Assembly (NCBI RefSeq): GCF_013426975.1
Contig: NZ_JACCPY010000007.1
Location: forward strand, 1-64,000
Source of the DNA: Sphaerotilus sulfidivorans
GTDB taxonomy: Bacteria > Pseudomonadota > Gammaproteobacteria > Burkholderiales > Burkholderiaceae_C
Direction of reading: 5' to 3'
DNA length: 64,000 nucleotides
Shown: in pieces, positions 1 through 64,000 of the stretch
How the letters are laid out: every line of letters begins with the position of its first letter
Numbering within the stretch: the first letter of the stretch is position 1
Translations under genes and position numbers: made by a program
The notes under the pieces: generated by a model
The model's database searches: none
The model's input: the letters and a program-made list of their open reading frames with translations, nothing else
What the model was told of the DNA's origin: nothing

Positions 1-3000
1 CGGCCCGGCGAGCCGGTGCGGGTCGACACCGTCATGGCGCACCACCAGGGCATGTCGCTGGTGGCGCTGGCGGTGGTGCTGCTCGACGAGGCGCCGCGGC
101 GCTGGCTGGGCCGCGACGCGCTGATGCGCGCGGTGCGGCCGCTGCTGCACGAGGCGCCCCCGCGCGAGGCGCCGCCGCTGGGCGAGCCGCTGCCGCTGCC
201 GCCGCCGCGCCGGTTGCGCGTCGAGCGCACCTCGCTGACGGTGGAGGTGCCGCAGGACGGCCCGGTGGCGACGCAGCTGCTGGGCAACGGCCGCTACAGC
301 GTGGGCCTGCGCGCGCATGGCGGCGGCTGGAGCCGCTGGCAGGGCATCGGCATCAGCCGCTGGCGTGATGACGCGCTGCGCGGCTCGCCCGGCACGGTGC
401 TGTGGCTGATGCGCGAGGACGGCCCGACCTCGGCGCCGACCACGCTGACCGCGATGCCCGCGCCCGATCCGTCGGCGCGCTACCGCACCACGCTCGATGG
501 CGACCGGGTGGTGTTCGAGGCGCAGCGCCCGGACCTGCTCAGCCGCGTCGAGGTGCGCGTCAGCCCGGAGGACGATCTCGAGCTGCGCCAGGTCGAGCTG
601 GAGAACCTGGGCGATCGACCGCTGCCGCTGCGCCTGGTCTCGAGCCTGGAGGCGACGCTGTCGGAGCCGCGTGCCGACGAGGCGCATCCGGCCTTCGCCA
701 ATCTCTTCGTCGAGGCGGCGGTCGACCGCGGCGACGCGGCGATCCACCTGCGCCGCAAGCCGCGGCTGCAGGGCGAGGCGGAGGTGCACGCGGTTCACTT
801 CCTCGCCGGTGCGCCGGCCGGGCTCGACGAGCCGCCGCAGTTCACCACCGACCGCGCGCGCTGGCTCGGGCGCTGGCACGAGCCGCACCGGCCGCGCGCC
901 GCCGAGGGCGCCGAGCCGGCCGGGCCGGGCGGTGCGCTCGACACCGGGCTGGACCCGGTGGCGGCGATCGGCGTGCGGCTGACGCTGGCGCCGGGCGCGC
1001 GGGTGCGGCTGACCTTCGCCACCGCGGCGGCGGCCTCGCGCGAGCAGCTCGATGCGCTGGTCGACAAGTACCGCCAGCCCACGATCGTCGACCGGGTCGC
1101 GGCGATGTCGCACACCATGGCGGCGATCCGGCTGCGCGAGATGCAGCTCGACGCCGAGAGCTGGGCCGCGCTGCTGCGCCTGACCACCGCGCTGACCGCG
1201 CCGCTGTCGCGCGAGGCGCCGCGCGGCGGACCGGGCGCGCCGACGCCCCGCTGCGACCGGCGCCTGCTGTGGCGCCACGCGATCTCGGGCGACCGCCCGA
1301 TCCTGCTGGCGACGGTGTCGGACCTGGCCGGGCTGGCGCTGGTGCAGACGCTCAAGCGCGCGCTGCGGCTGTGGACGCAGGGCGGCCTGGCGGTCGATCT
1401 GGTGGTGGTCAACACCGAGCCGGCGTCCTACCTCAGCCCGGTCCAGCATGAGCTCAACCTGATGCGCGAGCGCCATCAGGCGCAGCAGGACCCGGCGCTG
1501 CCAGCGGTGCGGCGCTCGACGCTGCATGCGCTGGCGCGCGCTGCGCTGACCGAGGACGAGCTGTTCACGCTGCAGACGCTGGCGCGCCTGCACCTGCAGG
1601 CCGACAGCCGCACGCTGGGCCAGCAGATGCAGCGCTGGACCGCACGCCTGGCGCAGCAGGACCGCCAGCGCCGCGAGCAGCCGGCCTGGCCGCTGGCGGA
1701 CCTGCTGCCGCCGGCGTCCGGCGCGGCTCCCGCGGCCGCCGCGGAGGCTCCGGACGGCCGGTTCGAGACTGACACCGGCGCGTTTGCCTTCGAGGTCGAC
1801 GCACAGCGCCATCCGTCGCGGCCGTGGATCAACGTGCTGGCCAATCCGGGCTTCGGCACGCTGGTGTCGGAGGCGGGTGGCGGGCATGTCTGGGCCGGCA
1901 ACAGCCGCATGCACATGATCACCGCCTGGTCGAACGACGCGCTGCTCGATCCGCCGTCCGACGGTCTGCTGCTGGTCGACCCGCAGCAGGACGGCCGCGC
2001 GCGCTGGATCGGCCGCACGCTCGACGGCGGCGGGCCGCGCCGCGTGCGCCACGGCCAGGGCTGGAGCGAGATCGGCCAGCGCTTCGGTGCGGTCGACACG
2101 CTGCTGCAGGTGGTGGTCGATGCCGAGGCGCCGCTGCGCCAGAGCCTGCTGCGGCTGACGCTGGCGCCGGGTGCCCCGGCGCGCCGGGTGCGGCTGACCG
2201 GCTGGGTCGAGTGGCTGATGGGCTCGGCGCGCCAGGAGCGGCTGTCGCTGCGCACCGGCGTGCTGGAGCCCGAAGGCCCGGGCGGACCGGCGCTGGCCTG
2301 CACCCAGCTCGACCACCTCGGCGGCCAGGGCGGCGCGACCGCCTTCGTGCTGCTGCAGCCGGCACGCGCGCAGGACGCCGACGCGGTGCGGCCGGCCGGC
2401 TGGACCTGCGATCGCGCCGAGTTCTTCGACGCGCACGGGCGCATGCGCCTGCCGCAGCAGCCCGGCGGGCGCAGCGGCGCCGGGCTGGACGCCTGCGCGG
2501 CGCTGGCGCTTGATGTCGAGCTCGTGCCCGGCCGCGCGGTCGAGCTGGTGCTGCTGCTCGGCCACGGCGAGGACCTGGCCGCGGCGCGGGCGCTGGCCGG
2601 GCAGGCCCGGCAGCGCGATCCGCACGAGCGCGCCGCGCAGGCGCGCCAGCGCTGGGACGCGCTGCTCGGCCAGGTCACGGTCGAGACGCCGGACCCGCTG
2701 TTCGACATGCTGACCAACCGCTGGCTGCCCTACCAGACGCTGGCGTGCCGGATGTGGGCGCGCGCCGCCTTCTACCAGGCCGGCGGCGCGATGGGCTACC
2801 GCGACCAGCTGCAGGACGCGATGGCGCTGACGCACCTGGCGCCGGAGCTGCTCGAGCGCCAGATCCTGATCCACGCCGCGCGCCAGTTCGAGGCCGGCGA
2901 CGTGCAGCACTGGTGGCACGAGCCGGGCGGCGCGGGCGTGCGCACGCATTTTTCCGACGATCTGCTGTGGCTGCCGCTGGCCTGCGCGCGCCTGATCGAG

Positions 3001-4173
3001 CGCACCGGCCAGACCGCGGTGCTCGACCGCCTGCTGCCCTTCCTGGTGGGCGGCGAGATCCCGCCCGGCGCGGAGGATCTGTACGAGACGCCGCAGGTCG
3101 GCGGCACCCCGGCCAGCGTCTACGAGCACTGCGCGCGCGCCATCGACCGCAGCCTGCGGCTGGGCCCGCACGGCCTGCCGCTGATGGGCACCGGCGACTG
3201 GAACGACGGCATGAACCGCATCGGCCACCAGGGCCGCGGCGAGTCGGTCTGGATGGCCTGGTTCCTGTGCGAGGTGGTGCGGCTGGCGCTGCCCTGGGCC
3301 GAGGCCCGCGGCGATGCCGCGCGCGTCGCGCACTGGCGCCAGGCGCTGCAGGGCTGGCCGCAGGCGCTCGAGCGCCGCGCCTGGGACGGGCGCTGGTACC
3401 TGCGCGCCTTCTTCGACGACGGCTCGCCGCTGGGCAGCGCGGCGGACGACGAATGCCGCATCGACCTGATCGCGCAGGCCTGGGCGGTGCTGTCGGGCGC
3501 GGGCGACGCGCAGCGCGCCCGCCAGGCGATGGACAGCGCCTGGACGCACCTGTTCGACACCAAGCACCGCCTGCTGGTGCTGCTCGACCCGCCGCTGCAG
3601 CACCACCAGCCCGACGCCGGCTACATCCAGGCCTATCCGCCGGGTGTGCGCGAGAACGGCGGCCAGTACAGCCATGCGGCGGTCTGGGGCCTGATGGCGA
3701 TGCTGCGGCTTGGCCAGGCCGACCGCGCCTGGGCGGTCTACACCGGCCTGAGCCCGGCGCACCGCTGGAACGACGCCCGGCTCGGGCCGCTGTACGCGCT
3801 GGAGCCCTATGTGATGGCGGGCGACACCTACAGCCAGGCGCCGTGGGCCGGGCGGGGCGGCTGGAGCTGGTACACCGGCTCGGCCGCCTGGCTGCTGCGC
3901 GCCTCGCTCGAGCATTTCTGCGGCCTGAAGCTGCGCGCCGGCACGCTGGCGCTCGAGCCCTACCTGCCGCCGCACTGGCCGCAGGCGACGCTGCGGCTGG
4001 CGCTGGACGGCCGCCGGCTGACGCTGCATGTGGTGCGCGCCGGCGAGGGCGGGCGGCTGGCGCGCGAGCTCGGACCGGCGGCGCGCCAGCTGCAGCCGGG
4101 CGAGATCGTGCTGCGCGAGTCGCTGGCCGACGGGGCGGTGCTGTGGCTGGAGCAGGCGCCTTCAGCCGCGTAG
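1..4173 (+). CDS. ndvB: Cyclic beta-1,2-glucan synthase, C-terminal part (5' end outside window)
   Basis: The frame is open from base 1, so the gene starts upstream and about 1390 C-terminal residues are seen. Full-length NdvB/ChvB proteins are about 2800 residues: a membrane glycosyltransferase followed by GH94 phosphorylase modules that set glucan ring size. The HHQGM motif (residues 14-18) is typical of the NdvB region before the GH94 modules. A first carbohydrate-binding beta-sandwich lies at about 70-330 and a second starts near 607. The GH94 (alpha/alpha)6 barrel follows, with the catalytic-site motif DWNDGM at 1066-1071. The product is expected at the inner membrane, making periplasmic osmoregulated or surface glucan. 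The gene converges on the metallophosphoesterase gene with a 12-bp tail overlap. Function is by family; the glycosyltransferase part is not visible here. Confidence 0.85.
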   Translation, partial: RPGEPVRVDTVMAHHQGMSLVALAVVLLDEAPRRWLGRDALMRAVRPLLHEAPPREAPPLGEPLPLPPPRRLRVERTSLTVEVPQDGPVATQLLGNGRYSVGLRAHGGGWSRWQGIGISRWRDDALRGSPGTVLWLMREDGPTSAPTTLTAMPAPDPSARYRTTLDGDRVVFEAQRPDLLSRVEVRVSPEDDLELRQVELENLGDRPLPLRLVSSLEATLSEPRADEAHPAFANLFVEAAVDRGDAAIHLRRKPRLQGEAEVHAVHFLAGAPAGLDEPPQFTTDRARWLGRWHEPHRPRAAEGAEPAGPGGALDTGLDPVAAIGVRLTLAPGARVRLTFATAAAASREQLDALVDKYRQPTIVDRVAAMSHTMAAIRLREMQLDAESWAALLRLTTALTAPLSREAPRGGPGAPTPRCDRRLLWRHAISGDRPILLATVSDLAGLALVQTLKRALRLWTQGGLAVDLVVVNTEPASYLSPVQHELNLMRERHQAQQDPALPAVRRSTLHALARAALTEDELFTLQTLARLHLQADSRTLGQQMQRWTARLAQQDRQRREQPAWPLADLLPPASGAAPAAAAEAPDGRFETDTGAFAFEVDAQRHPSRPWINVLANPGFGTLVSEAGGGHVWAGNSRMHMITAWSNDALLDPPSDGLLLVDPQQDGRARWIGRTLDGGGPRRVRHGQGWSEIGQRFGAVDTLLQVVVDAEAPLRQSLLRLTLAPGAPARRVRLTGWVEWLMGSARQERLSLRTGVLEPEGPGGPALACTQLDHLGGQGGATAFVLLQPARAQDADAVRPAGWTCDRAEFFDAHGRMRLPQQPGGRSGAGLDACAALALDVELVPGRAVELVLLLGHGEDLAAARALAGQARQRDPHERAAQARQRWDALLGQVTVETPDPLFDMLTNRWLPYQTLACRMWARAAFYQAGGAMGYRDQLQDAMALTHLAPELLERQILIHAARQFEAGDVQHWWHEPGGAGVRTHFSDDLLWLPLACARLIERTGQTAVLDRLLPFLVGGEIPPGAEDLYETPQVGGTPASVYEHCARAIDRSLRLGPHGLPLMGTGDWNDGMNRIGHQGRGESVWMAWFLCEVVRLALPWAEARGDAARVAHWRQALQGWPQALERRAWDGRWYLRAFFDDGSPLGSAADDECRIDLIAQAWAVLSGAGDAQRARQAMDSAWTHLFDTKHRLLVLLDPPLQHHQPDAGYIQAYPPGVRENGGQYSHAAVWGLMAMLRLGQADRAWAVYTGLSPAHRWNDARLGPLYALEPYVMAGDTYSQAPWAGRGGWSWYTGSAAWLLRASLEHFCGLKLRAGTLALEPYLPPHWPQATLRLALDGRRLTLHVVRAGEGGRLARELGPAARQLQPGEIVLRESLADGAVLWLEQAPSAA

Positions 4174-5007
4174 CGGCGACAGCGCCAGCAGCTGCGAGGC
4201 CACGCGCCGGAAGGCGCCGCCTTCGGGCGGGCACTGCCAGGTCTCGCAGCGGCACAGCCGGCCGTGGCGCTCGCCGGAGAGTCCCTCCAGCAGCATCACG
4301 GTGTTCGGGATGCCTTCGCGCAGGCGGCGCGAGACGGCGGTGCCGGCCTGGATGCTCCAGACCCGGCGCGGCGGCCGGGGCTCGGCGCCCGGGGGCGCAG
4401 GCAGCGGCTCGACCGCCACCGGCACGACGGCCGGCAGATGGATGTGGCCGCTCAGCAGCAGGTCGGCCCCGGCGCCGGCCCAGGCCGACAGCGCCTCGCG
4501 ATGATGCGTCGGGCGGTGCACCTCGTCGCCGCTGCGGGTGACATGCAGCGGATGGTGGGTGACGACGACGCGGATCTGGCCCGGCGCGGCCGCCTGCAGC
4601 GTGTTGGCGGTGCGCGCGATCTGCGCGCGCGAGAGCGTGCCGTCGCGGTGGCGCCACCAGCGGGTGGTGTCGAGCGTCAGCACCTGCCAGTCGGGCAGGT
4701 CGAGCCGCGGCTCGCGCTCCGCGCCGAAGGCGGCGCTCAGGCGCCGGTAGGGATGGCGCAGCCGCTCGGCCAGATCGAACAGCGGAATGTCATGGTTGCC
4801 GCCGATCACCAGCCGGTGCGGCACCGGCAGGCGCGCCAGCCAGTCGCGGGCGCTGGCGAACTGCGCGGCGGTCGCGCGCTGGGTGATGTCGCCCGAGAGC
4901 ACCAGCACCTCCGGGCGCACGCAGGCCACCAGCCGCTCGAGTGCGCTCAGCACCGCGGGCAGCTCGGTGCCGAAATGGGTGTCGGAGAGGTGCAGCAGCC
5001 GGCTCAT
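4162..5007 (-). CDS. Metallophosphoesterase (calcineurin-like)
   Basis: A 281-residue calcineurin-like phosphoesterase. The dinuclear-metal motifs are in order: D9-x-H11, G39-D40, G70-N71-H72-D73, H151 and G187-H188-x-H190. This is the small class III/CpdA-like type, which hydrolyses phosphodiesters or phosphomonoesters; the natural substrate cannot be read from sequence. The start at 5007 (MSRLLHLSDTHFG) places the first metal motif where the family has it. An upstream in-frame start at 5082 would add 25 proline/arginine-rich residues that overlap the lipid kinase gene and look spurious. The gene is 10 bp downstream of the lipid kinase gene, probably in one transcript, and its tail overlaps the glucan synthase gene convergently. 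Confidence 0.85.
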   Translation of the reverse strand: MSRLLHLSDTHFGTELPAVLSALERLVACVRPEVLVLSGDITQRATAAQFASARDWLARLPVPHRLVIGGNHDIPLFDLAERLRHPYRRLSAAFGAEREPRLDLPDWQVLTLDTTRWWRHRDGTLSRAQIARTANTLQAAAPGQIRVVVTHHPLHVTRSGDEVHRPTHHREALSAWAGAGADLLLSGHIHLPAVVPVAVEPLPAPPGAEPRPPRRVWSIQAGTAVSRRLREGIPNTVMLLEGLSGERHGRLCRCETWQCPPEGGAFRRVASQLLALSPLRG

Positions 5008-5017
5008 GCCTTCTGGA

Positions 5018-6010
5018 TCAGGCGGAATCGGCCGTGTCGCGGGCGCCGAGCAGCCACAGCGGCCGGGGCGCGACCTCGACACGCAGCGGCAGCGGCAGCC
5101 GGATGCGCTCGCCGTCGATCGCGATGCGGACCTGGCGGCGCCCCGGCAGGTCGATGTCGAGCCGGGAGAAGGCGAAGTCCTGCACCGCCTGCGCCCGGCC
5201 GAGGCGTCCGATCAGGCCCTGCAGGATCAGGCCCAGCATGCCCGCGCGGCCGACCGGCGCCAGCGTCAGCGCACCCAGGCCGCCCTGGTGCAGCGCCGCG
5301 TCGGACAGGCCGACCTCACGCAGCTGCAGCGGGTTGTTGCCGATGAAGAGGGTGGAGGCCTCGCGCTGCTCGCGGTGGCGCTGGCCGTCCAGGTCGGTGC
5401 GGGTCAGGTGCAGCCGCCAGCTGCGGCGCGGTCGCATCAGGCTGGCCAGTCCGGCCAGCCGCGCGATCCACTGGCTGCGGCCATGGCGGCGCTTCATTTC
5501 CTCGCGTTCTTCCAGCAGCTCGGGATACAGGCCCAGGCTGGCATTGACCAGGAAGATGCGGTCGCCGATGCGGCCGAGCTGCACCGGGCGCATGTCGCCC
5601 GCCTCGATCGCGGCGAGCAGGTGGGGCAGCGCCGCGTCGGTGTCGGTCGGCAGGCCGTGCTGGCGACCGAAGAAGTTGAAGGTGCCACGCGGCAGCGCAC
5701 CGAACGGAATCGGGTGCTCCCAGAGCGCCTGCACGACGGTGTTGAGCGTGCCGTCGCCGCCGGCCGCGACGATCACGCCGCCGTCGCTCCGGGCCCGCGC
5801 CACCACCCGTGCCGCCAGCGCGGGCAGCTCGGCCGGCGAGCGTGGCGGGTGGACATGCCAGCGCCGAGTGCCGGGCGGCAGCGCTTCGGTCAGCTGGCGG
5901 GTGAGTTCATCCGGCCCGCCACGGCGGCCGCCGGCCCGCGGATTGACGATCAGATGCAGCGGCGCCGTGCGCGCGTCGATCGCAGGCCGGGCAGGCTGCA
6001 CGGGCTTCAT
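5018..6010 (-). CDS. Diacylglycerol kinase family lipid kinase
   Basis: A 330-residue DAGK-catalytic family protein (YegS/DgkB type). It phosphorylates diacylglycerol, sphingosine-like or related lipids with ATP at the cytoplasmic membrane face. It has the nucleotide-binding NPRAGG motif near residues 23-28, GGDGT at 84-88, and a C-terminal beta-sandwich ending IAIDGE..., as in the YegS fold. ATG at 6010 is directly preceded by an in-frame GTG at 6013; either could start the protein. The gene heads a tight pair with the metallophosphoesterase. Substrate specificity is unknown. Confidence 0.85.
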   Translation of the reverse strand: MKPVQPARPAIDARTAPLHLIVNPRAGGRRGGPDELTRQLTEALPPGTRRWHVHPPRSPAELPALAARVVARARSDGGVIVAAGGDGTLNTVVQALWEHPIPFGALPRGTFNFFGRQHGLPTDTDAALPHLLAAIEAGDMRPVQLGRIGDRIFLVNASLGLYPELLEEREEMKRRHGRSQWIARLAGLASLMRPRRSWRLHLTRTDLDGQRHREQREASTLFIGNNPLQLREVGLSDAALHQGGLGALTLAPVGRAGMLGLILQGLIGRLGRAQAVQDFAFSRLDIDLPGRRQVRIAIDGERIRLPLPLRVEVAPRPLWLLGARDTADSA

Positions 6011-6034
6011 CACGCCAGGCCGGCCGTGCGTTCG

Positions 6035-6484
6035 TCAGCGCACGACGCTGCCGAGCGGGGTCACGCTCTGCCCGTAGTGCGCATGCACGTCGCGGTGCCA
6101 CTGCAGATCGCTGGCCTGGGTCGGCCAGTGGTCCTTGTCGAAGCCGGGGGCGTTCTCGAAGGTCTCGGCACGCGCGTCCAGCACGAAGCATTCGCGATTG
6201 GTGTCGAGCGTCAGTGCGCCCCACGGAATGGCGAACAGCTTCTCGCCCAGGCCCAGGAAGCCGCCGCTGGACATCACGGCATAGGCGATGCGGCCGCCCG
6301 GCACGTCGAGCATGATCTCCTCGATCTTGCCCAGCGTCTCGTCGGCGGTGTTGACCACGGTGTTGCCGGTCAGCGTGGCGGCGGTCATCAGCTCCGGGCC
6401 GGGGCCGCTGGTGTCGGACAGGCCCTCGCCGACGATGCGGGCACCTTGGCTGGAGGACGGCGTGGTCATGTAGGGCGAGTTCAT
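6035..6484 (-). CDS. PRC-barrel domain protein
   Basis: A 149-residue protein with one PRC-barrel domain at about residues 33-105. The signature runs from TLTGNTVVNTADETLGKI to the FLGLGEKLFAIPW segment, as in photosynthetic reaction centre H-chain-like proteins. These small barrels occur in stress or membrane-associated proteins and usually bind partners rather than catalyse. The start at 6484 is supported by an AAGGAG ribosome-binding site 7-8 bases upstream. The reading frame stays open further upstream, but that part overlaps the isomerase gene and has no family match. No signal peptide or membrane segment is evident. Confidence 0.8.
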   Translation of the reverse strand: MNSPYMTTPSSSQGARIVGEGLSDTSGPGPELMTAATLTGNTVVNTADETLGKIEEIMLDVPGGRIAYAVMSSGGFLGLGEKLFAIPWGALTLDTNRECFVLDARAETFENAPGFDKDHWPTQASDLQWHRDVHAHYGQSVTPLGSVVR

Positions 6485-6597
6485 GCGGGACTCCTTGTGA
6501 CCTCCTGGCGGAGGCGGTGGGTTGGGGTGTCCTGATGATGCGCACCCGGCTGCAATCCGCGCGTCAGGCCAGACCGGCTCTGGAGGCCGGACGCATC

Positions 6598-7872
6598 CTA
6601 CGTTGTCTGCAGCGCCCCCATCGCCCGCAGCACATCCCAGCACGCGCCCATCGTGTGGTAGTCGGTCTTGCCGGCGGGGCTCTTCTCGTCGGAGTAGGCG
6701 CGGTTGTCGGGCGTGAGGATGCGCAGCCAGGCGCCGTGGCGGTGGTCGACCAGGTGCGTCCAGCTGTAGGCCCACAGCCGATCGTAGGCCGACCACCCTG
6801 CGGCGTCGCCGGTGCGGATCGCCAGCAGCGCGGCCGCGGCCAGGCTCTCGGCCTGGACCCAGAAGTACTTGTCGGCGTCGCAGACCGTGCCGTCGGGCGC
6901 GAAGCCGTAGACCAGGCCGCCGTGCTGCGCGTCCCAGCCGCGGCGCATCGCCACCTCGAAGAAATGCCGCGCGGTCGGCACGATCCAGTCGGGCCGCTGG
7001 CTGGCGGGCAGCCGGCTTTCCAGCTGCAGCAACAGCTTGGTCCATTCGGTCAGGTGGCCGGTCTGGAAGCCCCAGGGGCGGAAGATGTTGCTGCGGTCGT
7101 GGCGGTTGTAGTCCCAGTCGGGCGTCCAGTCGCGCTGCCAGTGTTCCCAGACCAGCGCGCCGTCGGCCGCCTGCGGCGCGGCCTGCGCGGCCAGGCGCTG
7201 CGTGACCGAGGTCGCCAGCGTCAGCGCGCGCTGCAGGTACTTGGCGTCCTGCGTGGCGTCCCACGCGGCCAGGCAGGCCTCGCAGGCGTGCATGTTGGCG
7301 TTCTGGCCGCGGTAGGGCGAGAGCGTCTGCCAGTCGGCCGAGGCCTCGTCGGCGTACAGGCCGTGCGCGGGCTCCCAGAAGCGCGTCTCCATCAGCGCGA
7401 AGCAGGTCTCCAGACCGGCACGCGCCTCCTCGACGCCGGCCATCAGCGCATGTGCATGCGCCAGCAGCACGAAGGCCTGGCCGTAGGCGTGGTTCGTGCC
7501 GTCGATCACCCGCGGGCGGGCGCCCGGTGCGCCGCCGGCAGAGCGGTCCGGATCATGCTCGATCACCCAGGCGTGGCCGCCCTGGGGCTGGGCATGCGCC
7601 TCGTCCAGGAAGCGCAGGCCGTGGCGCACCGCCTCCAGCCACTGCGGCCGGCGCTCCAGGTGGCGCCAGGCCATCGCGTGGTTGAAGATGAAGCGGGTGC
7701 TGCTGACGAGGTGGCGGGTGCGCCGGTCGTAGACCGTGCCGTCGTCGCGGAAGAAATGGAAGAAGCCTCCGGACGGGTCGATGCAGCGCCCGTCGTAGAA
7801 GGCCATCGTGTGGCGGATGTGCGCGCGCAGGACATCGGGCGAGCGGAAGTCGGGCAGGGTGGCGGCGGTCAT
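6598..7872 (-). CDS. AGE-family sugar epimerase/isomerase
   Basis: A 424-residue N-acylglucosamine 2-epimerase (AGE) family protein with an (alpha/alpha)6 barrel. Members interconvert aldoses and ketoses or 2-epimers; bacterial proteins of this length are often D-mannose isomerases (YihS/ManI type). Characteristic segments are GGFFHFF near residue 40, NHAYGQAFVLLAHAHAL, the GLYADE loop, the WNDNRHD-like segment YNRHDRSNIFRPWG, and a terminal KTDYHTMGACWD with a conserved barrel histidine. The start at 7872 is the ATG giving the usual N-terminal length; upstream in-frame sequence overlaps phnM. No neighbouring gene indicates the substrate, so the call stays at family level. Confidence 0.8.
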   Translation of the reverse strand: MTAATLPDFRSPDVLRAHIRHTMAFYDGRCIDPSGGFFHFFRDDGTVYDRRTRHLVSSTRFIFNHAMAWRHLERRPQWLEAVRHGLRFLDEAHAQPQGGHAWVIEHDPDRSAGGAPGARPRVIDGTNHAYGQAFVLLAHAHALMAGVEEARAGLETCFALMETRFWEPAHGLYADEASADWQTLSPYRGQNANMHACEACLAAWDATQDAKYLQRALTLATSVTQRLAAQAAPQAADGALVWEHWQRDWTPDWDYNRHDRSNIFRPWGFQTGHLTEWTKLLLQLESRLPASQRPDWIVPTARHFFEVAMRRGWDAQHGGLVYGFAPDGTVCDADKYFWVQAESLAAAALLAIRTGDAAGWSAYDRLWAYSWTHLVDHRHGAWLRILTPDNRAYSDEKSPAGKTDYHTMGACWDVLRAMGALQTT

Positions 7873-7939
7873 GGCCCGATGATGACGCAGTGCCCGCGCG
7901 CCCGGCATCCGGGCTGCTCCGGTCCTGCCGGGTTTCGTG

Positions 7940-9124
7940 TCAGGCCACCCGACGCCCGCCGCGCCAGACGCCCAGCACCACCGGCTGACCCGCGACCTCG
8001 CGCACCCGCACCAGGTCGGCGCGCAGGCCGGGCGCGATCTCGCCCCGGTCGTGCAGGCCGACGGCGCGGGCCGGGGCCCGGCTGACCTTGGCGATGGCCT
8101 GCGGCAGCCGGGCCGCATCGGCCGGCTGCGCCAGGCTGCAGCGCGCCAGCGTCCAGGCCGCGGCCAGCAGCGTCGCCGGCACATAGTCGGAGGAGAGCGC
8201 ATCGAGCACGCCGGCCTCGACCAGCGCCGCCACCGGCACGTTGCCGGCATGTGAATGGCCGCGCAGCAGATTGGGCGCGCCGCCCAGGGTCAGCAGACCC
8301 AGATCGGCCGCCCGCCGGGCGGCTTCCAGCGTGGTCGGAAACTCGCAGATCGAGGCGCCCAGCGCATGGGCCTCGTCGACATGCGCGGCGGTGGTGTCGT
8401 CATGCGAGGCCAGCGCCACCCCGAGCGCCCGGGCCAGCGCGACGAAGGCGCCGCGATTGGCCTCGGCCCGGCGGCCGCGCTCGCTCCCGGGGCCGTGCGG
8501 CCGGGCGATCTCCTGATCGAACTGCTGGCCGCTCCAGCCCTTCTTGCTGGTGAAGTACAGGCGCGCGCGCACCAGATCGCTCCACTGGCGCTGCCCGGGC
8601 GTGTGATCCATCAGCGACATCAGGCCGAGCCGGGGGTGCCCGGCATAGGGTTCGAACAGCTCCAGCGCATTGTCGGCCGGCAGCTCGCAGCGCAGGTGCA
8701 GCCGGTGGTCGGCGCGCAGCACGCCGGCCTCGTCGAGCGCATCGAGCACCGCCAGCATCTCGCTCTGGTCGCGGCCGCGAAAGCCCCGCCGGTAGGGATC
8801 GCCGATGCCGATCGCGTCGAAGACGGTGGTGATGCCGGCGGCGGCGATCTCGGCGTCATGCGCCTGCACCGCGCTCCAGGTCGGCTGCTGCACGCCCGGG
8901 CGCGGCATCGCGTGGCGCTCGTGGTTGTCGGTGTGCAGCTCGACCAGTCCGGGCAGCAGGTGGTCGCCCTCGAGGTCGATCGCGCCCGGCAGCCGCATGC
9001 GCCCGGCATCGATGTCGACGATGCGCCCGTCGCGCAGCCGCACGCTGCCGAGCATGACCTGATCCGCCAGCACCAGCCGTGCGCCGGTCAGGACTTTTTC
9101 TCCCTGCATGAGTGAATCTTGCAT
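7940..9124 (-). CDS. phnM: PhnM, alpha-D-ribose 1-methylphosphonate 5-triphosphate diphosphatase
   Basis: A 394-residue amidohydrolase-superfamily protein. PhnM removes pyrophosphate from ribose 1-methylphosphonate 5-triphosphate, the step before C-P lyase cleavage. The diagnostic segment LPGLVELHTDNHERHAMPRP (about 58-77) carries the metal-binding histidines and aspartate. DYVPATLL near the C-terminus is also typical. Possible starts are 9124, 9109 (closest to E. coli PhnM length) and a GTG at 9166; none has a strong ribosome-binding site. No other C-P lyase gene lies in the window, but the divergent neighbour is a DUF1045 protein that usually sits in phn operons, so the pair is probably a detached piece of the phosphonate pathway. 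Confidence 0.88.
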   Translation of the reverse strand: MQDSLMQGEKVLTGARLVLADQVMLGSVRLRDGRIVDIDAGRMRLPGAIDLEGDHLLPGLVELHTDNHERHAMPRPGVQQPTWSAVQAHDAEIAAAGITTVFDAIGIGDPYRRGFRGRDQSEMLAVLDALDEAGVLRADHRLHLRCELPADNALELFEPYAGHPRLGLMSLMDHTPGQRQWSDLVRARLYFTSKKGWSGQQFDQEIARPHGPGSERGRRAEANRGAFVALARALGVALASHDDTTAAHVDEAHALGASICEFPTTLEAARRAADLGLLTLGGAPNLLRGHSHAGNVPVAALVEAGVLDALSSDYVPATLLAAAWTLARCSLAQPADAARLPQAIAKVSRAPARAVGLHDRGEIAPGLRADLVRVREVAGQPVVLGVWRGGRRVA

Positions 9125-9244
9125 GTTCGCGAGTGTGACCGCCGTTGCTTGCGCGCGGATGTGCACGATTCACAGCTTCCGGAAAGGTACGCAACGGTAT
9201 TGAATTCGCAAATCTCTCACGGTGGGATGTCACGACCTGCCGGA

Positions 9245-9268
9245 ACAAGGTAGTCTATGTGGCCTTGT
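9245..9268. promoter_or_regulatory. Inverted repeat in the phnM / DUF1045 divergent promoter region
   Basis: Perfect 6-bp arms ACAAGG (9245-9250) and CCTTGT (9263-9268) are separated by 12 bp, 41 bp before the DUF1045 start and about 120 bp from phnM. The size and position suit an operator for a dimeric regulator serving both genes. It does not closely match a site I recognise. Function is inferred from position only. Confidence 0.3.
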
Positions 9269-9308
9269 CCGAACCTGATCTCCCGTCTGTCCCGGTTGTC
9301 CTGCCTCG

Positions 9309-10001
9309 ATGAGTGCCCGCTACGCGATCTACCTGACTCCGCCTGTCGACCACCCGCTGTGGCAGTCCGGCTGCACCTGGCTGGGCCGAGATCCGTCCGG
9401 TGACGAGGCGCCGGCGGCACCGGCGCGCCGGGCCGCGCCGTGGCGCTACGGCTTTCATGCGACGCTGAAGACGCCGATGCGGCTGGCCGAGGGCTGCTCG
9501 CTGCAGTCGCTGCACCAGGCGCTGTGCGCGCTGGTGCGCACCGTGGCGCCCTTCGACATGCCGGCGCTCGAGGTGGGACTGTTCGAGGATCTGATCGTGC
9601 TGCAGCCGGCCGGCCCGCTGGCCGAGGCGCATCCGCTGCGCGACCTGGCGGACCGCTGCATCACCGAGCTGGATGTCTTCCGCGAGCCCGCCACCCCGTC
9701 CGATCTGGCGCGCTGGCGGGTGCGTGCGCCGCTCGACGACGAGCAGCAGGCGCTGCTGTCGCGCTGGGGCTGTCCGCATGTGCTCGAGCGCTGGCATTTC
9801 CACTGCACGCTCAGCGACCTGATTCCCGACGAGGGCGAGCGTGCGGTCTGGCTGGAGCTGGCGCGCACCTTCTTCGCGCCGGCGCTCGAGCAGCCCTGGC
9901 GCTGCGACGCGCTGAGCCTGTTCGTCGAGCCCAGCGTCGGCGCGCCGCTGCAGCTGCTGCGGCGCTACGCCTTGAGCGGCCAGGGCCAGCTCAGAAGCTG
10001 A
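9309..10001 (+). CDS. DUF1045 2H-phosphoesterase, phosphonate-operon type
   Basis: A 230-residue DUF1045 protein of the kind annotated as 'putative phosphonate metabolism protein'. It has the two H-x-T motifs of the 2H phosphoesterase superfamily: FHATLK with H50-A-T52 and FHCTLSD with H165-C-T167. These usually coordinate cyclic-phosphate or 2'-phosphate hydrolysis. Family context (phn operons) and the divergent phnM suggest a role on phosphoribosyl cyclic phosphate or a related intermediate. That assignment is inference. The start ATG at 9309 gives the expected MSARYAIYLTPP N-terminus. The 3' end overlaps the convergent outer-membrane protein gene by 11 bp. Confidence 0.82.
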   Translation: MSARYAIYLTPPVDHPLWQSGCTWLGRDPSGDEAPAAPARRAAPWRYGFHATLKTPMRLAEGCSLQSLHQALCALVRTVAPFDMPALEVGLFEDLIVLQPAGPLAEAHPLRDLADRCITELDVFREPATPSDLARWRVRAPLDDEQQALLSRWGCPHVLERWHFHCTLSDLIPDEGERAVWLELARTFFAPALEQPWRCDALSLFVEPSVGAPLQLLRRYALSGQGQLRS

Positions 10002-10563
10002 AGCCGATCTTCGCGCCGACCGTCAGCGGATCCTGATCGAGGCCGCCGCGCTCGCGCGTGCCGTGCCAGCCCACATCCACGCCGGTCAGCAGCGCGCCGA
10101 TGCGCCAGTTCAGGCCGGCGGCCACGCCCAGGCCCGGCAGCGTGCGCGCGGCGCTCGGGGCTTCGACCCGGAACAGGCCCAGGCTCGGGCCGGCGCCGAT
10201 CGACAGGCCGTCACCCAGCGGCACGGTGTAGCGCGGCGACAGCGTCAGCGTGTCGAAGCGCGTGCCCTCGCGCGAGGCGTGGCTGTAGTTCAGATGGGTG
10301 CGGATGCGGCGGTCCGGCGTCTGCATCAGGCCGCACTGCAGCGCCAGCTCCAGACCCCAGGCATTGGCGCTGCGGCCGGGATCCGGGTCGATGCGGCTGC
10401 CGGTCAGCGCCAGCGTCGCATCGGGCTTCCAGGCCGGATCGTTCAGCGCCGGCAGCCATTGCCAGCCATCGGCGGCCTGGGCGGCCGGAGCCGCGGTGAT
10501 CACGAGGGCCGCCAGCAGGGCCGGCAGCAGCGAGACAGAGGGGCGTGCAGTTGCGATCTTCAT
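9991..10563 (-). CDS. Predicted outer-membrane beta-barrel protein
   Basis: A 190-residue secreted protein. A Sec signal peptide covers residues 1-30 and ends PAAQA, with predicted cleavage after A30. The mature part alternates polar and hydrophobic residues and ends in phenylalanine (KIGFSF), as expected for recognition by the BAM machinery. Several glycine/aromatic beta strands (LSPRYTVPLGDGLSIGAGPSLGLF) suggest a small 8-stranded barrel. There is no clear family name. A strong inverted repeat lies 30 bp upstream of the start and may control it. The function is unknown. Confidence 0.7.
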   Translation of the reverse strand: MKIATARPSVSLLPALLAALVITAAPAAQAADGWQWLPALNDPAWKPDATLALTGSRIDPDPGRSANAWGLELALQCGLMQTPDRRIRTHLNYSHASREGTRFDTLTLSPRYTVPLGDGLSIGAGPSLGLFRVEAPSAARTLPGLGVAAGLNWRIGALLTGVDVGWHGTRERGGLDQDPLTVGAKIGFSF

Positions 10564-10592
10564 GGCCCCAATCTAGACCGGCTGACGCGGCG

Positions 10593-10616
10593 GGAACATG
10601 AGATCGATCATGTTCC
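10593..10616. promoter_or_regulatory. 9-bp-arm inverted repeat upstream of the outer-membrane protein gene
   Basis: Perfect arms GGAACATGA (10593-10601) and TCATGTTCC (10608-10616) flank a 6-bp spacer, 30 bp before the start of the leftward outer-membrane protein gene. The core resembles a CRP/FNR-family operator (TGA...TCA). Read toward the gene it begins with the 11-mer GGAACATGATC, which also occurs upstream of the DUF2892 gene near 53733. The rest of the gap to 10791 holds no gene that I can see. Confidence 0.45.
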
Positions 10617-10791
10617 GGTCCTTGTGCGGCCGCCTGTTCAGGCCGGCCCAAGGCGCACACAGTGACAAATCACCGCGGCTGCGCTCCGGCGATCGCGATG
10701 CTCGTGGTGCCCCCGGATCGACGCCCCTTGACCCCGGGCGAAGAATGGGGTCCTGCGGCCCCTACAGTCGGCCGCGAGGAGGTCGTCGGCG

Positions 10792-11157
10792 ATGGACATG
10801 CTGAAACGACTGCCCGGCTCGGTCCGGGCTGCGCCCGGGCTGGAGTGGGCGCTGTGGCGACGGCTGCCGGCGCTGCTGCTGTGGGGCACGCTGCTGCCGG
10901 CGTTGATCGTGCTGGCGCGCCACCTGATCGGCGAGGTCGGCACCACCGCGCAGGCCGAACGCGACCTGATGGTCTGGACCTACAAGATGATCGGCCTGGT
11001 CGTGCTGCACTGGTCGCTGCTGCTGACGCTGGCGGTCGGCTGCTTCATCGTCCGGGTGATGAAGGGCCCGGCCTATGTGGCCGACGCCTACGAGATGGAA
11101 GAACTCGACCCGGATCCCTCGCCGCTGCCGCTGCCGCTGCCGCTGTCGGGCCGCTGA
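10792..11157 (+). CDS. Small two-helix inner-membrane protein
   Basis: A 121-residue protein with hydrophobic segments at about 25-45 and 65-88, a charged loop between them, and an acidic proline/leucine-rich tail (EMEELDPDPS followed by PL repeats). I do not recognise a named family. The YKMIGLVVLHW segment, with a histidine in the second helix, is reminiscent of small membrane proteins near electron-transfer genes, and the convergent neighbour is a ferredoxin. Its last 70 bp overlap the ferredoxin gene on the other strand, so the PLPLPLPLP tail is the antisense of the ferredoxin's Ser/Gly tail. Confidence 0.6.
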   Translation: MDMLKRLPGSVRAAPGLEWALWRRLPALLLWGTLLPALIVLARHLIGEVGTTAQAERDLMVWTYKMIGLVVLHWSLLLTLAVGCFIVRVMKGPAYVADAYEMEELDPDPSPLPLPLPLSGR

Positions 11158-11375
11158 GGCCGCTCCATCCGGATCGCGCCGAAGGGGCAGCGCGGCTCGC
11201 ACTTCGAGCAGCCGGTGCAGCCGGCCTCGTCCTCCAGCACCGAGCGCTTGCGCCAGGCCACCACCTGCAGCGACAGCACATGCGGCGGGCAGACCGCGAC
11301 GCACCAGCCGCAGCCGGTGCAGCGCGCGGGGTCGATGCGTGGCAGGGGGCGGCGGGGTGCGGGTGTGGGTGACAT
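11088..11375 (-). CDS. 2x[4Fe-4S] ferredoxin-like protein
   Basis: A 95-residue protein with two complete CxxCxxCxxxCP motifs: C19-C22-C25-C29 and C53-C56-C59-C63. It can ligate two [4Fe-4S] clusters as in bacterial-type ferredoxins. The 23 residues between the motifs form the usual linker. The C-terminus from about residue 77 is a low-complexity Ser/Gly run encoded antisense to the membrane-protein gene; it may be a read-through tail without a structural role. The redox partner is unknown. The start at 11375 is the first ATG giving the expected pre-cluster length. Confidence 0.75.
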   Translation of the reverse strand: MSPTPAPRRPLPRIDPARCTGCGWCVAVCPPHVLSLQVVAWRKRSVLEDEAGCTGCSKCEPRCPFGAIRMERPQRPDSGSGSGSGEGSGSSSSIS

Positions 11376-11435
11376 CGGCTGCCATCATGCCCGGTGCGCC
11401 AGCGCCCCACGCTCCCACGCGCTGCGCCCCCACGC

Positions 11436-11522
11436 CCCGTCATCCTCGCGAAGGCGAGGACCCACGCCCGCCCCGTGCGGCCCTCTTCATGCGTGGGTGC
11501 CCGCCTGCGCGGGCATGACGGG
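11436..11522. repeat. REP-like pair of palindromes in inverted orientation
   Basis: Two 32-bp arms (11436-11467 and 11491-11522) are inverted copies with 5 mismatches. Both outer ends read CCCGTCAT and both inner ends ACCCACGC. Each arm is also a hairpin (stems CCTCGC/GCGAGG and GCCCGC/GCGGGC), and several differences between arms are compensatory. The 'CGTCAT...GCG..GGCG' type is a dispersed intergenic palindrome in proteobacteria, probably mobilised by a RAYT-type transposase or acting as a nested-hairpin mRNA structure. The rest of the gap 11376-11697 shows no gene; near 11680 it contains only the AGGGG ribosome-binding site of the next gene. Confidence 0.7.
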
Positions 11523-11697
11523 AGCAGCGGCGCGCCGCCGCATCTCGACGCGGCGCGGTGGTGCCCCACGGCCGTTCTGTGAAAAATGGCCCGCTTTTGT
11601 GTGGCTCCTGTGAGCCTGCATTCCGCTCCCGTTCGGTAGCTATGGTCTGCTTCCAGCCTGAACAAGAAAAAGCGATTCACGCTTCAGGGGTACGGAC

Positions 11698-13605
11698 GTG
11701 GCCATCTTTCCACAGGGATACCAGAACATCGCGGCGCGTTGCCGCAACACGGAGGACGGTGGCGCCGAGCGGCGCGTGCTGCGGCAGCTCCAGCGCTGTC
11801 TGGAGGACGACTACCTCGTCTGGCACAACGTGCCGGTGGGCAACAAGGGGCGCCTGCCGGACTTCGTGGTGCTGCATCCGGGCCGCGGCCTGCTGGTGCT
11901 GGAGGTCAAGGGCTGGCGGGCCGGCGCGCTGCACCAGGTCTCGCGCCACGATGTCGAGCTGAACCTGGCGAACGGGCAGGGGCGGGTGAGCCGGATCCAC
12001 CCCGGCCTGCAGGCGCGCGGCTACGCGATCGAGCTGGTCAACCAGATGCAGCGCGATCCCTGCCTGTGCCAGACCGAGGGGCGCCACAAGGGCAATCTGG
12101 CCGTGCCCTGGGGCAGCGGCGTGGTGTTCGCCAACATCGAGCGCCAGCGCATCACCGATCCGCACTGGGACGAGTTCTTTCCGCCGGCCACCACGCTGAC
12201 CCGCGAGGATCTGGCCGAGGATCTGGATCCGGCCGTCTTCCAGGAACGGCTGTGGGGCATGTTCACGGTGGAGTTCCGCCTGAAGACGGCGCTGACGCTG
12301 CCGCAGCGCGACCGCATCCGCTGGCACCTCTTCCCCGAGATCCGGCTGCAGACGCAGGCTTCGCTGCTGGACGATGACGACGCGAGCGGGCCGGGGGCCA
12401 CGGTGGCGCCGTCGCCGAGTGAGGCGCTGATGCTGGTGATGGACCTGCAGCAGGAGCAGCTCGCGCGCTCGATGGGCGAGGGGCACCGGGTCATCCACGG
12501 CGTGGCCGGGTCGGGCAAGACGATGATCCTTGTCTACCGCGCCCAGCAGTTGGCCGCCGCGGCGCGACCGGACTGGCCGATCCTGGTGCTTTGCTACAAC
12601 CGGCCGCTGGCGGCGCGCATCGACGCGCTGATGCGGCAGCGGGGGCTGGACGAGCGGGTGCAGGTGCGGACCTTCCACGGCTGGTGCTACGACATGGCCG
12701 ACACCTACCAGCTCGGCATCCCGAAGAAGGGCTTCCGGCCGGACTACGACGCGCTGGCCGACCGGGTGGTCGAGGCGGTGGCGCATGGCCGCATCCCGCG
12801 GGCGCAGTACGCGGCGCTGATGATCGACGAGGCGCACGATTTCGAGGATGCGTGGCTGCGGCTGGCGCCCCAGTTGGTTGATCCGGCGACGAACTCGCTG
12901 CTGGTGCTCTACGACGACGCGCAGTCGATCTACCGCCAGCCGCGCCGCAAGTTCAGCTTCGCCAGCGTCGGCATCGAGGCGCGCGGGCGCACGAGCGTGC
13001 TGAAGGTGAACTACCGGAACACGGCCGAGGTGCTGAAGCTCGCCACCGCGACCGCCGGCCAGTTGCTGCGCGGCGGCGAGCCGGACGGGGTGGGCGAGGG
13101 CGACAGCGACATCGTCCAGCAGACCCCGCTCGGCGCCGGCCGCAGCGGCCCCGCGCCGGAACTGCTGCGCGGACGCACGCCGCGCGAGGAGGCCGAACTG
13201 GTCGCCGACCGCCTCGTCGATGCGCTGGCGGACGGCGTGTCACCGGCCGACATCGGCATCCTGGCCCGCCGGCATGACCTGCTCGACCCGGTGGAAAAAG
13301 CGCTGCACCTGCGCGGCATCCGCACCCAGCGCCTGCAGCGCGCGGGAACCTGGGAGCCGGACAGCGTCAAGCTCACCACGCTGCATGCCTCCAAGGGGCT
13401 GGAGTTCCACACCGTCGCCATCGTCGGGCTGCAGGCCGTGCCGGATGCGCACCACAGCGAGGAGGAGGAATGGCGCCTGCTGTATGTGGCGATGACGCGG
13501 GCGACGTATCGGCTGGTGTTGGGGGCTTGTGGGGAGTCGGGGGCGGTGGAGAGGGTTGCGGTTGGGGTAGGCAGCAAGGCGGAGTATTCTCCGGCTACGG
13601 CTTAA
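11698..13605 (+). CDS. NERD nuclease-domain / UvrD-like superfamily 1 helicase
   Basis: A 635-residue fusion. The N-terminal NERD domain (about 20-130) carries the PD-(D/E)XK-type residues P54-D55 and E69-V-K71. The helicase part has Walker A GVAGSGKT at 268-275, Walker B IDEAH at 376-380, a TLHASKGLEF UvrD/PcrA motif at 561-570 and the VAMTRA motif at 597-602. The expected activity is 3'-5' DNA unwinding or translocation coupled to DNA cleavage. The GTG start at 11698 has AGGGG 8 bases upstream. Base composition matches the host until the last ~40 bp, where it falls. The GHKL-nuclease gene begins 111 bp downstream on the same strand, so the two may work together. DNA repair is the alternative role. 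Confidence 0.85.
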   Translation: MAIFPQGYQNIAARCRNTEDGGAERRVLRQLQRCLEDDYLVWHNVPVGNKGRLPDFVVLHPGRGLLVLEVKGWRAGALHQVSRHDVELNLANGQGRVSRIHPGLQARGYAIELVNQMQRDPCLCQTEGRHKGNLAVPWGSGVVFANIERQRITDPHWDEFFPPATTLTREDLAEDLDPAVFQERLWGMFTVEFRLKTALTLPQRDRIRWHLFPEIRLQTQASLLDDDDASGPGATVAPSPSEALMLVMDLQQEQLARSMGEGHRVIHGVAGSGKTMILVYRAQQLAAAARPDWPILVLCYNRPLAARIDALMRQRGLDERVQVRTFHGWCYDMADTYQLGIPKKGFRPDYDALADRVVEAVAHGRIPRAQYAALMIDEAHDFEDAWLRLAPQLVDPATNSLLVLYDDAQSIYRQPRRKFSFASVGIEARGRTSVLKVNYRNTAEVLKLATATAGQLLRGGEPDGVGEGDSDIVQQTPLGAGRSGPAPELLRGRTPREEAELVADRLVDALADGVSPADIGILARRHDLLDPVEKALHLRGIRTQRLQRAGTWEPDSVKLTTLHASKGLEFHTVAIVGLQAVPDAHHSEEEEWRLLYVAMTRATYRLVLGACGESGAVERVAVGVGSKAEYSPATA

Positions 13606-13716
13606 GTTTATTAATATCGGCAACCGAATTGGTGGTTTGCGATACTTTAATTGATGCGGTTGTATTTCACGAATCCGGAAGCGGTTTGTTGATTTTGTAA
13701 TTCAAATGGGGGCGAC

Positions 13717-15684
13717 ATGGAACAAGTATCACTGCTGGAAGATCAGTCTTATCTCTACGATAAGAGGTTCCTGAATAAATATGCGGGAAGTATTATAACT
13801 GACCCGTCCACGGCAATCGTTGAACTGGTTGCTAACTGTTGGGATGCCTATGCTACTGACGTTCAAATCACTCTTCCTGACAGAAAGCAAGGCAGGAATT
13901 TCAAGATTGTTGATAACGGCAAGGGTATGACTCGAGATGAGTTTGCCTTCATTTGGCGAACATGGGACTACAACCGAATTAGCGCTCAAGGTCAAAGCAG
14001 TGAACCTCCGCCAGAGGTTGATGGCGTTCCAAGGACAGTATTTGGTAAAAATGGCAAGGGCCGATTTGCCAGTTTCTGCTTTGCCAGTGAGTATCTGATA
14101 ACTTCCCGAAAGAATGGTCAAGAGTTTGTTTGCAAAGTCAGCAGAACCTCGACTCGCCCCCTTGTTCTTGAGGAGGTTTCTTTCAAGGCCGAAGGTGTGG
14201 ATGGCCACGGCACCATTATCCAAGGTACTGGTGAAATTCCCTATCTTCAGTTCGCCGAGGAAAAAGCGAGAGAGGTGCTTGGCGGTCGCTTCCTCGCGAA
14301 CCCCGCTTTCAAGGTGTTTATTGGCGGCCGAGCAATAACTTTCAATGATATACCTGAATATCTCAGCAAGGCAGAGGTTGAGGTTCAAGGCTTTGGCACG
14401 GTAACCATTCTGCACATCGATACTAAAAAAGCAGACAAGACCACAAAGCAGCATGGCATCGCTTGGTGGGTGCAGGACCGAGCCGTAGGACAGTGTAACT
14501 GGAGCGCGAGCGACTATTCACGCATCCTTGATGGGCGAACCACCGAGGCTAAAAGGTTTACCTTCATCGTGAAGGCTGATTTTCTCAATGAACACGATGC
14601 AGTCAAGGAAGACTGGAGTGGTTTCAAGGAAGACTGTGATGTTTGGTCAAAGACCAGAGCAGCCGTCCAGGATCGCATTTGTCAGATTATTGATGGCACC
14701 AGCAAAGAGGAGCGAGCCAACACCAAGGCGGCAGTGAAGGATAAAGTTGGAAATTCCATCAACAAGCTATCGCCTATCAGCAAAGAGCGAGTTACGACTT
14801 TTGTCGATGAAGTGGTTGATACCTGCCCAAACTTCGGGGAAACGGAAATAGTCCAGCTGACGACTATACTTGCCAAATTGGAGCAATCAAAATCCCGCTA
14901 TGGATTATTGGATATATTGCACAAGTGCGAGCCTGACGACTATGACAAGCTGCATGAGATATTGGCTGAATGGACCATTGGGATGGCAAAGCTGGTTCTT
15001 GATGAAATCCAGAATCGCCTAAGGCTTATTGGAGAACTTCGGATCAAACTTCAGAAGGTCGGCATTGATGAAGTACATGAGCTTCAGCCTCTTTTTGAAA
15101 GAGGCTTGTGGATGTTCGGCGCACAGTTCGAATCTATCGAGTTTACATCGAATGTTGGGATGACTCAGGTCATCAAAACAATTTTCAAGGATAAGGTAGG
15201 CAAAGGCACTAGGAATCGGCCTGACTTCGTCGCTCTCCCTGATTCCAGCATCGGTTTCTATGCCCGTCCCTCTTATAACGATAACCATGATGAAGATGGA
15301 GTTTCTCATCTGGTAATCATTGACTTGAAGACCACCGGCCTAGCTCTTGGAAGCCAAGAAAAAGGGCAGGTTTGGAAGTATGTCAAGGAGCTTCGTGATC
15401 GAGGATATCTCAAGCCTACGGCCAAGGTTGATGGCTTTTTACTTGGTGACAAGATTGAACCTGGTGAGGCGGAGCCTAATTTGCATGGGGATTTTGTGAT
15501 TATTTATCCGATGCTCTATGACACTATCTTGGTACGCGCCGAAAAAAGGCTCTTGAACCTTCATAAGAAAGTAAAGGATGCTCCTTTCCTACTTGAGCAG
15601 CAGGAGTCCCTAAGGTCATTTATGCAACCCGTTCAGGTTACTCAGATGGAATTGGCAGAGAGCGTAAGCTCCCCCTGCAAGTAG
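13717..15684 (+). CDS. GHKL (MORC/MutL-like) ATPase with C-terminal PD-(D/E)XK nuclease signature
   Basis: A 655-residue protein. The N-terminal GHKL ATPase has the N box ELVANCWDA (E36, N40, D43), G1 box DNGKGM at 66-71 and a glycine-rich lid FGKNGKGRFAS at 109-119, resembling MutL/MORC/Hsp90 ATPases. A mostly helical middle (about 310-480) follows. The C-terminus carries P502-D503, then D536-L-K538 and Q551-x3-Y555, which is the PD-(D/E)XK plus QxxxY pattern of RecB/Cas4-like nucleases. The gene is clearly AT-richer than everything around it, with common AAA, GAT and ATA codons, indicating recent transfer. The start at 13717 has GGGGG 8 bases upstream. A role in phage defence or DNA restriction is inferred. 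The nuclease assignment is from motifs only. Confidence 0.75.
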   Translation: MEQVSLLEDQSYLYDKRFLNKYAGSIITDPSTAIVELVANCWDAYATDVQITLPDRKQGRNFKIVDNGKGMTRDEFAFIWRTWDYNRISAQGQSSEPPPEVDGVPRTVFGKNGKGRFASFCFASEYLITSRKNGQEFVCKVSRTSTRPLVLEEVSFKAEGVDGHGTIIQGTGEIPYLQFAEEKAREVLGGRFLANPAFKVFIGGRAITFNDIPEYLSKAEVEVQGFGTVTILHIDTKKADKTTKQHGIAWWVQDRAVGQCNWSASDYSRILDGRTTEAKRFTFIVKADFLNEHDAVKEDWSGFKEDCDVWSKTRAAVQDRICQIIDGTSKEERANTKAAVKDKVGNSINKLSPISKERVTTFVDEVVDTCPNFGETEIVQLTTILAKLEQSKSRYGLLDILHKCEPDDYDKLHEILAEWTIGMAKLVLDEIQNRLRLIGELRIKLQKVGIDEVHELQPLFERGLWMFGAQFESIEFTSNVGMTQVIKTIFKDKVGKGTRNRPDFVALPDSSIGFYARPSYNDNHDEDGVSHLVIIDLKTTGLALGSQEKGQVWKYVKELRDRGYLKPTAKVDGFLLGDKIEPGEAEPNLHGDFVIIYPMLYDTILVRAEKRLLNLHKKVKDAPFLLEQQESLRSFMQPVQVTQMELAESVSSPCK

Positions 15685-15746
15685 ACAGCCGAAACCAGAG
15701 ACTGCGGCCCAGCCTGAAAGGATCGCGCCGATGAGGCAGCGCAAGT

Positions 15747-16108
15747 TCAGCGAGAACCGGACCGTTGCGATCCTGAAAGAACCAGCAGCCTTGCCGCAGC
15801 GATCCGCGCCCTGAAAGCCTCATCGAGCGTGGCCCAGTCGACCACGTCGACCCGCCAGGGCAGATCGGATTCGGAGAACGCCTCCGCCAGTGCGGCTTGC
15901 TCGTCCAGCGTGAGCGCATGGGCGCCGATCACGGCCAGATCGAGATCCGACCAGGGCTTGGGCGGATGCGCGCCGCCGCCGGCGCGTGAACCGAAGGCCC
16001 AGACTTCCCGTTCTGGCAGCAGCCGGGCCAGGATCTGCCGGACGAGGGCCAGATGGTGCGGCTCGATCGACAGCCGTGCTGCCAGAGCCGCCTCATCGGC
16101 CGGCGCGG

Positions 16109-16112
<4 letters not shown>
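15747..16112 (-). CDS. MNT-type nucleotidyltransferase (HI0073 family)
   Basis: A 121-residue minimal nucleotidyltransferase. It shows the pol-beta signature G41-S42-R43 followed by D56-x-D58 (WSDLDLAV) and a third carboxylate near D89 (VDVVD). Such proteins pair with HEPN/HI0074 proteins. In characterised pairs the MNT enzyme AMPylates or adenylates the HEPN RNase toxin and silences it. Its ATG overlaps the stop of the upstream HEPN gene by 4 bp, so translation is coupled. It converges on the GHKL gene with a 62-bp gap. Confidence 0.82.
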
Positions 16113-20306
<4,194 letters not shown>

Positions 20307-20350
20307 GAGGTGGGTCTCTGCGGTGAGGTGGTTCCGTCCTGTGGACTCGC

Positions 20351-22537
20351 TCAGCCCTTCAGGGTCTGCTCGAGCACATGCAGCTGCTGGTTCAGTTCGG
20401 TGTTCTTGTGGCGCTCCTCGGCGATCTTGCGCACCGCGTAGAGCACCGTGGTGTGATCGCGCCCGCCGAAGAGCTCGCCGATCTCGGGCAGGCTCTTCTG
20501 CGTCATCTCCTTGGCCAGGTACATCGCGATCTGGCGCGGCCGCGCGATGCTGGACGGGCGCTTCTTGCTGTACATGTCGGCGATCTTGATCTTGTAGAAG
20601 TCGGCGACCGTCTTCTGGATGTTCTCGACCGAGATCTGGCGGTTCTGGATCGACAGCAGATCCTTCAGCGCCTCGCGCGTCAGCGCGATGTTGATCACCT
20701 TGTGGCTGAAGCGCGAGTAGGCGACGACCTTGCGCAGCGCGCCTTCGAGCTCGCGCACGTTGGCGCGCACGTTCTTGGCGATGAAGAAGGCGACCTCCTC
20801 GGGCATCGCGCAGCCCTCGGCCTCGGCCTTCTTCATCAGGATGGCCACGCGCATCTCCAGCTCCGGCGGCTCGATCGCCACCGTCAGGCCCGAGTCGAAG
20901 CGGCTGGTCAGGCGCTCGTCGATGTCCACCAGCCCCTTGGGGTAGGTGTCGCTGGTCATGACGATGTGCGCGCGCTTGGACACCAGCGCCTCGAAGGCGT
21001 TGAAGAACTCCTCCTGCGTGCGGTCCTTGCCGGCGAAGAACTGCACGTCGTCGATCAGCAGCAGGTCGAGCGAGTGGTACTTCGCCTTCAGCTCGTCGAA
21101 GGTCTTGCGCTGGTAGTTGCGCACCACGTCCGAGATGAACTGCTCGGCGTGCAGGTAGAGCACGCGCGCGTCGGCACGCTCGCGCAGCATCGCGTTGCCG
21201 ACCGCGTGGATCAGGTGCGTCTTGCCCAGGCCGACGCCACCGTACAGGAACAGCGGGTTGTACATGCCGCCGGGCGAGCCGACGACATGCAGCGCGGCGG
21301 TGCGCGCCATCTGGTTGGCGCGGCCCGGCACCAGGGTGTCGAAGGTCAGCAGCGGGTTGATGCGCCCGCGGGTGCTGGTCGGCGCCGAGGGCGGCGGCAC
21401 GGTGGGGATCAGCAGCGCCGGCGCAGCCAGGCCGGCCTGAGCGGGCGCCGGCGCCGGAGGCACCTGCCGGGCGACGATCGGCGCCGGTGTGGCGGCCCGG
21501 GCGGGTGATGTGCCGGACGAGGCGGCGGGCGCCGGGGCGGGCGAGGGCGAGTCCTCGGCGCTGGCGCGCTGTCGACGCGCCAGCGCCGCCGAGGCCTTGG
21601 CCAGCGCCGCGGATGCCGAGATCGCGCCCAGCACGTCGGTCGGGCGCGCCGAGGCGCCGGCCGGCGCCGCACTGGTGGTCGCCGCGCCCGCAGCCGGGCT
21701 TGCGACGACCGCCGCTGCGGCGACCGGTCTCGTGGGGGCTTCGGCCGAAGGCGCCGGTTCGACCGGCGGCTCGGCGTCCATGTCGGGCAGCGCCGGCAGA
21801 TCGGGCAGATCAGGCAGATGCTCCGACAGCGCGGTGCGAGGCACGGGCTTCGGCAGCGGCGGGCGGGTGCGAGTGGCCGGCGCGGCGGCCGGCAGATCCG
21901 GCAGCGCTGCGGGTGGCGTGTCGTCCAGCCGGCTGGAGATGAAGGACGCTGCCGCTGCCGCATCCGCCGCCAGCCGGGCCAGCGCCGGGGATTCGGCCAG
22001 CGGCGAGAGGTCGGCGGCCAGCACCAGCGGCGTGGCCGGCTCGGCCACCTTCCGCGCGCCTGCGCGCGTGCGAGCACGCGCACCTGAAGCCGCCGATGTG
22101 GCCGAACTCCGTGCGCCTGCCGGCGGCAGGTCGAGCATCGACATCTGCACCGGATCATGGACCGGCGTGTCGGCTGGGGGCGGGGTCGGGGCCGGGTCGG
22201 CCAGCGCCGGCGGCCCGGCGGGCAGCGGCGGACTCGCAGGCGCTGGCACGGGGGCGGGCGCAGGCGCAGGTGCCGCCTCGCGCGCGCCCGCGATATGCAG
22301 TTCGAGCCGGACCGGCATGCCGGCGATCTCGCTCAGGATGCGCTCGATGCGCTCGCCGAACTGCGAGCGGATCCAGTCGCGCTTGAACCGGTTGGGAGCG
22401 CACAGGTCGACGCGAACCGCCGCGCCGTCCACGGTCACGTCGGCCGGGGGAAGCGGGCGGATCCACGTGTTGAACTGCTGTTGCGGCAGCTCGGCGGCGA
22501 GGCGTTCAAGGCCTCTATCCCACAGGTCCGTTTGCAT
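20351..22537 (-). CDS. dnaA: Replication initiator DnaA with a very long domain II
   Basis: A 728-residue DnaA; most are 440-520. Domain I (about 1-85) begins [29 protein letters not shown] and recruits helicase loaders. Domain III starts near 396 ([15 protein letters not shown]), with Walker [10 protein letters not shown] (Lys439, compared with Lys178 in E. coli) and Walker B LLIDDVQF. Domain IV carries the [15 protein letters not shown] box-binding signature. Between them a linker of about 300 residues is rich in Ala, Pro and acidic patches. The start at 22537 gives a normal domain I; an open extension to 22636 lacks homology. DnaA-box-like sites upstream suggest autoregulation. Confidence 0.96.
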
Positions 22538-22762
22538 GTGCTGAAAATTGTGGACAACTTCGAGCGAAGGGGCGCGATTGTATCGACATCGAAGCGGCCC
22601 GGGTGAGGTTATCCACAGATTCGCCGGCAGGGTCAATCCCCCCTGACGCGTCGACGATCCGGGTTCAGCATTGACTCATCGGCAAGTCGCGTGCTGTAAT
22701 CGAGGGTTTCCCGAATCAGGGCGCCTTCGGGGTGCTCACACGTCAAGGCAAGAGGATTCATC
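22538..22762. other. dnaA-rpmH intergenic region, likely part of oriC
   Basis: This 225-bp gap separates leftward dnaA from rightward rpmH, the place where oriC often lies in pseudomonad-like layouts. It contains a perfect DnaA box TTATCCACA (22609-22617) and a one-mismatch box on the other strand (22549-22557). A TACAAT -10-like hexamer on the minus strand at 22577-22582 could serve dnaA, although no good -35 is seen. Gene directions diverge from here, as expected at an origin. The denser box cluster is in rnpA (23111-23203), so the functional origin may span both. An AT-rich unwinding element is not obvious. Confidence 0.6.
22671..22700 (+). promoter_or_regulatory. Sigma-70-type promoter of rpmH
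   Basis: A -35 element TTGACT (22671-22676) and a -10 element TGTAAT (22695-22700) are separated by 18 bp. This predicts a transcription start near 22707 and a leader of about 55 bases for the rpmH-rnpA-yidD-yidC transcript. Confidence 0.6.
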
Positions 22763-22897
22763 ATGAAGCGCACCTACCAACCGTCGAAGACCCGCCGTGC
22801 CCGCACCCATGGCTTCCTGGTCCGCATGAAGACCCGTGGCGGCCGTGCCGTGCTGAATGCACGCCGCGCCAAGGGCCGCAAGCGTCTGGCCGTCTGA
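22763..22897 (+). CDS. rpmH: 50S ribosomal protein L34
   Basis: A 44-residue L34 beginning [18 protein letters not shown] and ending KGRKRLAV, the highly conserved basic peptide of the large ribosomal subunit. An AAGAGG ribosome-binding site lies 8-9 bases before the ATG. It is the first gene of the rightward transcript from the origin, followed 28 bp later by rnpA, as in most bacteria. Confidence 0.97.
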
Positions 22898-22925
22898 TTC
22901 CAGGGCTTTCAGGTCCTTTCCGGGC

Positions 22926-23504
22926 GTGAGCGGACCCTCAGAGTCGCGTCGGTTCGACCGGCTCAGCGGCCCCTCCCGCTTCGAGGCCGTGATGGCAGTG
23001 CGGCCCTGCGCGCGCACTGCCCGTTTCATGGTCCACCACCTCCCCCTTCCGCTGCCCATGCCAGCACCGATCGATCAGGTCGATCCGGTGGCCTCCGGCA
23101 TGGTTTTGCCTGTGGACAAGTCTGACGGACATGCCATCGCTCCGGCTGTGGATAACTCTGTGGAAAAGTCTGTGGATGAATCTGTGGAAAAGGTTGTGGA
23201 AAACCTGTTCGTTCCCGGGCAGTCGACTTCGCTCCGGCTGGGTCTGGTCGTGCCGAAACGGCATGCCCGGCGCGCGGTGACCCGCACGCTGGTCAAGAAC
23301 CAGCTCCGCGACGCGATGCGACGCCATCTTCCGCACCTCGCCCCCGGCGACTGGGTGCTGCGCCTGCGTGCGCCGATCGACCGCGCGCGTTTCCCGAGCG
23401 CGCGCTCCGAGGCGCTGGCGGCCGAACTGCGCGCCGAGATCGATCGCCTGCTGGCCGACGCGATGCGTCGCACGGCCCGGCATTGCGCCGCGCCTTCGTC
23501 CTGA
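22926..23504 (+). CDS. rnpA: RNase P protein component with an internal insertion
   Basis: RnpA binds the RNase P RNA and helps process tRNA 5' ends. The N-terminal core (FDRLSGPSRFEAVMAVRPCARTARFMVHH) and the second core (LRLGLVVPKRHARRAVTR) match the family. They are split by about 60 residues rich in Pro and in a VDN/SVEK/SVDE/VVEN 4-residue repeat; most RnpA proteins (about 110-150 residues) lack this. The GTG start at 22926 is the nearest plausible start before the core and gives 192 residues. The RNR motif, normally RNxxKRxxR, reads RTLVKNQLR here, with N to T and R to N changes. The repeat DNA is a DnaA-box-like array. The 3' end overlaps yidD. Confidence 0.85.
   Translation: MSGPSESRRFDRLSGPSRFEAVMAVRPCARTARFMVHHLPLPLPMPAPIDQVDPVASGMVLPVDKSDGHAIAPAVDNSVEKSVDESVEKVVENLFVPGQSTSLRLGLVVPKRHARRAVTRTLVKNQLRDAMRRHLPHLAPGDWVLRLRAPIDRARFPSARSEALAAELRAEIDRLLADAMRRTARHCAAPSS
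23111..23203 (-). repeat. 12-bp-periodic array of DnaA-box-like nonamers inside rnpA
   Basis: Five TGTGGAxxA nonamers start at 23147, 23159, 23171, 23183 and 23195, exactly 12 bp apart. A further TGTGGACAA at 23111 is three periods upstream. On the minus strand 23147 reads TTATCCACA, a perfect DnaA box; the others differ at one or two positions. The periodicity equals four codons, so the protein gains a four-residue repeat. Helically spaced boxes in one direction are typical of DnaA filament-forming arrays. This is probably a main part of oriC. Confidence 0.7.
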
Positions 23505-23920
23505 TCCGGGCGCCCGTGACCGTGCTGCCGGCGTCCGATCCCGATTCTTCGTTGCGGACCCGGCTTCGCCGGTGGCCGTCAGCCGCGCTGATCGGGCTGA
23601 TCCGCGCCTACCGCCTGCTGCTGAGCCCCTGGCTGGGCTCGTCATGCCGCTTCGAGCCGACCTGCTCGGCCTACGGACTTGTTGCCTTGGAACGTCACGG
23701 TGCCCGGCGAGGCGGCGCGCTGACGCTCTGGCGCATCGCGCGCTGCCATCCGTGGTGCCAAGGCGGGCATGATCCGGTCCCTGACCGGTCGCCGCCGTCG
23801 CGGCGGCTGTTCACCTCTCTTCTGGAGCGCTCCGACGAGCGGACGCAGCAGGATGACGATCCTGCTGCGGCCCCGCCCGACCGGGCGCGTTCGCTCGCCA
23901 ATCGAAAGACCTCTGTATGA
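23483..23920 (+). CDS. yidD: Membrane protein insertion efficiency factor YidD
   Basis: YidD is a small membrane-associated protein that aids YidC/Sec-dependent insertion. The core LIRAYRLLLSPWLGSSCRFEPTCSAYGLVALERHG and the WRIARCHPWCQGGHDPVP segment carry the three conserved cysteine positions. At up to 145 residues it is longer than usual (70-100). The TTG start at 23483 lies inside rnpA; a GTG at 23516 just after rnpA is an alternative. The charged C-terminal tail of about 45 residues is variable. Its stop overlaps the yidC start as ATGA. Confidence 0.88.
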   Translation: MRRAFVLIRAPVTVLPASDPDSSLRTRLRRWPSAALIGLIRAYRLLLSPWLGSSCRFEPTCSAYGLVALERHGARRGGALTLWRIARCHPWCQGGHDPVPDRSPPSRRLFTSLLERSDERTQQDDDPAAAPPDRARSLANRKTSV

Positions 23921-25572
23921 CCGACACGCGGCGTGCCCTGCTCTGGGGCATCTTTTCCGTCTCGCTCGTGATGCTGTGGGACGGCTGGAACAAGCACAAC
24001 GGCCAGCCGTCGATGTTCGCTCCGCCGGTCGCCGCCTCGGCGGCCGCTGCAGGCAGCGCGCCGGGCGTGCCTGCCGCGCTGGCCCAGCCGGCTGGCGTGG
24101 CACCGCTGCCCGGCCTGGCCGCTGGCGGCGAGCCCTCGCGCACCATCGACATCAGCACCGATCTGGTCCGTGCCAGCATCGACACCCGCGGTGCCAGCCT
24201 GGTCGGCCTGACGCTGCCGCGCTACCGCGACGAGCATGACACCAGCAAGCCGGTGATGCTGTTCGACCGCTCGGCGCAGCGTGTCTACCAGGCCGATTCC
24301 GGCCTGATCCCGCAGCTGGCCGGTCAGGCCGCGCTGCCCAACCACACCACGCCGATGACGCTGGTGCCGGGTCCGCTGACGCTGGCCGACGGCCAGAACG
24401 AGCTGGCAGTCAGCTTCGAGTCGGCCGAGCAGGGCGGCGTGAAGCTGCGCAAGACCTATGTCTTCAAGCGCGGCGACTATGCGGTGCGGGTGCGCCATGA
24501 GGTGGTCAACACCTCGGCGGCGCCGGTGGCCGCGCAGCTCTACCTGCAGCTGGCGCGCGACGGCACGGTGCCCTCGACCTCGATCTTCATGGGGCCGGCC
24601 GCGTTCACCGGCCCGGCCGTCTACACCGACGCGGCGAAGTTCCAGAAGGTCGATTTCGCCGACATCGAGAAGTCCAAGGCCGATCACGAGAAGTCGGCCG
24701 ACAACGGCTGGATCGCGATGGTCCAGCATCACTTCGTCGGCGCCTGGATCTTCAATGACAAGGTCGCGCGCAGCTTCCAGACCAAGCGCGAAGGCACCAA
24801 TCTCTATTCGGTGGCGATGACGCTGCCGGTCGATGCGATCGCGCCGGGCGCGACGAAGACCGTCGAGACGATGCTCTATGCCGGCCCGCAGGAAGAGAAC
24901 AAGCTCGAGGCCCTGGCGCCCGGGCTGGAGCTGGTCAAGGACTACGGCTGGGTCACGATGCTGGCCAAGCCGCTGTTCTGGCTGCTCGACAAGCTGCATG
25001 GCCTGATCGGCAACTGGGGCTGGTCGATCGTGGCGCTGGTGGTGCTGCTGAAGATCGCCTTCTACTGGCTCAATGCCAGTGCCTATCGCTCGATGGGCAA
25101 GATGAAGGCGGTCAACCCGAAGATCATGGAGATCCGCGAGCGCCACAAGGCCGACCCGCAGAAGATGCAGCAGGAAATGATGCGCATCTACCGCGAGGAG
25201 AAGGTCAATCCGCTGGGCGGCTGCCTGCCGATCTTCATCCAGATGCCGTTCTTCATCGCGCTGTACTCGGTGCTGCTGGCCTCGGTCGAGATGCGCGGCG
25301 CGCCGTGGATTGGCTGGATCACCGACCTGAGCGTGCAGGACCCCTACTACATCCTGCCGGCGCTGATGACGGTCACCACGCTGTTCCAGACCTGGCTGAA
25401 CCCGACCCCGCCGGATCCGGTCCAGGCCAAGATGATGTGGATCATGCCGCTGCTGTTCAGCGTGATGTTCATCTTCTTCCCCGCGGGTCTGGTGCTGTAC
25501 TGGTTCGTCAACAACCTGCTGTCGATCGCGCAGCAGTGGATGATCAACCGCCAGCTCGGCCTGAACCGCTGA
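23917..25572 (+). CDS. yidC: Membrane protein insertase YidC
   Basis: A 551-residue YidC/Oxa1 insertase that inserts and folds inner-membrane proteins alone or with SecYEG. It has an N-terminal transmembrane anchor (about 7-22), then an Ala/Pro-rich linker, the large periplasmic beta-supersandwich (about 60-340) and the conserved five-helix core. The core includes SAYRSMGKMKAVNPKIMEIRERH, a cytoplasmic coiled-coil loop, and GGCLPIFIQMPFFIALY. The ATGA overlap with yidD implies coupled translation. A strong terminator 315 bp after the stop ends the transcript. Confidence 0.96.
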   Translation: MTDTRRALLWGIFSVSLVMLWDGWNKHNGQPSMFAPPVAASAAAAGSAPGVPAALAQPAGVAPLPGLAAGGEPSRTIDISTDLVRASIDTRGASLVGLTLPRYRDEHDTSKPVMLFDRSAQRVYQADSGLIPQLAGQAALPNHTTPMTLVPGPLTLADGQNELAVSFESAEQGGVKLRKTYVFKRGDYAVRVRHEVVNTSAAPVAAQLYLQLARDGTVPSTSIFMGPAAFTGPAVYTDAAKFQKVDFADIEKSKADHEKSADNGWIAMVQHHFVGAWIFNDKVARSFQTKREGTNLYSVAMTLPVDAIAPGATKTVETMLYAGPQEENKLEALAPGLELVKDYGWVTMLAKPLFWLLDKLHGLIGNWGWSIVALVVLLKIAFYWLNASAYRSMGKMKAVNPKIMEIRERHKADPQKMQQEMMRIYREEKVNPLGGCLPIFIQMPFFIALYSVLLASVEMRGAPWIGWITDLSVQDPYYILPALMTVTTLFQTWLNPTPPDPVQAKMMWIMPLLFSVMFIFFPAGLVLYWFVNNLLSIAQQWMINRQLGLNR

Positions 25573-25885
25573 CGCCGCGTCGACGCCTGCCTGCGGGCGG
25601 GTGACCTGCAAGGGTCGTGAAGGGGGTGCGATGCACCTCTTTTGCGACTCTTGTTGCTTTGTGCAATTCGGACGCGACAAGTGGCACGGCCTTTGCCGCC
25701 GGTTGCAAGGGCTGCCTTGAGTCTGTCACGGACGGCCCGCATCATTCGTTCTGCGGGGCGTGACCCCGGGATTGTGGTGGCAGGCTTGCAAGCCAGCAGA
25801 AGACGGGCCGGGAGGCTCGCCCCCACAGGCCCGGCTCCGGGGGTCGATGGCGATGAGCCGGCTCCCCTCCGCGCGAACACCCTGA

Positions 25886-25920
25886 CGCCCTGTCGGCCCG
25901 GCTGCCGACAGGGCGTTTCT
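25886..25920 (+). terminator. Rho-independent terminator after yidC
   Basis: A perfect 12-bp stem, CGCCCTGTCGGC (25886-25897) with GCCGACAGGGCG (25904-25915), a 6-base loop and a TTTCT tail. It lies late in the 25573-25954 gap. The rest of that gap shows no gene; it has a 12-bp palindrome GGCTTGCAAGCC at 25783-25794 of unknown meaning and no clear promoter. The structure probably ends the rpmH-rnpA-yidD-yidC transcript and separates it from mnmE. Confidence 0.8.
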
Positions 25921-25963
25921 CATGGCGCAGGCCGGTCGTGCGGCGTCGGCGAGAATGCGCGCC

Positions 25964-27379
25964 ATGCTTGCTCGACATCAGGATCCGATCGTGGCGATCG
26001 CCACCGCCCCCGGCCGCGGCGCCGTGGGCATCGTGCGTGTTTCCGGCCGCGGTCTGGCCCCGCTGGCCCGGCGCCTGACCGGCCGCGATCTGGCCCCGCG
26101 CGTGGCCACCTACGGCCCCTTCCTCGACGCCGAGGGCCGGCCGATCGACCAGGGCCTGGCGCTCTATTTCCCGGCGCCGCACAGCTACACCGGCGAGGAT
26201 GTGCTGGAGCTGCAGGCCCACGGCGGCCCGGTGGTGCTGCAGCTGCTGATGGCACGCTGCCTGCAGGCGGCGGCCGAGGGCGAGCTGCTGCCGCGGCTGC
26301 GGCCGGCCGAGCCGGGCGAGTTCACCGAGCGCGCCTTCCTGAACGACAAGCTCGACCTGGCGCAGGCCGAGGCGGTGGCCGACCTGATCGACGCCAGCAC
26401 CGAGGCGGCGGCGCGCAGCGCGGCCCGCTCGCTGTCAGGCGACTTCTCCAGGCGCATCGAGGCGCTGCGCGACGGCCTGGTCGAGCTGCGCATGCTGGTC
26501 GAGGCGACGCTGGACTTTCCCGAGGAGGAGATCGATTTCCTCGAGAAGGCCGACGCGCGCGGGCGGCTGGCGCGGCTGGCCGAGCGGCTCGATGTGGTGC
26601 TCGACACCGCGCGCCAGGGCGCGCTGCTGCGCGAAGGCCTGACGGTGGTGATCGCCGGCCAGCCCAATGCGGGCAAGAGTTCTCTGCTGAATGCGCTGGC
26701 CGGCGCCGAGCTGGCCATCGTCACGCCGATCGCCGGCACCACCCGCGACCGGGTCAGCGAGACGCTGCAGATCGAGGGCGTGCCGGTGCATGTGATCGAC
26801 ACCGCCGGCCTGCGCTCCGACGCCGAGGCGGCCGACGAGGTCGAGCGCATCGGCATCGCGCGCAGCTGGGAGGCGATCGCCGGCGCCGATGCGGTGCTGA
26901 TGCTGCATGACCTGACCCGCTGCCTGGACCCGGACTACGCTGCGGCCGATCGTGCGATCGAGGCGCGGCTGCCCGACCGCTCGCGCCGCGTGCATGTCTT
27001 CAACAAGACCGACCGGGTCGATGCCGCGCACCGGGCGGCGGTGCTGGCCGGTGTGCCGGAAGGCGAGCGAGCGCTCACGCTCTCGGCCAAGACCCGCGAC
27101 GGGCTGGAGGGCTTGCGCCGGCTGCTGCTGGATCTGGCGGGCTGGCATGCCTCGCCCGACGGCGTGTTCATCGCGCGCGAGCGCCATCTGACGGCGCTGC
27201 GCCGCGCACGCGAGCACCTCGAGCTGGCCGCGGGCTGGGCCGCGCGCCGCGACGAGGCGCTGGATCTGTTCGCCGAGGAGCTGCGCCTGTCGCACGACGC
27301 GCTGGGCGAGATCACCGGCGCCTTCTCGGCCGACGACCTGCTGGGCGTGATCTTTTCGCGCTTCTGCATCGGCAAATAG
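25964..27379 (+). CDS. mnmE: tRNA uridine-5-carboxymethylaminomethyl modification GTPase MnmE
   Basis: A 471-residue MnmE/TrmE GTPase. With MnmG it installs the 5-carboxymethylaminomethyl group on wobble U34 of several tRNAs. The tetrahydrofolate-binding N-domain starts [23 protein letters not shown] helical domain is interrupted by the G domain: [12 protein letters not shown] at 232-243, GTTRD, DTAGLR and NKTD. The diagnostic C-terminal FCIGK, whose Cys is conserved in the family, is present. The start is 25964 or the in-frame ATG at 25955. Its usual partner mnmG is not in the window. Confidence 0.96.
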
Positions 27380-27553
27380 GACGGGCGGCGAGGGGGGCAT
27401 GATCGTGCTCGCCGGTGTCATGGTGTGACATGTTTCACGAATCGCCGGAAGTGTTATTTTCGTAAACCTTTTGTGCCACCTGCCGGAGCATCATGCCGGC
27501 CCGGGTGGCCGGCTATGCTCCTGCCCTGCGGAAAGTGCGAGAGGTGAACGGCG

Positions 27554-28021
27554 ATGGGAATGGATGAACTGATCGAGGCGGTGCAGTCCCTGCGGGCTGA
27601 CGACGCCTTTCGCGCCCGCTTCAACCTGCCGCAATGGCGCAACTTCGCCGCCTACCTGACGCCCTACCAGCTGCGTGCCGGCGATCTGCTGATCAAGCAG
27701 GGCGAGTGCGACCGGGCCGCCTACTTCGTCGGCCAGGGCAGTCTGCAGGTCTATGTGCAGGGCGCGGCGCCCGGCGCCTTCCGGGTGGCCTTGATGCGGC
27801 CGGGCGCGCTGGTCGGCGAGACCGGCCTGTTCAGCGACCAGCCGCACTCGGCCAGCGTCGAGGCGATGACGCCGACCATCGTCTGGGCCCTGCATCTGCC
27901 GCGCTACGAGGAGCTGGCCGCCCGGGCGCCGACGATCGCCAACGAGGTGCTGCGTGCGGCCGGTGCGGTCATGGTGGCGCGGCTGCGCGCCAATCTGGCG
28001 CAGCGGGTCGCGGTCGCCTGA
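27554..28021 (+). CDS. Cyclic nucleotide-binding domain protein
   Basis: A 155-residue protein that is almost entirely one cNMP-binding beta-roll (about 35-125), with GDLLIKQGECDRAAYFVGQGSLQVYV and the phosphate-binding-cassette-like segment GALVGETGLFSDQPHSASVEA. There is no DNA-binding helix-turn-helix and no enzymatic domain, so it is a stand-alone sensor or adaptor. An ATG two codons in is an equally good start. It converges on the Kef antiporter gene with a 6-bp gap. The ligand and partner are unknown; a cyclic-nucleotide phosphodiesterase-like gene lies 10 kb away. Confidence 0.78.
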   Translation: MGMDELIEAVQSLRADDAFRARFNLPQWRNFAAYLTPYQLRAGDLLIKQGECDRAAYFVGQGSLQVYVQGAAPGAFRVALMRPGALVGETGLFSDQPHSASVEAMTPTIVWALHLPRYEELAARAPTIANEVLRAAGAVMVARLRANLAQRVAVA

Positions 28022-28027
28022 GCCGGC

Positions 28028-30028
28028 TCAGCCCTTCTTCAGCAGCAGGGCCTCGGCCAGCGCCAGGGTCTCGGGCAGGCCGCTGAGCACCAGCACATCG
28101 CCGCCGGCCAGCATGAAGTCGTCGTCGACCTCGAGCACCTGACCGCTGGCGCGGCGCACCGACACCACCGACACCCCCATCACCTGCAGCGTCAGGTCGC
28201 CCAGACGCCGGCCGACGCAGGGCGCACCCGGTGGCAGGCCGATCGACTGCAGTCGGGCCTGCTGCAGCTCCTCGACGGTGTCGTCGTCGGCGCCGTGGAA
28301 GTAGCCGCGCAGCAGGCCGTAGCGGGCGTCGCGGGCGTCCTGGGTGATGCGGATGACCCGGCGCATCGGCACGCCCACCAGGGCCAGCGCGTGGCTGGCC
28401 AGCATCAGCGACCCCTCCAGCGCCTCTGGCACCACCTCGGTGGCACCGGCGGCGCGCAGCCGCTCCAGATCGGTGTCGTCGGGCGTGCGCACCACCACCG
28501 GCACATGCGCGGCATGCTCGCGCACATGCTGCAGCACCTTCAGCGCCGAGGGCGTGTCGTTGTAGGTGACGACCACCGCGGTCGCGCGCGACAGGCCGGC
28601 GGCGATCAGGCTGGGCAGCTTGGCCGCATCGCCGAAGACCACGCTCTGGCCGGCCGCTGCCGCCTGGCGCACCCGGTCGGGGTCGAGGTCCAGCGCCATG
28701 TAGGGAATGCGCTCCTTGTCGAGCAGCCGGGCCAGGTTCTGGCCGCTGCGGCCGTAGCCGCAGATGATCAGGTGCGCCTCGGTGCGGATCGACTTCTTGA
28801 CGATGGAGGTCAGCTGCACCGACTGCATCAGCCAGTCGGTGGCCGACAGCTTCATGACGATGCGGTTGCTGCCCATGATGATGAAGGGCGTGGCCAGCAT
28901 CGACAGCACCATCGAGGCCAGCACCGGGCTCAGCCAGCGGTCGGCGACCAGGTCGACCTGGGCGCTGAGCGTCAGCAGCACGAAGCCGAACTCGCCGGCC
29001 TGGGCCAGGTACAGGCCGGTGCGGATCGCCACGCCGGGCGCCGAGCCGAAGGCGCGCGCCAGCAGCGCCACCATGCCGGCCTTGGCCAGCACCGGCAGCG
29101 TGCTCAGCAGCAGCACCAGCACCCACTGGTCCAGCACCGGGCGCCAGTCCAGCTTCATGCCGATGGTGATGAAGAACAGCCCGAGCAGCACGTCATGGAA
29201 GGGCCGGATGTCGGTCTCGACCTGATGCTTGAACTCGGTTTCGGCGATCAGCATGCCGGCGACGAAGGCGCCCAGCGCCAGCGACAGCCCGGCGTGTTCC
29301 GTCAGCCACGACAGGCCCAGCGTGATCAGCAGGATGTTGAGGATGAACAGGTCCTCGCTCTTCCTGCGTGCCACCAGCGTCAGCCACCAGCGCATCAGCC
29401 TCTGGCCGCCCCACAGCAGCAGCGTCAGCAGCACCGCGGCCTTCAGCGTCGCGCGGCCCAGCGTCTCCCACAGGTCGCCGCCGCCCTGGGCCAGCGACGG
29501 AATCAGCACCAGCAGCGGCACGACCGCCAGATCCTGGAACAGCAGCACGCCCATGACATTGCGGCCATGCTCGCTTTCCAGCTCGAGCCGTTCGGCCATC
29601 ATCTTCGCGACGATCGCGGTGCTCGACATCGCCATGGCCGCGCCGAGCGCGACCGCACCCTGCCAGCTCAGCTCCCACGCCCGGCCCAGCAGCGAGAAGG
29701 CGGTGATCAGCATCAGGTTGCCGATGGCCGCGCCGGCCAGCGTCAGCAGCACCTGCCCGGCGCCGAGGCCGAAGACCAGCCGCTGCATGCTGCGCAGCTT
29801 GGGCAGGTTGAACTCCAGCCCGATGACGAACATCAGGAAGACGATGCCGAACTCCGCCAGGTAGCGGATGCCGGCCGAGTCCTTGGCCAGTGCCAGCGCG
29901 TTCGGGCCGATCAGCACGCCGACGAGCAGGTAGCCGAGCATCGAGGGCAGCTTCAGCAGCCGGCAGCCGACGACGCCGGCGACCGCGGCAAGAAGGTAGA
30001 GCAGGGCAATGTCGAGAGTGCTGGCCAT
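28028..30028 (-). CDS. Kef-type K+/H+ antiporter (CPA2) with RCK domains
   Basis: A 666-residue monovalent cation:proton antiporter-2 family protein. About 12-13 transmembrane helices (residues 1-385) include the LGYLLVGVLIGPNAL and LMFVIGLEFNL segments. A TrkA-N Rossmann domain follows, with the NAD-binding G424-x-G426-x2-G429 motif, and then a TrkA-C domain (about 585-660). It exchanges K+ for H+ and is typically gated by nucleotides or glutathione adducts. The ATG at 30028 is 52 bp from the divergent kdsD start, so both promoters are compressed into that gap. Confidence 0.9.
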   Translation of the reverse strand: MASTLDIALLYLLAAVAGVVGCRLLKLPSMLGYLLVGVLIGPNALALAKDSAGIRYLAEFGIVFLMFVIGLEFNLPKLRSMQRLVFGLGAGQVLLTLAGAAIGNLMLITAFSLLGRAWELSWQGAVALGAAMAMSSTAIVAKMMAERLELESEHGRNVMGVLLFQDLAVVPLLVLIPSLAQGGGDLWETLGRATLKAAVLLTLLLWGGQRLMRWWLTLVARRKSEDLFILNILLITLGLSWLTEHAGLSLALGAFVAGMLIAETEFKHQVETDIRPFHDVLLGLFFITIGMKLDWRPVLDQWVLVLLLSTLPVLAKAGMVALLARAFGSAPGVAIRTGLYLAQAGEFGFVLLTLSAQVDLVADRWLSPVLASMVLSMLATPFIIMGSNRIVMKLSATDWLMQSVQLTSIVKKSIRTEAHLIICGYGRSGQNLARLLDKERIPYMALDLDPDRVRQAAAAGQSVVFGDAAKLPSLIAAGLSRATAVVVTYNDTPSALKVLQHVREHAAHVPVVVRTPDDTDLERLRAAGATEVVPEALEGSLMLASHALALVGVPMRRVIRITQDARDARYGLLRGYFHGADDDTVEELQQARLQSIGLPPGAPCVGRRLGDLTLQVMGVSVVSVRRASGQVLEVDDDFMLAGGDVLVLSGLPETLALAEALLLKKG

Positions 30029-30080
30029 TCACCATCCTAGAATCCGGCAATCGTAATTCAGCTTCCGGCCTCCCGATCCC

Positions 30081-31097
30081 GTGACCGACATCCCAGCCGC
30101 CACCGCCGCCAGCGCGCCCCCCCGCTTCGAGGCCGAGCGCGTGCTGCGCATGGCCCGCCAGACCCTGTGCATCGAGGCCGAGGCGCTGATGCAATTGCAG
30201 GACCAGCAGGGCGAGAGCTTCGTGCGCGTCGTGCACGCGATCCTGAACGGCCGCGGCCGCGTGGTCGTGATGGGCATGGGCAAGAGCGGCCATGTCGGAC
30301 GCAAGATCGCCGCGACGCTGGCCTCGACCGGCACGCCGGCGATGTTCGTGCACCCGGGCGAGGCCAGCCACGGCGACCTGGGCATGGTCACGCCGGGCGA
30401 CATCGTGCTGGCGCTCTCCAACTCCGGCGAAAGCGACGAGATCGCCGCGATCCTGCCGGCGCTCAAGCGCCTGGGCGTGACGCTGGTGGCGATGACCGGC
30501 CGGCCCGGCTCGACGCTGGCCTCGCATGCCGACTGGGTGCTGTCGAACCGGGTCGAGCAGGAGGCCTGCCCGCTCAATCTCGCACCGACGGCCAGCACCA
30601 CCGCGCAACTGGCGCTGGGCGACGCGCTGGCGGTGGCGCTGCTGGACGCACGCGGCTTCCGCCCCGAGGACTTCGCGCGCTCGCACCCGGGCGGTGCGCT
30701 CGGGCGCAAGCTGCTGACCCATGTGCGCGACATCATGCGCCAGGGCGAGGCGGTGCCGCGGGTGGCGCCCGCGGCGAGCTGCCTAGAGGTGATGCGCGAG
30801 ATGAGCGCCAAGGGCCTGGGTGCCGCGGCGATCGTCGATGCCCAGGGCCGTGCGATCGGCATCTTCACCGACGGCGACCTGCGCCGTGCGGTCGAGCAGG
30901 GCACGGACCTGCGCGCGCTGTCGGCCGCCGACCTGGTGCGCAGCCGCCCGCGCAGCATCGGCGAGGATGCGCTGGCAGTCGAGGCCGCCACGCTGATGGA
31001 GGACGCCTGCATCACCACGCTGCTGGTGCACGACGGCGAGGGCCGCCTGGTCGGCGCGCTCAACACCAACGACCTGATGCGCGCGAAGGTGATCTGA
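30081..31097 (+). CDS. kdsD: D-arabinose 5-phosphate isomerase (KpsF/GutQ family)
   Basis: A 338-residue SIS-domain isomerase that turns ribulose 5-phosphate into arabinose 5-phosphate, the first step to Kdo for lipopolysaccharide. The SIS domain (about 40-175) has VVVMGMGKSGHVGRKIAATLASTGTPA and the SNSGES sugar-phosphate loop. Two CBS domains (about 215-338) follow, with IFTDGDLRR. The GTG start at 30081 is the first in-frame start. The stop overlaps the kdsC ATG as TGATG, so this gene heads the kdsD-kdsC-lptC-SDR operon. Confidence 0.95.
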   Translation: MTDIPAATAASAPPRFEAERVLRMARQTLCIEAEALMQLQDQQGESFVRVVHAILNGRGRVVVMGMGKSGHVGRKIAATLASTGTPAMFVHPGEASHGDLGMVTPGDIVLALSNSGESDEIAAILPALKRLGVTLVAMTGRPGSTLASHADWVLSNRVEQEACPLNLAPTASTTAQLALGDALAVALLDARGFRPEDFARSHPGGALGRKLLTHVRDIMRQGEAVPRVAPAASCLEVMREMSAKGLGAAAIVDAQGRAIGIFTDGDLRRAVEQGTDLRALSAADLVRSRPRSIGEDALAVEAATLMEDACITTLLVHDGEGRLVGALNTNDLMRAKVI

Positions 31098-31711
31098 TGA
31101 GCGACCCGACCCCGATGGCCGCCGCCACGCCCTGGCCGCGCCCGATCTCGCCGGTGCTGAACTTCGCGCCGGAGCTGCTGCTGGCGGCGCAGGGCGTGCG
31201 CGCCGCGATCTTCGACGTCGACGGCTGCCTGACCGACGGGCGCATCTACATCGGCGAGCACGGCGAGAGCGTCAAGGCCTTCAGCACGCTCGACGGCCAC
31301 GGCATCAAGCTGCTGGCGCGCGCCGGCATCGAGCCGGTGGTGATCACCGGCCGCGACACGCCGGCGGTGCGCCGCCGCTGCGCCGATCTGGGCATCGTGC
31401 ATGCCTTTCACGGCATTCACGACAAGCTGGCCGCGGCCGAGCGGGTGCTGGCGCTGCTGGGTCTGGGCTGGCATGAGCTGGCGGTCATCGGCGACGACTG
31501 GCCGGACCTGCCGCTGATGGTGCGCTGCGCGCTGGCCTGCGCGCCGGCACAGGCGCATGCGGAGGTGCGCGCCGCGGCCCACCATGTCACCGCGGTGCCA
31601 GGCGGGCAGGGCGCGGCGCGCGAGTTCTGCGATCTGCTGCTGTGCGCCAGCGGCCGGTACGCCTCGCTGCTGGCGGGCCATCTGGCCACGCTCGACGGCA
31701 CCACGGCCTGA
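31097..31711 (+). CDS. kdsC: 3-deoxy-D-manno-octulosonate 8-phosphate phosphatase KdsC
   Basis: A 204-residue HAD phosphatase that dephosphorylates Kdo-8-phosphate to Kdo. HAD motif I is FDVDGCLTDG with D40 and D42. TGRDTPAVRRR is motif II, HDKL supplies the lysine of motif III, and GDDWPDLPLM is motif IV; these are the C0-type KdsC features. It is translationally coupled to kdsD and followed 16 bp later by lptC. Confidence 0.94.
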   Translation: MSDPTPMAAATPWPRPISPVLNFAPELLLAAQGVRAAIFDVDGCLTDGRIYIGEHGESVKAFSTLDGHGIKLLARAGIEPVVITGRDTPAVRRRCADLGIVHAFHGIHDKLAAAERVLALLGLGWHELAVIGDDWPDLPLMVRCALACAPAQAHAEVRAAAHHVTAVPGGQGAAREFCDLLLCASGRYASLLAGHLATLDGTTA

Positions 31712-31727
31712 CACGGGACACGATCGC

Positions 31728-32405
31728 GTGGCCTCGCTCGACGACGACACCAGTCCGCTGCCGCTGCCTCCGCTGGTGGCCACCCGTGCGGTCGATGCGG
31801 CCCGGCCGGCGCTGCCGCGCGGTGAGCGCTGGCGCCAGGCGCTGCTGGGCCATCTGCCGCTGTTCCTGATGGCGCTGCTGGCGGGCGCCACCTGGTGGCT
31901 GGTCCAGCAGACGCCCGAGCCCGAGCCGGACCGGGCGGCCCAGGCGCCCACCCATGAGCCCGACTACGAGATGCATGGCTTCTCGGTGCAGCACTACGGG
32001 CAGGCGGGCCCGGCCCGCGGGGTCATCGAGGGCGAGGTCGTGCGTCACCATCCCGACACCGACACGCTGGAGATCGACGGGCTGAGCCTGCGCTGGCGCG
32101 ATGACGCCGGCAACCTGCTGCGCGCCCGTGCCGCCCATGCGATCGCCCAGGGCGATGGCAGCGAGGTGCGGCTGATGGGCGGCGCCACCGTGGAGCGCGA
32201 TCGGCTGCCCGGCGAAAGCGCGCCGCTGCAGTTCAGCAGCGAGGAGATGGTCTTCGATCGGCGGCAGGACCAGGTGCGCAGCGATCGTCCTGTGGTGCTG
32301 CGCCAGGGGGCCAGCGTCATCGAGGCCCGGGGGCTGACCTACTGGCATGCGGACGCCCGGCTCGAGCTCCGGGGCGCTGTGCGCGGTCGCCTGCCTGCCC
32401 GATGA
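31728..32405 (+). CDS. lptC: LPS export system protein LptC
   Basis: A 225-residue LptC. It is a bitopic inner-membrane protein that takes LPS from LptBFG and passes it to LptA. A Pro/Arg-rich cytoplasmic N-terminus precedes one transmembrane helix (about 43-60), followed by a periplasmic beta-jellyroll (about 75-215) with YEMHGFSV and repeats of beta strands. The GTG start at 31728 puts the helix at the usual place; longer in-frame versions overlap kdsC and look spurious. The usual lptA-lptB genes do not follow here. An SDR gene overlaps the stop by 4 bp instead. Confidence 0.85.
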   Translation: MASLDDDTSPLPLPPLVATRAVDAARPALPRGERWRQALLGHLPLFLMALLAGATWWLVQQTPEPEPDRAAQAPTHEPDYEMHGFSVQHYGQAGPARGVIEGEVVRHHPDTDTLEIDGLSLRWRDDAGNLLRARAAHAIAQGDGSEVRLMGGATVERDRLPGESAPLQFSSEEMVFDRRQDQVRSDRPVVLRQGASVIEARGLTYWHADARLELRGAVRGRLPAR

Positions 32406-33217
32406 CCCCCGAGGAGCGCCAGAGGCTGGAGCGCGAGCGTGCGCCGCTGGTCTTCATCACCGGCGCCTCCAGCGGCATCGGCCGGGCGCTGGCCGAGGCC
32501 TATGCCGCACGCGGCTGGCGCCTGGCCCTGGTGGCTCGCCGTGCCGAGGGGATCCAGGCCTGGCTCGATGAGGCCGGCATCGGCCCCGAGCAGGCCCAGG
32601 TGCATGCCGCGGATGTGCGCGACCGCGAGGCGATCGTCGCGGCGGGCATGCGCTGCCTGATCGAGCAGGGCCTGCCGGATGTGGTCATCGCCAATGCGGG
32701 CATCAGCGTCGGCATCGACACCGCCGAGCGCGAGGATCTGGCCGTGCTCGAGGATCTCTATGCCACCAATGTCGTCGGCATGGCCGCGACCTTTCATCCC
32801 TTCATCCGGCCGATGCGGCTGGCGCGGCGCGGCACCCTGGTCGGCATGGCCAGTGTCGCGGCGATCAGGGGGCTGCCCGGGCATGGCGGCTACTGCGGCA
32901 GCAAGGCCGCGGTGGTCAGCTACTGCGAAAGCCTGCGCATCGAGCTGCGCAGCGACGGCATTCGTGTCGTCACGCTGCTGCCCGGCTTTGTCGACACGCC
33001 CCTGACACGCGGCAACCGCTATGCGATGCCCTTTCTGCTGAGCCCTCGGGAATTCGCGCGCAGGGCGCTGCCGGTGATCGACCGGGGACGCCGCCATGCG
33101 GTCATTCCCTGGCCGATGGGCGTGTTGACCGTGCTGATGCGCTGGCTGCCGCGCAGGCTCTGGGACCGCCTGACCGCAGGGCGTGGCCGCAAGCAGCGGC
33201 GCGGCGATCCGCGCTGA
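32402..33217 (+). CDS. Short-chain dehydrogenase/reductase
   Basis: A 271-residue classical SDR. The cofactor site is TGASSGIG (about 20-27), the NAG motif is ANAGIS near residue 100, and the catalytic set is Ser in MASVAA with Y-C-G-S-K (YxxxK). The substrate is unknown; the family acts on sugars, steroids, ketones or acyl chains. It overlaps lptC by ATGA and is followed by a strong terminator, so it is the last gene of the kdsD operon. That placement suggests, but does not prove, a lipid or envelope role. Confidence 0.86.
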   Translation: MTPEERQRLERERAPLVFITGASSGIGRALAEAYAARGWRLALVARRAEGIQAWLDEAGIGPEQAQVHAADVRDREAIVAAGMRCLIEQGLPDVVIANAGISVGIDTAEREDLAVLEDLYATNVVGMAATFHPFIRPMRLARRGTLVGMASVAAIRGLPGHGGYCGSKAAVVSYCESLRIELRSDGIRVVTLLPGFVDTPLTRGNRYAMPFLLSPREFARRALPVIDRGRRHAVIPWPMGVLTVLMRWLPRRLWDRLTAGRGRKQRRGDPR

Positions 33218-33222
33218 AATGA

Positions 33223-33260
33223 CAAGAGGGCGACCCCTTGGCGGGATCGCCCTCTTGTTC
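33223..33260 (+). terminator. Rho-independent terminator of the kdsD-kdsC-lptC-SDR operon
   Basis: An 11-bp perfect stem, CAAGAGGGCGA (33223-33233) with TCGCCCTCTTG (33247-33257), whose 13-base loop can pair further (CCC with GGG). It is followed by TTCT, 6 bp after the SDR stop. Confidence 0.7.
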
Positions 33261-33333
33261 TGGACGTCTGTCGATCGGCGGCGCGAGCCTGTCAGCTTAG
33301 CTCAGCTCAGCTCACCGATCGCAGCGACACGGA

Positions 33334-33792
33334 TCAGTAGCCGCCGCCGCCGTAGCCGCCGCGACCACCGCCGCCGCCGCCGCCTTCACGACGGCCACCG
33401 CCGCCGTACGGGCTGCGGAAGCCGCCGCCGTTGCCGCCGCCGCCACCGCCGTAACCGCCGCCACCATTGCCGCCGCCGAAGCCGCCGCCACCACCGCCGT
33501 CACGACGGCCGCCGTACGGGCTGCGGAAGCCGCCCGGACGCTCTTCGCGGGGGCGAGCCTCGTTGACGACGACGGCACGGCCGCCGATCGCCTGGCCGTT
33601 CAGGCCGTTGATGGCTGCCTGGGCTTCGGCATCCGAGCCCATCTCGACGAAGCCGAAGCCCTTCGAGCGGCCGGTTTCGCGGTCCATCATGACCTTGGCG
33701 GACTGGACCGCGCCGAACTCGGAGAAAGCAGCGTTCAGTTCTTCGTCGCGAACGCCGTAGGCCAGGTTGCCCACGTAGAGTTTGTTGCCCAT
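33334..33792 (-). CDS. Glycine-rich RRM RNA-binding protein
   Basis: A 152-residue protein with one RRM (about 1-82), including RNP2 KLYVGNL (4-10) and RNP1 KGFGFVEM (44-51), then a Gly/Arg/Tyr-rich tail (about 90-152) with two FRSPYGG repeats. It resembles cyanobacterial Rbp and plant GRP cold-induced RNA chaperones, which are common in betaproteobacteria. A disordered RGG-like tail favours RNA binding and phase-separation-like behaviour. The start at 33792 has AAAGG about 10 bases upstream; an in-frame extension to 33843 lacks homology. The long upstream gap may be a cold-responsive leader. Confidence 0.88.
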   Translation of the reverse strand: MGNKLYVGNLAYGVRDEELNAAFSEFGAVQSAKVMMDRETGRSKGFGFVEMGSDAEAQAAINGLNGQAIGGRAVVVNEARPREERPGGFRSPYGGRRDGGGGGGFGGGNGGGGYGGGGGGNGGGFRSPYGGGGRREGGGGGGGRGGYGGGGY

Positions 33793-34071
33793 GGAAGAGC
33801 GCCTTTCAAGCAAAACAGGGTACGTTGAGTACCAGGGGACCATGTGGCGGAGCTACAGCCAGCACTCATTCGATAGAACAGAGAAAAGGCGCCGCGTCCA
33901 ATCACGAGGGGCCATTATGTATGACCGTCAAGCCCTGGGAACACCCCTTCTGGCAGAAGTGTTGTAAGCCTGCGCAGTTTTTTGATCTGTCCGTGATCTT
34001 CAACAGTCAAAAATTTCGGGTTAACCCTTGAATATGTCAGATCGAGTGCGGAGGCCGCCTGTTGCGACAGG

Positions 34072-34094
34072 GCCTTCACCCGAGGGGTGAAGGC
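34072..34094. other. Stable hairpin in the RRM / marC divergent gap (33793-34118)
   Basis: A 10-bp perfect stem, GCCTTCACCC (34072-34081) with GGGTGAAGGC (34085-34094), and a 3-base loop, 24 bp before the marC start. There is no T-tract on either side, so it looks like a leader structure rather than a terminator. The rest of this 326-bp gap is AT-richer, holds no gene, and includes a GGGTTAACCC palindrome at 34018-34027. It is probably regulatory sequence for two divergent genes. Confidence 0.4.
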
Positions 34095-34118
34095 GCGAGG
34101 CCGGCGCAGAATCACGTC

Positions 34119-34760
34119 ATGGACCTGCTCAAGCCGCTGATCGCGCTGCTGGCGATCGTCAATCCGATCGGCGTCGTGCCGTTCTTCATCCATTTCACGC
34201 AGCATCTCGATGCCGCAGCGCGGCGCCGCACCATCCGGGTGTCGAGCTTCAGCGCTTTCCTGGTGATCTCGATCAGCGCGCTGGCCGGGTTGAAGGTGAT
34301 CGAGTTCTTCGGCATCTCGCTGGCCTCCTTCCAGGTGGGTGGCGGCACGCTGCTGCTGATCAGCGCGCTGCAGATGCTCAACGCGCAGCCGGCCGAGTCG
34401 CGCTCCGACGATGTCAGCGAGGGCCGCGAGCGTGCCGACTCGGGCGACAGCATCGCGGTGGTGCCGCTGACCATTCCGCTGCTGACCGGGCCCGCCACCA
34501 TCTCGACGATGGTGATCTATGCCGACAAGACGCGCCACTGGTGGGAGCTGGGCGTGCTGATGGGCTATGGCGTGGTCGTCGGACTGGCGACCTTCGTCGC
34601 GTTCTCGGCGGCGGGCGGCGTGGCACGGCTGCTCGGACGCACCGGCATCAACGTGATGACCCGGCTGATGGGCCTGATCCTGGCTGCGCTGGCGGTGGAG
34701 ATCATGGCCGAGGGCCTGATCAAGCTCTTTCCGGTGCTGGCCTCGCATCTGGCGCCTTGA
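34119..34760 (+). CDS. MarC family membrane protein
   Basis: A 213-residue MarC/YchE (NAAT/UPF0056) protein with six hydrophobic helices. It begins MDLLKPLIALLAIVNPIGVVPFF, with the conserved NP-x-G motif in helix 1, and has a second repeat containing VPLTIPLLTGPATIST. Members are putative small-molecule or amino-acid transporters, and the original multiple-antibiotic-resistance link is not supported. The start at 34119 fits the family; an open extension to 34062 would run through a hairpin and is unlikely. Confidence 0.85.
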   Translation: MDLLKPLIALLAIVNPIGVVPFFIHFTQHLDAAARRRTIRVSSFSAFLVISISALAGLKVIEFFGISLASFQVGGGTLLLISALQMLNAQPAESRSDDVSEGRERADSGDSIAVVPLTIPLLTGPATISTMVIYADKTRHWWELGVLMGYGVVVGLATFVAFSAAGGVARLLGRTGINVMTRLMGLILAALAVEIMAEGLIKLFPVLASHLAP

Positions 34761-34816
34761 GCGCCGACACCGCACGCGGACCGCATAGAGTCCGCGCTGT
34801 CCACGGAGACAGGACC

Positions 34817-36478
34817 ATGCCCATATTCGACTACATCATCATCGGCGCCGGCTCGGCCGGCAGCCTGCTGGCCAATCGCCTGAGCGTCGATCCGGCCACC
34901 CGCGTGCTGCTGATCGAGGCCGGCGGCCGCGACGACTACCACTGGATCCACATTCCGGTCGGCTATCTGCACTGCATCGGCAACCCGCGCACCGACTGGC
35001 TCTATCAGACCGAGCCCGATCCGGGCCTGAACGGCCGGAAGCTGCGCTATCCGCGTGGCAAGGTGCTGGGCGGCTGCTCCAGCATCAACGGCATGATCTA
35101 CATGCGCGGCCAGTCGCGCGACTACGACCAGTGGGCCGAGCTGACCGGCGACGCGGCCTGGCGCTGGGAGCACTGCCTGCCGGCCTTCCGGCAGCACGAG
35201 AGCCACTGGCGGCTCGATGCCGAGAACGCCGCACAGGCCAGCGCCGAGTTCAAGGCCCTGCACGGCCACGGCGGCGAGTGGCGGGTCGAGCGCCAGCGCC
35301 TGCGCTGGGACATTCTCGATGCCTTCGCGCAGGCCGCGCAGCAGGCCGGCATTCCCGCCACCGACGACTTCAACCGCGGCAGCAACGAGGGCGTGGGCTA
35401 CTTCGAGGTCAACCAGAAGTCGGGCCTGCGCTGGAACACCGCCAAGGCCTTCCTGCGCCCGACCTGCTGCGGCCGGCCGAACTTCGAGATGTGGACTGGC
35501 GCGCAGGTGCGCCGCCTGACGCTGGCGCGCGGCGCCGACGGCGCGCTGCGCTGCACCGGCGCCGAGGTGCTCACGCCGACCGGCATCGAGACGGTGAGCG
35601 CGAGCCGAGAGGTGCTGCTGAGCGCCGGCAGCATCGGCAGCGTGCAGATCCTGGAGCTGTCGGGCATCGGCGATGGCCAGGTGCTGCAGTCGCAGGGCAT
35701 CGAGGTGCAGCACCTGCTGCCCGGCGTCGGCGAGAACCTGCAGGACCATCTGCAGATCCGCTCGGTCTACAAGGTGCAGGGCACGCGCACGCTCAACACC
35801 CGTGCCGCCACGTCCTGGGGCAAGGCGATGATCGGCCTGGAGTACCTGCTGCGCCGCACCGGCCCGATGAGCATGGCGCCGTCGCAGCTCGGTGCCTTCA
35901 CGCGGTCGTCACCGCAGTTCGAGTGGCCGAACCTCGAGTACCACGTGCAGCCGCTGTCGCTCGATGCCTTCGGCGAGCCGCTGCACGGCTTCGACGCGAT
36001 CACCGCCAGCGTCTGCAACCTCAACCCGACCTCGCGTGGCCAGGTCCACATCCGCTCGCCGCGTCCGGAGGAGGCCCCGGCGATCCGGCCGAACTACCTG
36101 TCGACCGCGCAGGATCGCCAGGTGGCGGCCGATTCGCTGCGGGTGACGCGCCGCATCGTCGCGCAGCCGGCGATGCAGGCCTTCCGGCCCGAGGAGTTCC
36201 GGCCCGGCATCCAGCACCAGAGCGACGAGGAACTGGCCCGCCTGGCCGGCGACATCGGCACCACCATCTTCCATCCGGTCGGCACCTGTCGCATGGGCCG
36301 CGCAGACGACCCGATGGCGGTGACCGACCCGCGGCTGCGGGTGCGCGGCGTGGCCGGGCTGCGTGTCGTCGACGCCAGCGTGATGCCGGTCATCACCAGC
36401 GGCAACACCAACTCGCCGACGCTGATGCTGGCCGAGCGGGCCGCAGGCTGGATTCTTGACGCTGCGCAGCTTTCGTGA
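34817..36478 (+). CDS. GMC-family FAD oxidoreductase (choline dehydrogenase-like)
   Basis: A 553-residue GMC flavoenzyme. The FAD Rossmann motif is IIIGAGSAGSLLANRL (7-22). GMC signature 1 lies near GKVLGGCSSINGMIYMRGQ and signature 2 near SAGSIGSVQILELSGIG. The C-terminal active-site pair is HPVGTCRMG (His486) and GNTNSPTLM (from 529). It oxidises an alcohol to an aldehyde or ketone, passing electrons to O2 or a carrier. Sequence resembles choline/alkanol dehydrogenases, but no betaine genes are nearby, so the substrate is open. The start at 34817 has AGGA upstream. Confidence 0.88.
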   Translation: MPIFDYIIIGAGSAGSLLANRLSVDPATRVLLIEAGGRDDYHWIHIPVGYLHCIGNPRTDWLYQTEPDPGLNGRKLRYPRGKVLGGCSSINGMIYMRGQSRDYDQWAELTGDAAWRWEHCLPAFRQHESHWRLDAENAAQASAEFKALHGHGGEWRVERQRLRWDILDAFAQAAQQAGIPATDDFNRGSNEGVGYFEVNQKSGLRWNTAKAFLRPTCCGRPNFEMWTGAQVRRLTLARGADGALRCTGAEVLTPTGIETVSASREVLLSAGSIGSVQILELSGIGDGQVLQSQGIEVQHLLPGVGENLQDHLQIRSVYKVQGTRTLNTRAATSWGKAMIGLEYLLRRTGPMSMAPSQLGAFTRSSPQFEWPNLEYHVQPLSLDAFGEPLHGFDAITASVCNLNPTSRGQVHIRSPRPEEAPAIRPNYLSTAQDRQVAADSLRVTRRIVAQPAMQAFRPEEFRPGIQHQSDEELARLAGDIGTTIFHPVGTCRMGRADDPMAVTDPRLRVRGVAGLRVVDASVMPVITSGNTNSPTLMLAERAAGWILDAAQLS

Positions 36479-36819
36479 GGCGCTGCGACCTGACGGACTG
36501 GCATCGCCAGGTACTGCATCGTTCTGGTGCGGGAAACCCCGGATATGGCGGACTGTTGCGAAACCCTACAGTCTCGCCACTCGCAGACGCCGCCCCGAGG
36601 GGCAGGCGGGCAGGAGCGAGGGACTGAGGAGACTGGTCACCGTAGCGCAACAAGAAACGCCGCCCCCACACCACACAACATCCGGCGGCACCACTCAGAC
36701 GCTCCAGAAGATTCGGCGCCATGTGGCGCGATGAGACAATTCGACGGCACCGGCGATCCCTGATCCCGGTGCCTTCTTTTTTCTCCACCTGCGTTGTCGC
36801 GTTGCGCTTGTCCTGACTG
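36479..36819. other. 341-bp non-coding gap, possibly a small RNA
   Basis: No convincing protein gene lies between the GMC oxidoreductase and the TSUP transporter. The stretch ends in a good terminator (36746-36783) about 270 bp after the GMC stop, with no upstream open frame that uses it. The segment 36535-36745 is rich in short inverted blocks, including GCGG/CCGC clusters. It may be a long GMC 3' UTR or a small RNA. I could not match it to a known RNA family by eye. Confidence 0.35.
36746..36783 (+). terminator. Rho-independent terminator with T-tract
   Basis: An 8-bp stem, GGCACCGG (36746-36753) with CCGGTGCC (36766-36773), a 12-base loop and then TTCTTTTTTCT. It ends transcription from the left, 36 bp before the TSUP gene. 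Confidence 0.75.
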
Positions 36820-37581
36820 ATGCTTGATCTGCTGTGGGTGACGCTGGCCGCCGGGCTGGCGGGTTTCGTGGATGCCATCGTCGGCGGCGGCGGGCTGATC
36901 CTGCTGCCGACCCTGTTCGCGGTGCATCCGTCCGCGCTGCCGGCGACGCTGTTCGGCACCAACAAGGCCGCCGCCATCGGCGGCACCGCCTGGGCCTGCA
37001 GCCAGTACGCGCGCAGGGTGACGATGAACTGGGGCACGCTGGCGCCTGCGGCCGTCACCGCGCTGCTGGCGAGCTTCGCCGGCGCCTGGCTGGTGACGAT
37101 GGTGCCGGCCACCGGGCTGCGCAAGGCCTTGCCGCTGGTGCTGCTGGTCGTGCTGCTCTACACGCTCTGGCGCAAGGATCTCGGGCGGGTGCATGCGCCG
37201 CATCTCTCGCCACGCCGCGAGGCGCTGCGCGGCAGCGCGATCGGCGCCGGCATCGGTTTCTACGACGGTTTCTTCGGTCCCGGCACGGGCAGCTTTTTTG
37301 TCTTCCTGCTGGTGCGCGGGCTGGGCTACGACTTCCTGCATGCCTCGGCCGGCGCCAAGCTGCTCAACACCGCGACCAATCTGGCGGCGATCGCGCTGTT
37401 CGCCGCCAAGGGGCATGTTTGGTGGCATGTGGCCGCGGTGATGGCGGTGGCCAACGTGATCGGCAGCCTGCTGGGCGCCCGGCTGGCGCTGCGCCACGGC
37501 GCGGGCTTCGTGCGCGGCATCTTCATCGCCGTCGTCAGCCTGCTGATCCTGCGCACCGGCTGGGATGCGCTGCGGCTTTGA
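36820..37581 (+). CDS. TSUP (TauE/SafE) family permease
   Basis: A 253-residue polytopic membrane protein of the TauE/SafE/TSUP family, with about seven to eight helices in two repeats. The repeats are marked by AGLAGFVDAIVGGGGLILLPTL near the N-terminus and GAGIGFYDGFFGPGTGSFFVFLLV near residue 145, each with the family Gly-rich/Asp motif. Members export sulfite, sulfoacetate or related organosulfur anions. The substrate is not given by context. The ATG at 36820 fits the usual start. Confidence 0.88.
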   Translation: MLDLLWVTLAAGLAGFVDAIVGGGGLILLPTLFAVHPSALPATLFGTNKAAAIGGTAWACSQYARRVTMNWGTLAPAAVTALLASFAGAWLVTMVPATGLRKALPLVLLVVLLYTLWRKDLGRVHAPHLSPRREALRGSAIGAGIGFYDGFFGPGTGSFFVFLLVRGLGYDFLHASAGAKLLNTATNLAAIALFAAKGHVWWHVAAVMAVANVIGSLLGARLALRHGAGFVRGIFIAVVSLLILRTGWDALRL

Positions 37582-37590
37582 GCCGGGCGC

Positions 37591-38373
37591 TCAGAAGCGG
37601 TAGCGCTCGCCGCGGGTCAGCGCGAAGACCGGCACACGGATGTCGAGCTCGGCGAGCTGGCCGGTGACCGCGGCCATCTCGCCCGGCTTGACATGCGTGA
37701 TCGCGATCGAGGTGTCGCAGTCCAGATCGAGCCGCTCGAGTTCCTCGGCCAGCATCGAGGGTGACAGGTGGCGGCTGATCTCGGCCAGCGCGCGTTCCTC
37801 GTCGCTGAAGGCGGTCTCGATCACCAGCTGCGCGATCGCGCGGCCGCGCAGCCGCTCCCACAGCGCCGGATTCGGGCCGGTGTCGCCGGTGTAGATCCAC
37901 CAGCCCGAGGGCGTGTCGACCCCGAAGCCGCAAGCCGGCACGGTGTGATGCGCCGGCAGCACCTCGATCGTCAGTCCGGCCAGTTCCAGGCACTCGCCGA
38001 TCTGGAAGGGCACCAGCTCGATGATCGGGCGCTCGCGGCTGGGCAGTCGGGTGAAGTCCGGCCAGATGATGTTGTTGAACAGGTGAGCCCGCAGCGCCTC
38101 GAGCGTCTCGGGCAGGCCGTGGACCTGGATCGGGCGGAAGTCCGGACGCGACAGGCGATGCTGCATGACGCTGTCGGCCAGCAGCGGGATGCCCAGCACA
38201 TGGTCGAGGTGGGAGTGCGACAGCAGGATGTGGTCGATCCCGGCCATCTCTTCGAGCGTCAGGTCGCCGACACCGGTTCCGGCGTCGACAAGAATGCGTT
38301 CGTCGAGCTGGAAGCAGGTGGTCCGGTTGTCGAGGGCGATCGAGCCCGAGCAGCCAAGGACACGCAGGTTCAT
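37591..38373 (-). CDS. Metallo-beta-lactamase fold hydrolase, class II cyclic-nucleotide phosphodiesterase-like
   Basis: A 260-residue MBL-fold protein. The metal motif is H53-x-H55-x-D57-H58 (LSHSHLDHVLGIP), with later ligands in VLPAHHTVPACG, YTGDTGPNP and THVKPG. The overall pattern matches 3',5'-cyclic-nucleotide phosphodiesterases of the class II (PDE1/CpdP) group and their MBL relatives. Hydrolysis of cAMP is therefore plausible but unproven. It lies downstream of the FHA, PP2C and kinase genes on the same strand (167-bp gap) and may act in the same signalling group. Confidence 0.78.
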   Translation of the reverse strand: MNLRVLGCSGSIALDNRTTCFQLDERILVDAGTGVGDLTLEEMAGIDHILLSHSHLDHVLGIPLLADSVMQHRLSRPDFRPIQVHGLPETLEALRAHLFNNIIWPDFTRLPSRERPIIELVPFQIGECLELAGLTIEVLPAHHTVPACGFGVDTPSGWWIYTGDTGPNPALWERLRGRAIAQLVIETAFSDEERALAEISRHLSPSMLAEELERLDLDCDTSIAITHVKPGEMAAVTGQLAELDIRVPVFALTRGERYRF

Positions 38374-38539
38374 CGGGATTCCAGGTGAGGGCAGGCAGAA
38401 CAGGCGGCCATGCTGCCCCCCGCGTCATGCGGGTGCAAGCCGGCTGCTGCGCACTTCCGCACTGCTTGTCCATCCCCGTGAACCAGGGGCGGCGGGGTCG
38501 TGAACAAGGCCACGAGGCCGCGTGAGACCGCAGCGACGC

Positions 38540-39220
38540 TTAGGGCTGCACGAACTGCATCTGCGTGCCGGCCAGCTCGATGACGTCGCCATCCTTCAGA
38601 TGGATCGGCTCGGCATGGACCGGCATGCTGTTGACGGTCGGACGTGCGTTGCCTTCGACATGGGCGAAGACATAGCCGCCGGGGCGTTTCGTGATCGAGG
38701 CCACCTGCACGCCGGGCTTGCCGACGGTGGTGACCACCTTGGTCAGCACCACCTCGCGGCCAGCCGCCGCGCCCGAGAGCACGCGGATCGAGGCCTGGGG
38801 CACGGTACCGCCGGTCAGACCGCCGAAGCCCGAGGCCGGAAAGTTGCCCGGCATCGGCGCGGTCGGCCGGCTGGCCATGCCGGGCGGCATCTGGCCCGGC
38901 TTCAGGATCATGGTCTTCTCGTAGTCGGAGCTGTCCTCGACCAGGTACTTGATCTTGTACTTGCCGATCTCGATCGTGTCGTTGTACTGCAGCAGCTGCT
39001 TCTTGACCGCGCGACCGTTGATGTAGGTGCCGTTGGTGCTGTTCTGGTCCTCGATGTAGACATCCTGGCCGACCATCTGCAGCACGGCGTGCTCGCCGCT
39101 GACGGCCAGGTTGTCGATCACGATGTCGTTGTAGGGGCGGCGTCCCAAGGTCGTCTTGTCCTTGGTGAGCTGAACCTCCTTGATGACGACTCCGTCCAGC
39201 GAAACGACGAGTTTGGGCAT
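38540..39220 (-). CDS. FHA-domain protein with two FHA-like modules
   Basis: A 226-residue phosphothreonine-reading protein. The N-terminal FHA domain (about 20-95) has the binding residues G26-R27, S41-G-x-H44 and the NSTNGTYING loop (60-69). A second, more diverged FHA-like fold lies at about 140-226 and lacks the canonical S-x2-H. T103 in the linker YEKTMILKPG sits in a setting often phosphorylated by neighbouring kinases. It is co-oriented with a PP2C phosphatase and a Ser/Thr kinase, so it is a likely effector of that kinase. Confidence 0.87.
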   Translation of the reverse strand: MPKLVVSLDGVVIKEVQLTKDKTTLGRRPYNDIVIDNLAVSGEHAVLQMVGQDVYIEDQNSTNGTYINGRAVKKQLLQYNDTIEIGKYKIKYLVEDSSDYEKTMILKPGQMPPGMASRPTAPMPGNFPASGFGGLTGGTVPQASIRVLSGAAAGREVVLTKVVTTVGKPGVQVASITKRPGGYVFAHVEGNARPTVNSMPVHAEPIHLKDGDVIELAGTQMQFVQP

Positions 39221-39268
39221 GAGCGACCTCAGTGTTCTTGGCAGCCGGGATCCTTTGTCCCCTGATCC

Positions 39269-40054
39269 TCAGCGCCGGAAGGGCCACCACGGCTGACCCG
39301 ACGAGGGGCCGGCGTGGGCGGCGACCAGTATCACGGCAATATTATCCCGTCCGCCTGCCTGATTGGCGGCATCGACCAGCGCCTGTGCCGCTTTGCCGAC
39401 GTCGGAGCCCTGCTCGCGCAGCACCGCCGCGATCCGGGCGTCGTCGAGCATGTCGGACAGGCCGTCGGAGCACAGCAGGTACCAGTCGCCCGGATGCACG
39501 GCATGCGAGTGGATCTCCAGCAGCACGATGTCCTCGACGCCCATGGCGCGGGTGACCAGGTTCTTCTGGTGGCTGTAGGCCGCCTGCTCGGGCGAGATCA
39601 GCCCGGCGTCGATCTGCTCCTGCAGCAGCGAGTGGTCGCGGGTGAGCTGCTGGAGCCGGTCGTCGCGCCAGCGGTAGGCCCGCGAGTCGCCGATGTGGCC
39701 GACCAGCAGCCGTCCGCCGCGGAACACGCCCATCACCAGGGTCGTGCCCATGCCGGCGTACTGCGCGTGCGCGTGGGAGGCCTCGAAGATCGAGCGGTTG
39801 GCGTTGTCGACGCAGATGTCCATCGCCCGGCGGACGTCCAGATCGTCGGTGTCCGGCGGGGTCTCCTGCAGCCAGCGGCCCAGCTCCTGCCCGATGAAGG
39901 CGGTGGCCATGCCGCTGGCGACTTCGCCGGCGTTGTAGCCGCCCATGCCGTCGGCCAGCACCATCAGTCCGGCCGCCTCGACGATGGCGATCGAATCCTC
40001 GTTGTTGCTGCGGATGCGGCCACGGTCGGTCGCGGAATGGAACTCGAGGGTCAT
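39269..40054 (-). CDS. PP2C-type Ser/Thr phosphatase
   Basis: A 261-residue PPM/PP2C phosphatase (Stp/PppA type). It starts MTLEFHSATDRGRIRSNNEDS, with the metal-binding ADGMGGYNAGEVAS, IGDSRAYR, CSDGLSDMLDD and GGRDNIAVILV motifs in order. It reverses Ser/Thr phosphorylation in a Mn/Mg-dependent way and is cytosolic. It sits between the kinase and FHA genes, a standard kinase-phosphatase-reader arrangement. ATG at 40054 is chosen over an in-frame start at 40078, which adds only MDRPRALA. Confidence 0.92.
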   Translation of the reverse strand: MTLEFHSATDRGRIRSNNEDSIAIVEAAGLMVLADGMGGYNAGEVASGMATAFIGQELGRWLQETPPDTDDLDVRRAMDICVDNANRSIFEASHAHAQYAGMGTTLVMGVFRGGRLLVGHIGDSRAYRWRDDRLQQLTRDHSLLQEQIDAGLISPEQAAYSHQKNLVTRAMGVEDIVLLEIHSHAVHPGDWYLLCSDGLSDMLDDARIAAVLREQGSDVGKAAQALVDAANQAGGRDNIAVILVAAHAGPSSGQPWWPFRR

Positions 40055-40084
40055 GGCTAGGGCGCGCGGGCGGTCCATCGGGAA

Positions 40085-42673
40085 TCAGCGGTGCGATTGT
40101 GCCCCGCCAGCGCGGTGCGAAGGCGGCCGGCATTGGTCCGTGGCGGGACCGGGCGCGCATTCCTGCACCGAAGCGGCGGTGCCGCTGGCAGGGCGGGTCG
40201 GGCGGCGCAGCGTATCGGCCACGAGCTTGAGATCTTCGGCCAGATCCAGGCCGTCGCGGTAGCGCAGCTCCGGGCGCTTTTCCAGCAGGATGCCGATCAC
40301 CTCGGCCAGCGCCGCGGGCAGCGAGGGACGCAGCGTGCGCACGTCGGGCGCCGGCGTGCGGGCGATCGCGCCGATCAGCTCGCTCATCGTGTTGCCCTTG
40401 AGCGGCAGCTCGCCGGTCAGCATCTGGAACATCAGCACGCCCAGCGAGTACAGGTCGCTGCGCCCGTCGACCGGCCGGCCCGCGAGCTGCTCCGGCGACA
40501 TGTAGGACGGCGAGCCCAGCACCAGCCCGGTGCGGGTGCGGTTGGCATCGGTGATGCGGGCGATGCCGAAGTCGGTCACCTTGACCTGGTTGCGGCCGAT
40601 GTCGACCATGATGTTGGCCGGCTTGATGTCGCGGTGGATGATGCCCTGCGCATGCGCATGGGCCAGCGCCCGGGCGATGCGGCGGCTGATCGCCACGACG
40701 GTGGCCACCGGCAGCAGATGCTCCGGTGCCAGGTGCTGGCTCAGGTCCTGCCCGGTCAGCCGCTCCATCGCGATGTAGGCGATGCCGTCCTGCTCGCCGC
40801 TGTCGAACACCCGCACGATGTCGGCATGATCGAGCCGGCAGGCGGCCAGCGCCTCGCGCTGGAAGCGCTGGCGGGCCTCCTCGAGCGCGAAGCCGTCGAA
40901 CTCGCGTCCCAGCGCCAGCGTCTTGAGCGCGACCACCGCGCCGGTGTCCCGGTGGCGGGCCAGATGCACCCGGCCCATCGCGCCGCGGCCCAGCTCGCGC
41001 TCCAGCAAGTAGGGGCCCAGCATCTGCTGGCGGCGCACGGTGTCGCTCAGCACCGGGGGCTGACGGAACACCGCCGGCGTGGCCAGGCAGGCGGCCAGTT
41101 CCTCCCGGGTCAGCGGCTGGGTGGCCTCGAGCGTGTCGGGCGAGTGCAGCACCTGGGTGTCGACGAAGGCCCGGCGCTCGTCGAGCACCTGGGTGTCCTG
41201 CAGATGGCTGGGCAGCGCGCTGGGGGGGGGCGTGGTGCGTGGGGAGGCGGCGGTCCGGGCCACTGCGGGCGGCGTGGCCGGCGCAGGCCGCGGCGGGGCC
41301 TGGGGGACCGTCTCCGGCTCGTCATGCCGGATCACGGTGCGCTCGCGGGTGGTGACGGTCACCGTCTCGTAGGAGGTGATGACGGTGTCCTCGTCGAGCG
41401 TGGTGGTCAGCAGCGGGCCGCGGCTGCGGCGCTGATGCATCTGCCAGCGGTCCCGGGCGATCAGCGCCAGATGGCCCAGTACCAGCGCGAAGATCGGCAG
41501 CGTCGGCGCGATCCACATGCCGCCCCAGGCCAGCAGTCCGTGCGAGCCCAGCGCCAGCGCCAGGCAGAGCGAGGCGCTGAGCATCAGCGCGGAGTTGCGG
41601 GTCAGGCGCGGCACGATGCGCCAGAGATAGAGCCCGGCCGCCACCAGCAGCCCCCAGGGCAGCCACTGCAGCGCAGCCGGCGTGCGGGCCCAGTGGCCGT
41701 CGGCCATCGCGCCCGAGAGCCGCGCCAGGGCCTCGGCCGGGCTGATCTCGCGCCGGTCGGGCAGGCGCAGGCGTGGCGTGCTGCGGTCATCGCGCCCGAT
41801 GACGACGATGCGGCCCTTCAGCCGGGCCAGCGCGGGCGAGCCTGCCAGCACCTCGCGGGCGCTGAGGCTGGGCGGCGCACCGTTCGGGCCGTCATGCACC
41901 GGCCAGAGCGGCATCAGGCTGCTGTCGCTGTCGTCGGGCAGGCTGTGGCCGGCCAGCCGCGGCGGGTGGTCGCGCAGGCCGGTCTCCACCGCGGCCATGC
42001 TGTCGCCGCGGTACAGGCCTGCGCCCAGCGCGGCCAGCGAGGGCGCGTCCTGCGCGCTGCCGTGGCGCCACAGCGGATGGCGGCGGATCACGCCGTCCGC
42101 ATCGGCGCCGGTCACGGCATGACCGATGCCTGCGGCCGCGCTGGCCAGCCGGGGCAGCGGCGGCAGGCCGTCGCCGGGCGGGCCCAGACTCAGCAGCACG
42201 CGGGTGTGGCGCTCCAGGCTCTGGGTCAGGTGCGCATCGCCGTTCAGGCTGGCTTCGCTGCGCTCGATCAGCGCCGGCAGCTCGGGGTGGCGCGCCAGCA
42301 CCGGATCGGCGGCGATGGTGGCATGGATGTTCTGCAGCTCGGCCAGCGCGCGTTCGCTCTCGGGCGTGCCGAAGGGCTCGGTGTCGATGACGACCCGCGC
42401 GCCGGAGAGCTGATCGATCAGACGGGCATGCAGGTCGCGCCGCCAGGGCAGCGGGCCGTGGCGGGCCTGGCTGGCCTCGTCGATCAGCACCATCGCCACG
42501 CCGGTGCTGGCCATCGGCCGGGCATCGGCGACGGCACGGTCCTGCAGCCAGTGCTGCATCGGCTGGGCCAGCGGCGTGCTTTCGTGCGCCCAGCCGACCA
42601 GGCCGAGCAGCACCGCCAGCAGCCAGGGCGTGGCGCCTCCCGGGGGCCGGGTGATCGGTCGCGTGCGGGGCAT
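40085..42673 (-). CDS. CHASE2-domain transmembrane Ser/Thr protein kinase
   Basis: An 862-residue receptor-like kinase. An N-terminal helix (about 15-30) is followed by an extracytoplasmic CHASE2 sensor (about 32-330) and then two to three helices (about 335-408). A Pro/Thr-rich linker leads to a Hanks-type kinase domain (about 552-820) with GRGAMGRVH, VALKTL, HRDIKPAN (catalytic Asp682), DFGIAR and SPSYMSPEQ. The linker has TQ motifs at T494, T506 and T518, exactly 12 residues apart, good candidate autophosphorylation sites for an FHA reader. It senses an unknown envelope signal and is followed by genes for PP2C and FHA proteins. Confidence 0.9.
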   Translation of the reverse strand: MPRTRPITRPPGGATPWLLAVLLGLVGWAHESTPLAQPMQHWLQDRAVADARPMASTGVAMVLIDEASQARHGPLPWRRDLHARLIDQLSGARVVIDTEPFGTPESERALAELQNIHATIAADPVLARHPELPALIERSEASLNGDAHLTQSLERHTRVLLSLGPPGDGLPPLPRLASAAAGIGHAVTGADADGVIRRHPLWRHGSAQDAPSLAALGAGLYRGDSMAAVETGLRDHPPRLAGHSLPDDSDSSLMPLWPVHDGPNGAPPSLSAREVLAGSPALARLKGRIVVIGRDDRSTPRLRLPDRREISPAEALARLSGAMADGHWARTPAALQWLPWGLLVAAGLYLWRIVPRLTRNSALMLSASLCLALALGSHGLLAWGGMWIAPTLPIFALVLGHLALIARDRWQMHQRRSRGPLLTTTLDEDTVITSYETVTVTTRERTVIRHDEPETVPQAPPRPAPATPPAVARTAASPRTTPPPSALPSHLQDTQVLDERRAFVDTQVLHSPDTLEATQPLTREELAACLATPAVFRQPPVLSDTVRRQQMLGPYLLERELGRGAMGRVHLARHRDTGAVVALKTLALGREFDGFALEEARQRFQREALAACRLDHADIVRVFDSGEQDGIAYIAMERLTGQDLSQHLAPEHLLPVATVVAISRRIARALAHAHAQGIIHRDIKPANIMVDIGRNQVKVTDFGIARITDANRTRTGLVLGSPSYMSPEQLAGRPVDGRSDLYSLGVLMFQMLTGELPLKGNTMSELIGAIARTPAPDVRTLRPSLPAALAEVIGILLEKRPELRYRDGLDLAEDLKLVADTLRRPTRPASGTAASVQECAPGPATDQCRPPSHRAGGAQSHR

Positions 42674-42760
42674 GGCGAGGTGCGGTCACTGCAGGGGAGT
42701 CGACGGACCGACAGTATCGCAGCGACCGGGGGGCAGAAGACCGGATGTCGCCCTGCCCCG

Positions 42761-42808
42761 ATTGAAAGAACCGGAAACCGCGGAAGGTCAGTCCCGCGGC
42801 GCCGGTTC
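42761..42808 (-). terminator. Terminator-like hairpin after the TerC gene
   Basis: Outer arms GAACCGG (42768-42774) and CCGGTTC (42802-42808) enclose a second CCGCGG/CCGCGG pairing. Read on the minus strand the hairpin is followed by TTTCAAT, 10 bp after the TerC-family gene stop. It separates that gene from the kinase gene downstream. Confidence 0.55.
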
Positions 42809-42817
42809 AGGCCGATC

Positions 42818-43543
42818 TCAGGCAGCGCTCGGCTTGCGGGCCGCCATCATCTTGCCGACGGCCAGCACCAGCAGCGCGCCGGCGATGCCCGCGCCATAGC
42901 GGATCGCTGCGCTGGCTTCCGGCTTGGCGCCTTCGGCGGCCGGCGCGGCGATGTAGCCGACGATGGCCGGATCGGTCACCGCCATCGTGCCGGCGATCCA
43001 GCCCAGCAGCATGCCGCCGACGACGATGACGACGGGGAAGCGGTCCATCAGCTTGATGACCAGCTGGCTGCCCCAGACGATGATCGGAATGCTCACCAGC
43101 AGACCGAAGATGACCAGCGGCATCTGGTGGCCGTCGGCTGCACCCTCGGCGGCGCCGGCGATGGCGATGACGTTGTCCAGGCTCATCACGAAGTCGGCCA
43201 CGATGACCGTCTTGACCGCGGCCCACAGCTTGTCGCTGGCCTGGATGTCATGGTCGCCCTCGTCCTCGGGCAGCAGCAGCTTGATGCCGATCCACAGCAG
43301 CAGCGCCGCGCCCACCAGCTTCAGGTAGGGCAGGGCCAGCAGCGTCAGCGCGAAGAAGATCAGCACGACACGCAGGCCGATGGCGCCGGCGGTGCCCCAC
43401 ATGATGCCGGCGCGGCGCTGGGCCTCGGGCAGCTTGCGGCAGGCCAGCGCGATCACGACCGCGTTGTCGCCGCCGAGCAGGATGTCGATCATGATGATCT
43501 GGCCGACGGCAAGCCAGAACTCGGGGGTCATAAACTGTTCCAT
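42818..43543 (-). CDS. TerC-family integral membrane protein
   Basis: A 241-residue TerC/YjbE-type membrane protein with about seven helices. Conserved acidic motifs are DILLGGDNAVVIALA in helix 1-2 and VADFVMSLDNVIAIAGAAEG mid-protein. Members are linked to metal (Mn2+) export during secretion or to tellurite resistance. Two close starts, ATG 43543 (MEQFMTPEF) and ATG 43531, are possible; the second has GGAAC 8 bases upstream. An extension to 43612 has no homology. It stands alone between the SWIB gene and a terminator. Confidence 0.88.
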   Translation of the reverse strand: MEQFMTPEFWLAVGQIIMIDILLGGDNAVVIALACRKLPEAQRRAGIMWGTAGAIGLRVVLIFFALTLLALPYLKLVGAALLLWIGIKLLLPEDEGDHDIQASDKLWAAVKTVIVADFVMSLDNVIAIAGAAEGAADGHQMPLVIFGLLVSIPIIVWGSQLVIKLMDRFPVVIVVGGMLLGWIAGTMAVTDPAIVGYIAAPAAEGAKPEASAAIRYGAGIAGALLVLAVGKMMAARKPSAA

Positions 43544-43851
43544 GGGCAGAAGGGCGGTGGCGTTCCGCGAAGAAAGGAAAGTGTGGCAGCGGTGGCCGGC
43601 GGCCACCCGCACGGTGCGCCGCGGGCGCAGTGTAGGGTGATCGAGGGGTGCTGCGCGTGCGTAGTCATGCGTAGCTCGGGCGCTGCGGGCGCCGCATGCG
43701 CAGGCGACTGCGGGGCGTCACGGCTTCATCGTGGCGTCATTTCCCCCCTGATTTCCCCTTTGCGATGCCTTCTCAATGCCTGAGGGGCGCAGTACCATTC
43801 GCCCGCAGTGCCGACGCCGGCACATCACCATCCAAGACGGAGAAAACACAC

Positions 43852-44199
43852 ATGGCAACTGCCAAGAAGGCCGCCGCAAAGAAGGCTCCTGCCCAAGAAA
43901 CCGCTGTCGCCGCAGCACCGGCCGTCGAGGCACCCGCAGCCGCTCCCGCGAAGAAGCCGAATGCGGCCTTCATGAAGCCGATGACGCCCTCGAAGGATCT
44001 GGCGGCCGTCATCGGCAAGACCGCGGTGCCGCGCACCGAGGTCACCAAGAAGGTCTGGGAGTACATCAAGAAGAACAATCTCCAGGACGCGGCGAACAAG
44101 CGCATGATCAATGCCGACGGCAAGCTGAAGAAGATCTTCAAGAAGGACCAGGTCTCGATGTTCGAGATGACCAAGCTGATCAGCGACCAGCTGTCCTGA
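43852..44199 (+). CDS. SWIB/MDM2-domain protein with lysine/alanine-rich N-terminus
   Basis: A 115-residue protein. Residues 1-35 form an Ala/Lys-rich, histone-H1-like stretch (MATAKKAAAKKAPAQ...). A SWIB domain (about 43-113) follows, with FMKPMTPSKDLAAVIG, KVWEYIKKNNLQD and KKIFKKDQVSMFEM. SWIB domains are shared with eukaryotic SWI/SNF subunits and occur in chlamydiae and betaproteobacteria. The bacterial role is unclear but probably concerns the nucleoid or DNA topology. GGAG about 12 bases before the ATG supports the start, and a clear terminator follows. Confidence 0.88.
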   Translation: MATAKKAAAKKAPAQETAVAAAPAVEAPAAAPAKKPNAAFMKPMTPSKDLAAVIGKTAVPRTEVTKKVWEYIKKNNLQDAANKRMINADGKLKKIFKKDQVSMFEMTKLISDQLS

Positions 44200-44241
44200 T
44201 CCCTGCTTCGGCGGACCGACTGCGCGGTCCCCGAGAAAACG

Positions 44242-44268
44242 AAAGCCCGGCACCGCCGGGCTTTTTTT
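44242..44268 (+). terminator. Rho-independent terminator after the SWIB gene
   Basis: A 10-bp stem, AAAGCCCGGC (44242-44251) with GCCGGGCTTT (44255-44264), a 3-base loop and a run of seven T. It lies between the convergent SWIB and argC genes. With its A-rich 5' side it could act in both directions. Confidence 0.88.
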
Positions 44269-44290
44269 CGTCTTGCGCCGCAGCGTCAGG

Positions 44291-45232
44291 TCACAGGCCC
44301 AGGCCTTCGTCGACGCCCAGGTGAACGTTCATCGACTGCACCGCCGCGCCGCTGGCGCCCTTGCCGAGGTTGTCCAGGCGTGCCATCAGCAGCACCTGGT
44401 CGCCGTTGGCGAAGACGAAGATGTCGACGCGGTTGGTGTCGTTGCAGCCCTGCACGTCGAAGAAGCCGTGCTCCATCGTCGCGGCGTCGTTGAGCGGCAT
44501 CACGCGCACGAAGCGCTCGCCGGCGTAGTGCTCGGCGAAGGCGGCGTGGATGCGCTCGGCCGAGGCGCCGGCCGACAGCTGCGCCAGATGCAGCGGCACC
44601 GTCACCGACAGGCCCTTGTAGAAGGGGCCGACCACCGGCAGGAACAGCGGCTTGGTCGCCAGACCGGTGTGGGCCATCATCTCCGGGATGTGCTTGTGCG
44701 CCAGGCCCAGCGCGTAGGGGCGCGGCGAGGCCAGCTTCGCGTCGTCGCCGGCCTCGTACTGCTCGATCATCTTCTTGCCGCCGCCGGAGTAGCCGGTCAG
44801 CGAGGTCGCGCTGACCGCGAGCGCCGGCGGCACGATCTCGGCGTCGACCAGCGGGCGCATCAGCAGGATGAAGGCGCTGGCATGGCAGCCGGGATTGGCG
44901 ATGCGCTTGGCGGCGCGCAGCTGCTCGCGCTGGCCGGCGCAGAGCTCGGGCAGGCCGAAGGCCCAGCCCGGCGCGGTCCGGTGCGCGGTGCTGGCGTCGA
45001 TCAGGCAGGTCCGCGGGTTGCTTACCATCGCGGCGGCTTCCTTCGAGGCCGCATCGGGCAGGCACAGGAAGGCGACGTCGGCGGCGTTGAGCAGGCGGGC
45101 GCGCTCGGCGGCATCCTTGCGCAGCTCCGGGGCGATGCGCAGCACCTCGATGTCGTCGCGGCCGGCCAGGTACTCGTGGATGCGCAGGCCGGTCGTGCCT
45201 TCCTGACCGTCGACGAACACGGTGTGTTTCAT
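44291..45232 (-). CDS. argC: N-acetyl-gamma-glutamyl-phosphate reductase (type 2 ArgC)
   Basis: A 313-residue NADPH-dependent reductase for the third step of arginine synthesis, making N-acetylglutamate semialdehyde. It begins [22 protein letters not shown], the type 2 form (about 310 residues instead of about 345). The catalytic cysteine C116 is in [29 protein letters not shown] is the typical active-site stretch. The ATG at 45232 matches family length; an extension to 45292 is spurious. The gene diverges from the RBBP9-like hydrolase gene with a 52-bp gap. Confidence 0.94.
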
Positions 45233-45284
45233 GGTGGATCTTCCTCGGGGAGCTGTGGAACGGTTGGACGCGGAAGAATACGGC

Positions 45285-45881
45285 ATGGACATGACCTCAT
45301 CGAACTTCGATCCGCCTGTGCACCTGCCTGCCGACCTGCCTGCCGACCTGCGGGTGCTGCTGCTCCCGGGCTGGCAGGACTCCGGCCCCGGTCACTGGCA
45401 GGCGCACTGGGCGACGCGCCCCGGCTTCGCGCGCGTCGAGCAGGACGACTGGCTCTGGCCGCGCCGCGGCGACTGGATGGCGCAGCTCGATGCGGCGCTG
45501 CTGGCCGACACGCGCCCGGCGCTGCTGGTCGCGCACAGCCTGGGCTGCCAGCTCGTCGCCGCCTGGGCCGACCACAGCCGCCATGTCGCGCGGGTGCGCG
45601 GCGCGCTGCTGGTGGCGCCGCCCGACACCGAGCGCGCCGACATGCCGCCGCAGCTGCACAACTGGCGGCCGATGCGCCGGCCGCGGCTGCCCTTCGCGGC
45701 GATCGCGGTGGTGTCGTCGGACGATCCGTACTGCAGCCCCGAGCGCGCCGCCGGTCTGTGCGCCGACTGGGGCGCCGAGCGCATCGACGCCGGACCGCGC
45801 GGTCACCTGAACGCCGACTCCGGCCTGGGCGACTGGCCCGAAGGGCTGGCACTGCTGCAGCGGCTGATTCAGGCGGCCTGA
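45285..45881 (+). CDS. RBBP9/YdeN-family alpha/beta hydrolase
   Basis: A 198-residue serine hydrolase. The oxyanion/early strand motif is [15 protein letters not shown]. The nucleophile S85 is in VAHSLGC, an Asp is in SSDDPYC, and the histidine is in GHLNADSG. The substrate is unknown. ATG 45285 has GGAAGA upstream. [10 protein letters not shown] tandem at 15-22 comes from a short DNA repeat. In many Burkholderiales this gene sits between parA and parB. Here it precedes parB by 38 bp while parA is absent, so it keeps half of that context. Confidence 0.82.
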
Positions 45882-45919
45882 GCGCGCGCGGATCGCGACG
45901 AATCGCGGACAATCGCGGG

Positions 45920-46849
45920 ATGGTCACCAAGAAGCCCAAAGGACTCGGTCGCGGTCTCGAAGCCCTGCTCGGGCCGCAGGTCATGGACAGCGCGCCGGCG
46001 CGAGGCGGGCGCGATCCGCTGCCCGCGGCGATCGCGCTCGATCAGCTGCTGCCCGGCAAGTACCAGCCGCGCACCCGCATGGACGAGGGCTCGCTGTTCG
46101 AGCTGGCCGAGAGCATCCGCTCCCAGGGCGTGATGCAGCCGGTGCTGGTGCGCCAGGTCGAGCCGCGCGACGGCCTGCCGATGTACGAGATCATCGCGGG
46201 CGAGCGGCGCACCCGCGCCGCGCGTCTGGCCGGGCTGACTGAGGTGCCGGTGCTGGTGCGCGACGTGCCCGACCAGGCGGTCGCGGTCATGGCGCTGATC
46301 GAGAACATCCAGCGCGAGGATCTCAATCCGCTCGAGGAGGCGCAGGGCGTGCAGCGCCTCATCAGCGAGTTCGGCCTGAACCGCGAGGGCGCGGCCCAGG
46401 CGATCGGCCGCTCGGCCAGCGCCGTCTCGAACATGCTGCGCCTGCTGAACCTGGTCGAGCCGGTCCAGCAGATGCTGACCGCCGGTGACCTCGACATGGG
46501 CCATGCCCGGGCGCTGCTGTCGCTCGACCGGGCTCGCCAGATCACCTGCGCGCACGAGATCGTCGCGCGCAAGCTGTCGGTGCGCGAGACCGAGCGGCTG
46601 GTCAATCGCCTGCACGAGGACGAGGCCATCCGCACCGGCGCCGCCTCGGCCGCCGGCCGCACGCCGCCGCCGAAGTCGCGCGACGTGCTGCGCCTCGAGG
46701 AGCAGCTCGCCGATCTGCTGGCGGTGCCGGTCGAGATCCGCATCCGCAAGCGCACCAAGCGCGGCGACCAGGGCGAGCTGGCGATCTCCTTCGGCTCGCT
46801 CGACGACCTGGGCGCGCTGCTTGACCGGCTCGGCATCACCGAGCGCTGA
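45920..46849 (+). CDS. parB: Chromosome partitioning protein ParB
   Basis: A 309-residue ParB/Spo0J. It is a CTP-dependent clamp that loads at parS sites and helps segregate origins. The N-terminal GLGRGLEALLG motif contacts ParA. The CTPase/box II motif GERRTRAARLAG is at 94-105 and the helix-turn-helix includes QAIGRSASAVSNMLRLL. The C-terminal dimerisation domain ends the protein. It lies about 23 kb from dnaA, consistent with an origin-proximal location. ParA is not in the window, and no full parS palindrome was seen. Confidence 0.95.
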   Translation: MVTKKPKGLGRGLEALLGPQVMDSAPARGGRDPLPAAIALDQLLPGKYQPRTRMDEGSLFELAESIRSQGVMQPVLVRQVEPRDGLPMYEIIAGERRTRAARLAGLTEVPVLVRDVPDQAVAVMALIENIQREDLNPLEEAQGVQRLISEFGLNREGAAQAIGRSASAVSNMLRLLNLVEPVQQMLTAGDLDMGHARALLSLDRARQITCAHEIVARKLSVRETERLVNRLHEDEAIRTGAASAAGRTPPPKSRDVLRLEEQLADLLAVPVEIRIRKRTKRGDQGELAISFGSLDDLGALLDRLGITER

Positions 46850-46869
46850 GCTGGCCCTGACCTGTCGAA

Positions 46870-46896
46870 GCCCCCCGGGCGGCGGGGGATTGTTTC
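46870..46896 (+). terminator. Possible terminator after parB
   Basis: A GC hairpin with a run of six C (from 46871) pairing with five G (near 46884-46888), followed by ATTGTTT, 20 bp after the parB stop. The remaining 46897-47325 gap holds no gene but contains a sigma-54 promoter and a leader inverted repeat (listed separately). Confidence 0.4.
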
Positions 46897-46986
46897 AGGC
46901 TGATCAACCTGTTCTGGGGTCTTGATAGCCTGCACGTCATGCGTCAGGATGTTCTCGAGCCCTGCAGCTCAGCGTGTGCGCATCAT

Positions 46987-47002
46987 CGGCACGCCAATTG
47001 CA
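46987..47002 (+). promoter_or_regulatory. Sigma-54 (RpoN) promoter of the prkA operon
   Basis: The 16-mer CGGCACGCCAATTGCA has GG at -24, GC at -12 and exactly 10 bp between them. Only the first base deviates from the TGGCACG-N4-TTGCA consensus. The predicted start is near 47013, giving a leader of about 310 bases to prkA. The E. coli homologues (yeaGH) are known to be nitrogen-regulated through NtrC and sigma-54, which supports the call. An enhancer site was not identified. Confidence 0.65.
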
Positions 47003-47202
47003 TGGCTCGACAGCGTGCGCGGTCCGCAGTGACGGATTGCGCGGCGTGTGACGGCCAGATGAAAAAGCCGTGCCGTGCCGGGGTTCTTTCATGGACTGCG
47101 CCGCTCAAGTTGAACGAAGCTGACCACGCCGAGTCACAGCAGCCATCACGGTGACCTCTCCCCGTTGTCACCCGAACGGCCTGCAGCAGACCAACGGAAA
47201 GC

Positions 47203-47263
47203 TCTGATGGAGCCTCGCGGCTCCGAGCCCGGATCGGACATCGGTCGCAGGGACTCCATCAGA
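47203..47263 (+). other. Inverted repeat in the prkA leader
   Basis: Perfect 10-bp arms TCTGATGGAG (47203-47212) and CTCCATCAGA (47254-47263) enclose 41 bases that can form smaller GC hairpins. The stem ends 62 bp before the prkA ATG and inside the predicted transcript, so it may shape translation or RNA stability. No known riboswitch was recognised. Confidence 0.45.
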
Positions 47264-47325
47264 TCTTCCCTGGTGGCGCGACACTGGTCCTGTCGCCCAT
47301 CGCCTGACTTCACAGGAGGCCTGCA

Positions 47326-49248
47326 ATGGACGTGATCAGCAACTTCGCCGCTCGCTACGAACGTACTCGCGAGGAGGAAATCTCCCTCGAGGACTATCTC
47401 GCCGAGTGCAAGCGCAATCCCCTGGCCTACGCCTCGGCGGCCGAGCGCATGCTCAAGGCCATCGGCGAGCCGAAGATGGTCGACACCCGCAACGATCCGC
47501 GCCTGTCGCGCATCTTCGCGAACAAGGTCATCAAGGTCTATCCCGCCTTCGCCGAGTTCTACGGCATGGAGGACGCGATCGAGCAGGTCGTCTCCTACTT
47601 CCGCCATGCCGCGCAGGGCCTGGAGGAGAAGAAGCAGATCCTCTACCTGCTGGGCCCGGTGGGCGGGGGCAAGAGCTCGATCGCCGAGCGCCTGAAGCAG
47701 CTGATGCAGGAGATGCCCTTCTACGCGATCAAGGGCTCGCCGGTGAACGAGTCGCCGCTGGGCCTGTTCGATCCGGCCGAGGACGGCCCGGTGCTCGAGA
47801 AGGAGTTCGGCATCCCGTCGCGCTATCTCAACCGGGTGATGAGCCCCTGGGCGGTCAAGCGCCTGGAGGAATACGGCGGCGACATCCGCCGCTTCAAGGT
47901 GGTCAAGCGCTATCCCTCGATCCTCAAGCAGGTCGGCATCGCCAAGACCGAGCCGGGCGACGAGAACAACCAGGACATCAGCGCGCTGGTCGGCAAGGTC
48001 GACATCCGCAAGCTCGAGACCTATGCCCAGGACGATCCGGACGCCTACAGCTACTCCGGCGGCCTGTGCCTGGCCAACCAGGGCCTGCTCGAGTTCGTGG
48101 AGATGTTCAAGGCGCCGATCAAGGTGCTGCACCCGCTGCTGACCGCCACGCAGGAGGCCAACTTCAAGGGCACCGAGGGCTTCGGCGCCATCCCGTTTGA
48201 TGGCATCGTGCTGGCCCACTCGAACGAGAGCGAGTGGAAGACCTTCCGCAACAACAAGAACAACGAGGCCTTCCTCGACCGGATCTACATCGTCAAGGTG
48301 CCGTACTGCCTGCGGGTCTCGGAAGAGGTGAAGATCTACGAGAAGCTGCTGAAGGGCTCGTCGCTGGCCGGGGCCACCTGCGCGCCGGGCACGCTGAAGA
48401 TGATGAGCCAGTTCGCCATCCTCACCCGCCTGAAGGAGCCGGAGAACTCCAGCCTCTTCAGCAAGATGATGATCTACGACGGCGAGAACCTGAAGGACAC
48501 CGACCCGCGCGCCAAGAGCTACCAGGAGTACCGCGACTACGCCGGCGTCGACGAGGGCATGAGCGGCATCTCGACGCGCTTCGCCTACAAGATCCTGTCC
48601 AAGGTCTTCAACTTCGACACCACCGAGGTGGCTGCCAACCCGGTGCACCTGATGTACGTGCTGGAGCAGCAGATCGAGCGCGAGCAGTTCCCGGCCGAGA
48701 CCGAGTCGAAGTACATCGCCTTCATCAAGGAGCTGCTGGCGCCGAAGTACGCCGAGTTCATCGGCAAGGAGATCCAGACCGCCTACCTCGAGAGCTACAG
48801 CGAGTACGGCCAGAACATCTTCGACCGCTATGTCACCTATGCCGACTACTGGATCCAGGACCAGGAATACCGCGACACCGACACCGGCGAGGTCTTCGAC
48901 CGCTCCAGCCTGAATGCCGAGCTGGAGAAGATCGAGAAGCCGGCCGGCATCGCCAACCCGAAGGACTTCCGCAACGAGATCGTCAACTTCGTGCTGCGCG
49001 CGCGGGCCAACAACCAGGGCAAGAACCCGGTCTGGACCAGCTACGAGAAGCTGCGCACGGTGATCGAGAAGAAGATGTTCTCGAACACCGAGGAACTGCT
49101 GCCGGTCATCAGCTTCAACGCCAAGGCCAGCGCGGACGAGGCGAAGAAGCACGAGAACTTCGTGCAGCGCATGGTCGACAAGGGCTACACCTCCAAGCAG
49201 GTCCGCCTGCTGTGCGAGTGGTACCTGCGCGTGCGCAAGTCCAGCTGA
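47326..49248 (+). CDS. prkA: PrkA-family serine protein kinase (YeaG)
   Basis: A 640-residue PrkA/YeaG protein. An AAA+-like N-terminal module has Walker A GPVGGGKS (110-117) and a LFDPAEDGPVLEKEFGIP motif. A C-terminal kinase-like domain (about 380-640) follows. Family members are stress and nitrogen-starvation kinases, and some also show protease activity. AGGAGG 6 bases before the ATG is a near-perfect ribosome-binding site. It is first in a prkA-yeaH-ycgB operon and is preceded by a sigma-54 promoter. Confidence 0.95.
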   Translation: MDVISNFAARYERTREEEISLEDYLAECKRNPLAYASAAERMLKAIGEPKMVDTRNDPRLSRIFANKVIKVYPAFAEFYGMEDAIEQVVSYFRHAAQGLEEKKQILYLLGPVGGGKSSIAERLKQLMQEMPFYAIKGSPVNESPLGLFDPAEDGPVLEKEFGIPSRYLNRVMSPWAVKRLEEYGGDIRRFKVVKRYPSILKQVGIAKTEPGDENNQDISALVGKVDIRKLETYAQDDPDAYSYSGGLCLANQGLLEFVEMFKAPIKVLHPLLTATQEANFKGTEGFGAIPFDGIVLAHSNESEWKTFRNNKNNEAFLDRIYIVKVPYCLRVSEEVKIYEKLLKGSSLAGATCAPGTLKMMSQFAILTRLKEPENSSLFSKMMIYDGENLKDTDPRAKSYQEYRDYAGVDEGMSGISTRFAYKILSKVFNFDTTEVAANPVHLMYVLEQQIEREQFPAETESKYIAFIKELLAPKYAEFIGKEIQTAYLESYSEYGQNIFDRYVTYADYWIQDQEYRDTDTGEVFDRSSLNAELEKIEKPAGIANPKDFRNEIVNFVLRARANNQGKNPVWTSYEKLRTVIEKKMFSNTEELLPVISFNAKASADEAKKHENFVQRMVDKGYTSKQVRLLCEWYLRVRKSS

Positions 49249-49307
49249 GCCCCCGGTCGCCCCGGCGCCGGGAGGGGCCGGGGTGGCGTCACATCGCAAG
49301 GTGAACC

Positions 49308-50594
49308 ATGTTGCAGCAGATCATCGACCGCAGGCTCTCGGGGAAGAACAAGTCCATCGGCAACCGCGAGCGCTTCCTGCGACGCTACAAGGAGCAGATC
49401 AAGGGGGCGGTGCGTCGAGCCATCGACGGCCGCGGCATCCGCGATCTCGAGCGTGGCGAGGACATCCGCATCCCCAAGAAGGACATCAGCGAGCCGGTCT
49501 TCCACCATGGCCAGGGCGGTCAGCGCGACATGGTCCATCCGGGCAATCAGGAGTATGTGACCGGTGACCGCATCGCGCGGCCGAAGGGCGGCGGCGGGGG
49601 CGGCGGCTCCGGCAAGGGCCAGGCGAGCGACTCCGGCGAGGGCGAGGACGACTTCGTCTTCAGCCTCAGCAAGGAGGAGTTCATGCAGGTCTTCTTCGAG
49701 GACCTGGCGCTGCCGCACCTGATCCGCACCCAGCTGGCCGAGACGCCGGAGTGGAAGTCGCACCGCGCCGGCTTCACCAGCGACGGCACGCCCAACAACC
49801 TGCATGTGGTGCGCTCGATGCGCGGCGCGCTGGGCCGGCGCATCGCGCTGGGCACCGACAAGCGGCGCGAACTGCACCAGCTTGAGGCGCACCTGGAGAC
49901 GCTGCTGGCACAGCCGGCGGATGCCGAACGCGACGACGCGATCGCCCAGACCCGCGAGCGCATCGCGCTGCTGCGCTCGCGCATCGAGGCGATTCCCTTT
50001 CTCGACCCGATCGACCTGCGCTTCCGCAGCCGGGTCCGGGTGCCGGTGCCGACCTCCAAGGCGGTGATGTTCTGCCTGATGGATGTTTCCGGTTCGATGG
50101 ACGAGTCGCGCAAGGAGCTGTCCAAGCGCTTCTTCATCCTGCTCTACCTGTTCCTGACCCGGCACTACGAGAAGATCGACATCGTCTTCATCCGCCACCA
50201 CACCCAGGCGCAGGAGGTGGACGAGCAAGGCTTCTTCCACTCGACCGAGACCGGCGGCACGGTGGTGTCGAGCGCGCTGGTGCTGATGGAGGAGATCATC
50301 CGCGCCCGCTACCCCAGCGACCAGTGGAACATCTACGGCGCGCAGGCCAGCGACGGCGACAACTGGCACCACGACTCGGGCCGCTGCCGCGAGATCCTGC
50401 AGAACAAGATCCTGCCGCTGTGCCGCTACTACGCCTATGTGCAGGTGGCCGAGCCGGAGCAGAACCTCTGGGACGAGTACACCCGGCTGTCCGAGACCTC
50501 GGGGCCGCATTTCGCGATGCGCAAGGTCACCAGCGCCGACCAGATCTATCCGGTCTTCCGCGACCTGTTCAAGAAGGAAGGAGCCGCCGCATGA
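49308..50594 (+). CDS. yeaH: YeaH/YhbH family protein (DUF444, VWA-like)
   Basis: A 428-residue DUF444 protein. A basic N-terminus (IIDRRLSGKNKSIGNRERFLRRYK) is followed by a Gly-rich hinge near 85-105 and a C-terminal von Willebrand A-like fold with an intact MIDAS D259-x-S261-x-S263 (MDVSGSMDES). It always travels with PrkA and SpoVR and probably acts as their adaptor or substrate. It begins 59 bp after prkA. The stop overlaps the ycgB start as ATGA. Confidence 0.93.
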   Translation: MLQQIIDRRLSGKNKSIGNRERFLRRYKEQIKGAVRRAIDGRGIRDLERGEDIRIPKKDISEPVFHHGQGGQRDMVHPGNQEYVTGDRIARPKGGGGGGGSGKGQASDSGEGEDDFVFSLSKEEFMQVFFEDLALPHLIRTQLAETPEWKSHRAGFTSDGTPNNLHVVRSMRGALGRRIALGTDKRRELHQLEAHLETLLAQPADAERDDAIAQTRERIALLRSRIEAIPFLDPIDLRFRSRVRVPVPTSKAVMFCLMDVSGSMDESRKELSKRFFILLYLFLTRHYEKIDIVFIRHHTQAQEVDEQGFFHSTETGGTVVSSALVLMEEIIRARYPSDQWNIYGAQASDGDNWHHDSGRCREILQNKILPLCRYYAYVQVAEPEQNLWDEYTRLSETSGPHFAMRKVTSADQIYPVFRDLFKKEGAAA

Positions 50595-52159
50595 AGAACC
50601 ATCCGTTCATCGCGATGAAGGACCTGCGCGACGGCCCGCTGCCTGCCGGCGAGCGCCCGGCCGAGCCGCTGCCCGGCCAGAGCGACTGGAACTTCGAGCT
50701 GGTCGAGCGCTATCACGAGGTCATCCGCCGCACCGCCTCGCGCTTCGGCATCGACACCTATCCGAACCAGCTCGAGATCATCACCGCCGAGCAGATGATG
50801 GACGCCTACGCCTCGGTCGGCATGCCGGTGAACTACCGTCACTGGAGCTACGGCAAGGAGTTCATCTCGACCGAAAAGAACTATCGCCGCGGCCACATGG
50901 GCCTGGCCTACGAGATCGTCATCAACTCCAACCCCTGCATCAGCTACCTGATGGAGGAGAACACGATGGCGATGCAGGCGCTGGTGATCGCGCATGCCGC
51001 CTACGGCCACAACAGCTTCTTCAAGGGCAACTACCTGTTCCGGATGTGGACGGATGCGGCGTCGATCATCGACTACCTCGTCTACGCCAAGAACTATGTC
51101 GCCGCCTGCGAGGAGCGCCACGGCATCGACACCGTCGAGCTTTTCCTCGACAGCTGCCATGCGCTGATGAACCACGGCGTCGACCGCTACCGCCGCCCGA
51201 GCCGCAAGTCGCTCGCGCAGGAGCTGTCCGAGCGCAAGGAGCGCGAGGCCTACGCGCAGCAGCAGGTCAACGACCTGTGGCGCACGCTGCCGCGCCGCAG
51301 CGAGAAGGCCGACGACATCAGCGCCAACCGCCGCTTTCCCGAGGAGCCGCAGGAGAACCTGCTGTACTTCATCGAGAAGAACGCGCCGCTGCTCGAGCCC
51401 TGGCAGCGCGAGCTGGTGCGCATCGTGCGCAAGATCGCGCAGTACTTCTACCCGCAGCGCCAGAGCCAGGTGATGAACGAGGGCTGGGCCACCTTCTGGC
51501 ACTACAAGCTGCTCAACACCATGTACGACGAGGGCTGGCTGACCGACGGCGTGATGATCGAGTGGCTGAAGTCGCACACCAACGTGGTCTACCAGCCACG
51601 GGTGGGCGACCGCGGCTACAGCGGCATCAACCCCTACGCGCTGGGCTTCGCGATGTACAACGACATCCAGCGCATCTGCCAGAACCCGACCGAGGAGGAC
51701 CGCCAGTGGTTCCCCGAGCTGGCGGGCTCGCCGTGGCTGCCGGCGCTCGACCACGCGATGCGCAACTTCAAGGACGAGAGCTTCATCGGCCAGTACCTGA
51801 GCCCGAAGCTGATGCGCGACCTGCGCCTGTTCGCGATCCACGACGACGAGAAGAAGTCGGAGATCGAGGTGGCGGCCATTCACGACGAGAGCGGCTACCG
51901 CCGGGTGCGCGAGCTGCTGTCGCAGCAGTACGACCTTGGCAGCCGCGAGCCCAACATCCAGGTCTGGAACGTCAACCTGCGCGGCGACCGGTCGCTGACG
52001 CTGCGCCACTTCCAGCACAAGGACCGCCCGCTGGCCGACAGCGCCAGCGAGGTGCTCAAGCATGTCGCGCGGCTGTGGGGCTTCGCGGTCCACCTCGAGA
52101 GCGCCAACGCCAAGGGCGACATCACCAAGCGCTGGGCGGTGCCGTCGCCGACGCACTGA
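50591..52159 (+). CDS. ycgB: SpoVR family protein (YcgB)
   Basis: A 522-residue SpoVR-like protein, named after the Bacillus cortex-formation gene but widespread in non-sporulating Gram-negatives. Conserved segments are WNFELVERYHEVIRRTA, NYRHWSYGKEF, NSNPCISYLMEENTMAMQ, MNEGWATFWHYK and NPYALGFAMY. The histidine/glutamate-rich core suggests a metal or ligand site, but no activity is established. The ATG at 50591 overlaps the yeaH stop. It is the third gene of the stress operon. Confidence 0.93.
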   Translation: MKNHPFIAMKDLRDGPLPAGERPAEPLPGQSDWNFELVERYHEVIRRTASRFGIDTYPNQLEIITAEQMMDAYASVGMPVNYRHWSYGKEFISTEKNYRRGHMGLAYEIVINSNPCISYLMEENTMAMQALVIAHAAYGHNSFFKGNYLFRMWTDAASIIDYLVYAKNYVAACEERHGIDTVELFLDSCHALMNHGVDRYRRPSRKSLAQELSERKEREAYAQQQVNDLWRTLPRRSEKADDISANRRFPEEPQENLLYFIEKNAPLLEPWQRELVRIVRKIAQYFYPQRQSQVMNEGWATFWHYKLLNTMYDEGWLTDGVMIEWLKSHTNVVYQPRVGDRGYSGINPYALGFAMYNDIQRICQNPTEEDRQWFPELAGSPWLPALDHAMRNFKDESFIGQYLSPKLMRDLRLFAIHDDEKKSEIEVAAIHDESGYRRVRELLSQQYDLGSREPNIQVWNVNLRGDRSLTLRHFQHKDRPLADSASEVLKHVARLWGFAVHLESANAKGDITKRWAVPSPTH

Positions 52160-52203
52160 GGAGACGGGCGCGCCGCCTCCCGTCCGCCGCCTGCGCCTCG
52201 CGC

Positions 52204-53625
52204 TCACGCCTCGAAGATCTTCCCCGGATTCATGATGTTCTTCGGGTCGAGCGCCTGCTTGACCGCGCGCATCAGGCCGACCGCGGCCGGGCCGGCCTCG
52301 TCGAGCAGGAAGCCCATCTTGTGCAGGCCGATGCCGTGCTCGCCGGTGCAGGTGCCGCCCAGGCGCAGCGAGCGGCCGACCAGCTGCGCGCTGAGCGTCT
52401 CGGCCAGCACGCGCTCCTCGGGCTGCGTCGGGTCGATCAGGTAGCCGATGTGGAAATTGCCGTCGCCGACATGGCCGACGAGGAAATAGGGCAGGCCGGC
52501 GGCGTCGGCCTCGGCGACTGATTCGCCGATGGCCTCGGCCAGGCGCGAGATCGGCACGCAGGTGTCGGTGGTGACGCAGCGGCAGCCCGGGCGGGTCTGC
52601 AGCGCGGCGAAGTAGGCGTGGTGGCGCGCGGTCCACAGCCGGGTGCGCTCCTCCGGCGTGGTCGCCCACTCGAAGGACTCGCCGCCCAGCTCGGCGGCGA
52701 TGTCCTGCACCGTGCGCGCCTGCTCGGCCACGCCGGCGGGCGAGCCGTGGAATTCCATCAGCAGCATCGGCTGCTCCCGCAGGCTCAGGCGGTCGTGGCG
52801 GTTGACCGCCGCCACCGTGCGGCCGTCGAGCAGCTCGCAGCGCGCGATCGGCACGCCCATCTGGATGATCGCGATCGTGGTCTGCACCGCCGCGTCGACC
52901 GAGGGGAAATGGCAGATCGCCGCCGACACCGCCTCGGGCAGCGGGTAGAGCTTCAGCGTGATCTCGGTCATCACGCCCAGCGTGCCCTCGCTGCCGACGA
53001 ACAGGCGCGTCAGGTCGTAGCCGGCGCTGGACTTGCGCGCACGCGTGCCGGTGCGCACCCATTCGCCGCTGGCGCTGACCACGCCCAGTGCCAGCACGTT
53101 CTCGCGCATGGTGCCGTAGCGCACCGCGTTGGTGCCTGATGCCCGCGTGGCGGTCATGCCGCCGATCGAGGCGTCGGCACCCGGGTCGATCGGGAAGAAC
53201 AGGCCCGCGTGGCGCAGCTCCTCGTTGAGCCGGGTGCGGGTGACGCCGGCCTGCACGGTGACGGTCAGGTCCTCGGCGTTGATCTCGAGAATGCGGTTCA
53301 TGCGCGACAGGTCCAGGCTCAGCCCGCCCTGCACCGCCAGCAGGTGGCCCTCGAGCGAGGAGCCCACGCCGTACGGAATCACCGGCACCGCGAAGCGGTC
53401 GGCCAGCCGCACCGCGTCGATCACGTCCTGGTTGGACTCGCAATAGACGACCGCATCGGGCGGCGGCACGTCGAAGGGCGATTCGTCGCGGCCGTGCAGC
53501 TCGCGCACCGCCATCGCGGTCGAGCAGCGATCGCCAAAGCGCGCACGCAGCGCGTCGACCATCTCGGCCGGCATCGGGCGCGGCGCGATCACGGGAGTGG
53601 GGTGGGCATGCTGCGGGGCATTCAT
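52204..53625 (-). CDS. FAD-linked oxidase, D-lactate dehydrogenase (cytochrome)-like
   Basis: A 473-residue VAO/PCMH-type flavoenzyme. The FAD-binding half shows VPYGVGSSLEGH-like IPYGVGSSLEGHLLAV, TVQAGVTRTRLNEEL, PGADASIGGMTATRASGTNAVRYGTM and LFVGSEGTLGVMTEI. The C-terminal cap has HVGDGNFH and CTGEHGIGLHKMGFL, where the His residues are catalytic in the D-lactate/glycolate group. It likely oxidises a 2-hydroxyacid and passes electrons to a cytochrome or quinone. ATG 53625 with GGAAGGAT upstream is the start. An extension to 53751 is non-homologous. Confidence 0.88.
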   Translation of the reverse strand: MNAPQHAHPTPVIAPRPMPAEMVDALRARFGDRCSTAMAVRELHGRDESPFDVPPPDAVVYCESNQDVIDAVRLADRFAVPVIPYGVGSSLEGHLLAVQGGLSLDLSRMNRILEINAEDLTVTVQAGVTRTRLNEELRHAGLFFPIDPGADASIGGMTATRASGTNAVRYGTMRENVLALGVVSASGEWVRTGTRARKSSAGYDLTRLFVGSEGTLGVMTEITLKLYPLPEAVSAAICHFPSVDAAVQTTIAIIQMGVPIARCELLDGRTVAAVNRHDRLSLREQPMLLMEFHGSPAGVAEQARTVQDIAAELGGESFEWATTPEERTRLWTARHHAYFAALQTRPGCRCVTTDTCVPISRLAEAIGESVAEADAAGLPYFLVGHVGDGNFHIGYLIDPTQPEERVLAETLSAQLVGRSLRLGGTCTGEHGIGLHKMGFLLDEAGPAAVGLMRAVKQALDPKNIMNPGKIFEA

Positions 53626-53737
53626 CGGCGATCCTTCCGGCCTGTGTCGGCGCTGTCTCCAGAGGAGGGTCATTCTAGGCAGCGGGCCGGGCTGCCGGCA
53701 TCGGCACGGTGGCGGCCCGGTGGGGGCAGGGTGGAAC

Positions 53738-53751
53738 ATGATCCAGATCAT
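53738..53751. promoter_or_regulatory. FNR/CRP-type palindrome upstream of the DUF2892 gene
   Basis: ATGAT-N4-ATCAT (53738-53751) has the core TGAT-N4-ATCA of FNR/Anr/Dnr sites, 79 bp before the DUF2892 start. The preceding bases make the 11-mer GGAACATGATC shared with the inverted repeat near 10593-10616. Control by oxygen, NO or another CRP/FNR regulator is inferred. Confidence 0.45.
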
Positions 53752-53830
53752 CCTGCAGTGGTACTGCAGAGGGATACTTCAGGGGGCATCTTTTGCCCTG
53801 CCCCTGAAGTTCCTGTCCTGGAGAGCGACC

Positions 53831-54031
53831 ATGATGAAGACCAATGTCGGCGGCCTCGACCGCATCCTGCGCATCCTCGTCGGTCTGGTGCTGATCGCGC
53901 TGGCGGCCACCGGCACGGTCGGCGCCTGGGGCTGGATCGGCATCGTGCCGCTGGCCACCGGCCTGCTGCGCAGCTGCCCGCTCTATTCGATCATCGGGCT
54001 GAACACCTGCCCGCTGTCCTCGCGGTCCTGA
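53831..54031 (+). CDS. DUF2892 small membrane protein
   Basis: A 66-residue YgaP-like DUF2892 protein with the typical NVGGLDRILRILVGLVLI start, two hydrophobic helices (about 12-30 and 35-50), and the CPLYSIIGLNTCP motif whose two cysteines are conserved. These proteins often accompany rhodanese or respiratory stress genes. ATG 53831 (or 53834) follows GGAGAGCGACC. The gene is isolated between the flavoenzyme and GntR genes, behind an FNR-like site. Confidence 0.82.
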   Translation: MMKTNVGGLDRILRILVGLVLIALAATGTVGAWGWIGIVPLATGLLRSCPLYSIIGLNTCPLSSRS

Positions 54032-54064
54032 TCTCGCGGTCCTGAGGCCGTCTTCCCGGCGCGC

Positions 54065-54787
54065 TCAGCGCGTGCCGTCGCCGGGTTCGCGGTAGGCGCC
54101 GAACAGATCGCGCGGCCGGGCGCCGCGTGAGCCGGCGCGCACCCGCGGCTCCTCGAGCGAGCGCTCGATCTCCTGCAGATGGCGGCGCATCTCGGTGGCG
54201 GCGCTGGCGCCGGTGCCGGCCAGCGCGGCGATCAGCTCGACATGGCGGTGCGCGACGCAGGCCGGCGTGCCGGCGGGCTGGTACAGCGCCGTCAGCAGCG
54301 AGGTGGTCGGCAGCAGGCCGTCGAGCATGCGCACGAAGACCGGGTTGCCGCCCATCAGCGCGAGCCGGCGATGGAATTCGCCAGAGAGCCGGATCGCCGC
54401 CGCGCGGTCGCCCTGGGCCTGCGCACGGGCCTCGGCCTCGACCAGCGTTTCCAGCTCGGCCACTTGCTCGGCGTGCAGCCGCCCGGCCAGCCGGCGGGCG
54501 ATCTCGCATTCCACCACCCGGCGAGCGTCGAAGACATGGCGCGCATCGTCGCGGGTCGGTGCGGGCACCTGCGCGCCGCGGTTGTGCTGCAGCGCGATGA
54601 CCTGCTCCTGCGCCAGGCGCTGCAGCGCCTGCCTGACCACCGTGCGCGAGACCTCGAAGCGCGCGGCCAGCTCCTCCTCGCGCAGCCGCGTGCCTGGGGC
54701 CAGGCGGCGCTCCAGGATGTCGGTGTAGAGGCCTTCGTAGACGCGCTCGGTGGCGGTCGGCGGCGCGGGCGTGTCGTCGTCGTTCAT
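54065..54787 (-). CDS. GntR/FadR-family transcriptional regulator
   Basis: A 240-residue FCD-type GntR regulator. The N-terminal winged helix (about 10-78) has PGTRLREEELAARFEVSRTVVRQALQRLAQEQVI. The helical FCD ligand domain (about 85-215) contains D-x3-R and the metal-site histidine pattern (EFHRRL, AHRHVELI). It overlaps the permease gene upstream by 4 bp (ATGA), making it the last gene of the ABC importer operon. Two TTGTATGCAA boxes upstream of that operon are plausible operators, so it likely autoregulates. Confidence 0.9.
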   Translation of the reverse strand: MNDDDTPAPPTATERVYEGLYTDILERRLAPGTRLREEELAARFEVSRTVVRQALQRLAQEQVIALQHNRGAQVPAPTRDDARHVFDARRVVECEIARRLAGRLHAEQVAELETLVEAEARAQAQGDRAAAIRLSGEFHRRLALMGGNPVFVRMLDGLLPTTSLLTALYQPAGTPACVAHRHVELIAALAGTGASAATEMRRHLQEIERSLEEPRVRAGSRGARPRDLFGAYREPGDGTR

Positions 54788-55665
54788 CGGCGGCGACTTT
54801 GCCAGAAGGCGACGATGGCCAGCGTCAGACCCATCACCAGGAAGGAAATGACGGTGGTGACCGTGCCCAGCGCGTAGATCACCGGCGTGGTCACCGTGGT
54901 GGTCAGGCCCTGCAGCTCCAGCGGCAGGGTGTTGAGATCGCCCATCGCCTGCGAGCTGCGCGCGATCTCGTCCCAGCTCAGCGTGAAGCCGAACATGCCC
55001 ACGCCCACCAGGCTCGGTCCGATCAGCGGCAGCACCACATGGCGGAAGCTCTGCCACGGCGTGGCGCCGAGGTCGCGCGCGGCCTCTTCATAGGCCGGGT
55101 TGAAGCGGTTGAACACCGCGAACATGATCAGCAGGCCGAAGGGCAGCGTCCAGGTCAGCTGCGCACCCAGTCCGGAGCTGAACAGGCCCATCGTCGTCGT
55201 GAAGGTCTCCAGCAGCGCGGGCGCGTGGGCCTCCAGCAGCGTCTTCAGGCCGGTGTCGAGCAGCCGGAACATCAGCCCGACGCCGAGCGAGACGATGATC
55301 GAGGGCATGATCAGGCTGGCCACGACGATGTAGAACAGCACCGTGCCGCCGGGCAGCTTCTTGCGGTAGGCCAGGCCGGCCAGCAGCGACAGCCCCACGG
55401 TGAGCATCATCACCACGGTGCCCAGCGCCAGCGAGCGCCGCAAGGCCGCGCCGATGTCGATGACGCCGATGCCCTCCCAGAGCTGGCGGAACCAGTGCAG
55501 CGAGGCGCCGCGCATCGGGAAGGTCAGCCCGCCCTCCGGCCCCTGGAAGCTCAGCACGAAGATCGTGAACATCGGGCCGTACAGGAAGAGCACGAAGGCG
55601 GCGAACACGGCGCCCAGCAGCCAGAAGCTCAGCGGGCGTCGTCTGCGGCGAACGGGGTTGGCCAT
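54784..55665 (-). CDS. ABC transporter permease (PotC-type)
   Basis: A 293-residue inner-membrane permease with six helices. The EAA-loop YEEAARDLGATPWQSFRHVVLPLIGP contacts the ATPase. The architecture is that of the spermidine/putrescine PotC group (Fe3+/polyamine/thiamine family). It pairs with the permease gene 1 bp upstream and with the binding-protein and ATPase genes. The ligand is not a polyamine by default; see the racemase context. Confidence 0.9.
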   Translation of the reverse strand: MANPVRRRRRPLSFWLLGAVFAAFVLFLYGPMFTIFVLSFQGPEGGLTFPMRGASLHWFRQLWEGIGVIDIGAALRRSLALGTVVMMLTVGLSLLAGLAYRKKLPGGTVLFYIVVASLIMPSIIVSLGVGLMFRLLDTGLKTLLEAHAPALLETFTTTMGLFSSGLGAQLTWTLPFGLLIMFAVFNRFNPAYEEAARDLGATPWQSFRHVVLPLIGPSLVGVGMFGFTLSWDEIARSSQAMGDLNTLPLELQGLTTTVTTPVIYALGTVTTVISFLVMGLTLAIVAFWQSRRR

Positions 55666-55666
55666 C

Positions 55667-56551
55667 TCACAGCTCCTTGCGCAGGTTCACCAGCCGCATC
55701 AGCGCGGCGATCATCATCAGCACCACCGCCAGCAGGATGACCGCGTTGGCCGCGGCCATCGGGAACTGCAGGTAGCTGGTCTGCACCTGGATGATCTTGC
55801 CGACCGAGGCGATCTGCTGGCCGCCCATCACGCCCACCGTCACGAAGTCGCCCATCACCAGCGCCAGCACGAAGATCGAGCCGATGATCAGCCCGGTTCG
55901 GCTGAGCGGCAGCACCACATGCACCACCGTCTGCCACGGCGAGGCGCCGTTGTCGCGCGCGGCCTCCAGCAGGTTGCGGTCGATGCGCATCATCGAGTTG
56001 AAGATCGGCACGATCATGAACATCGTGTACAGGTGCACGAAGGCCAGCACCACCGAGAAGTCCGAGAACAGCAGCCACTCCACCGGCTGGTCGACCAGGC
56101 CGGCGCCGATCAGCGTCTGGTTGACCAGACCGTTGCGGCCCAGCAGCGGCACCCAGGAGATCATCCGGATGACGTTGCTGGTCCAGAAGGGCACGGTGCA
56201 AATGATGAACAGCACCGTCTGCATCAGCGTGCCCTGCACATGGAAGGCCAGGAAGTAGGCGATCGAGAAGCCGAGCGCGGCGGTGATCGCCCAGGTCAGC
56301 ACGCCGAACTTCAGCGTCGACAGGTAGGTCTTGAAGGTGACGCAGAGGTCGCCGTCGGCGGTCACCGGGCAGCCGGCGAAGACATCGATGTAGTTCTGCC
56401 CGGTGAAGGCCGGCAGCAGCTCGTACTCGGTCGCCTGCCAGAAGCTGACGACCAGCACGAGCGCCAGCGGCACGACGAAGAACAGCGCGAACACCGCCGC
56501 GAGCGGCGAGGCCTGCGCCCAGGCGATGGCGGCGGTGCGAGCGCTTTTCAT
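55667..56551 (-). CDS. ABC transporter permease (PotB-type)
   Basis: A 294-residue permease of the PotB group with six helices. Its EAA motif is LLEAARDNGASPWQTVVHVVLPLSR. A larger periplasmic loop (about 45-80) contains two cysteines (CPVTADGDLC) that may form a disulfide, which is unusual for the family. It is the third gene of the operon, with 1 bp to the next permease gene and 4 bp after the binding-protein gene. Confidence 0.9.
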   Translation of the reverse strand: MKSARTAAIAWAQASPLAAVFALFFVVPLALVLVVSFWQATEYELLPAFTGQNYIDVFAGCPVTADGDLCVTFKTYLSTLKFGVLTWAITAALGFSIAYFLAFHVQGTLMQTVLFIICTVPFWTSNVIRMISWVPLLGRNGLVNQTLIGAGLVDQPVEWLLFSDFSVVLAFVHLYTMFMIVPIFNSMMRIDRNLLEAARDNGASPWQTVVHVVLPLSRTGLIIGSIFVLALVMGDFVTVGVMGGQQIASVGKIIQVQTSYLQFPMAAANAVILLAVVLMMIAALMRLVNLRKEL

Positions 56552-56555
56552 GATC

Positions 56556-57869
56556 TCAGGCCGCGACGAACTCGTTCCACTTCTGGACCATGTAGGCGTT
56601 CTCGTCCATCACCGCGTTCCAGCAGGCGATGCCGCCCATGCGCGCCTCGTAGGAGCCGCCGTCGCGCACGGCGCCCTTCTTGGCCAGCACGTCGCCGTTC
56701 GGGCTCTTGATGTCCTGGGTGGCCGGCTTGCCTTCCATCCAGTAGGCCCACTCGTAGGCCTCCATCTTGGCCCGGGCGGTCTCCAGCACGGCGCTGTAGT
56801 AGCCCTGGCGGTTGAGGTAGGCGCCGGCCCAGCCGTCGAGGAACCAGTTGATGAACTCGTAGACGCCGTCGGCCTTGCGGCCGGTGACGGTCTTGGGCAC
56901 GCCGAAGCCGGCCGCCCAGGCGCGATAGCCTTCCTTCAGCGGCTGGAAGGTGCAGTCGATGCCCTTGGTGCGCACCGCCGTCACCGCCGGCGACCACATC
57001 GACTGGATCACCACCTCGCCCGAGGCCATCAGGTTGACGCTTTCGTTGAAGTCCTTCCACAGCGCGCGGAACTGGCCGGCCTTCTTGGCCTCGATCAGCG
57101 TCTTGATGGTGAGGTCGATCTCCTTCTTCGTCATGTTGCCCTTGTCGGGGTACTTGTAGAGCCCAAGAGCCTCGACCACCATCGCCGCGTCCATGATGCC
57201 GATGGAGGGAATGTTCAGGATCGCTGCCTTGCCCTTGAACTCGGGGTTCAGCAGCTCGGCCCAGGAGCTGATCGGGCGCTTGATCAGGTCGGGGCGGATG
57301 CCCAGCGTGTCGGCGTTGTAGACGGTGGGGATCAGCGTCATGAACTGCGTCGGCTCGTTCGCGAAGGTCTTCGCGGTGCCGGACGGCAGGTACATCACCT
57401 TCTTCGGCGCGGTGCCCTGGTCGCCGACCTTCTTGCCCGCCACTTCGCCCTTGGTGAAGAGCGAGGTGATCTTGTCGGCGTTTCGGATGCGCTTGACGTC
57501 GATGCCGAGCAGGTTGCCGGTCGGGATGATCTTCTTCAGCGAGAAGTACTCGGTATCGATCAGGTCGAAGGAGTTGGGCGCGGTGACGGCGCGCTTGGTC
57601 ACGTCGTCGGTGGTGACCGGGATGTACTGGATCTTGATGCCGGTGTCGGCCTCGAACTTCTCGGCGATGGCTTTGTCCTGGTTCACCGCGGTGCCCAGGT
57701 AGCGCAGCACGATCTTTTCCTGCGCATGCACGAAGGGGAAGCCGGTGATGCCGGTGGCGGCGACACCGACGCCGGCGGCGGCGCGCAGGAAGCCGCGGCG
57801 CTGCAGTTCGGGCGTGTCGGTGGTCGGCGCGGCAGCCGGGGCGTTCTGCGGTTCGAGATCAGCGGACAT
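56556..57869 (-). CDS. Tat-exported solute-binding protein of an ABC importer
   Basis: A 437-residue extracytoplasmic solute-binding protein (PotD/family 1 type). The N-terminus has a twin-arginine signal: ELQRRGFLRAAAGVGVAATG (about 23-42), with cleavage near FVHA. The mature protein starts EKIVLRYLGTAVNQDKAIAEKFEADTG. Tat export suggests folding or cofactor loading before translocation, uncommon for this family. The start at 57869 is the ATG before the signal; longer frames overlap the ATPase gene. The ligand is unknown. Confidence 0.88.
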   Translation of the reverse strand: MSADLEPQNAPAAAPTTDTPELQRRGFLRAAAGVGVAATGITGFPFVHAQEKIVLRYLGTAVNQDKAIAEKFEADTGIKIQYIPVTTDDVTKRAVTAPNSFDLIDTEYFSLKKIIPTGNLLGIDVKRIRNADKITSLFTKGEVAGKKVGDQGTAPKKVMYLPSGTAKTFANEPTQFMTLIPTVYNADTLGIRPDLIKRPISSWAELLNPEFKGKAAILNIPSIGIMDAAMVVEALGLYKYPDKGNMTKKEIDLTIKTLIEAKKAGQFRALWKDFNESVNLMASGEVVIQSMWSPAVTAVRTKGIDCTFQPLKEGYRAWAAGFGVPKTVTGRKADGVYEFINWFLDGWAGAYLNRQGYYSAVLETARAKMEAYEWAYWMEGKPATQDIKSPNGDVLAKKGAVRDGGSYEARMGGIACWNAVMDENAYMVQKWNEFVAA

Positions 57870-57903
57870 GGCGAGAGCTCCAGGGTTGGGGGGGCGGGGT
57901 TGT

Positions 57904-58914
57904 TCAGGCGGCGAGCGCATGGGCGTCGGCGGGCTGCCAGCGTAGCGCGACGCGCCGGCCGGGCTCGATCGGCGCGGCGTGGAAATCGGCGTCCGGCAGC
58001 GCGGCGGTCCAGGCGGGCGCGTCGTCCGCGCCGGCGTCGGGTGCGGCCAGATGCACCAGCACCTGCGCGCCCTGGTATTCGACCGCGGCGACCTGCGCGA
58101 GCGGGCCGGTGGCATCGGCCTCGGCCAGGCGCAGCCGGTCGGTGCGCACCGCGATGCGGCCGGCCGGCGTGTCGATGACGTTGTGCGCGCCGATGAAGCG
58201 GGCGACGAACTCGGTGCGCGGGCGCTCGAAGACCTCGCGCGCGCTGCCGGCCTGCTCGATGCGGCCCTGGTTCATCACGACGACCAGATCGGCCAGCGCC
58301 ATCGCCTCCTCCTGCGAGTGCGTGACATGGATGAAGCTCATGCCCAGCTCGCGGTGCCAGCGCTTCAGCTCCGCGCGCATCTTCACGCGCAGGAAGGGGT
58401 CGAGCGCCGACAGCGGCTCGTCGAGCAGCAGCACCTTGGGGCTCAGCATCAGCGCACGCGCCAGCGCCACGCGCTGCTGCTGGCCGCCCGACAGCGCGGC
58501 GGGCAGGCGCGCGGCATAGGGCTCCATGTGCACCAGCTTGAGCAGCTCCATCGCGCGGGCATGGCGCTCGGGCCTGGCCGTGCCCTTCATGCGGGCACTG
58601 AAGGCGACGTTGTCCAGCACCGTCAGATGCGGGAAGAGCGCATAGCTCTGGAACATCATCGCGGTGCCGCGCTCGGCCGGCGACAGATGGGTGATCTCGC
58701 GCCCGCCCAGCACGATGGCGCCGTCGGTCGGATCCTCGTGGCCGGCGATCATACGCAGCGTCGAGGTCTTGCCGCAGCCCGAGGGCCCGAGCAGGCAGCA
58801 GTAGCTGCCGGCGGCAATCTTCAGGTCGATGCCGGCCACGGCCAGCGAGTTGCCGTAGTCCTTGACCAGGCGGACCAGTTCCAGATCGGTGCGTGCGGCA
58901 GGGGCGGTGTTCAT
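57904..58914 (-). CDS. ABC transporter ATPase (PotA/Fe3+ type)
   Basis: A 336-residue ATPase of the importer. Walker A GPSGCGKT is at 43-50, the Q-loop is MMFQSYALFPH, the signature is LSGGQQQRVALARAL, Walker B is LLLDEPLSALD, and the H-loop is VTHSQEEA. A C-terminal TOBE-like regulatory domain (about 260-336) follows. The ATG at 58914 is the family-like start; ATG 58944 is possible. It is the first gene of the leftward operon and diverges from the racemase gene, with two TTGTATGCAA boxes in the gap. Confidence 0.92.
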   Translation of the reverse strand: MNTAPAARTDLELVRLVKDYGNSLAVAGIDLKIAAGSYCCLLGPSGCGKTSTLRMIAGHEDPTDGAIVLGGREITHLSPAERGTAMMFQSYALFPHLTVLDNVAFSARMKGTARPERHARAMELLKLVHMEPYAARLPAALSGGQQQRVALARALMLSPKVLLLDEPLSALDPFLRVKMRAELKRWHRELGMSFIHVTHSQEEAMALADLVVVMNQGRIEQAGSAREVFERPRTEFVARFIGAHNVIDTPAGRIAVRTDRLRLAEADATGPLAQVAAVEYQGAQVLVHLAAPDAGADDAPAWTAALPDADFHAAPIEPGRRVALRWQPADAHALAA

Positions 58915-58922
58915 GCCGGTTT

Positions 58923-58999
58923 TTGTATGCAATCGCTGTGCCATGCGTTCCGGGCCCCGCATGCACCGACATGCGGCGCAGCTCTTGCTTTGTATGCAA
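58923..58999. promoter_or_regulatory. Two TTGTATGCAA boxes between the ABC operon and the racemase gene
   Basis: Identical 10-mers at 58923-58932 and 58990-58999 start 67 bp apart, near the two divergent starts (58914 and 59048). The near-palindrome TTGTA-TGCAA is the size and type of FCD-GntR operators. The GntR gene at the end of the ABC operon is the natural binder. This would join importer, regulator and racemase in one regulon. Confidence 0.6.
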
Positions 59000-59047
59000 A
59001 ACAGGCGGCGACACCGTCCCTCATGCACCAACCGGAAGCGCACCGAC

Positions 59048-59776
59048 ATGAATCTGCTGATCCTCAATCCGAACACCTCCGAGGCGATGACCGCCTCGAT
59101 CGCCCAGGCCGCGCGGGCCGTGGCCTCTGCCGGCACGACGATCACCGCGGTGCAGCCCGCCTTCGGGCCGCGCTCGATCGAGGGGCACTACGACGAGACG
59201 ATCGCCGCCGCCGGCGTGGCCGAGACGGTGCGCCTGCACGGCGCCGGGATGGACGCGGTGGTGATCGCCTGCTTCGGCGATCCGGGGCTGGATGCGGCGC
59301 GCGAGGCGCTCGAGGTGCCGGTGCTCGGCGTGGCCGAGGCGGCCTTTCATGCGGCGAGCTTCGTCGCCACCGGCTTCTCGGTGGTCACGACGATGACGCG
59401 CACCTGCGTGACCGCCGAGCACCTGCTGCAGCGCTACGGCCTGGCCTCGCGCTGCCGCGGCGTGCACGGCACCGACATCCCGGTGCTGGCGCTGGAGGAC
59501 GGCGGCGCGGCCTGCGTCGACCTGATCGAGGCGGCCGCGCGCGAGGCGCTGGCGCGCGACCGCAGCGGCGCGATCGTGCTGGGCTGCGCCGGCATGGCCG
59601 GGCTGTGCGCGACGCTGTCGGCGCGTCTGGGCGTGCCGGTCATCGACGGGGTGGCAGCGGCGGTGCGCTTCGCCGAGGCGCTGGCGGGCCTGGGCCTGCG
59701 CACCTCCAAGCAGGGCGACTACGCCCGCCCGCTGCCCAAGCAGTACGTCGGCTGGGCGGCGCCGCTGGGCTGGTGA
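59048..59776 (+). CDS. Asp/Glu/hydantoin racemase family protein
   Basis: A 242-residue racemase with the cofactor-independent two-cysteine mechanism: C75 in IACFGDPG and C180 in LGCAGM. The N-terminus MNLLILNPNTSEAMT is typical of hydantoin racemases (HyuE) and allantoin-linked members. ATG 59048 has GGAAG upstream. It diverges from the Tat-dependent ABC importer and shares two candidate operators with it. Hydantoin, allantoin or a related ureide is a reasonable but unproven substrate, and no hydantoinase gene is in the window. Confidence 0.86.
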   Translation: MNLLILNPNTSEAMTASIAQAARAVASAGTTITAVQPAFGPRSIEGHYDETIAAAGVAETVRLHGAGMDAVVIACFGDPGLDAAREALEVPVLGVAEAAFHAASFVATGFSVVTTMTRTCVTAEHLLQRYGLASRCRGVHGTDIPVLALEDGGAACVDLIEAAAREALARDRSGAIVLGCAGMAGLCATLSARLGVPVIDGVAAAVRFAEALAGLGLRTSKQGDYARPLPKQYVGWAAPLGW

Positions 59777-59785
59777 GGGCGCAGA

Positions 59786-61249
59786 TCAGCCGCCCTGCAC
59801 CGTCTGCTTGCGCCATGCCCGCTCGAAGGGCAGACGCCAGGCGTGCGGCGCGATGAGCTGGTGCACCGCCTTCGGGCCCCAGGAGCCCTGCTGGTAGAGC
59901 CGCACCGGCGGCGGCGCCTCCAGCAGCGGCTGCGACACCTCCCAGAGCCGCTCGATGCCCTCGGCGGTGGTGAAGAGGGTGCGGTCGCCGCGCATCGCGT
60001 CCAGGATCAGCCGCTCGTAGGCCTCCAGCACCTCGCCGGCCAGGCCGGTGTCGGTCATCGCGAACTGCAGGCTCAGCTTGTCCAGCCGCATGCCCGGCCC
60101 CGGGCGCTTGCCGTAGAAGGACAGCGACATCTTCGAGGCGTCGGCCAGGTCGAAGGTCAGATGGTCCGGTCCCTGCGAGCCCACGCCCGAGTTCGGCGGG
60201 AACATGCTCTTGGGCGGCTCGCGGAAGGCGATCGAGATGATGCGCTGCCCCTCCGCCAGCCGCTTGCCGGTGCGCAGGTAGAAGGGCACGCCCGCCCAGC
60301 GCCAGTTGTCGATGTGGCACTTGAGCGCGATGAAGGTCTCGGTGTCGGAGTCCGGATCGATGCCTTCCTCGTCGCGGTAGCCGCTGTACTGGCCGCGCAC
60401 CACCTCGTCGGGCTGGATCGGCAGCATGCTGCGGAAGACCTTGTTCTTCTCCTCGCTGATCGGCACCGGCTCCAGCGAGGTCGGCGGCTCCATCGCCATG
60501 AAGGCCAGGATCTGGAACAGGTGCGTCACCACCATGTCGCGGTAGGCGCCGGTCTGCTCGTAGAAGGCCGCGCGCTTGCCCAGGCCGAGCGTCTCGGGCA
60601 CGTCGATCTGGACATGGTCGATGAAGTTGCGGTTCCAGATCGGCTCGAACAGGCCGTTGGCGAAGCGGAACGCGAGGATGTTCTGTGCCGGCTCCTTGCC
60701 GAGGAAATGGTCGATGCGGTAGATCTGTTCCTCGGCGAAGACCTCGTGCAGCCGCGCATTGAGCGTGACGGCGCTCTGCAGGTCGGTGCCGAAGGGCTTC
60801 TCCATGATGATGCGCGCGCGCTCGACCAGGCCGGCCGCACCCAGCAGGCGCACCGCCGGCAGCGCCGCGCTCGGGGGCACGCTCAGGTAGTGCAGCCGGC
60901 GGCACTCGGTGCCCAGGCTCTGCTCGGCGGCCTCGACCGCCGCGCGCAGCGCCTCCGGCCCGGCCGACAGCGGCACATAGTCGAGGCTGGCGGCGAAGTC
61001 CTGCCAGTCCGGCTCGGTCACCCGCCGGCTGGAGAACTCGTCGAGCGCGCTGCGCGCCTGCCGCCGGAAGGTCTCGACATCGATGTCGTCGAGCGACACG
61101 CCGATGATGCGGCAGCCGGGAATGAAGCCGGCCGAAGTCAGGTGGTACAGGCCGGGCAGCAGCTTGCGCCGGGCCAGGTCGCCGGTGGCGCCGAACAGGA
61201 CGACGACCTGCGGAAAGCGCGGACCGACGCCGGGGGGGATCTTGGCCAA
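59786..61249 (-). CDS. zwf: Glucose-6-phosphate 1-dehydrogenase
   Basis: A 487-residue G6PDH that makes 6-phosphogluconolactone and NADPH, entering the pentose phosphate or Entner-Doudoroff pathways. The coenzyme motif GATGDLA is at 20-26. EKPFG is at 150-154. The substrate/catalytic motif RIDHFLGKE (178-186) has the catalytic His181. It is a complete, single gene. The next edd/pgl genes are not adjacent here. It converges on the racemase gene with a 9-bp gap. Confidence 0.96.
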
Positions 61250-61345
61250 GACAGGTCTCCTCTGAGGCTGGGATCGACGGATTCTGGGGGCCGTCGTGCG
61301 CGCGCAAGAGTCGGACCAGGGCCGGGTCCGCCCCGGTTTTCCGGC

Positions 61346-62410
61346 TCAGCCCGCCGGAGACAGGCCGGCGGTCAGGGCCTCGACGATCTCCGCCGCCGGC
61401 ACCGCGCGGCAGCCGCGCCGGTTGGTGCCCGACCACAGCGGCGTGAAGTCGTCGCGCCCCAGGCGCTCGGCGGCGGCGCGCAGCGGCGCCAGCGCGGCGC
61501 TGGCGCGCGGAAAAGGCGGCGCCAGCGCGCTGACCGGGCCGAACTCGGCCATCAGCCGGTTGTACAGGCCGCGGGCCAGGCCGCCGGAGAACAGATTGGT
61601 CAGCGCGGTGGGCGCCTGCGGGTCGAGCAGCCGGGCGCGGTGCAGCGGCCCGGTCGTGGCCTCGTCGCAGCACAGGAAAGCGGTGCCGACCTGCACCGCA
61701 CGTGCGCCGGCAGCCAGCGCGGCGCGAACCTCTGCGGCGGTGCCGATGCCGCCGGCGGCGATCACCGGCACCTCGAGCGCCTGCGCGCAGGCCGTCACCA
61801 GCGTCAGCATGTCGCTCTGCCGGTCGGGATCGGTGTCGAGAAAATGACCGCGATGGCCGCCGGCCTCCAGGCCCTGGGCGATCACCGCGTCGACGCCTTG
61901 GGCCTGCAGCCACTGCGCCTCGCGCAGCGTCGTCGCCGACGACAGGATGCGGCAGCCCAGCGCACGCACACGCGCCAGCAGCGCCGCGTCCGGCAGCCCG
62001 AAGTGGAAGCTGACCACCGCCGGCGGGCAGCGCTCCAGCACCTCGGCCATGGCCGCGTCGAAGGGCTGGCGGCTGGCCGGCGTCGGGCCGTCGTTCTCGC
62101 CCAGGCCGAACTCGGCGCGCAGCGGCGCCAGCGCCTGGCGCCAGCGGATCTCGGCGGCGTCGGCCTGCGTGGCGTCCGGCGGCCGGTGGGCGAAGAAGTT
62201 GACATTGCAGGGCAGGTCGGCGGCCTGCATCGCCTGCAGCTCGCGCTCGAGCGCCTCGGGCGAGAGCATCGCCGCCGGCAGCGAGCCCAGGGCGCCGGCA
62301 CGGCCGACCGCCAGGGCCAGCCGGGCGTCCTGCGCGCCGGCCATCGGCGCCTGGATCAGCGGCCAGCGCAGGCGGGCGAGTTCCGGGAAGAGGGGGCGAG
62401 GCGAGGTCAT
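61346..62410 (-). CDS. Nitronate monooxygenase family FMN enzyme
   Basis: A 354-residue TIM-barrel FMN enzyme of the 2-nitropropane dioxygenase/NMO family. It begins RWPLIQAPMAGAQDARLALAVGRAGALGSL. The mid-protein AQGLEAGGHRGH carries the catalytic His, and VPVIAAGGIGTAAEVRAALAAGARAVQVGTAFL binds FMN phosphate. It detoxifies nitronates such as propionate-3-nitronate. Flanked by zwf and divergent from the MFS gene, with no operon partner. Confidence 0.9.
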   Translation of the reverse strand: MTSPRPLFPELARLRWPLIQAPMAGAQDARLALAVGRAGALGSLPAAMLSPEALERELQAMQAADLPCNVNFFAHRPPDATQADAAEIRWRQALAPLRAEFGLGENDGPTPASRQPFDAAMAEVLERCPPAVVSFHFGLPDAALLARVRALGCRILSSATTLREAQWLQAQGVDAVIAQGLEAGGHRGHFLDTDPDRQSDMLTLVTACAQALEVPVIAAGGIGTAAEVRAALAAGARAVQVGTAFLCCDEATTGPLHRARLLDPQAPTALTNLFSGGLARGLYNRLMAEFGPVSALAPPFPRASAALAPLRAAAERLGRDDFTPLWSGTNRRGCRAVPAAEIVEALTAGLSPAG

Positions 62411-62457
62411 CTGCGGTTCTCCGGGGGCGGGTCGGTGAAGGAGGACAATGCCTGATC

Positions 62458-63645
62458 ATGAATCGCCATGTCCACCTGCTCGCCACGGCCCAGGGCCTGC
62501 TGCTGACCAACAACATCGTCTTCATCGCGATCAACGGCCTGGTCGGCATGCAGATGGCGCCGCGACCGTGGATGGCGACGCTGCCGGTCATGGGCTATGT
62601 CGTCGGCGGCGCGCTGGCCACCGGCGCGGTGGCGCGAGTGCAGCGGCGCTGGGGGCGGCAGGTGTCCTTCCAGAGCGGTCTGGCGGTGGCGCTGGGCTCG
62701 GCGCTGCTGTGCGCGCTGGCGGCGTGGATCGGCAGCTTCTGGCTGCTGCTGGCGGCCACGGTGGTGGCCGGCTACTACAGCGCCAACGGCCAGCTCTACC
62801 GCTTCGCCGCCGCCGAGCTGGCGCCGCCGGCCGAGCGCGAGCGCGCGGTCTCAAGGGTGCTGGCCGGCGGGCTGATCGGCGCGGTGGCCGGGCCCAATCT
62901 GGCCAGCCACACCCGCGATCTGCTGCCGGTGCCCTTTCTCGGCGCCTATCTGGCGCTGGCGGGGGTGGCGCTGCTGTCGATGGCGGTGATGGCGCTGATC
63001 CGGTTTCCCGCCGTGCCGCCGACGCCGGCCGGCGCGCCGCAAGGGCGCTCGACGGCCGAGCTGCTGCGCGAGCCGGTCTTCCTGGTCGCGGCGCTGGCCG
63101 CAGCCATCGGCTACGGCGTGATGAACCTGCTGATGGCGGCCACCCCGCTGGCGATGGATGTCTGCGGCATGCCCTTCTCCGATGTGGCCTGGGTGCTGGA
63201 GTGGCATGTGATCGGCATGTTCGCGCCCGGCTTCTGGACCGGCGGCTGGATCCGCCGCTTCGGGGTGATGCGGGTGATGGCTGCCGGCGTGCTGCTGAAC
63301 CTGGCCTGCGTGGCGGTGGCGCTGACCGGCCAGGATCTGCACCGCTTCGTCGTCGCGCTCTTCCTGCTCGGCGTGGGCTGGAACTTCCTCTTCACCGGCA
63401 GCACCACGCTGGCGATGCAGTCCTACCGGCCCGAGGAAAAGGACCGTGCGCAGGCGGTGATCAACTTCGGCGTCTTCGCGACGATGGCGCTGACCTCCTT
63501 CGCCTCCGGCGCGCTGGTGACGACGCAGGGCTGGTCGGTGCTGAACCTGGGTTCGCTGCCGGCGCTGCTGGTGATGGGGGCGGCGCTGGCCTGGCTGGCG
63601 CGGCGGCCAGCCCTCAATCGAACACCGGCACCACCCCATCCTTGA
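62458..63645 (+). CDS. Major facilitator superfamily transporter
   Basis: A 395-residue MFS protein with 12 predicted helices in two halves. The cytoplasmic A-like motif is weak (GAVARVQRRWGRQ), and the second half has GGWIRRFGVMRVM. The substrate is unknown; the sequence resembles the YnfM/inner-membrane efflux-type proteins seen in Burkholderiales. ATG 62458 is 47 bp from the divergent NMO start. Its last 32 bp overlap the YgjP-like peptidase gene convergently. Confidence 0.82.
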   Translation: MNRHVHLLATAQGLLLTNNIVFIAINGLVGMQMAPRPWMATLPVMGYVVGGALATGAVARVQRRWGRQVSFQSGLAVALGSALLCALAAWIGSFWLLLAATVVAGYYSANGQLYRFAAAELAPPAERERAVSRVLAGGLIGAVAGPNLASHTRDLLPVPFLGAYLALAGVALLSMAVMALIRFPAVPPTPAGAPQGRSTAELLREPVFLVAALAAAIGYGVMNLLMAATPLAMDVCGMPFSDVAWVLEWHVIGMFAPGFWTGGWIRRFGVMRVMAAGVLLNLACVAVALTGQDLHRFVVALFLLGVGWNFLFTGSTTLAMQSYRPEEKDRAQAVINFGVFATMALTSFASGALVTTQGWSVLNLGSLPALLVMGAALAWLARRPALNRTPAPPHP

Positions 63646-64000
63646 GCTGGCGCCGGCGCTGCTCGTAGTCGGGCATCGCCGCCTGCACGATGGCCCAGAA
63701 GGCCGGGCTGTGGTTCATCTCGCGCAGGTGGGCCAGCTCGTGCACGACGACATAGTCGATCGTCTCGACGGGAAAGTGGATCAGGCGCCAGTTCAGGCGG
63801 ATCGAGCCGTCGCTGCTGGCGCTGCCCCAGCGGGTGCGCGCCGAACTCAGGCGCAGCTGCCGGACCTGCACGCCCATCGTGCCGGCGTGCAGCGCGATGC
63901 GGGCCTCGAACAGCGTGCGCGCCTGGCGCTGCAGCCAGCGCTGCACCGCGGCGCGCAGCGCCTCGGGCGCGGTGTCGGCCGGCAGCGCCAGCAGCAGCGT
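63614..64000 (-). CDS. YgjP-type (DUF45/M48-like) metallopeptidase, 5' end outside window
   Basis: The frame is open to the right edge, so the N-terminus is missing; about 128 C-terminal residues are visible. The zinc motif is VVHELAHLREMNHSPAFW, with HELAH as HExxH and a downstream His/glu-type ligand region. LSSARTRWGSASSDGSIRLNWRLI is the signature of the YgjP/SprT-like DUF45 group. The start shown is the window edge. Substrate unknown; family members are predicted metal-dependent hydrolases. Confidence 0.85.
   Translation of the reverse strand, partial: TLLLALPADTAPEALRAAVQRWLQRQARTLFEARIALHAGTMGVQVRQLRLSSARTRWGSASSDGSIRLNWRLIHFPVETIDYVVVHELAHLREMNHSPAFWAIVQAAMPDYEQRRRQLKDGVVPVFD

Follow-up and report, generated by a model that had tools for sequence, protein, structure and literature searches.

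The window analysed here is a stretch of 64,000 nucleotides from Sphaerotilus sulfidivorans (contig NZ_JACCPY010000007.1, positions 1 to 64,000). An earlier note on this DNA had pointed to two co-directional genes lying 111 bp apart, and both reading frames were confirmed to be open on the + strand, with a gap at 13606-13716. The features of the locus are as follows:

11698..13605, + strand: NERD-UvrD helicase gene, open throughout; an accessory gene of the gyrB-side locus, neighbour of the GHKL gene and outside the GHKL unit
13606..13716, + strand: AT-rich DNA, 111 bp, upstream of the GHKL gene (GC 0.405)
13717..15684, + strand: GHKL ATPase, putative transducer region and C-terminal PD-(D/E)XK nuclease, paraMORC3-like, 655 aa
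13807..14148, + strand: GHKL ATPase domain, residues 31-144
15022..15681, + strand: C-terminal nuclease domain, with E472, R501-P502-D503, D536-x-K538 and Q551-x3-Y555
15663..15746, strand not given: right junction, where similarity to the relative G005 resumes at 15663
15747-16112, - strand: MntA-type nucleotidyltransferase gene, also in G001, G005 and G008
16109-16549, - strand: HI0074 substrate-binding gene, also in G001, G005 and G008
16546..19149, - strand: gyrB, the right-hand anchor of a variable interval

The second gene had been described as a GHKL ATPase fused to a PD-(D/E)XK signature with a QxxxY motif, and both parts were recovered. Residues 31-144 match HATPase_c_3 in Pfam (62.4 bits). 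The ATP-binding motifs of this N-terminal domain are intact: E36, N40, D43, D66, G68, G70, G110, G113 and G115 are invariant across 15 aligned sequences, as is T166 just past the domain. Structural matches to MORC2/3 and MutL cover residues 8-332, with an rmsd of about 11 over this long range. In the C-terminal domain, R501-P502-D503, the acid536-x-K538 motif, Q551 and Y555 are conserved in 14/14 aligned sequences at identities down to 24%, and the nuclease signature is therefore not a product of chance. An acid at position 472 (E in the window protein) is equally conserved, and position 536 is either D or E among the 14 (D in the window protein). The nuclease fold was supported, as the best structural matches of the C-terminal model were Shedu and other PD-(D/E)XK nucleases, the model itself being of only moderate confidence. 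Foldseek searches with this model returned nothing from the PDB at E 0.001 (best EndoMS, 0.06) and one uncharacterised viral protein from BFVD (3.9e-4), results given no weight by themselves, while hmmsearch of the C-terminal profile against PDB sequences gave two rows, neither of them a nuclease (best E 0.15).

The GHKL gene was noted early on to be foreign in composition and the helicase gene mostly not, and the values agree: GC 0.472 and GC3 0.498 for the former, against 0.705 and 0.920 for the latter and a GC3 of 0.969 for gyrB. Similarity to the DNA of relatives stops at about 13557-13606 on the left. Because AT-rich DNA begins right after the helicase gene, the stretch upstream of the GHKL gene seems to have arrived together with it. 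A promoter scan of 13400-16000 found 2 matches (2.1 expected) and none on the + strand; with matches at chance level and that strand empty, no promoter is claimed. On the right, similarity to G005 resumes at 15663, so that the GHKL gene has its final codons in DNA common to G005. An ATG-led fragment at 15731 may resemble the beginning of an IS transposase. The gyrB-side interval holds six different cargoes in six related genomes, and gyrB was also confirmed at L032 and L093. A gyrB-side defence hotspot was undescribed in the titles or abstract openings among the literature matches listed. Such an interval of swapped cargo is a ready place for seeking unknown systems.

The first gene was correctly read as a NERD domain joined to a UvrD-like helicase. 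Its P54-D55 and E69-x-K71 motifs are in place, residues 23-117 match NERD in Pfam (40.4 bits) along with the UvrD N- and C-terminal domains, and the PADLOC model C3a187 'NERD+UvrD' scores 427 bits, with its best stretch at residues 23-611. NERD has been named among defence domains in the excerpted text of PMC10952713. The NERD domain was also compared with the nuclease of the GHKL protein, and no relation was found (profile comparison prob 2.8). The earlier note proposed that helicase and GHKL nuclease act jointly as a Gabija-like two-gene defence system, a proposal now judged very improbable. The genes do share a strand across only 111 bp. Gabija likewise sets a nuclease gene beside a UvrD-like helicase, and GajB models match the window helicase, but at 79 bits at best, far below C3a187. 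The neighbouring nuclease is built as GHKL plus PD-(D/E)XK; even with E up to 1 allowed, none of the GajA models hits it. Five genus relatives (G001, G005, G008, G010 and G012) carry the helicase at the same locus and lack the GHKL gene, and the sharp contrast in composition also separates the two. When neighbour genes were clustered (blastp E 1e-8 over half of the shorter protein), no called gene in 15 GHKL loci grouped with the helicase, and none in 16 further loci matched it (blastp E 1e-5). Helicases do occur near some GHKL homologues: a UvrD-type helicase without a NERD match lies about 60 bp downstream in L030, a NERD-helicase lies 4.7 kb away in L034, and a gene annotated as UvrD-helicase lies about 1.7 kb upstream on the plasmid locus L042. 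By tblastn at 1e-8 across L026-L047 and L089-L099, the sole helicase match was nevertheless a partial one in L030 (27.7% over 249 residues). Conversely, no GHKL gene occurs in the 19 and 14 kb covered at two helicase homologues elsewhere, L076 (an own paralogue) and L078 (in G009), respectively. A long NERD open reading frame at L077 turned out to encode a NERD-kinase and not a helicase. The helicase is no housekeeping gene either, a case raised in the earlier note as counting against the pairing; at a threshold of E 1e-40 it was found in 16 of the 60 genomes, the source genome counted. The NERD-UvrD helicase is thus best read as an independent accessory gene, beside which relatives carry other genes instead. 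Adjacency in a defence hotspot, tempting as it is to misread, does not amount to co-function.

The GHKL gene is best explained, with a probability of roughly 70%, as encoding a paraMORC3-type DNA nuclease that was acquired horizontally and acts by itself against phages (or plasmids) in a VcSduA-like manner, independent of the helicase. This reading draws on the domain order, the conserved residues, the profile homology, the patchy spread, the defence-rich surroundings and the position among swapped gyrB-side cargo. The defence-like setting claimed for the locus was supported, and the import is probably a one-gene nuclease directed against viruses. In MutL and MORC, two subunits clamp DNA as ATP closes the GHKL gate. 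By analogy, two subunits of the GHKL protein would clamp on DNA once ATP closes their gate, and the closed clamp may then license cleavage of invading DNA by the C-terminal PD-(D/E)XK domain.

Two described families resemble this protein. ParaMORC3 proteins were described as a GHKL domain with an S5-type region and a C-terminal restriction-endonuclease fold bearing acid-D-(D/E)xK, a subset being standalone genes without conserved neighbours and with a wide but sporadic spread (Iyer, Abhiman, Aravind, 2008; PMC2292703, in excerpt). Set beside that description, the window protein has the GHKL domain and the C-terminal nuclease fold, with a putative S5-type region after the former; it differs in that the first acid of its (D/E)xK is D rather than E, and in that some of its relatives carry overlapping HEPN-like and PIN7 genes, unmentioned in the excerpt. 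ParaMORC3 of Escherichia phage PhiR44_1 (L047, 652 aa) matches by profile in its GHKL half (prob 98.3, E 1.1e-14) and more weakly in its nuclease part (prob 66.9). VcSduA of Shedu type I-D is, according to the excerpt of PMC12137116, a single protein with an N-terminal GHKL ATPase and a C-terminal PD-(D/E)xK nuclease, and defence requires both activities. The window protein shares this order by description; unlike Shedu, it has no SduA_C (DUF4263, PF14082) match in Pfam at E up to 1. Its family does show profile homology, over the full length, to a GHKL protein bearing the Shedu nuclease domain. This divergent clade, with the window protein below SduA_C detection, would link paraMORC3 to Shedu. 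That the protein is instead an orphan type II restriction enzyme akin to BbrUII/HgiDII, its cytosine methyltransferase partner lost, is improbable. The N-terminal GHKL region of those enzymes resembles the window protein, which matches NCBIfam restrict_BbrUII at 67.9 bits and PADLOC REase_II weakly; the former score is far under the cut-off of 550, with its best stretch at residues 34-220 only. The PhiR44_1 gene adjoins one annotated Dcm, a weak match on a Pantoea plasmid overlaps with an annotated cytosine methyltransferase, and methyltransferase-type genes lie near homologues L033, L035, L041 and L094. The scanned neighbours of the window gene include neither Dcm nor any other methyltransferase, and those near homologues differ in kind, a pattern in keeping with shared residence in islands and less so with a constant partnership.

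Partner genes of another sort were found in relatives. The start of a HEPN-like gene overlaps the GHKL stop in L026, L027, L031 and L090, and decayed HEPN-like starts are seen in L036 (judged by eye) and L091. A PIN7 gene is present in L089 and L090 and partially in L027. L090 thus holds the complete set of GHKL, HEPN-like and PIN7 genes, L089 GHKL with PIN7, and L026, L027 and L031 GHKL with HEPN-like. It is unlikely that the window copy is an inactive remnant of such a unit, stripped of its partners on insertion. These overlaps, decayed starts and PIN7 genes, and the end of the gene inside DNA common to G005, would fit that history; an intact HEPN-like gene is nevertheless missing in 12 of 16 loci (L026-L032, L034-L036, L038-L040 and L089-L091; left out were L033, whose gene ends about 90 bp from the sequence end, L037, which lacks its 3' end, and L096-L098, which cover the C-terminal part only), and the window reading frame is full length with all motifs, its comparison with the L026 homologue indicating strong protein-level constraint. 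A more favourable but still doubtful proposal is that in the native form a GHKL-PD-(D/E)XK sensor-nuclease is coupled translationally to a HEPN-like RNase and then to a PIN7/Zn-ribbon RNase, the DNA clamp cutting invading DNA and unleashing both RNases, with the window copy as a streamlined one-gene derivative. The partners would make a testable multi-effector system. A GHKL/HEPN-like/PIN7 operon was undescribed in the titles or abstract openings among the matches listed; the link between HEPN and paraMORC is not wholly new, since Ymh-type HEPN domains fused to paraMORCs are reported in the excerpt of PMC3710099.

Members of the divergent GHKL-nuclease clade share about 60-88% identity with the window protein. 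PADLOC was run on hand-picked neighbours of homologues at 12 of 15 loci (without L031, L037 and L039). Four further genomes matched the protein weakly (E 7.6e-5 to 7.9e-4), all within residues 22-142, and these matches were taken for MutL. Viral contigs gave no match to the window protein alone; the family alignment found one locus there, L099, where an integrase is present. Transposases were observed in L064 and L065.

Both open reading frames of the proposed defence module are genuine and full length.

Genes at the locus, by window position:
11698-13605 (+), NERD-UvrD helicase, P0001
13717-15684 (+), GHKL ATPase-nuclease of 655 aa, P0002
16546-19149 (-), gyrB, the right-hand anchor of the variable interval

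P0001 is a fusion of a NERD nuclease domain with an SF1 UvrD-like helicase, as the earlier note had described, and P0002 joins a GHKL ATPase to a putative transducer region and, at its C-terminus, to a domain with the noted nuclease-type motifs. The residues of this domain are E472, R501-P502-D503, D536-x-K538 and Q551-x3-Y555, and at these positions the acid, RPD, (D/E)xK and QxxxY are conserved in all 14 aligned family members, down to 24% identity. Compared with the homologue L026, P0002 has a dN of 0.068 and 0.070 in its two halves and an overall dN/dS of 0.039, with dS near saturation. Judged by sequence comparison, both halves are under strong protein-level constraint. The same genome also carries a NERD-UvrD paralogue of 51% identity (L076 9336-11228, G000:C66) and a 1501-aa NERD and protein-kinase ORF (L077 6002-10507, G000:C98).

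The sequence observations of the earlier note were confirmed, but its interpretation of helicase and GHKL nuclease as one two-gene system is not supported. Among 60 genomes searched (the own genome and 59 relatives), a convincing GHKL match was found only in the own genome, and the gene was not found in any of the 12 other genus members; the helicase is present in 16 of the 60 at E 1e-40, own included. Five genus relatives (G001, G005, G008, G010 and G012) keep the helicase at the corresponding locus without the GHKL gene, the locus in G001, where helicase and gyrB lie on two contigs, being identified from the genes left of the helicase. No helicase was found within 6-8.5 kb beyond the gyrB 3' end in G002, G003, G007, G009 and G011, and about 1.5 kb is readable there in G004 and G006. 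Recurrence as neighbours was likewise not borne out: no called gene of 15 GHKL loci clusters with the P0001 helicase, none in 16 further loci matches it at E 1e-5, and a tblastn search of L026-L047 and L089-L099 at 1e-8 gave a sole, partial match (27.7% over 249 residues), in L030. Three loci speak for a pairing: L030 itself, whose matching gene is a UvrD-type helicase (GajB-like 96 bits; PADLOC 'NERD+UvrD' model C3a187 89.8 bits) separated from the GHKL gene by about 60 bp on the downstream side; L034, with a NERD-helicase 4.7 kb downstream; and L042, where a gene annotated as UvrD lies upstream at a distance of about 1.7 kb. The helicase is probably mobile as well and exchanged between species, since its dS between window and G008 (11698-13605 against L064 9580-11496) is 0.080 vs 0.312 for gyrB.

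At the left junction, the similarity that blastn finds with relatives stops at window positions 13571-13572 (G001, G005 and G010), 13560 (G008) and 13557 (G012); gapped alignment extends it to 13592-13606. Similarity restarts at 15663 (G005) or 15762 (G001), and GC falls at 13571-13630 and climbs back at about 15650. Judging from these boundaries, the upstream DNA seems to have come in together with the GHKL gene, whose final codons lie within DNA common to the window and G005.

The interval between the helicase 3' end and gyrB (window 13572-16545 and L063-L068) varies in content among six genus members, the window's genome included, with one cargo per genome and six in all. These are mostly defence-like, and the gyrB-side locus is an active defence hotspot.

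Cargo of the helicase-gyrB interval in the five relatives:
G001, RT_UG6 gene (1279 bits) partnered by a DnaG-like one; towards gyrB, DUF3800 and DUF3037 genes
G005, PtuA and PtuB of Septu
G008, HipA-like match, weak at 19.5 bits and under the cut-off; DUF3037 gene; transposase
G010, NTase and HepT-like gene
G012, dGTPase-like ORF, perhaps continued out of frame; transposase

In G008 the nucleotidyltransferase pair that occupies 15747-16549 in the window lies on the opposite side of the helicase. In G004, where no helicase was seen, a HipA_2 gene (250.9 bits) adjoins gyrB. A second copy of the last 65 gyrB codons (L064 6110-6298, 77% identical), downstream of intact gyrB, is possibly the trace of an integration event at the 3' end of gyrB.

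The 14-member family alignment matches a Sinorhizobium GHKL protein (L048) across 553 columns (E 3e-32), and L048 passes SduA_C (27.9 bits vs a cut-off of 27). The homologue L092, 43% identical to the first aligned sequence and 41% to P0002, gave a weak SduA_C row (0.028). On these grounds, P0002 probably belongs with paraMORC3. MutL and MORC are the models for its probable mechanism: ATP-driven dimer closure would load P0002 onto DNA, and a state specific to invading DNA would license the C-terminal nuclease. The paraMORC3 group is described by Iyer et al. (2008; PMC2292703) as GHKL, S5 and C-terminal RE-fold proteins, some of them standalone genes. This kind of nuclease is already known, and P0002 adds to it. 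A likely functional analogue is VcSduA, an anti-phage single gene for which ATPase and nuclease residue are both required, according to PMC12137116. P0002 is not assigned to Shedu, however, because no SduA_C match was found in P0002 itself. On a Rhizobium plasmid (L045 5980-9385), a Shedu gene (SduA_C 73 bits) lies directly 3' of a GHKL homologue.

At E 1e-40, own included, matches occur in 1/369 of the class sample, 2/398 of the phylum, 4/399 of the order and 9/399 of the family, samples that overlap; three family matches cover the C-terminal part only. Eighteen plasmid records match, nine covering at least 80% of the query, and on one viral contig the homologue adjoins a phage integrase. Two more homologues adjoin gyrB (L032, and L093 at 30% identity). 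Among 19 hand-picked neighbours from 12 homologue loci, PADLOC matched at E <1e-20 in 10 loci, several as general ATPase or helicase matches; L029 was weak and L036 gave no match. The matches include DISARM, Drt1a with type I, type IIG, pAgo-associated and PifA-like. Two species of one genus carry very different GHKL genes (L091 8069-9817, L094 7852-9816; 62% and 28% to P0002) at apparently the same site, beside an MmeI-like gene. ORFs matching the C-terminal nuclease part only (L097 5981-6754, residues 412-648; L098 6081-6773, residues 423-630) lie in two species amid similar surroundings, either a free-standing nuclease or a remnant.

A bolder lead lies outside the window. In 4 of the 16 loci with a GHKL 3' end and downstream DNA (L026, L027, L031 and L090), a gene of 248-250 aa begins on the GHKL stop. 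It bears R-N-x5-H, which we take to be the HEPN catalytic motif; Pfam HEPN gave only 0.041 for L026 and no match for the other three, and PADLOC gave AbiJ at 5.5e-4 for L026. Decayed starts lie 3' of the GHKL gene in L036 (by eye, from sequence) and L091. A PIN7 gene follows in L090 (4.8e-19) and L089 (7.4e-20), and in part in L027. Neither gene is present in the window.

GHKL genes with HEPN-like or PIN7 partners:
L090 8208-11332, complete three-gene set of GHKL, HEPN-like and PIN7
L026 10001-12705, GHKL and overlapping HEPN-like
L027 10001-13192, GHKL, overlapping HEPN-like and part of PIN7
L031 10016-12714, GHKL and overlapping HEPN-like
L089 7304-10020, GHKL and PIN7
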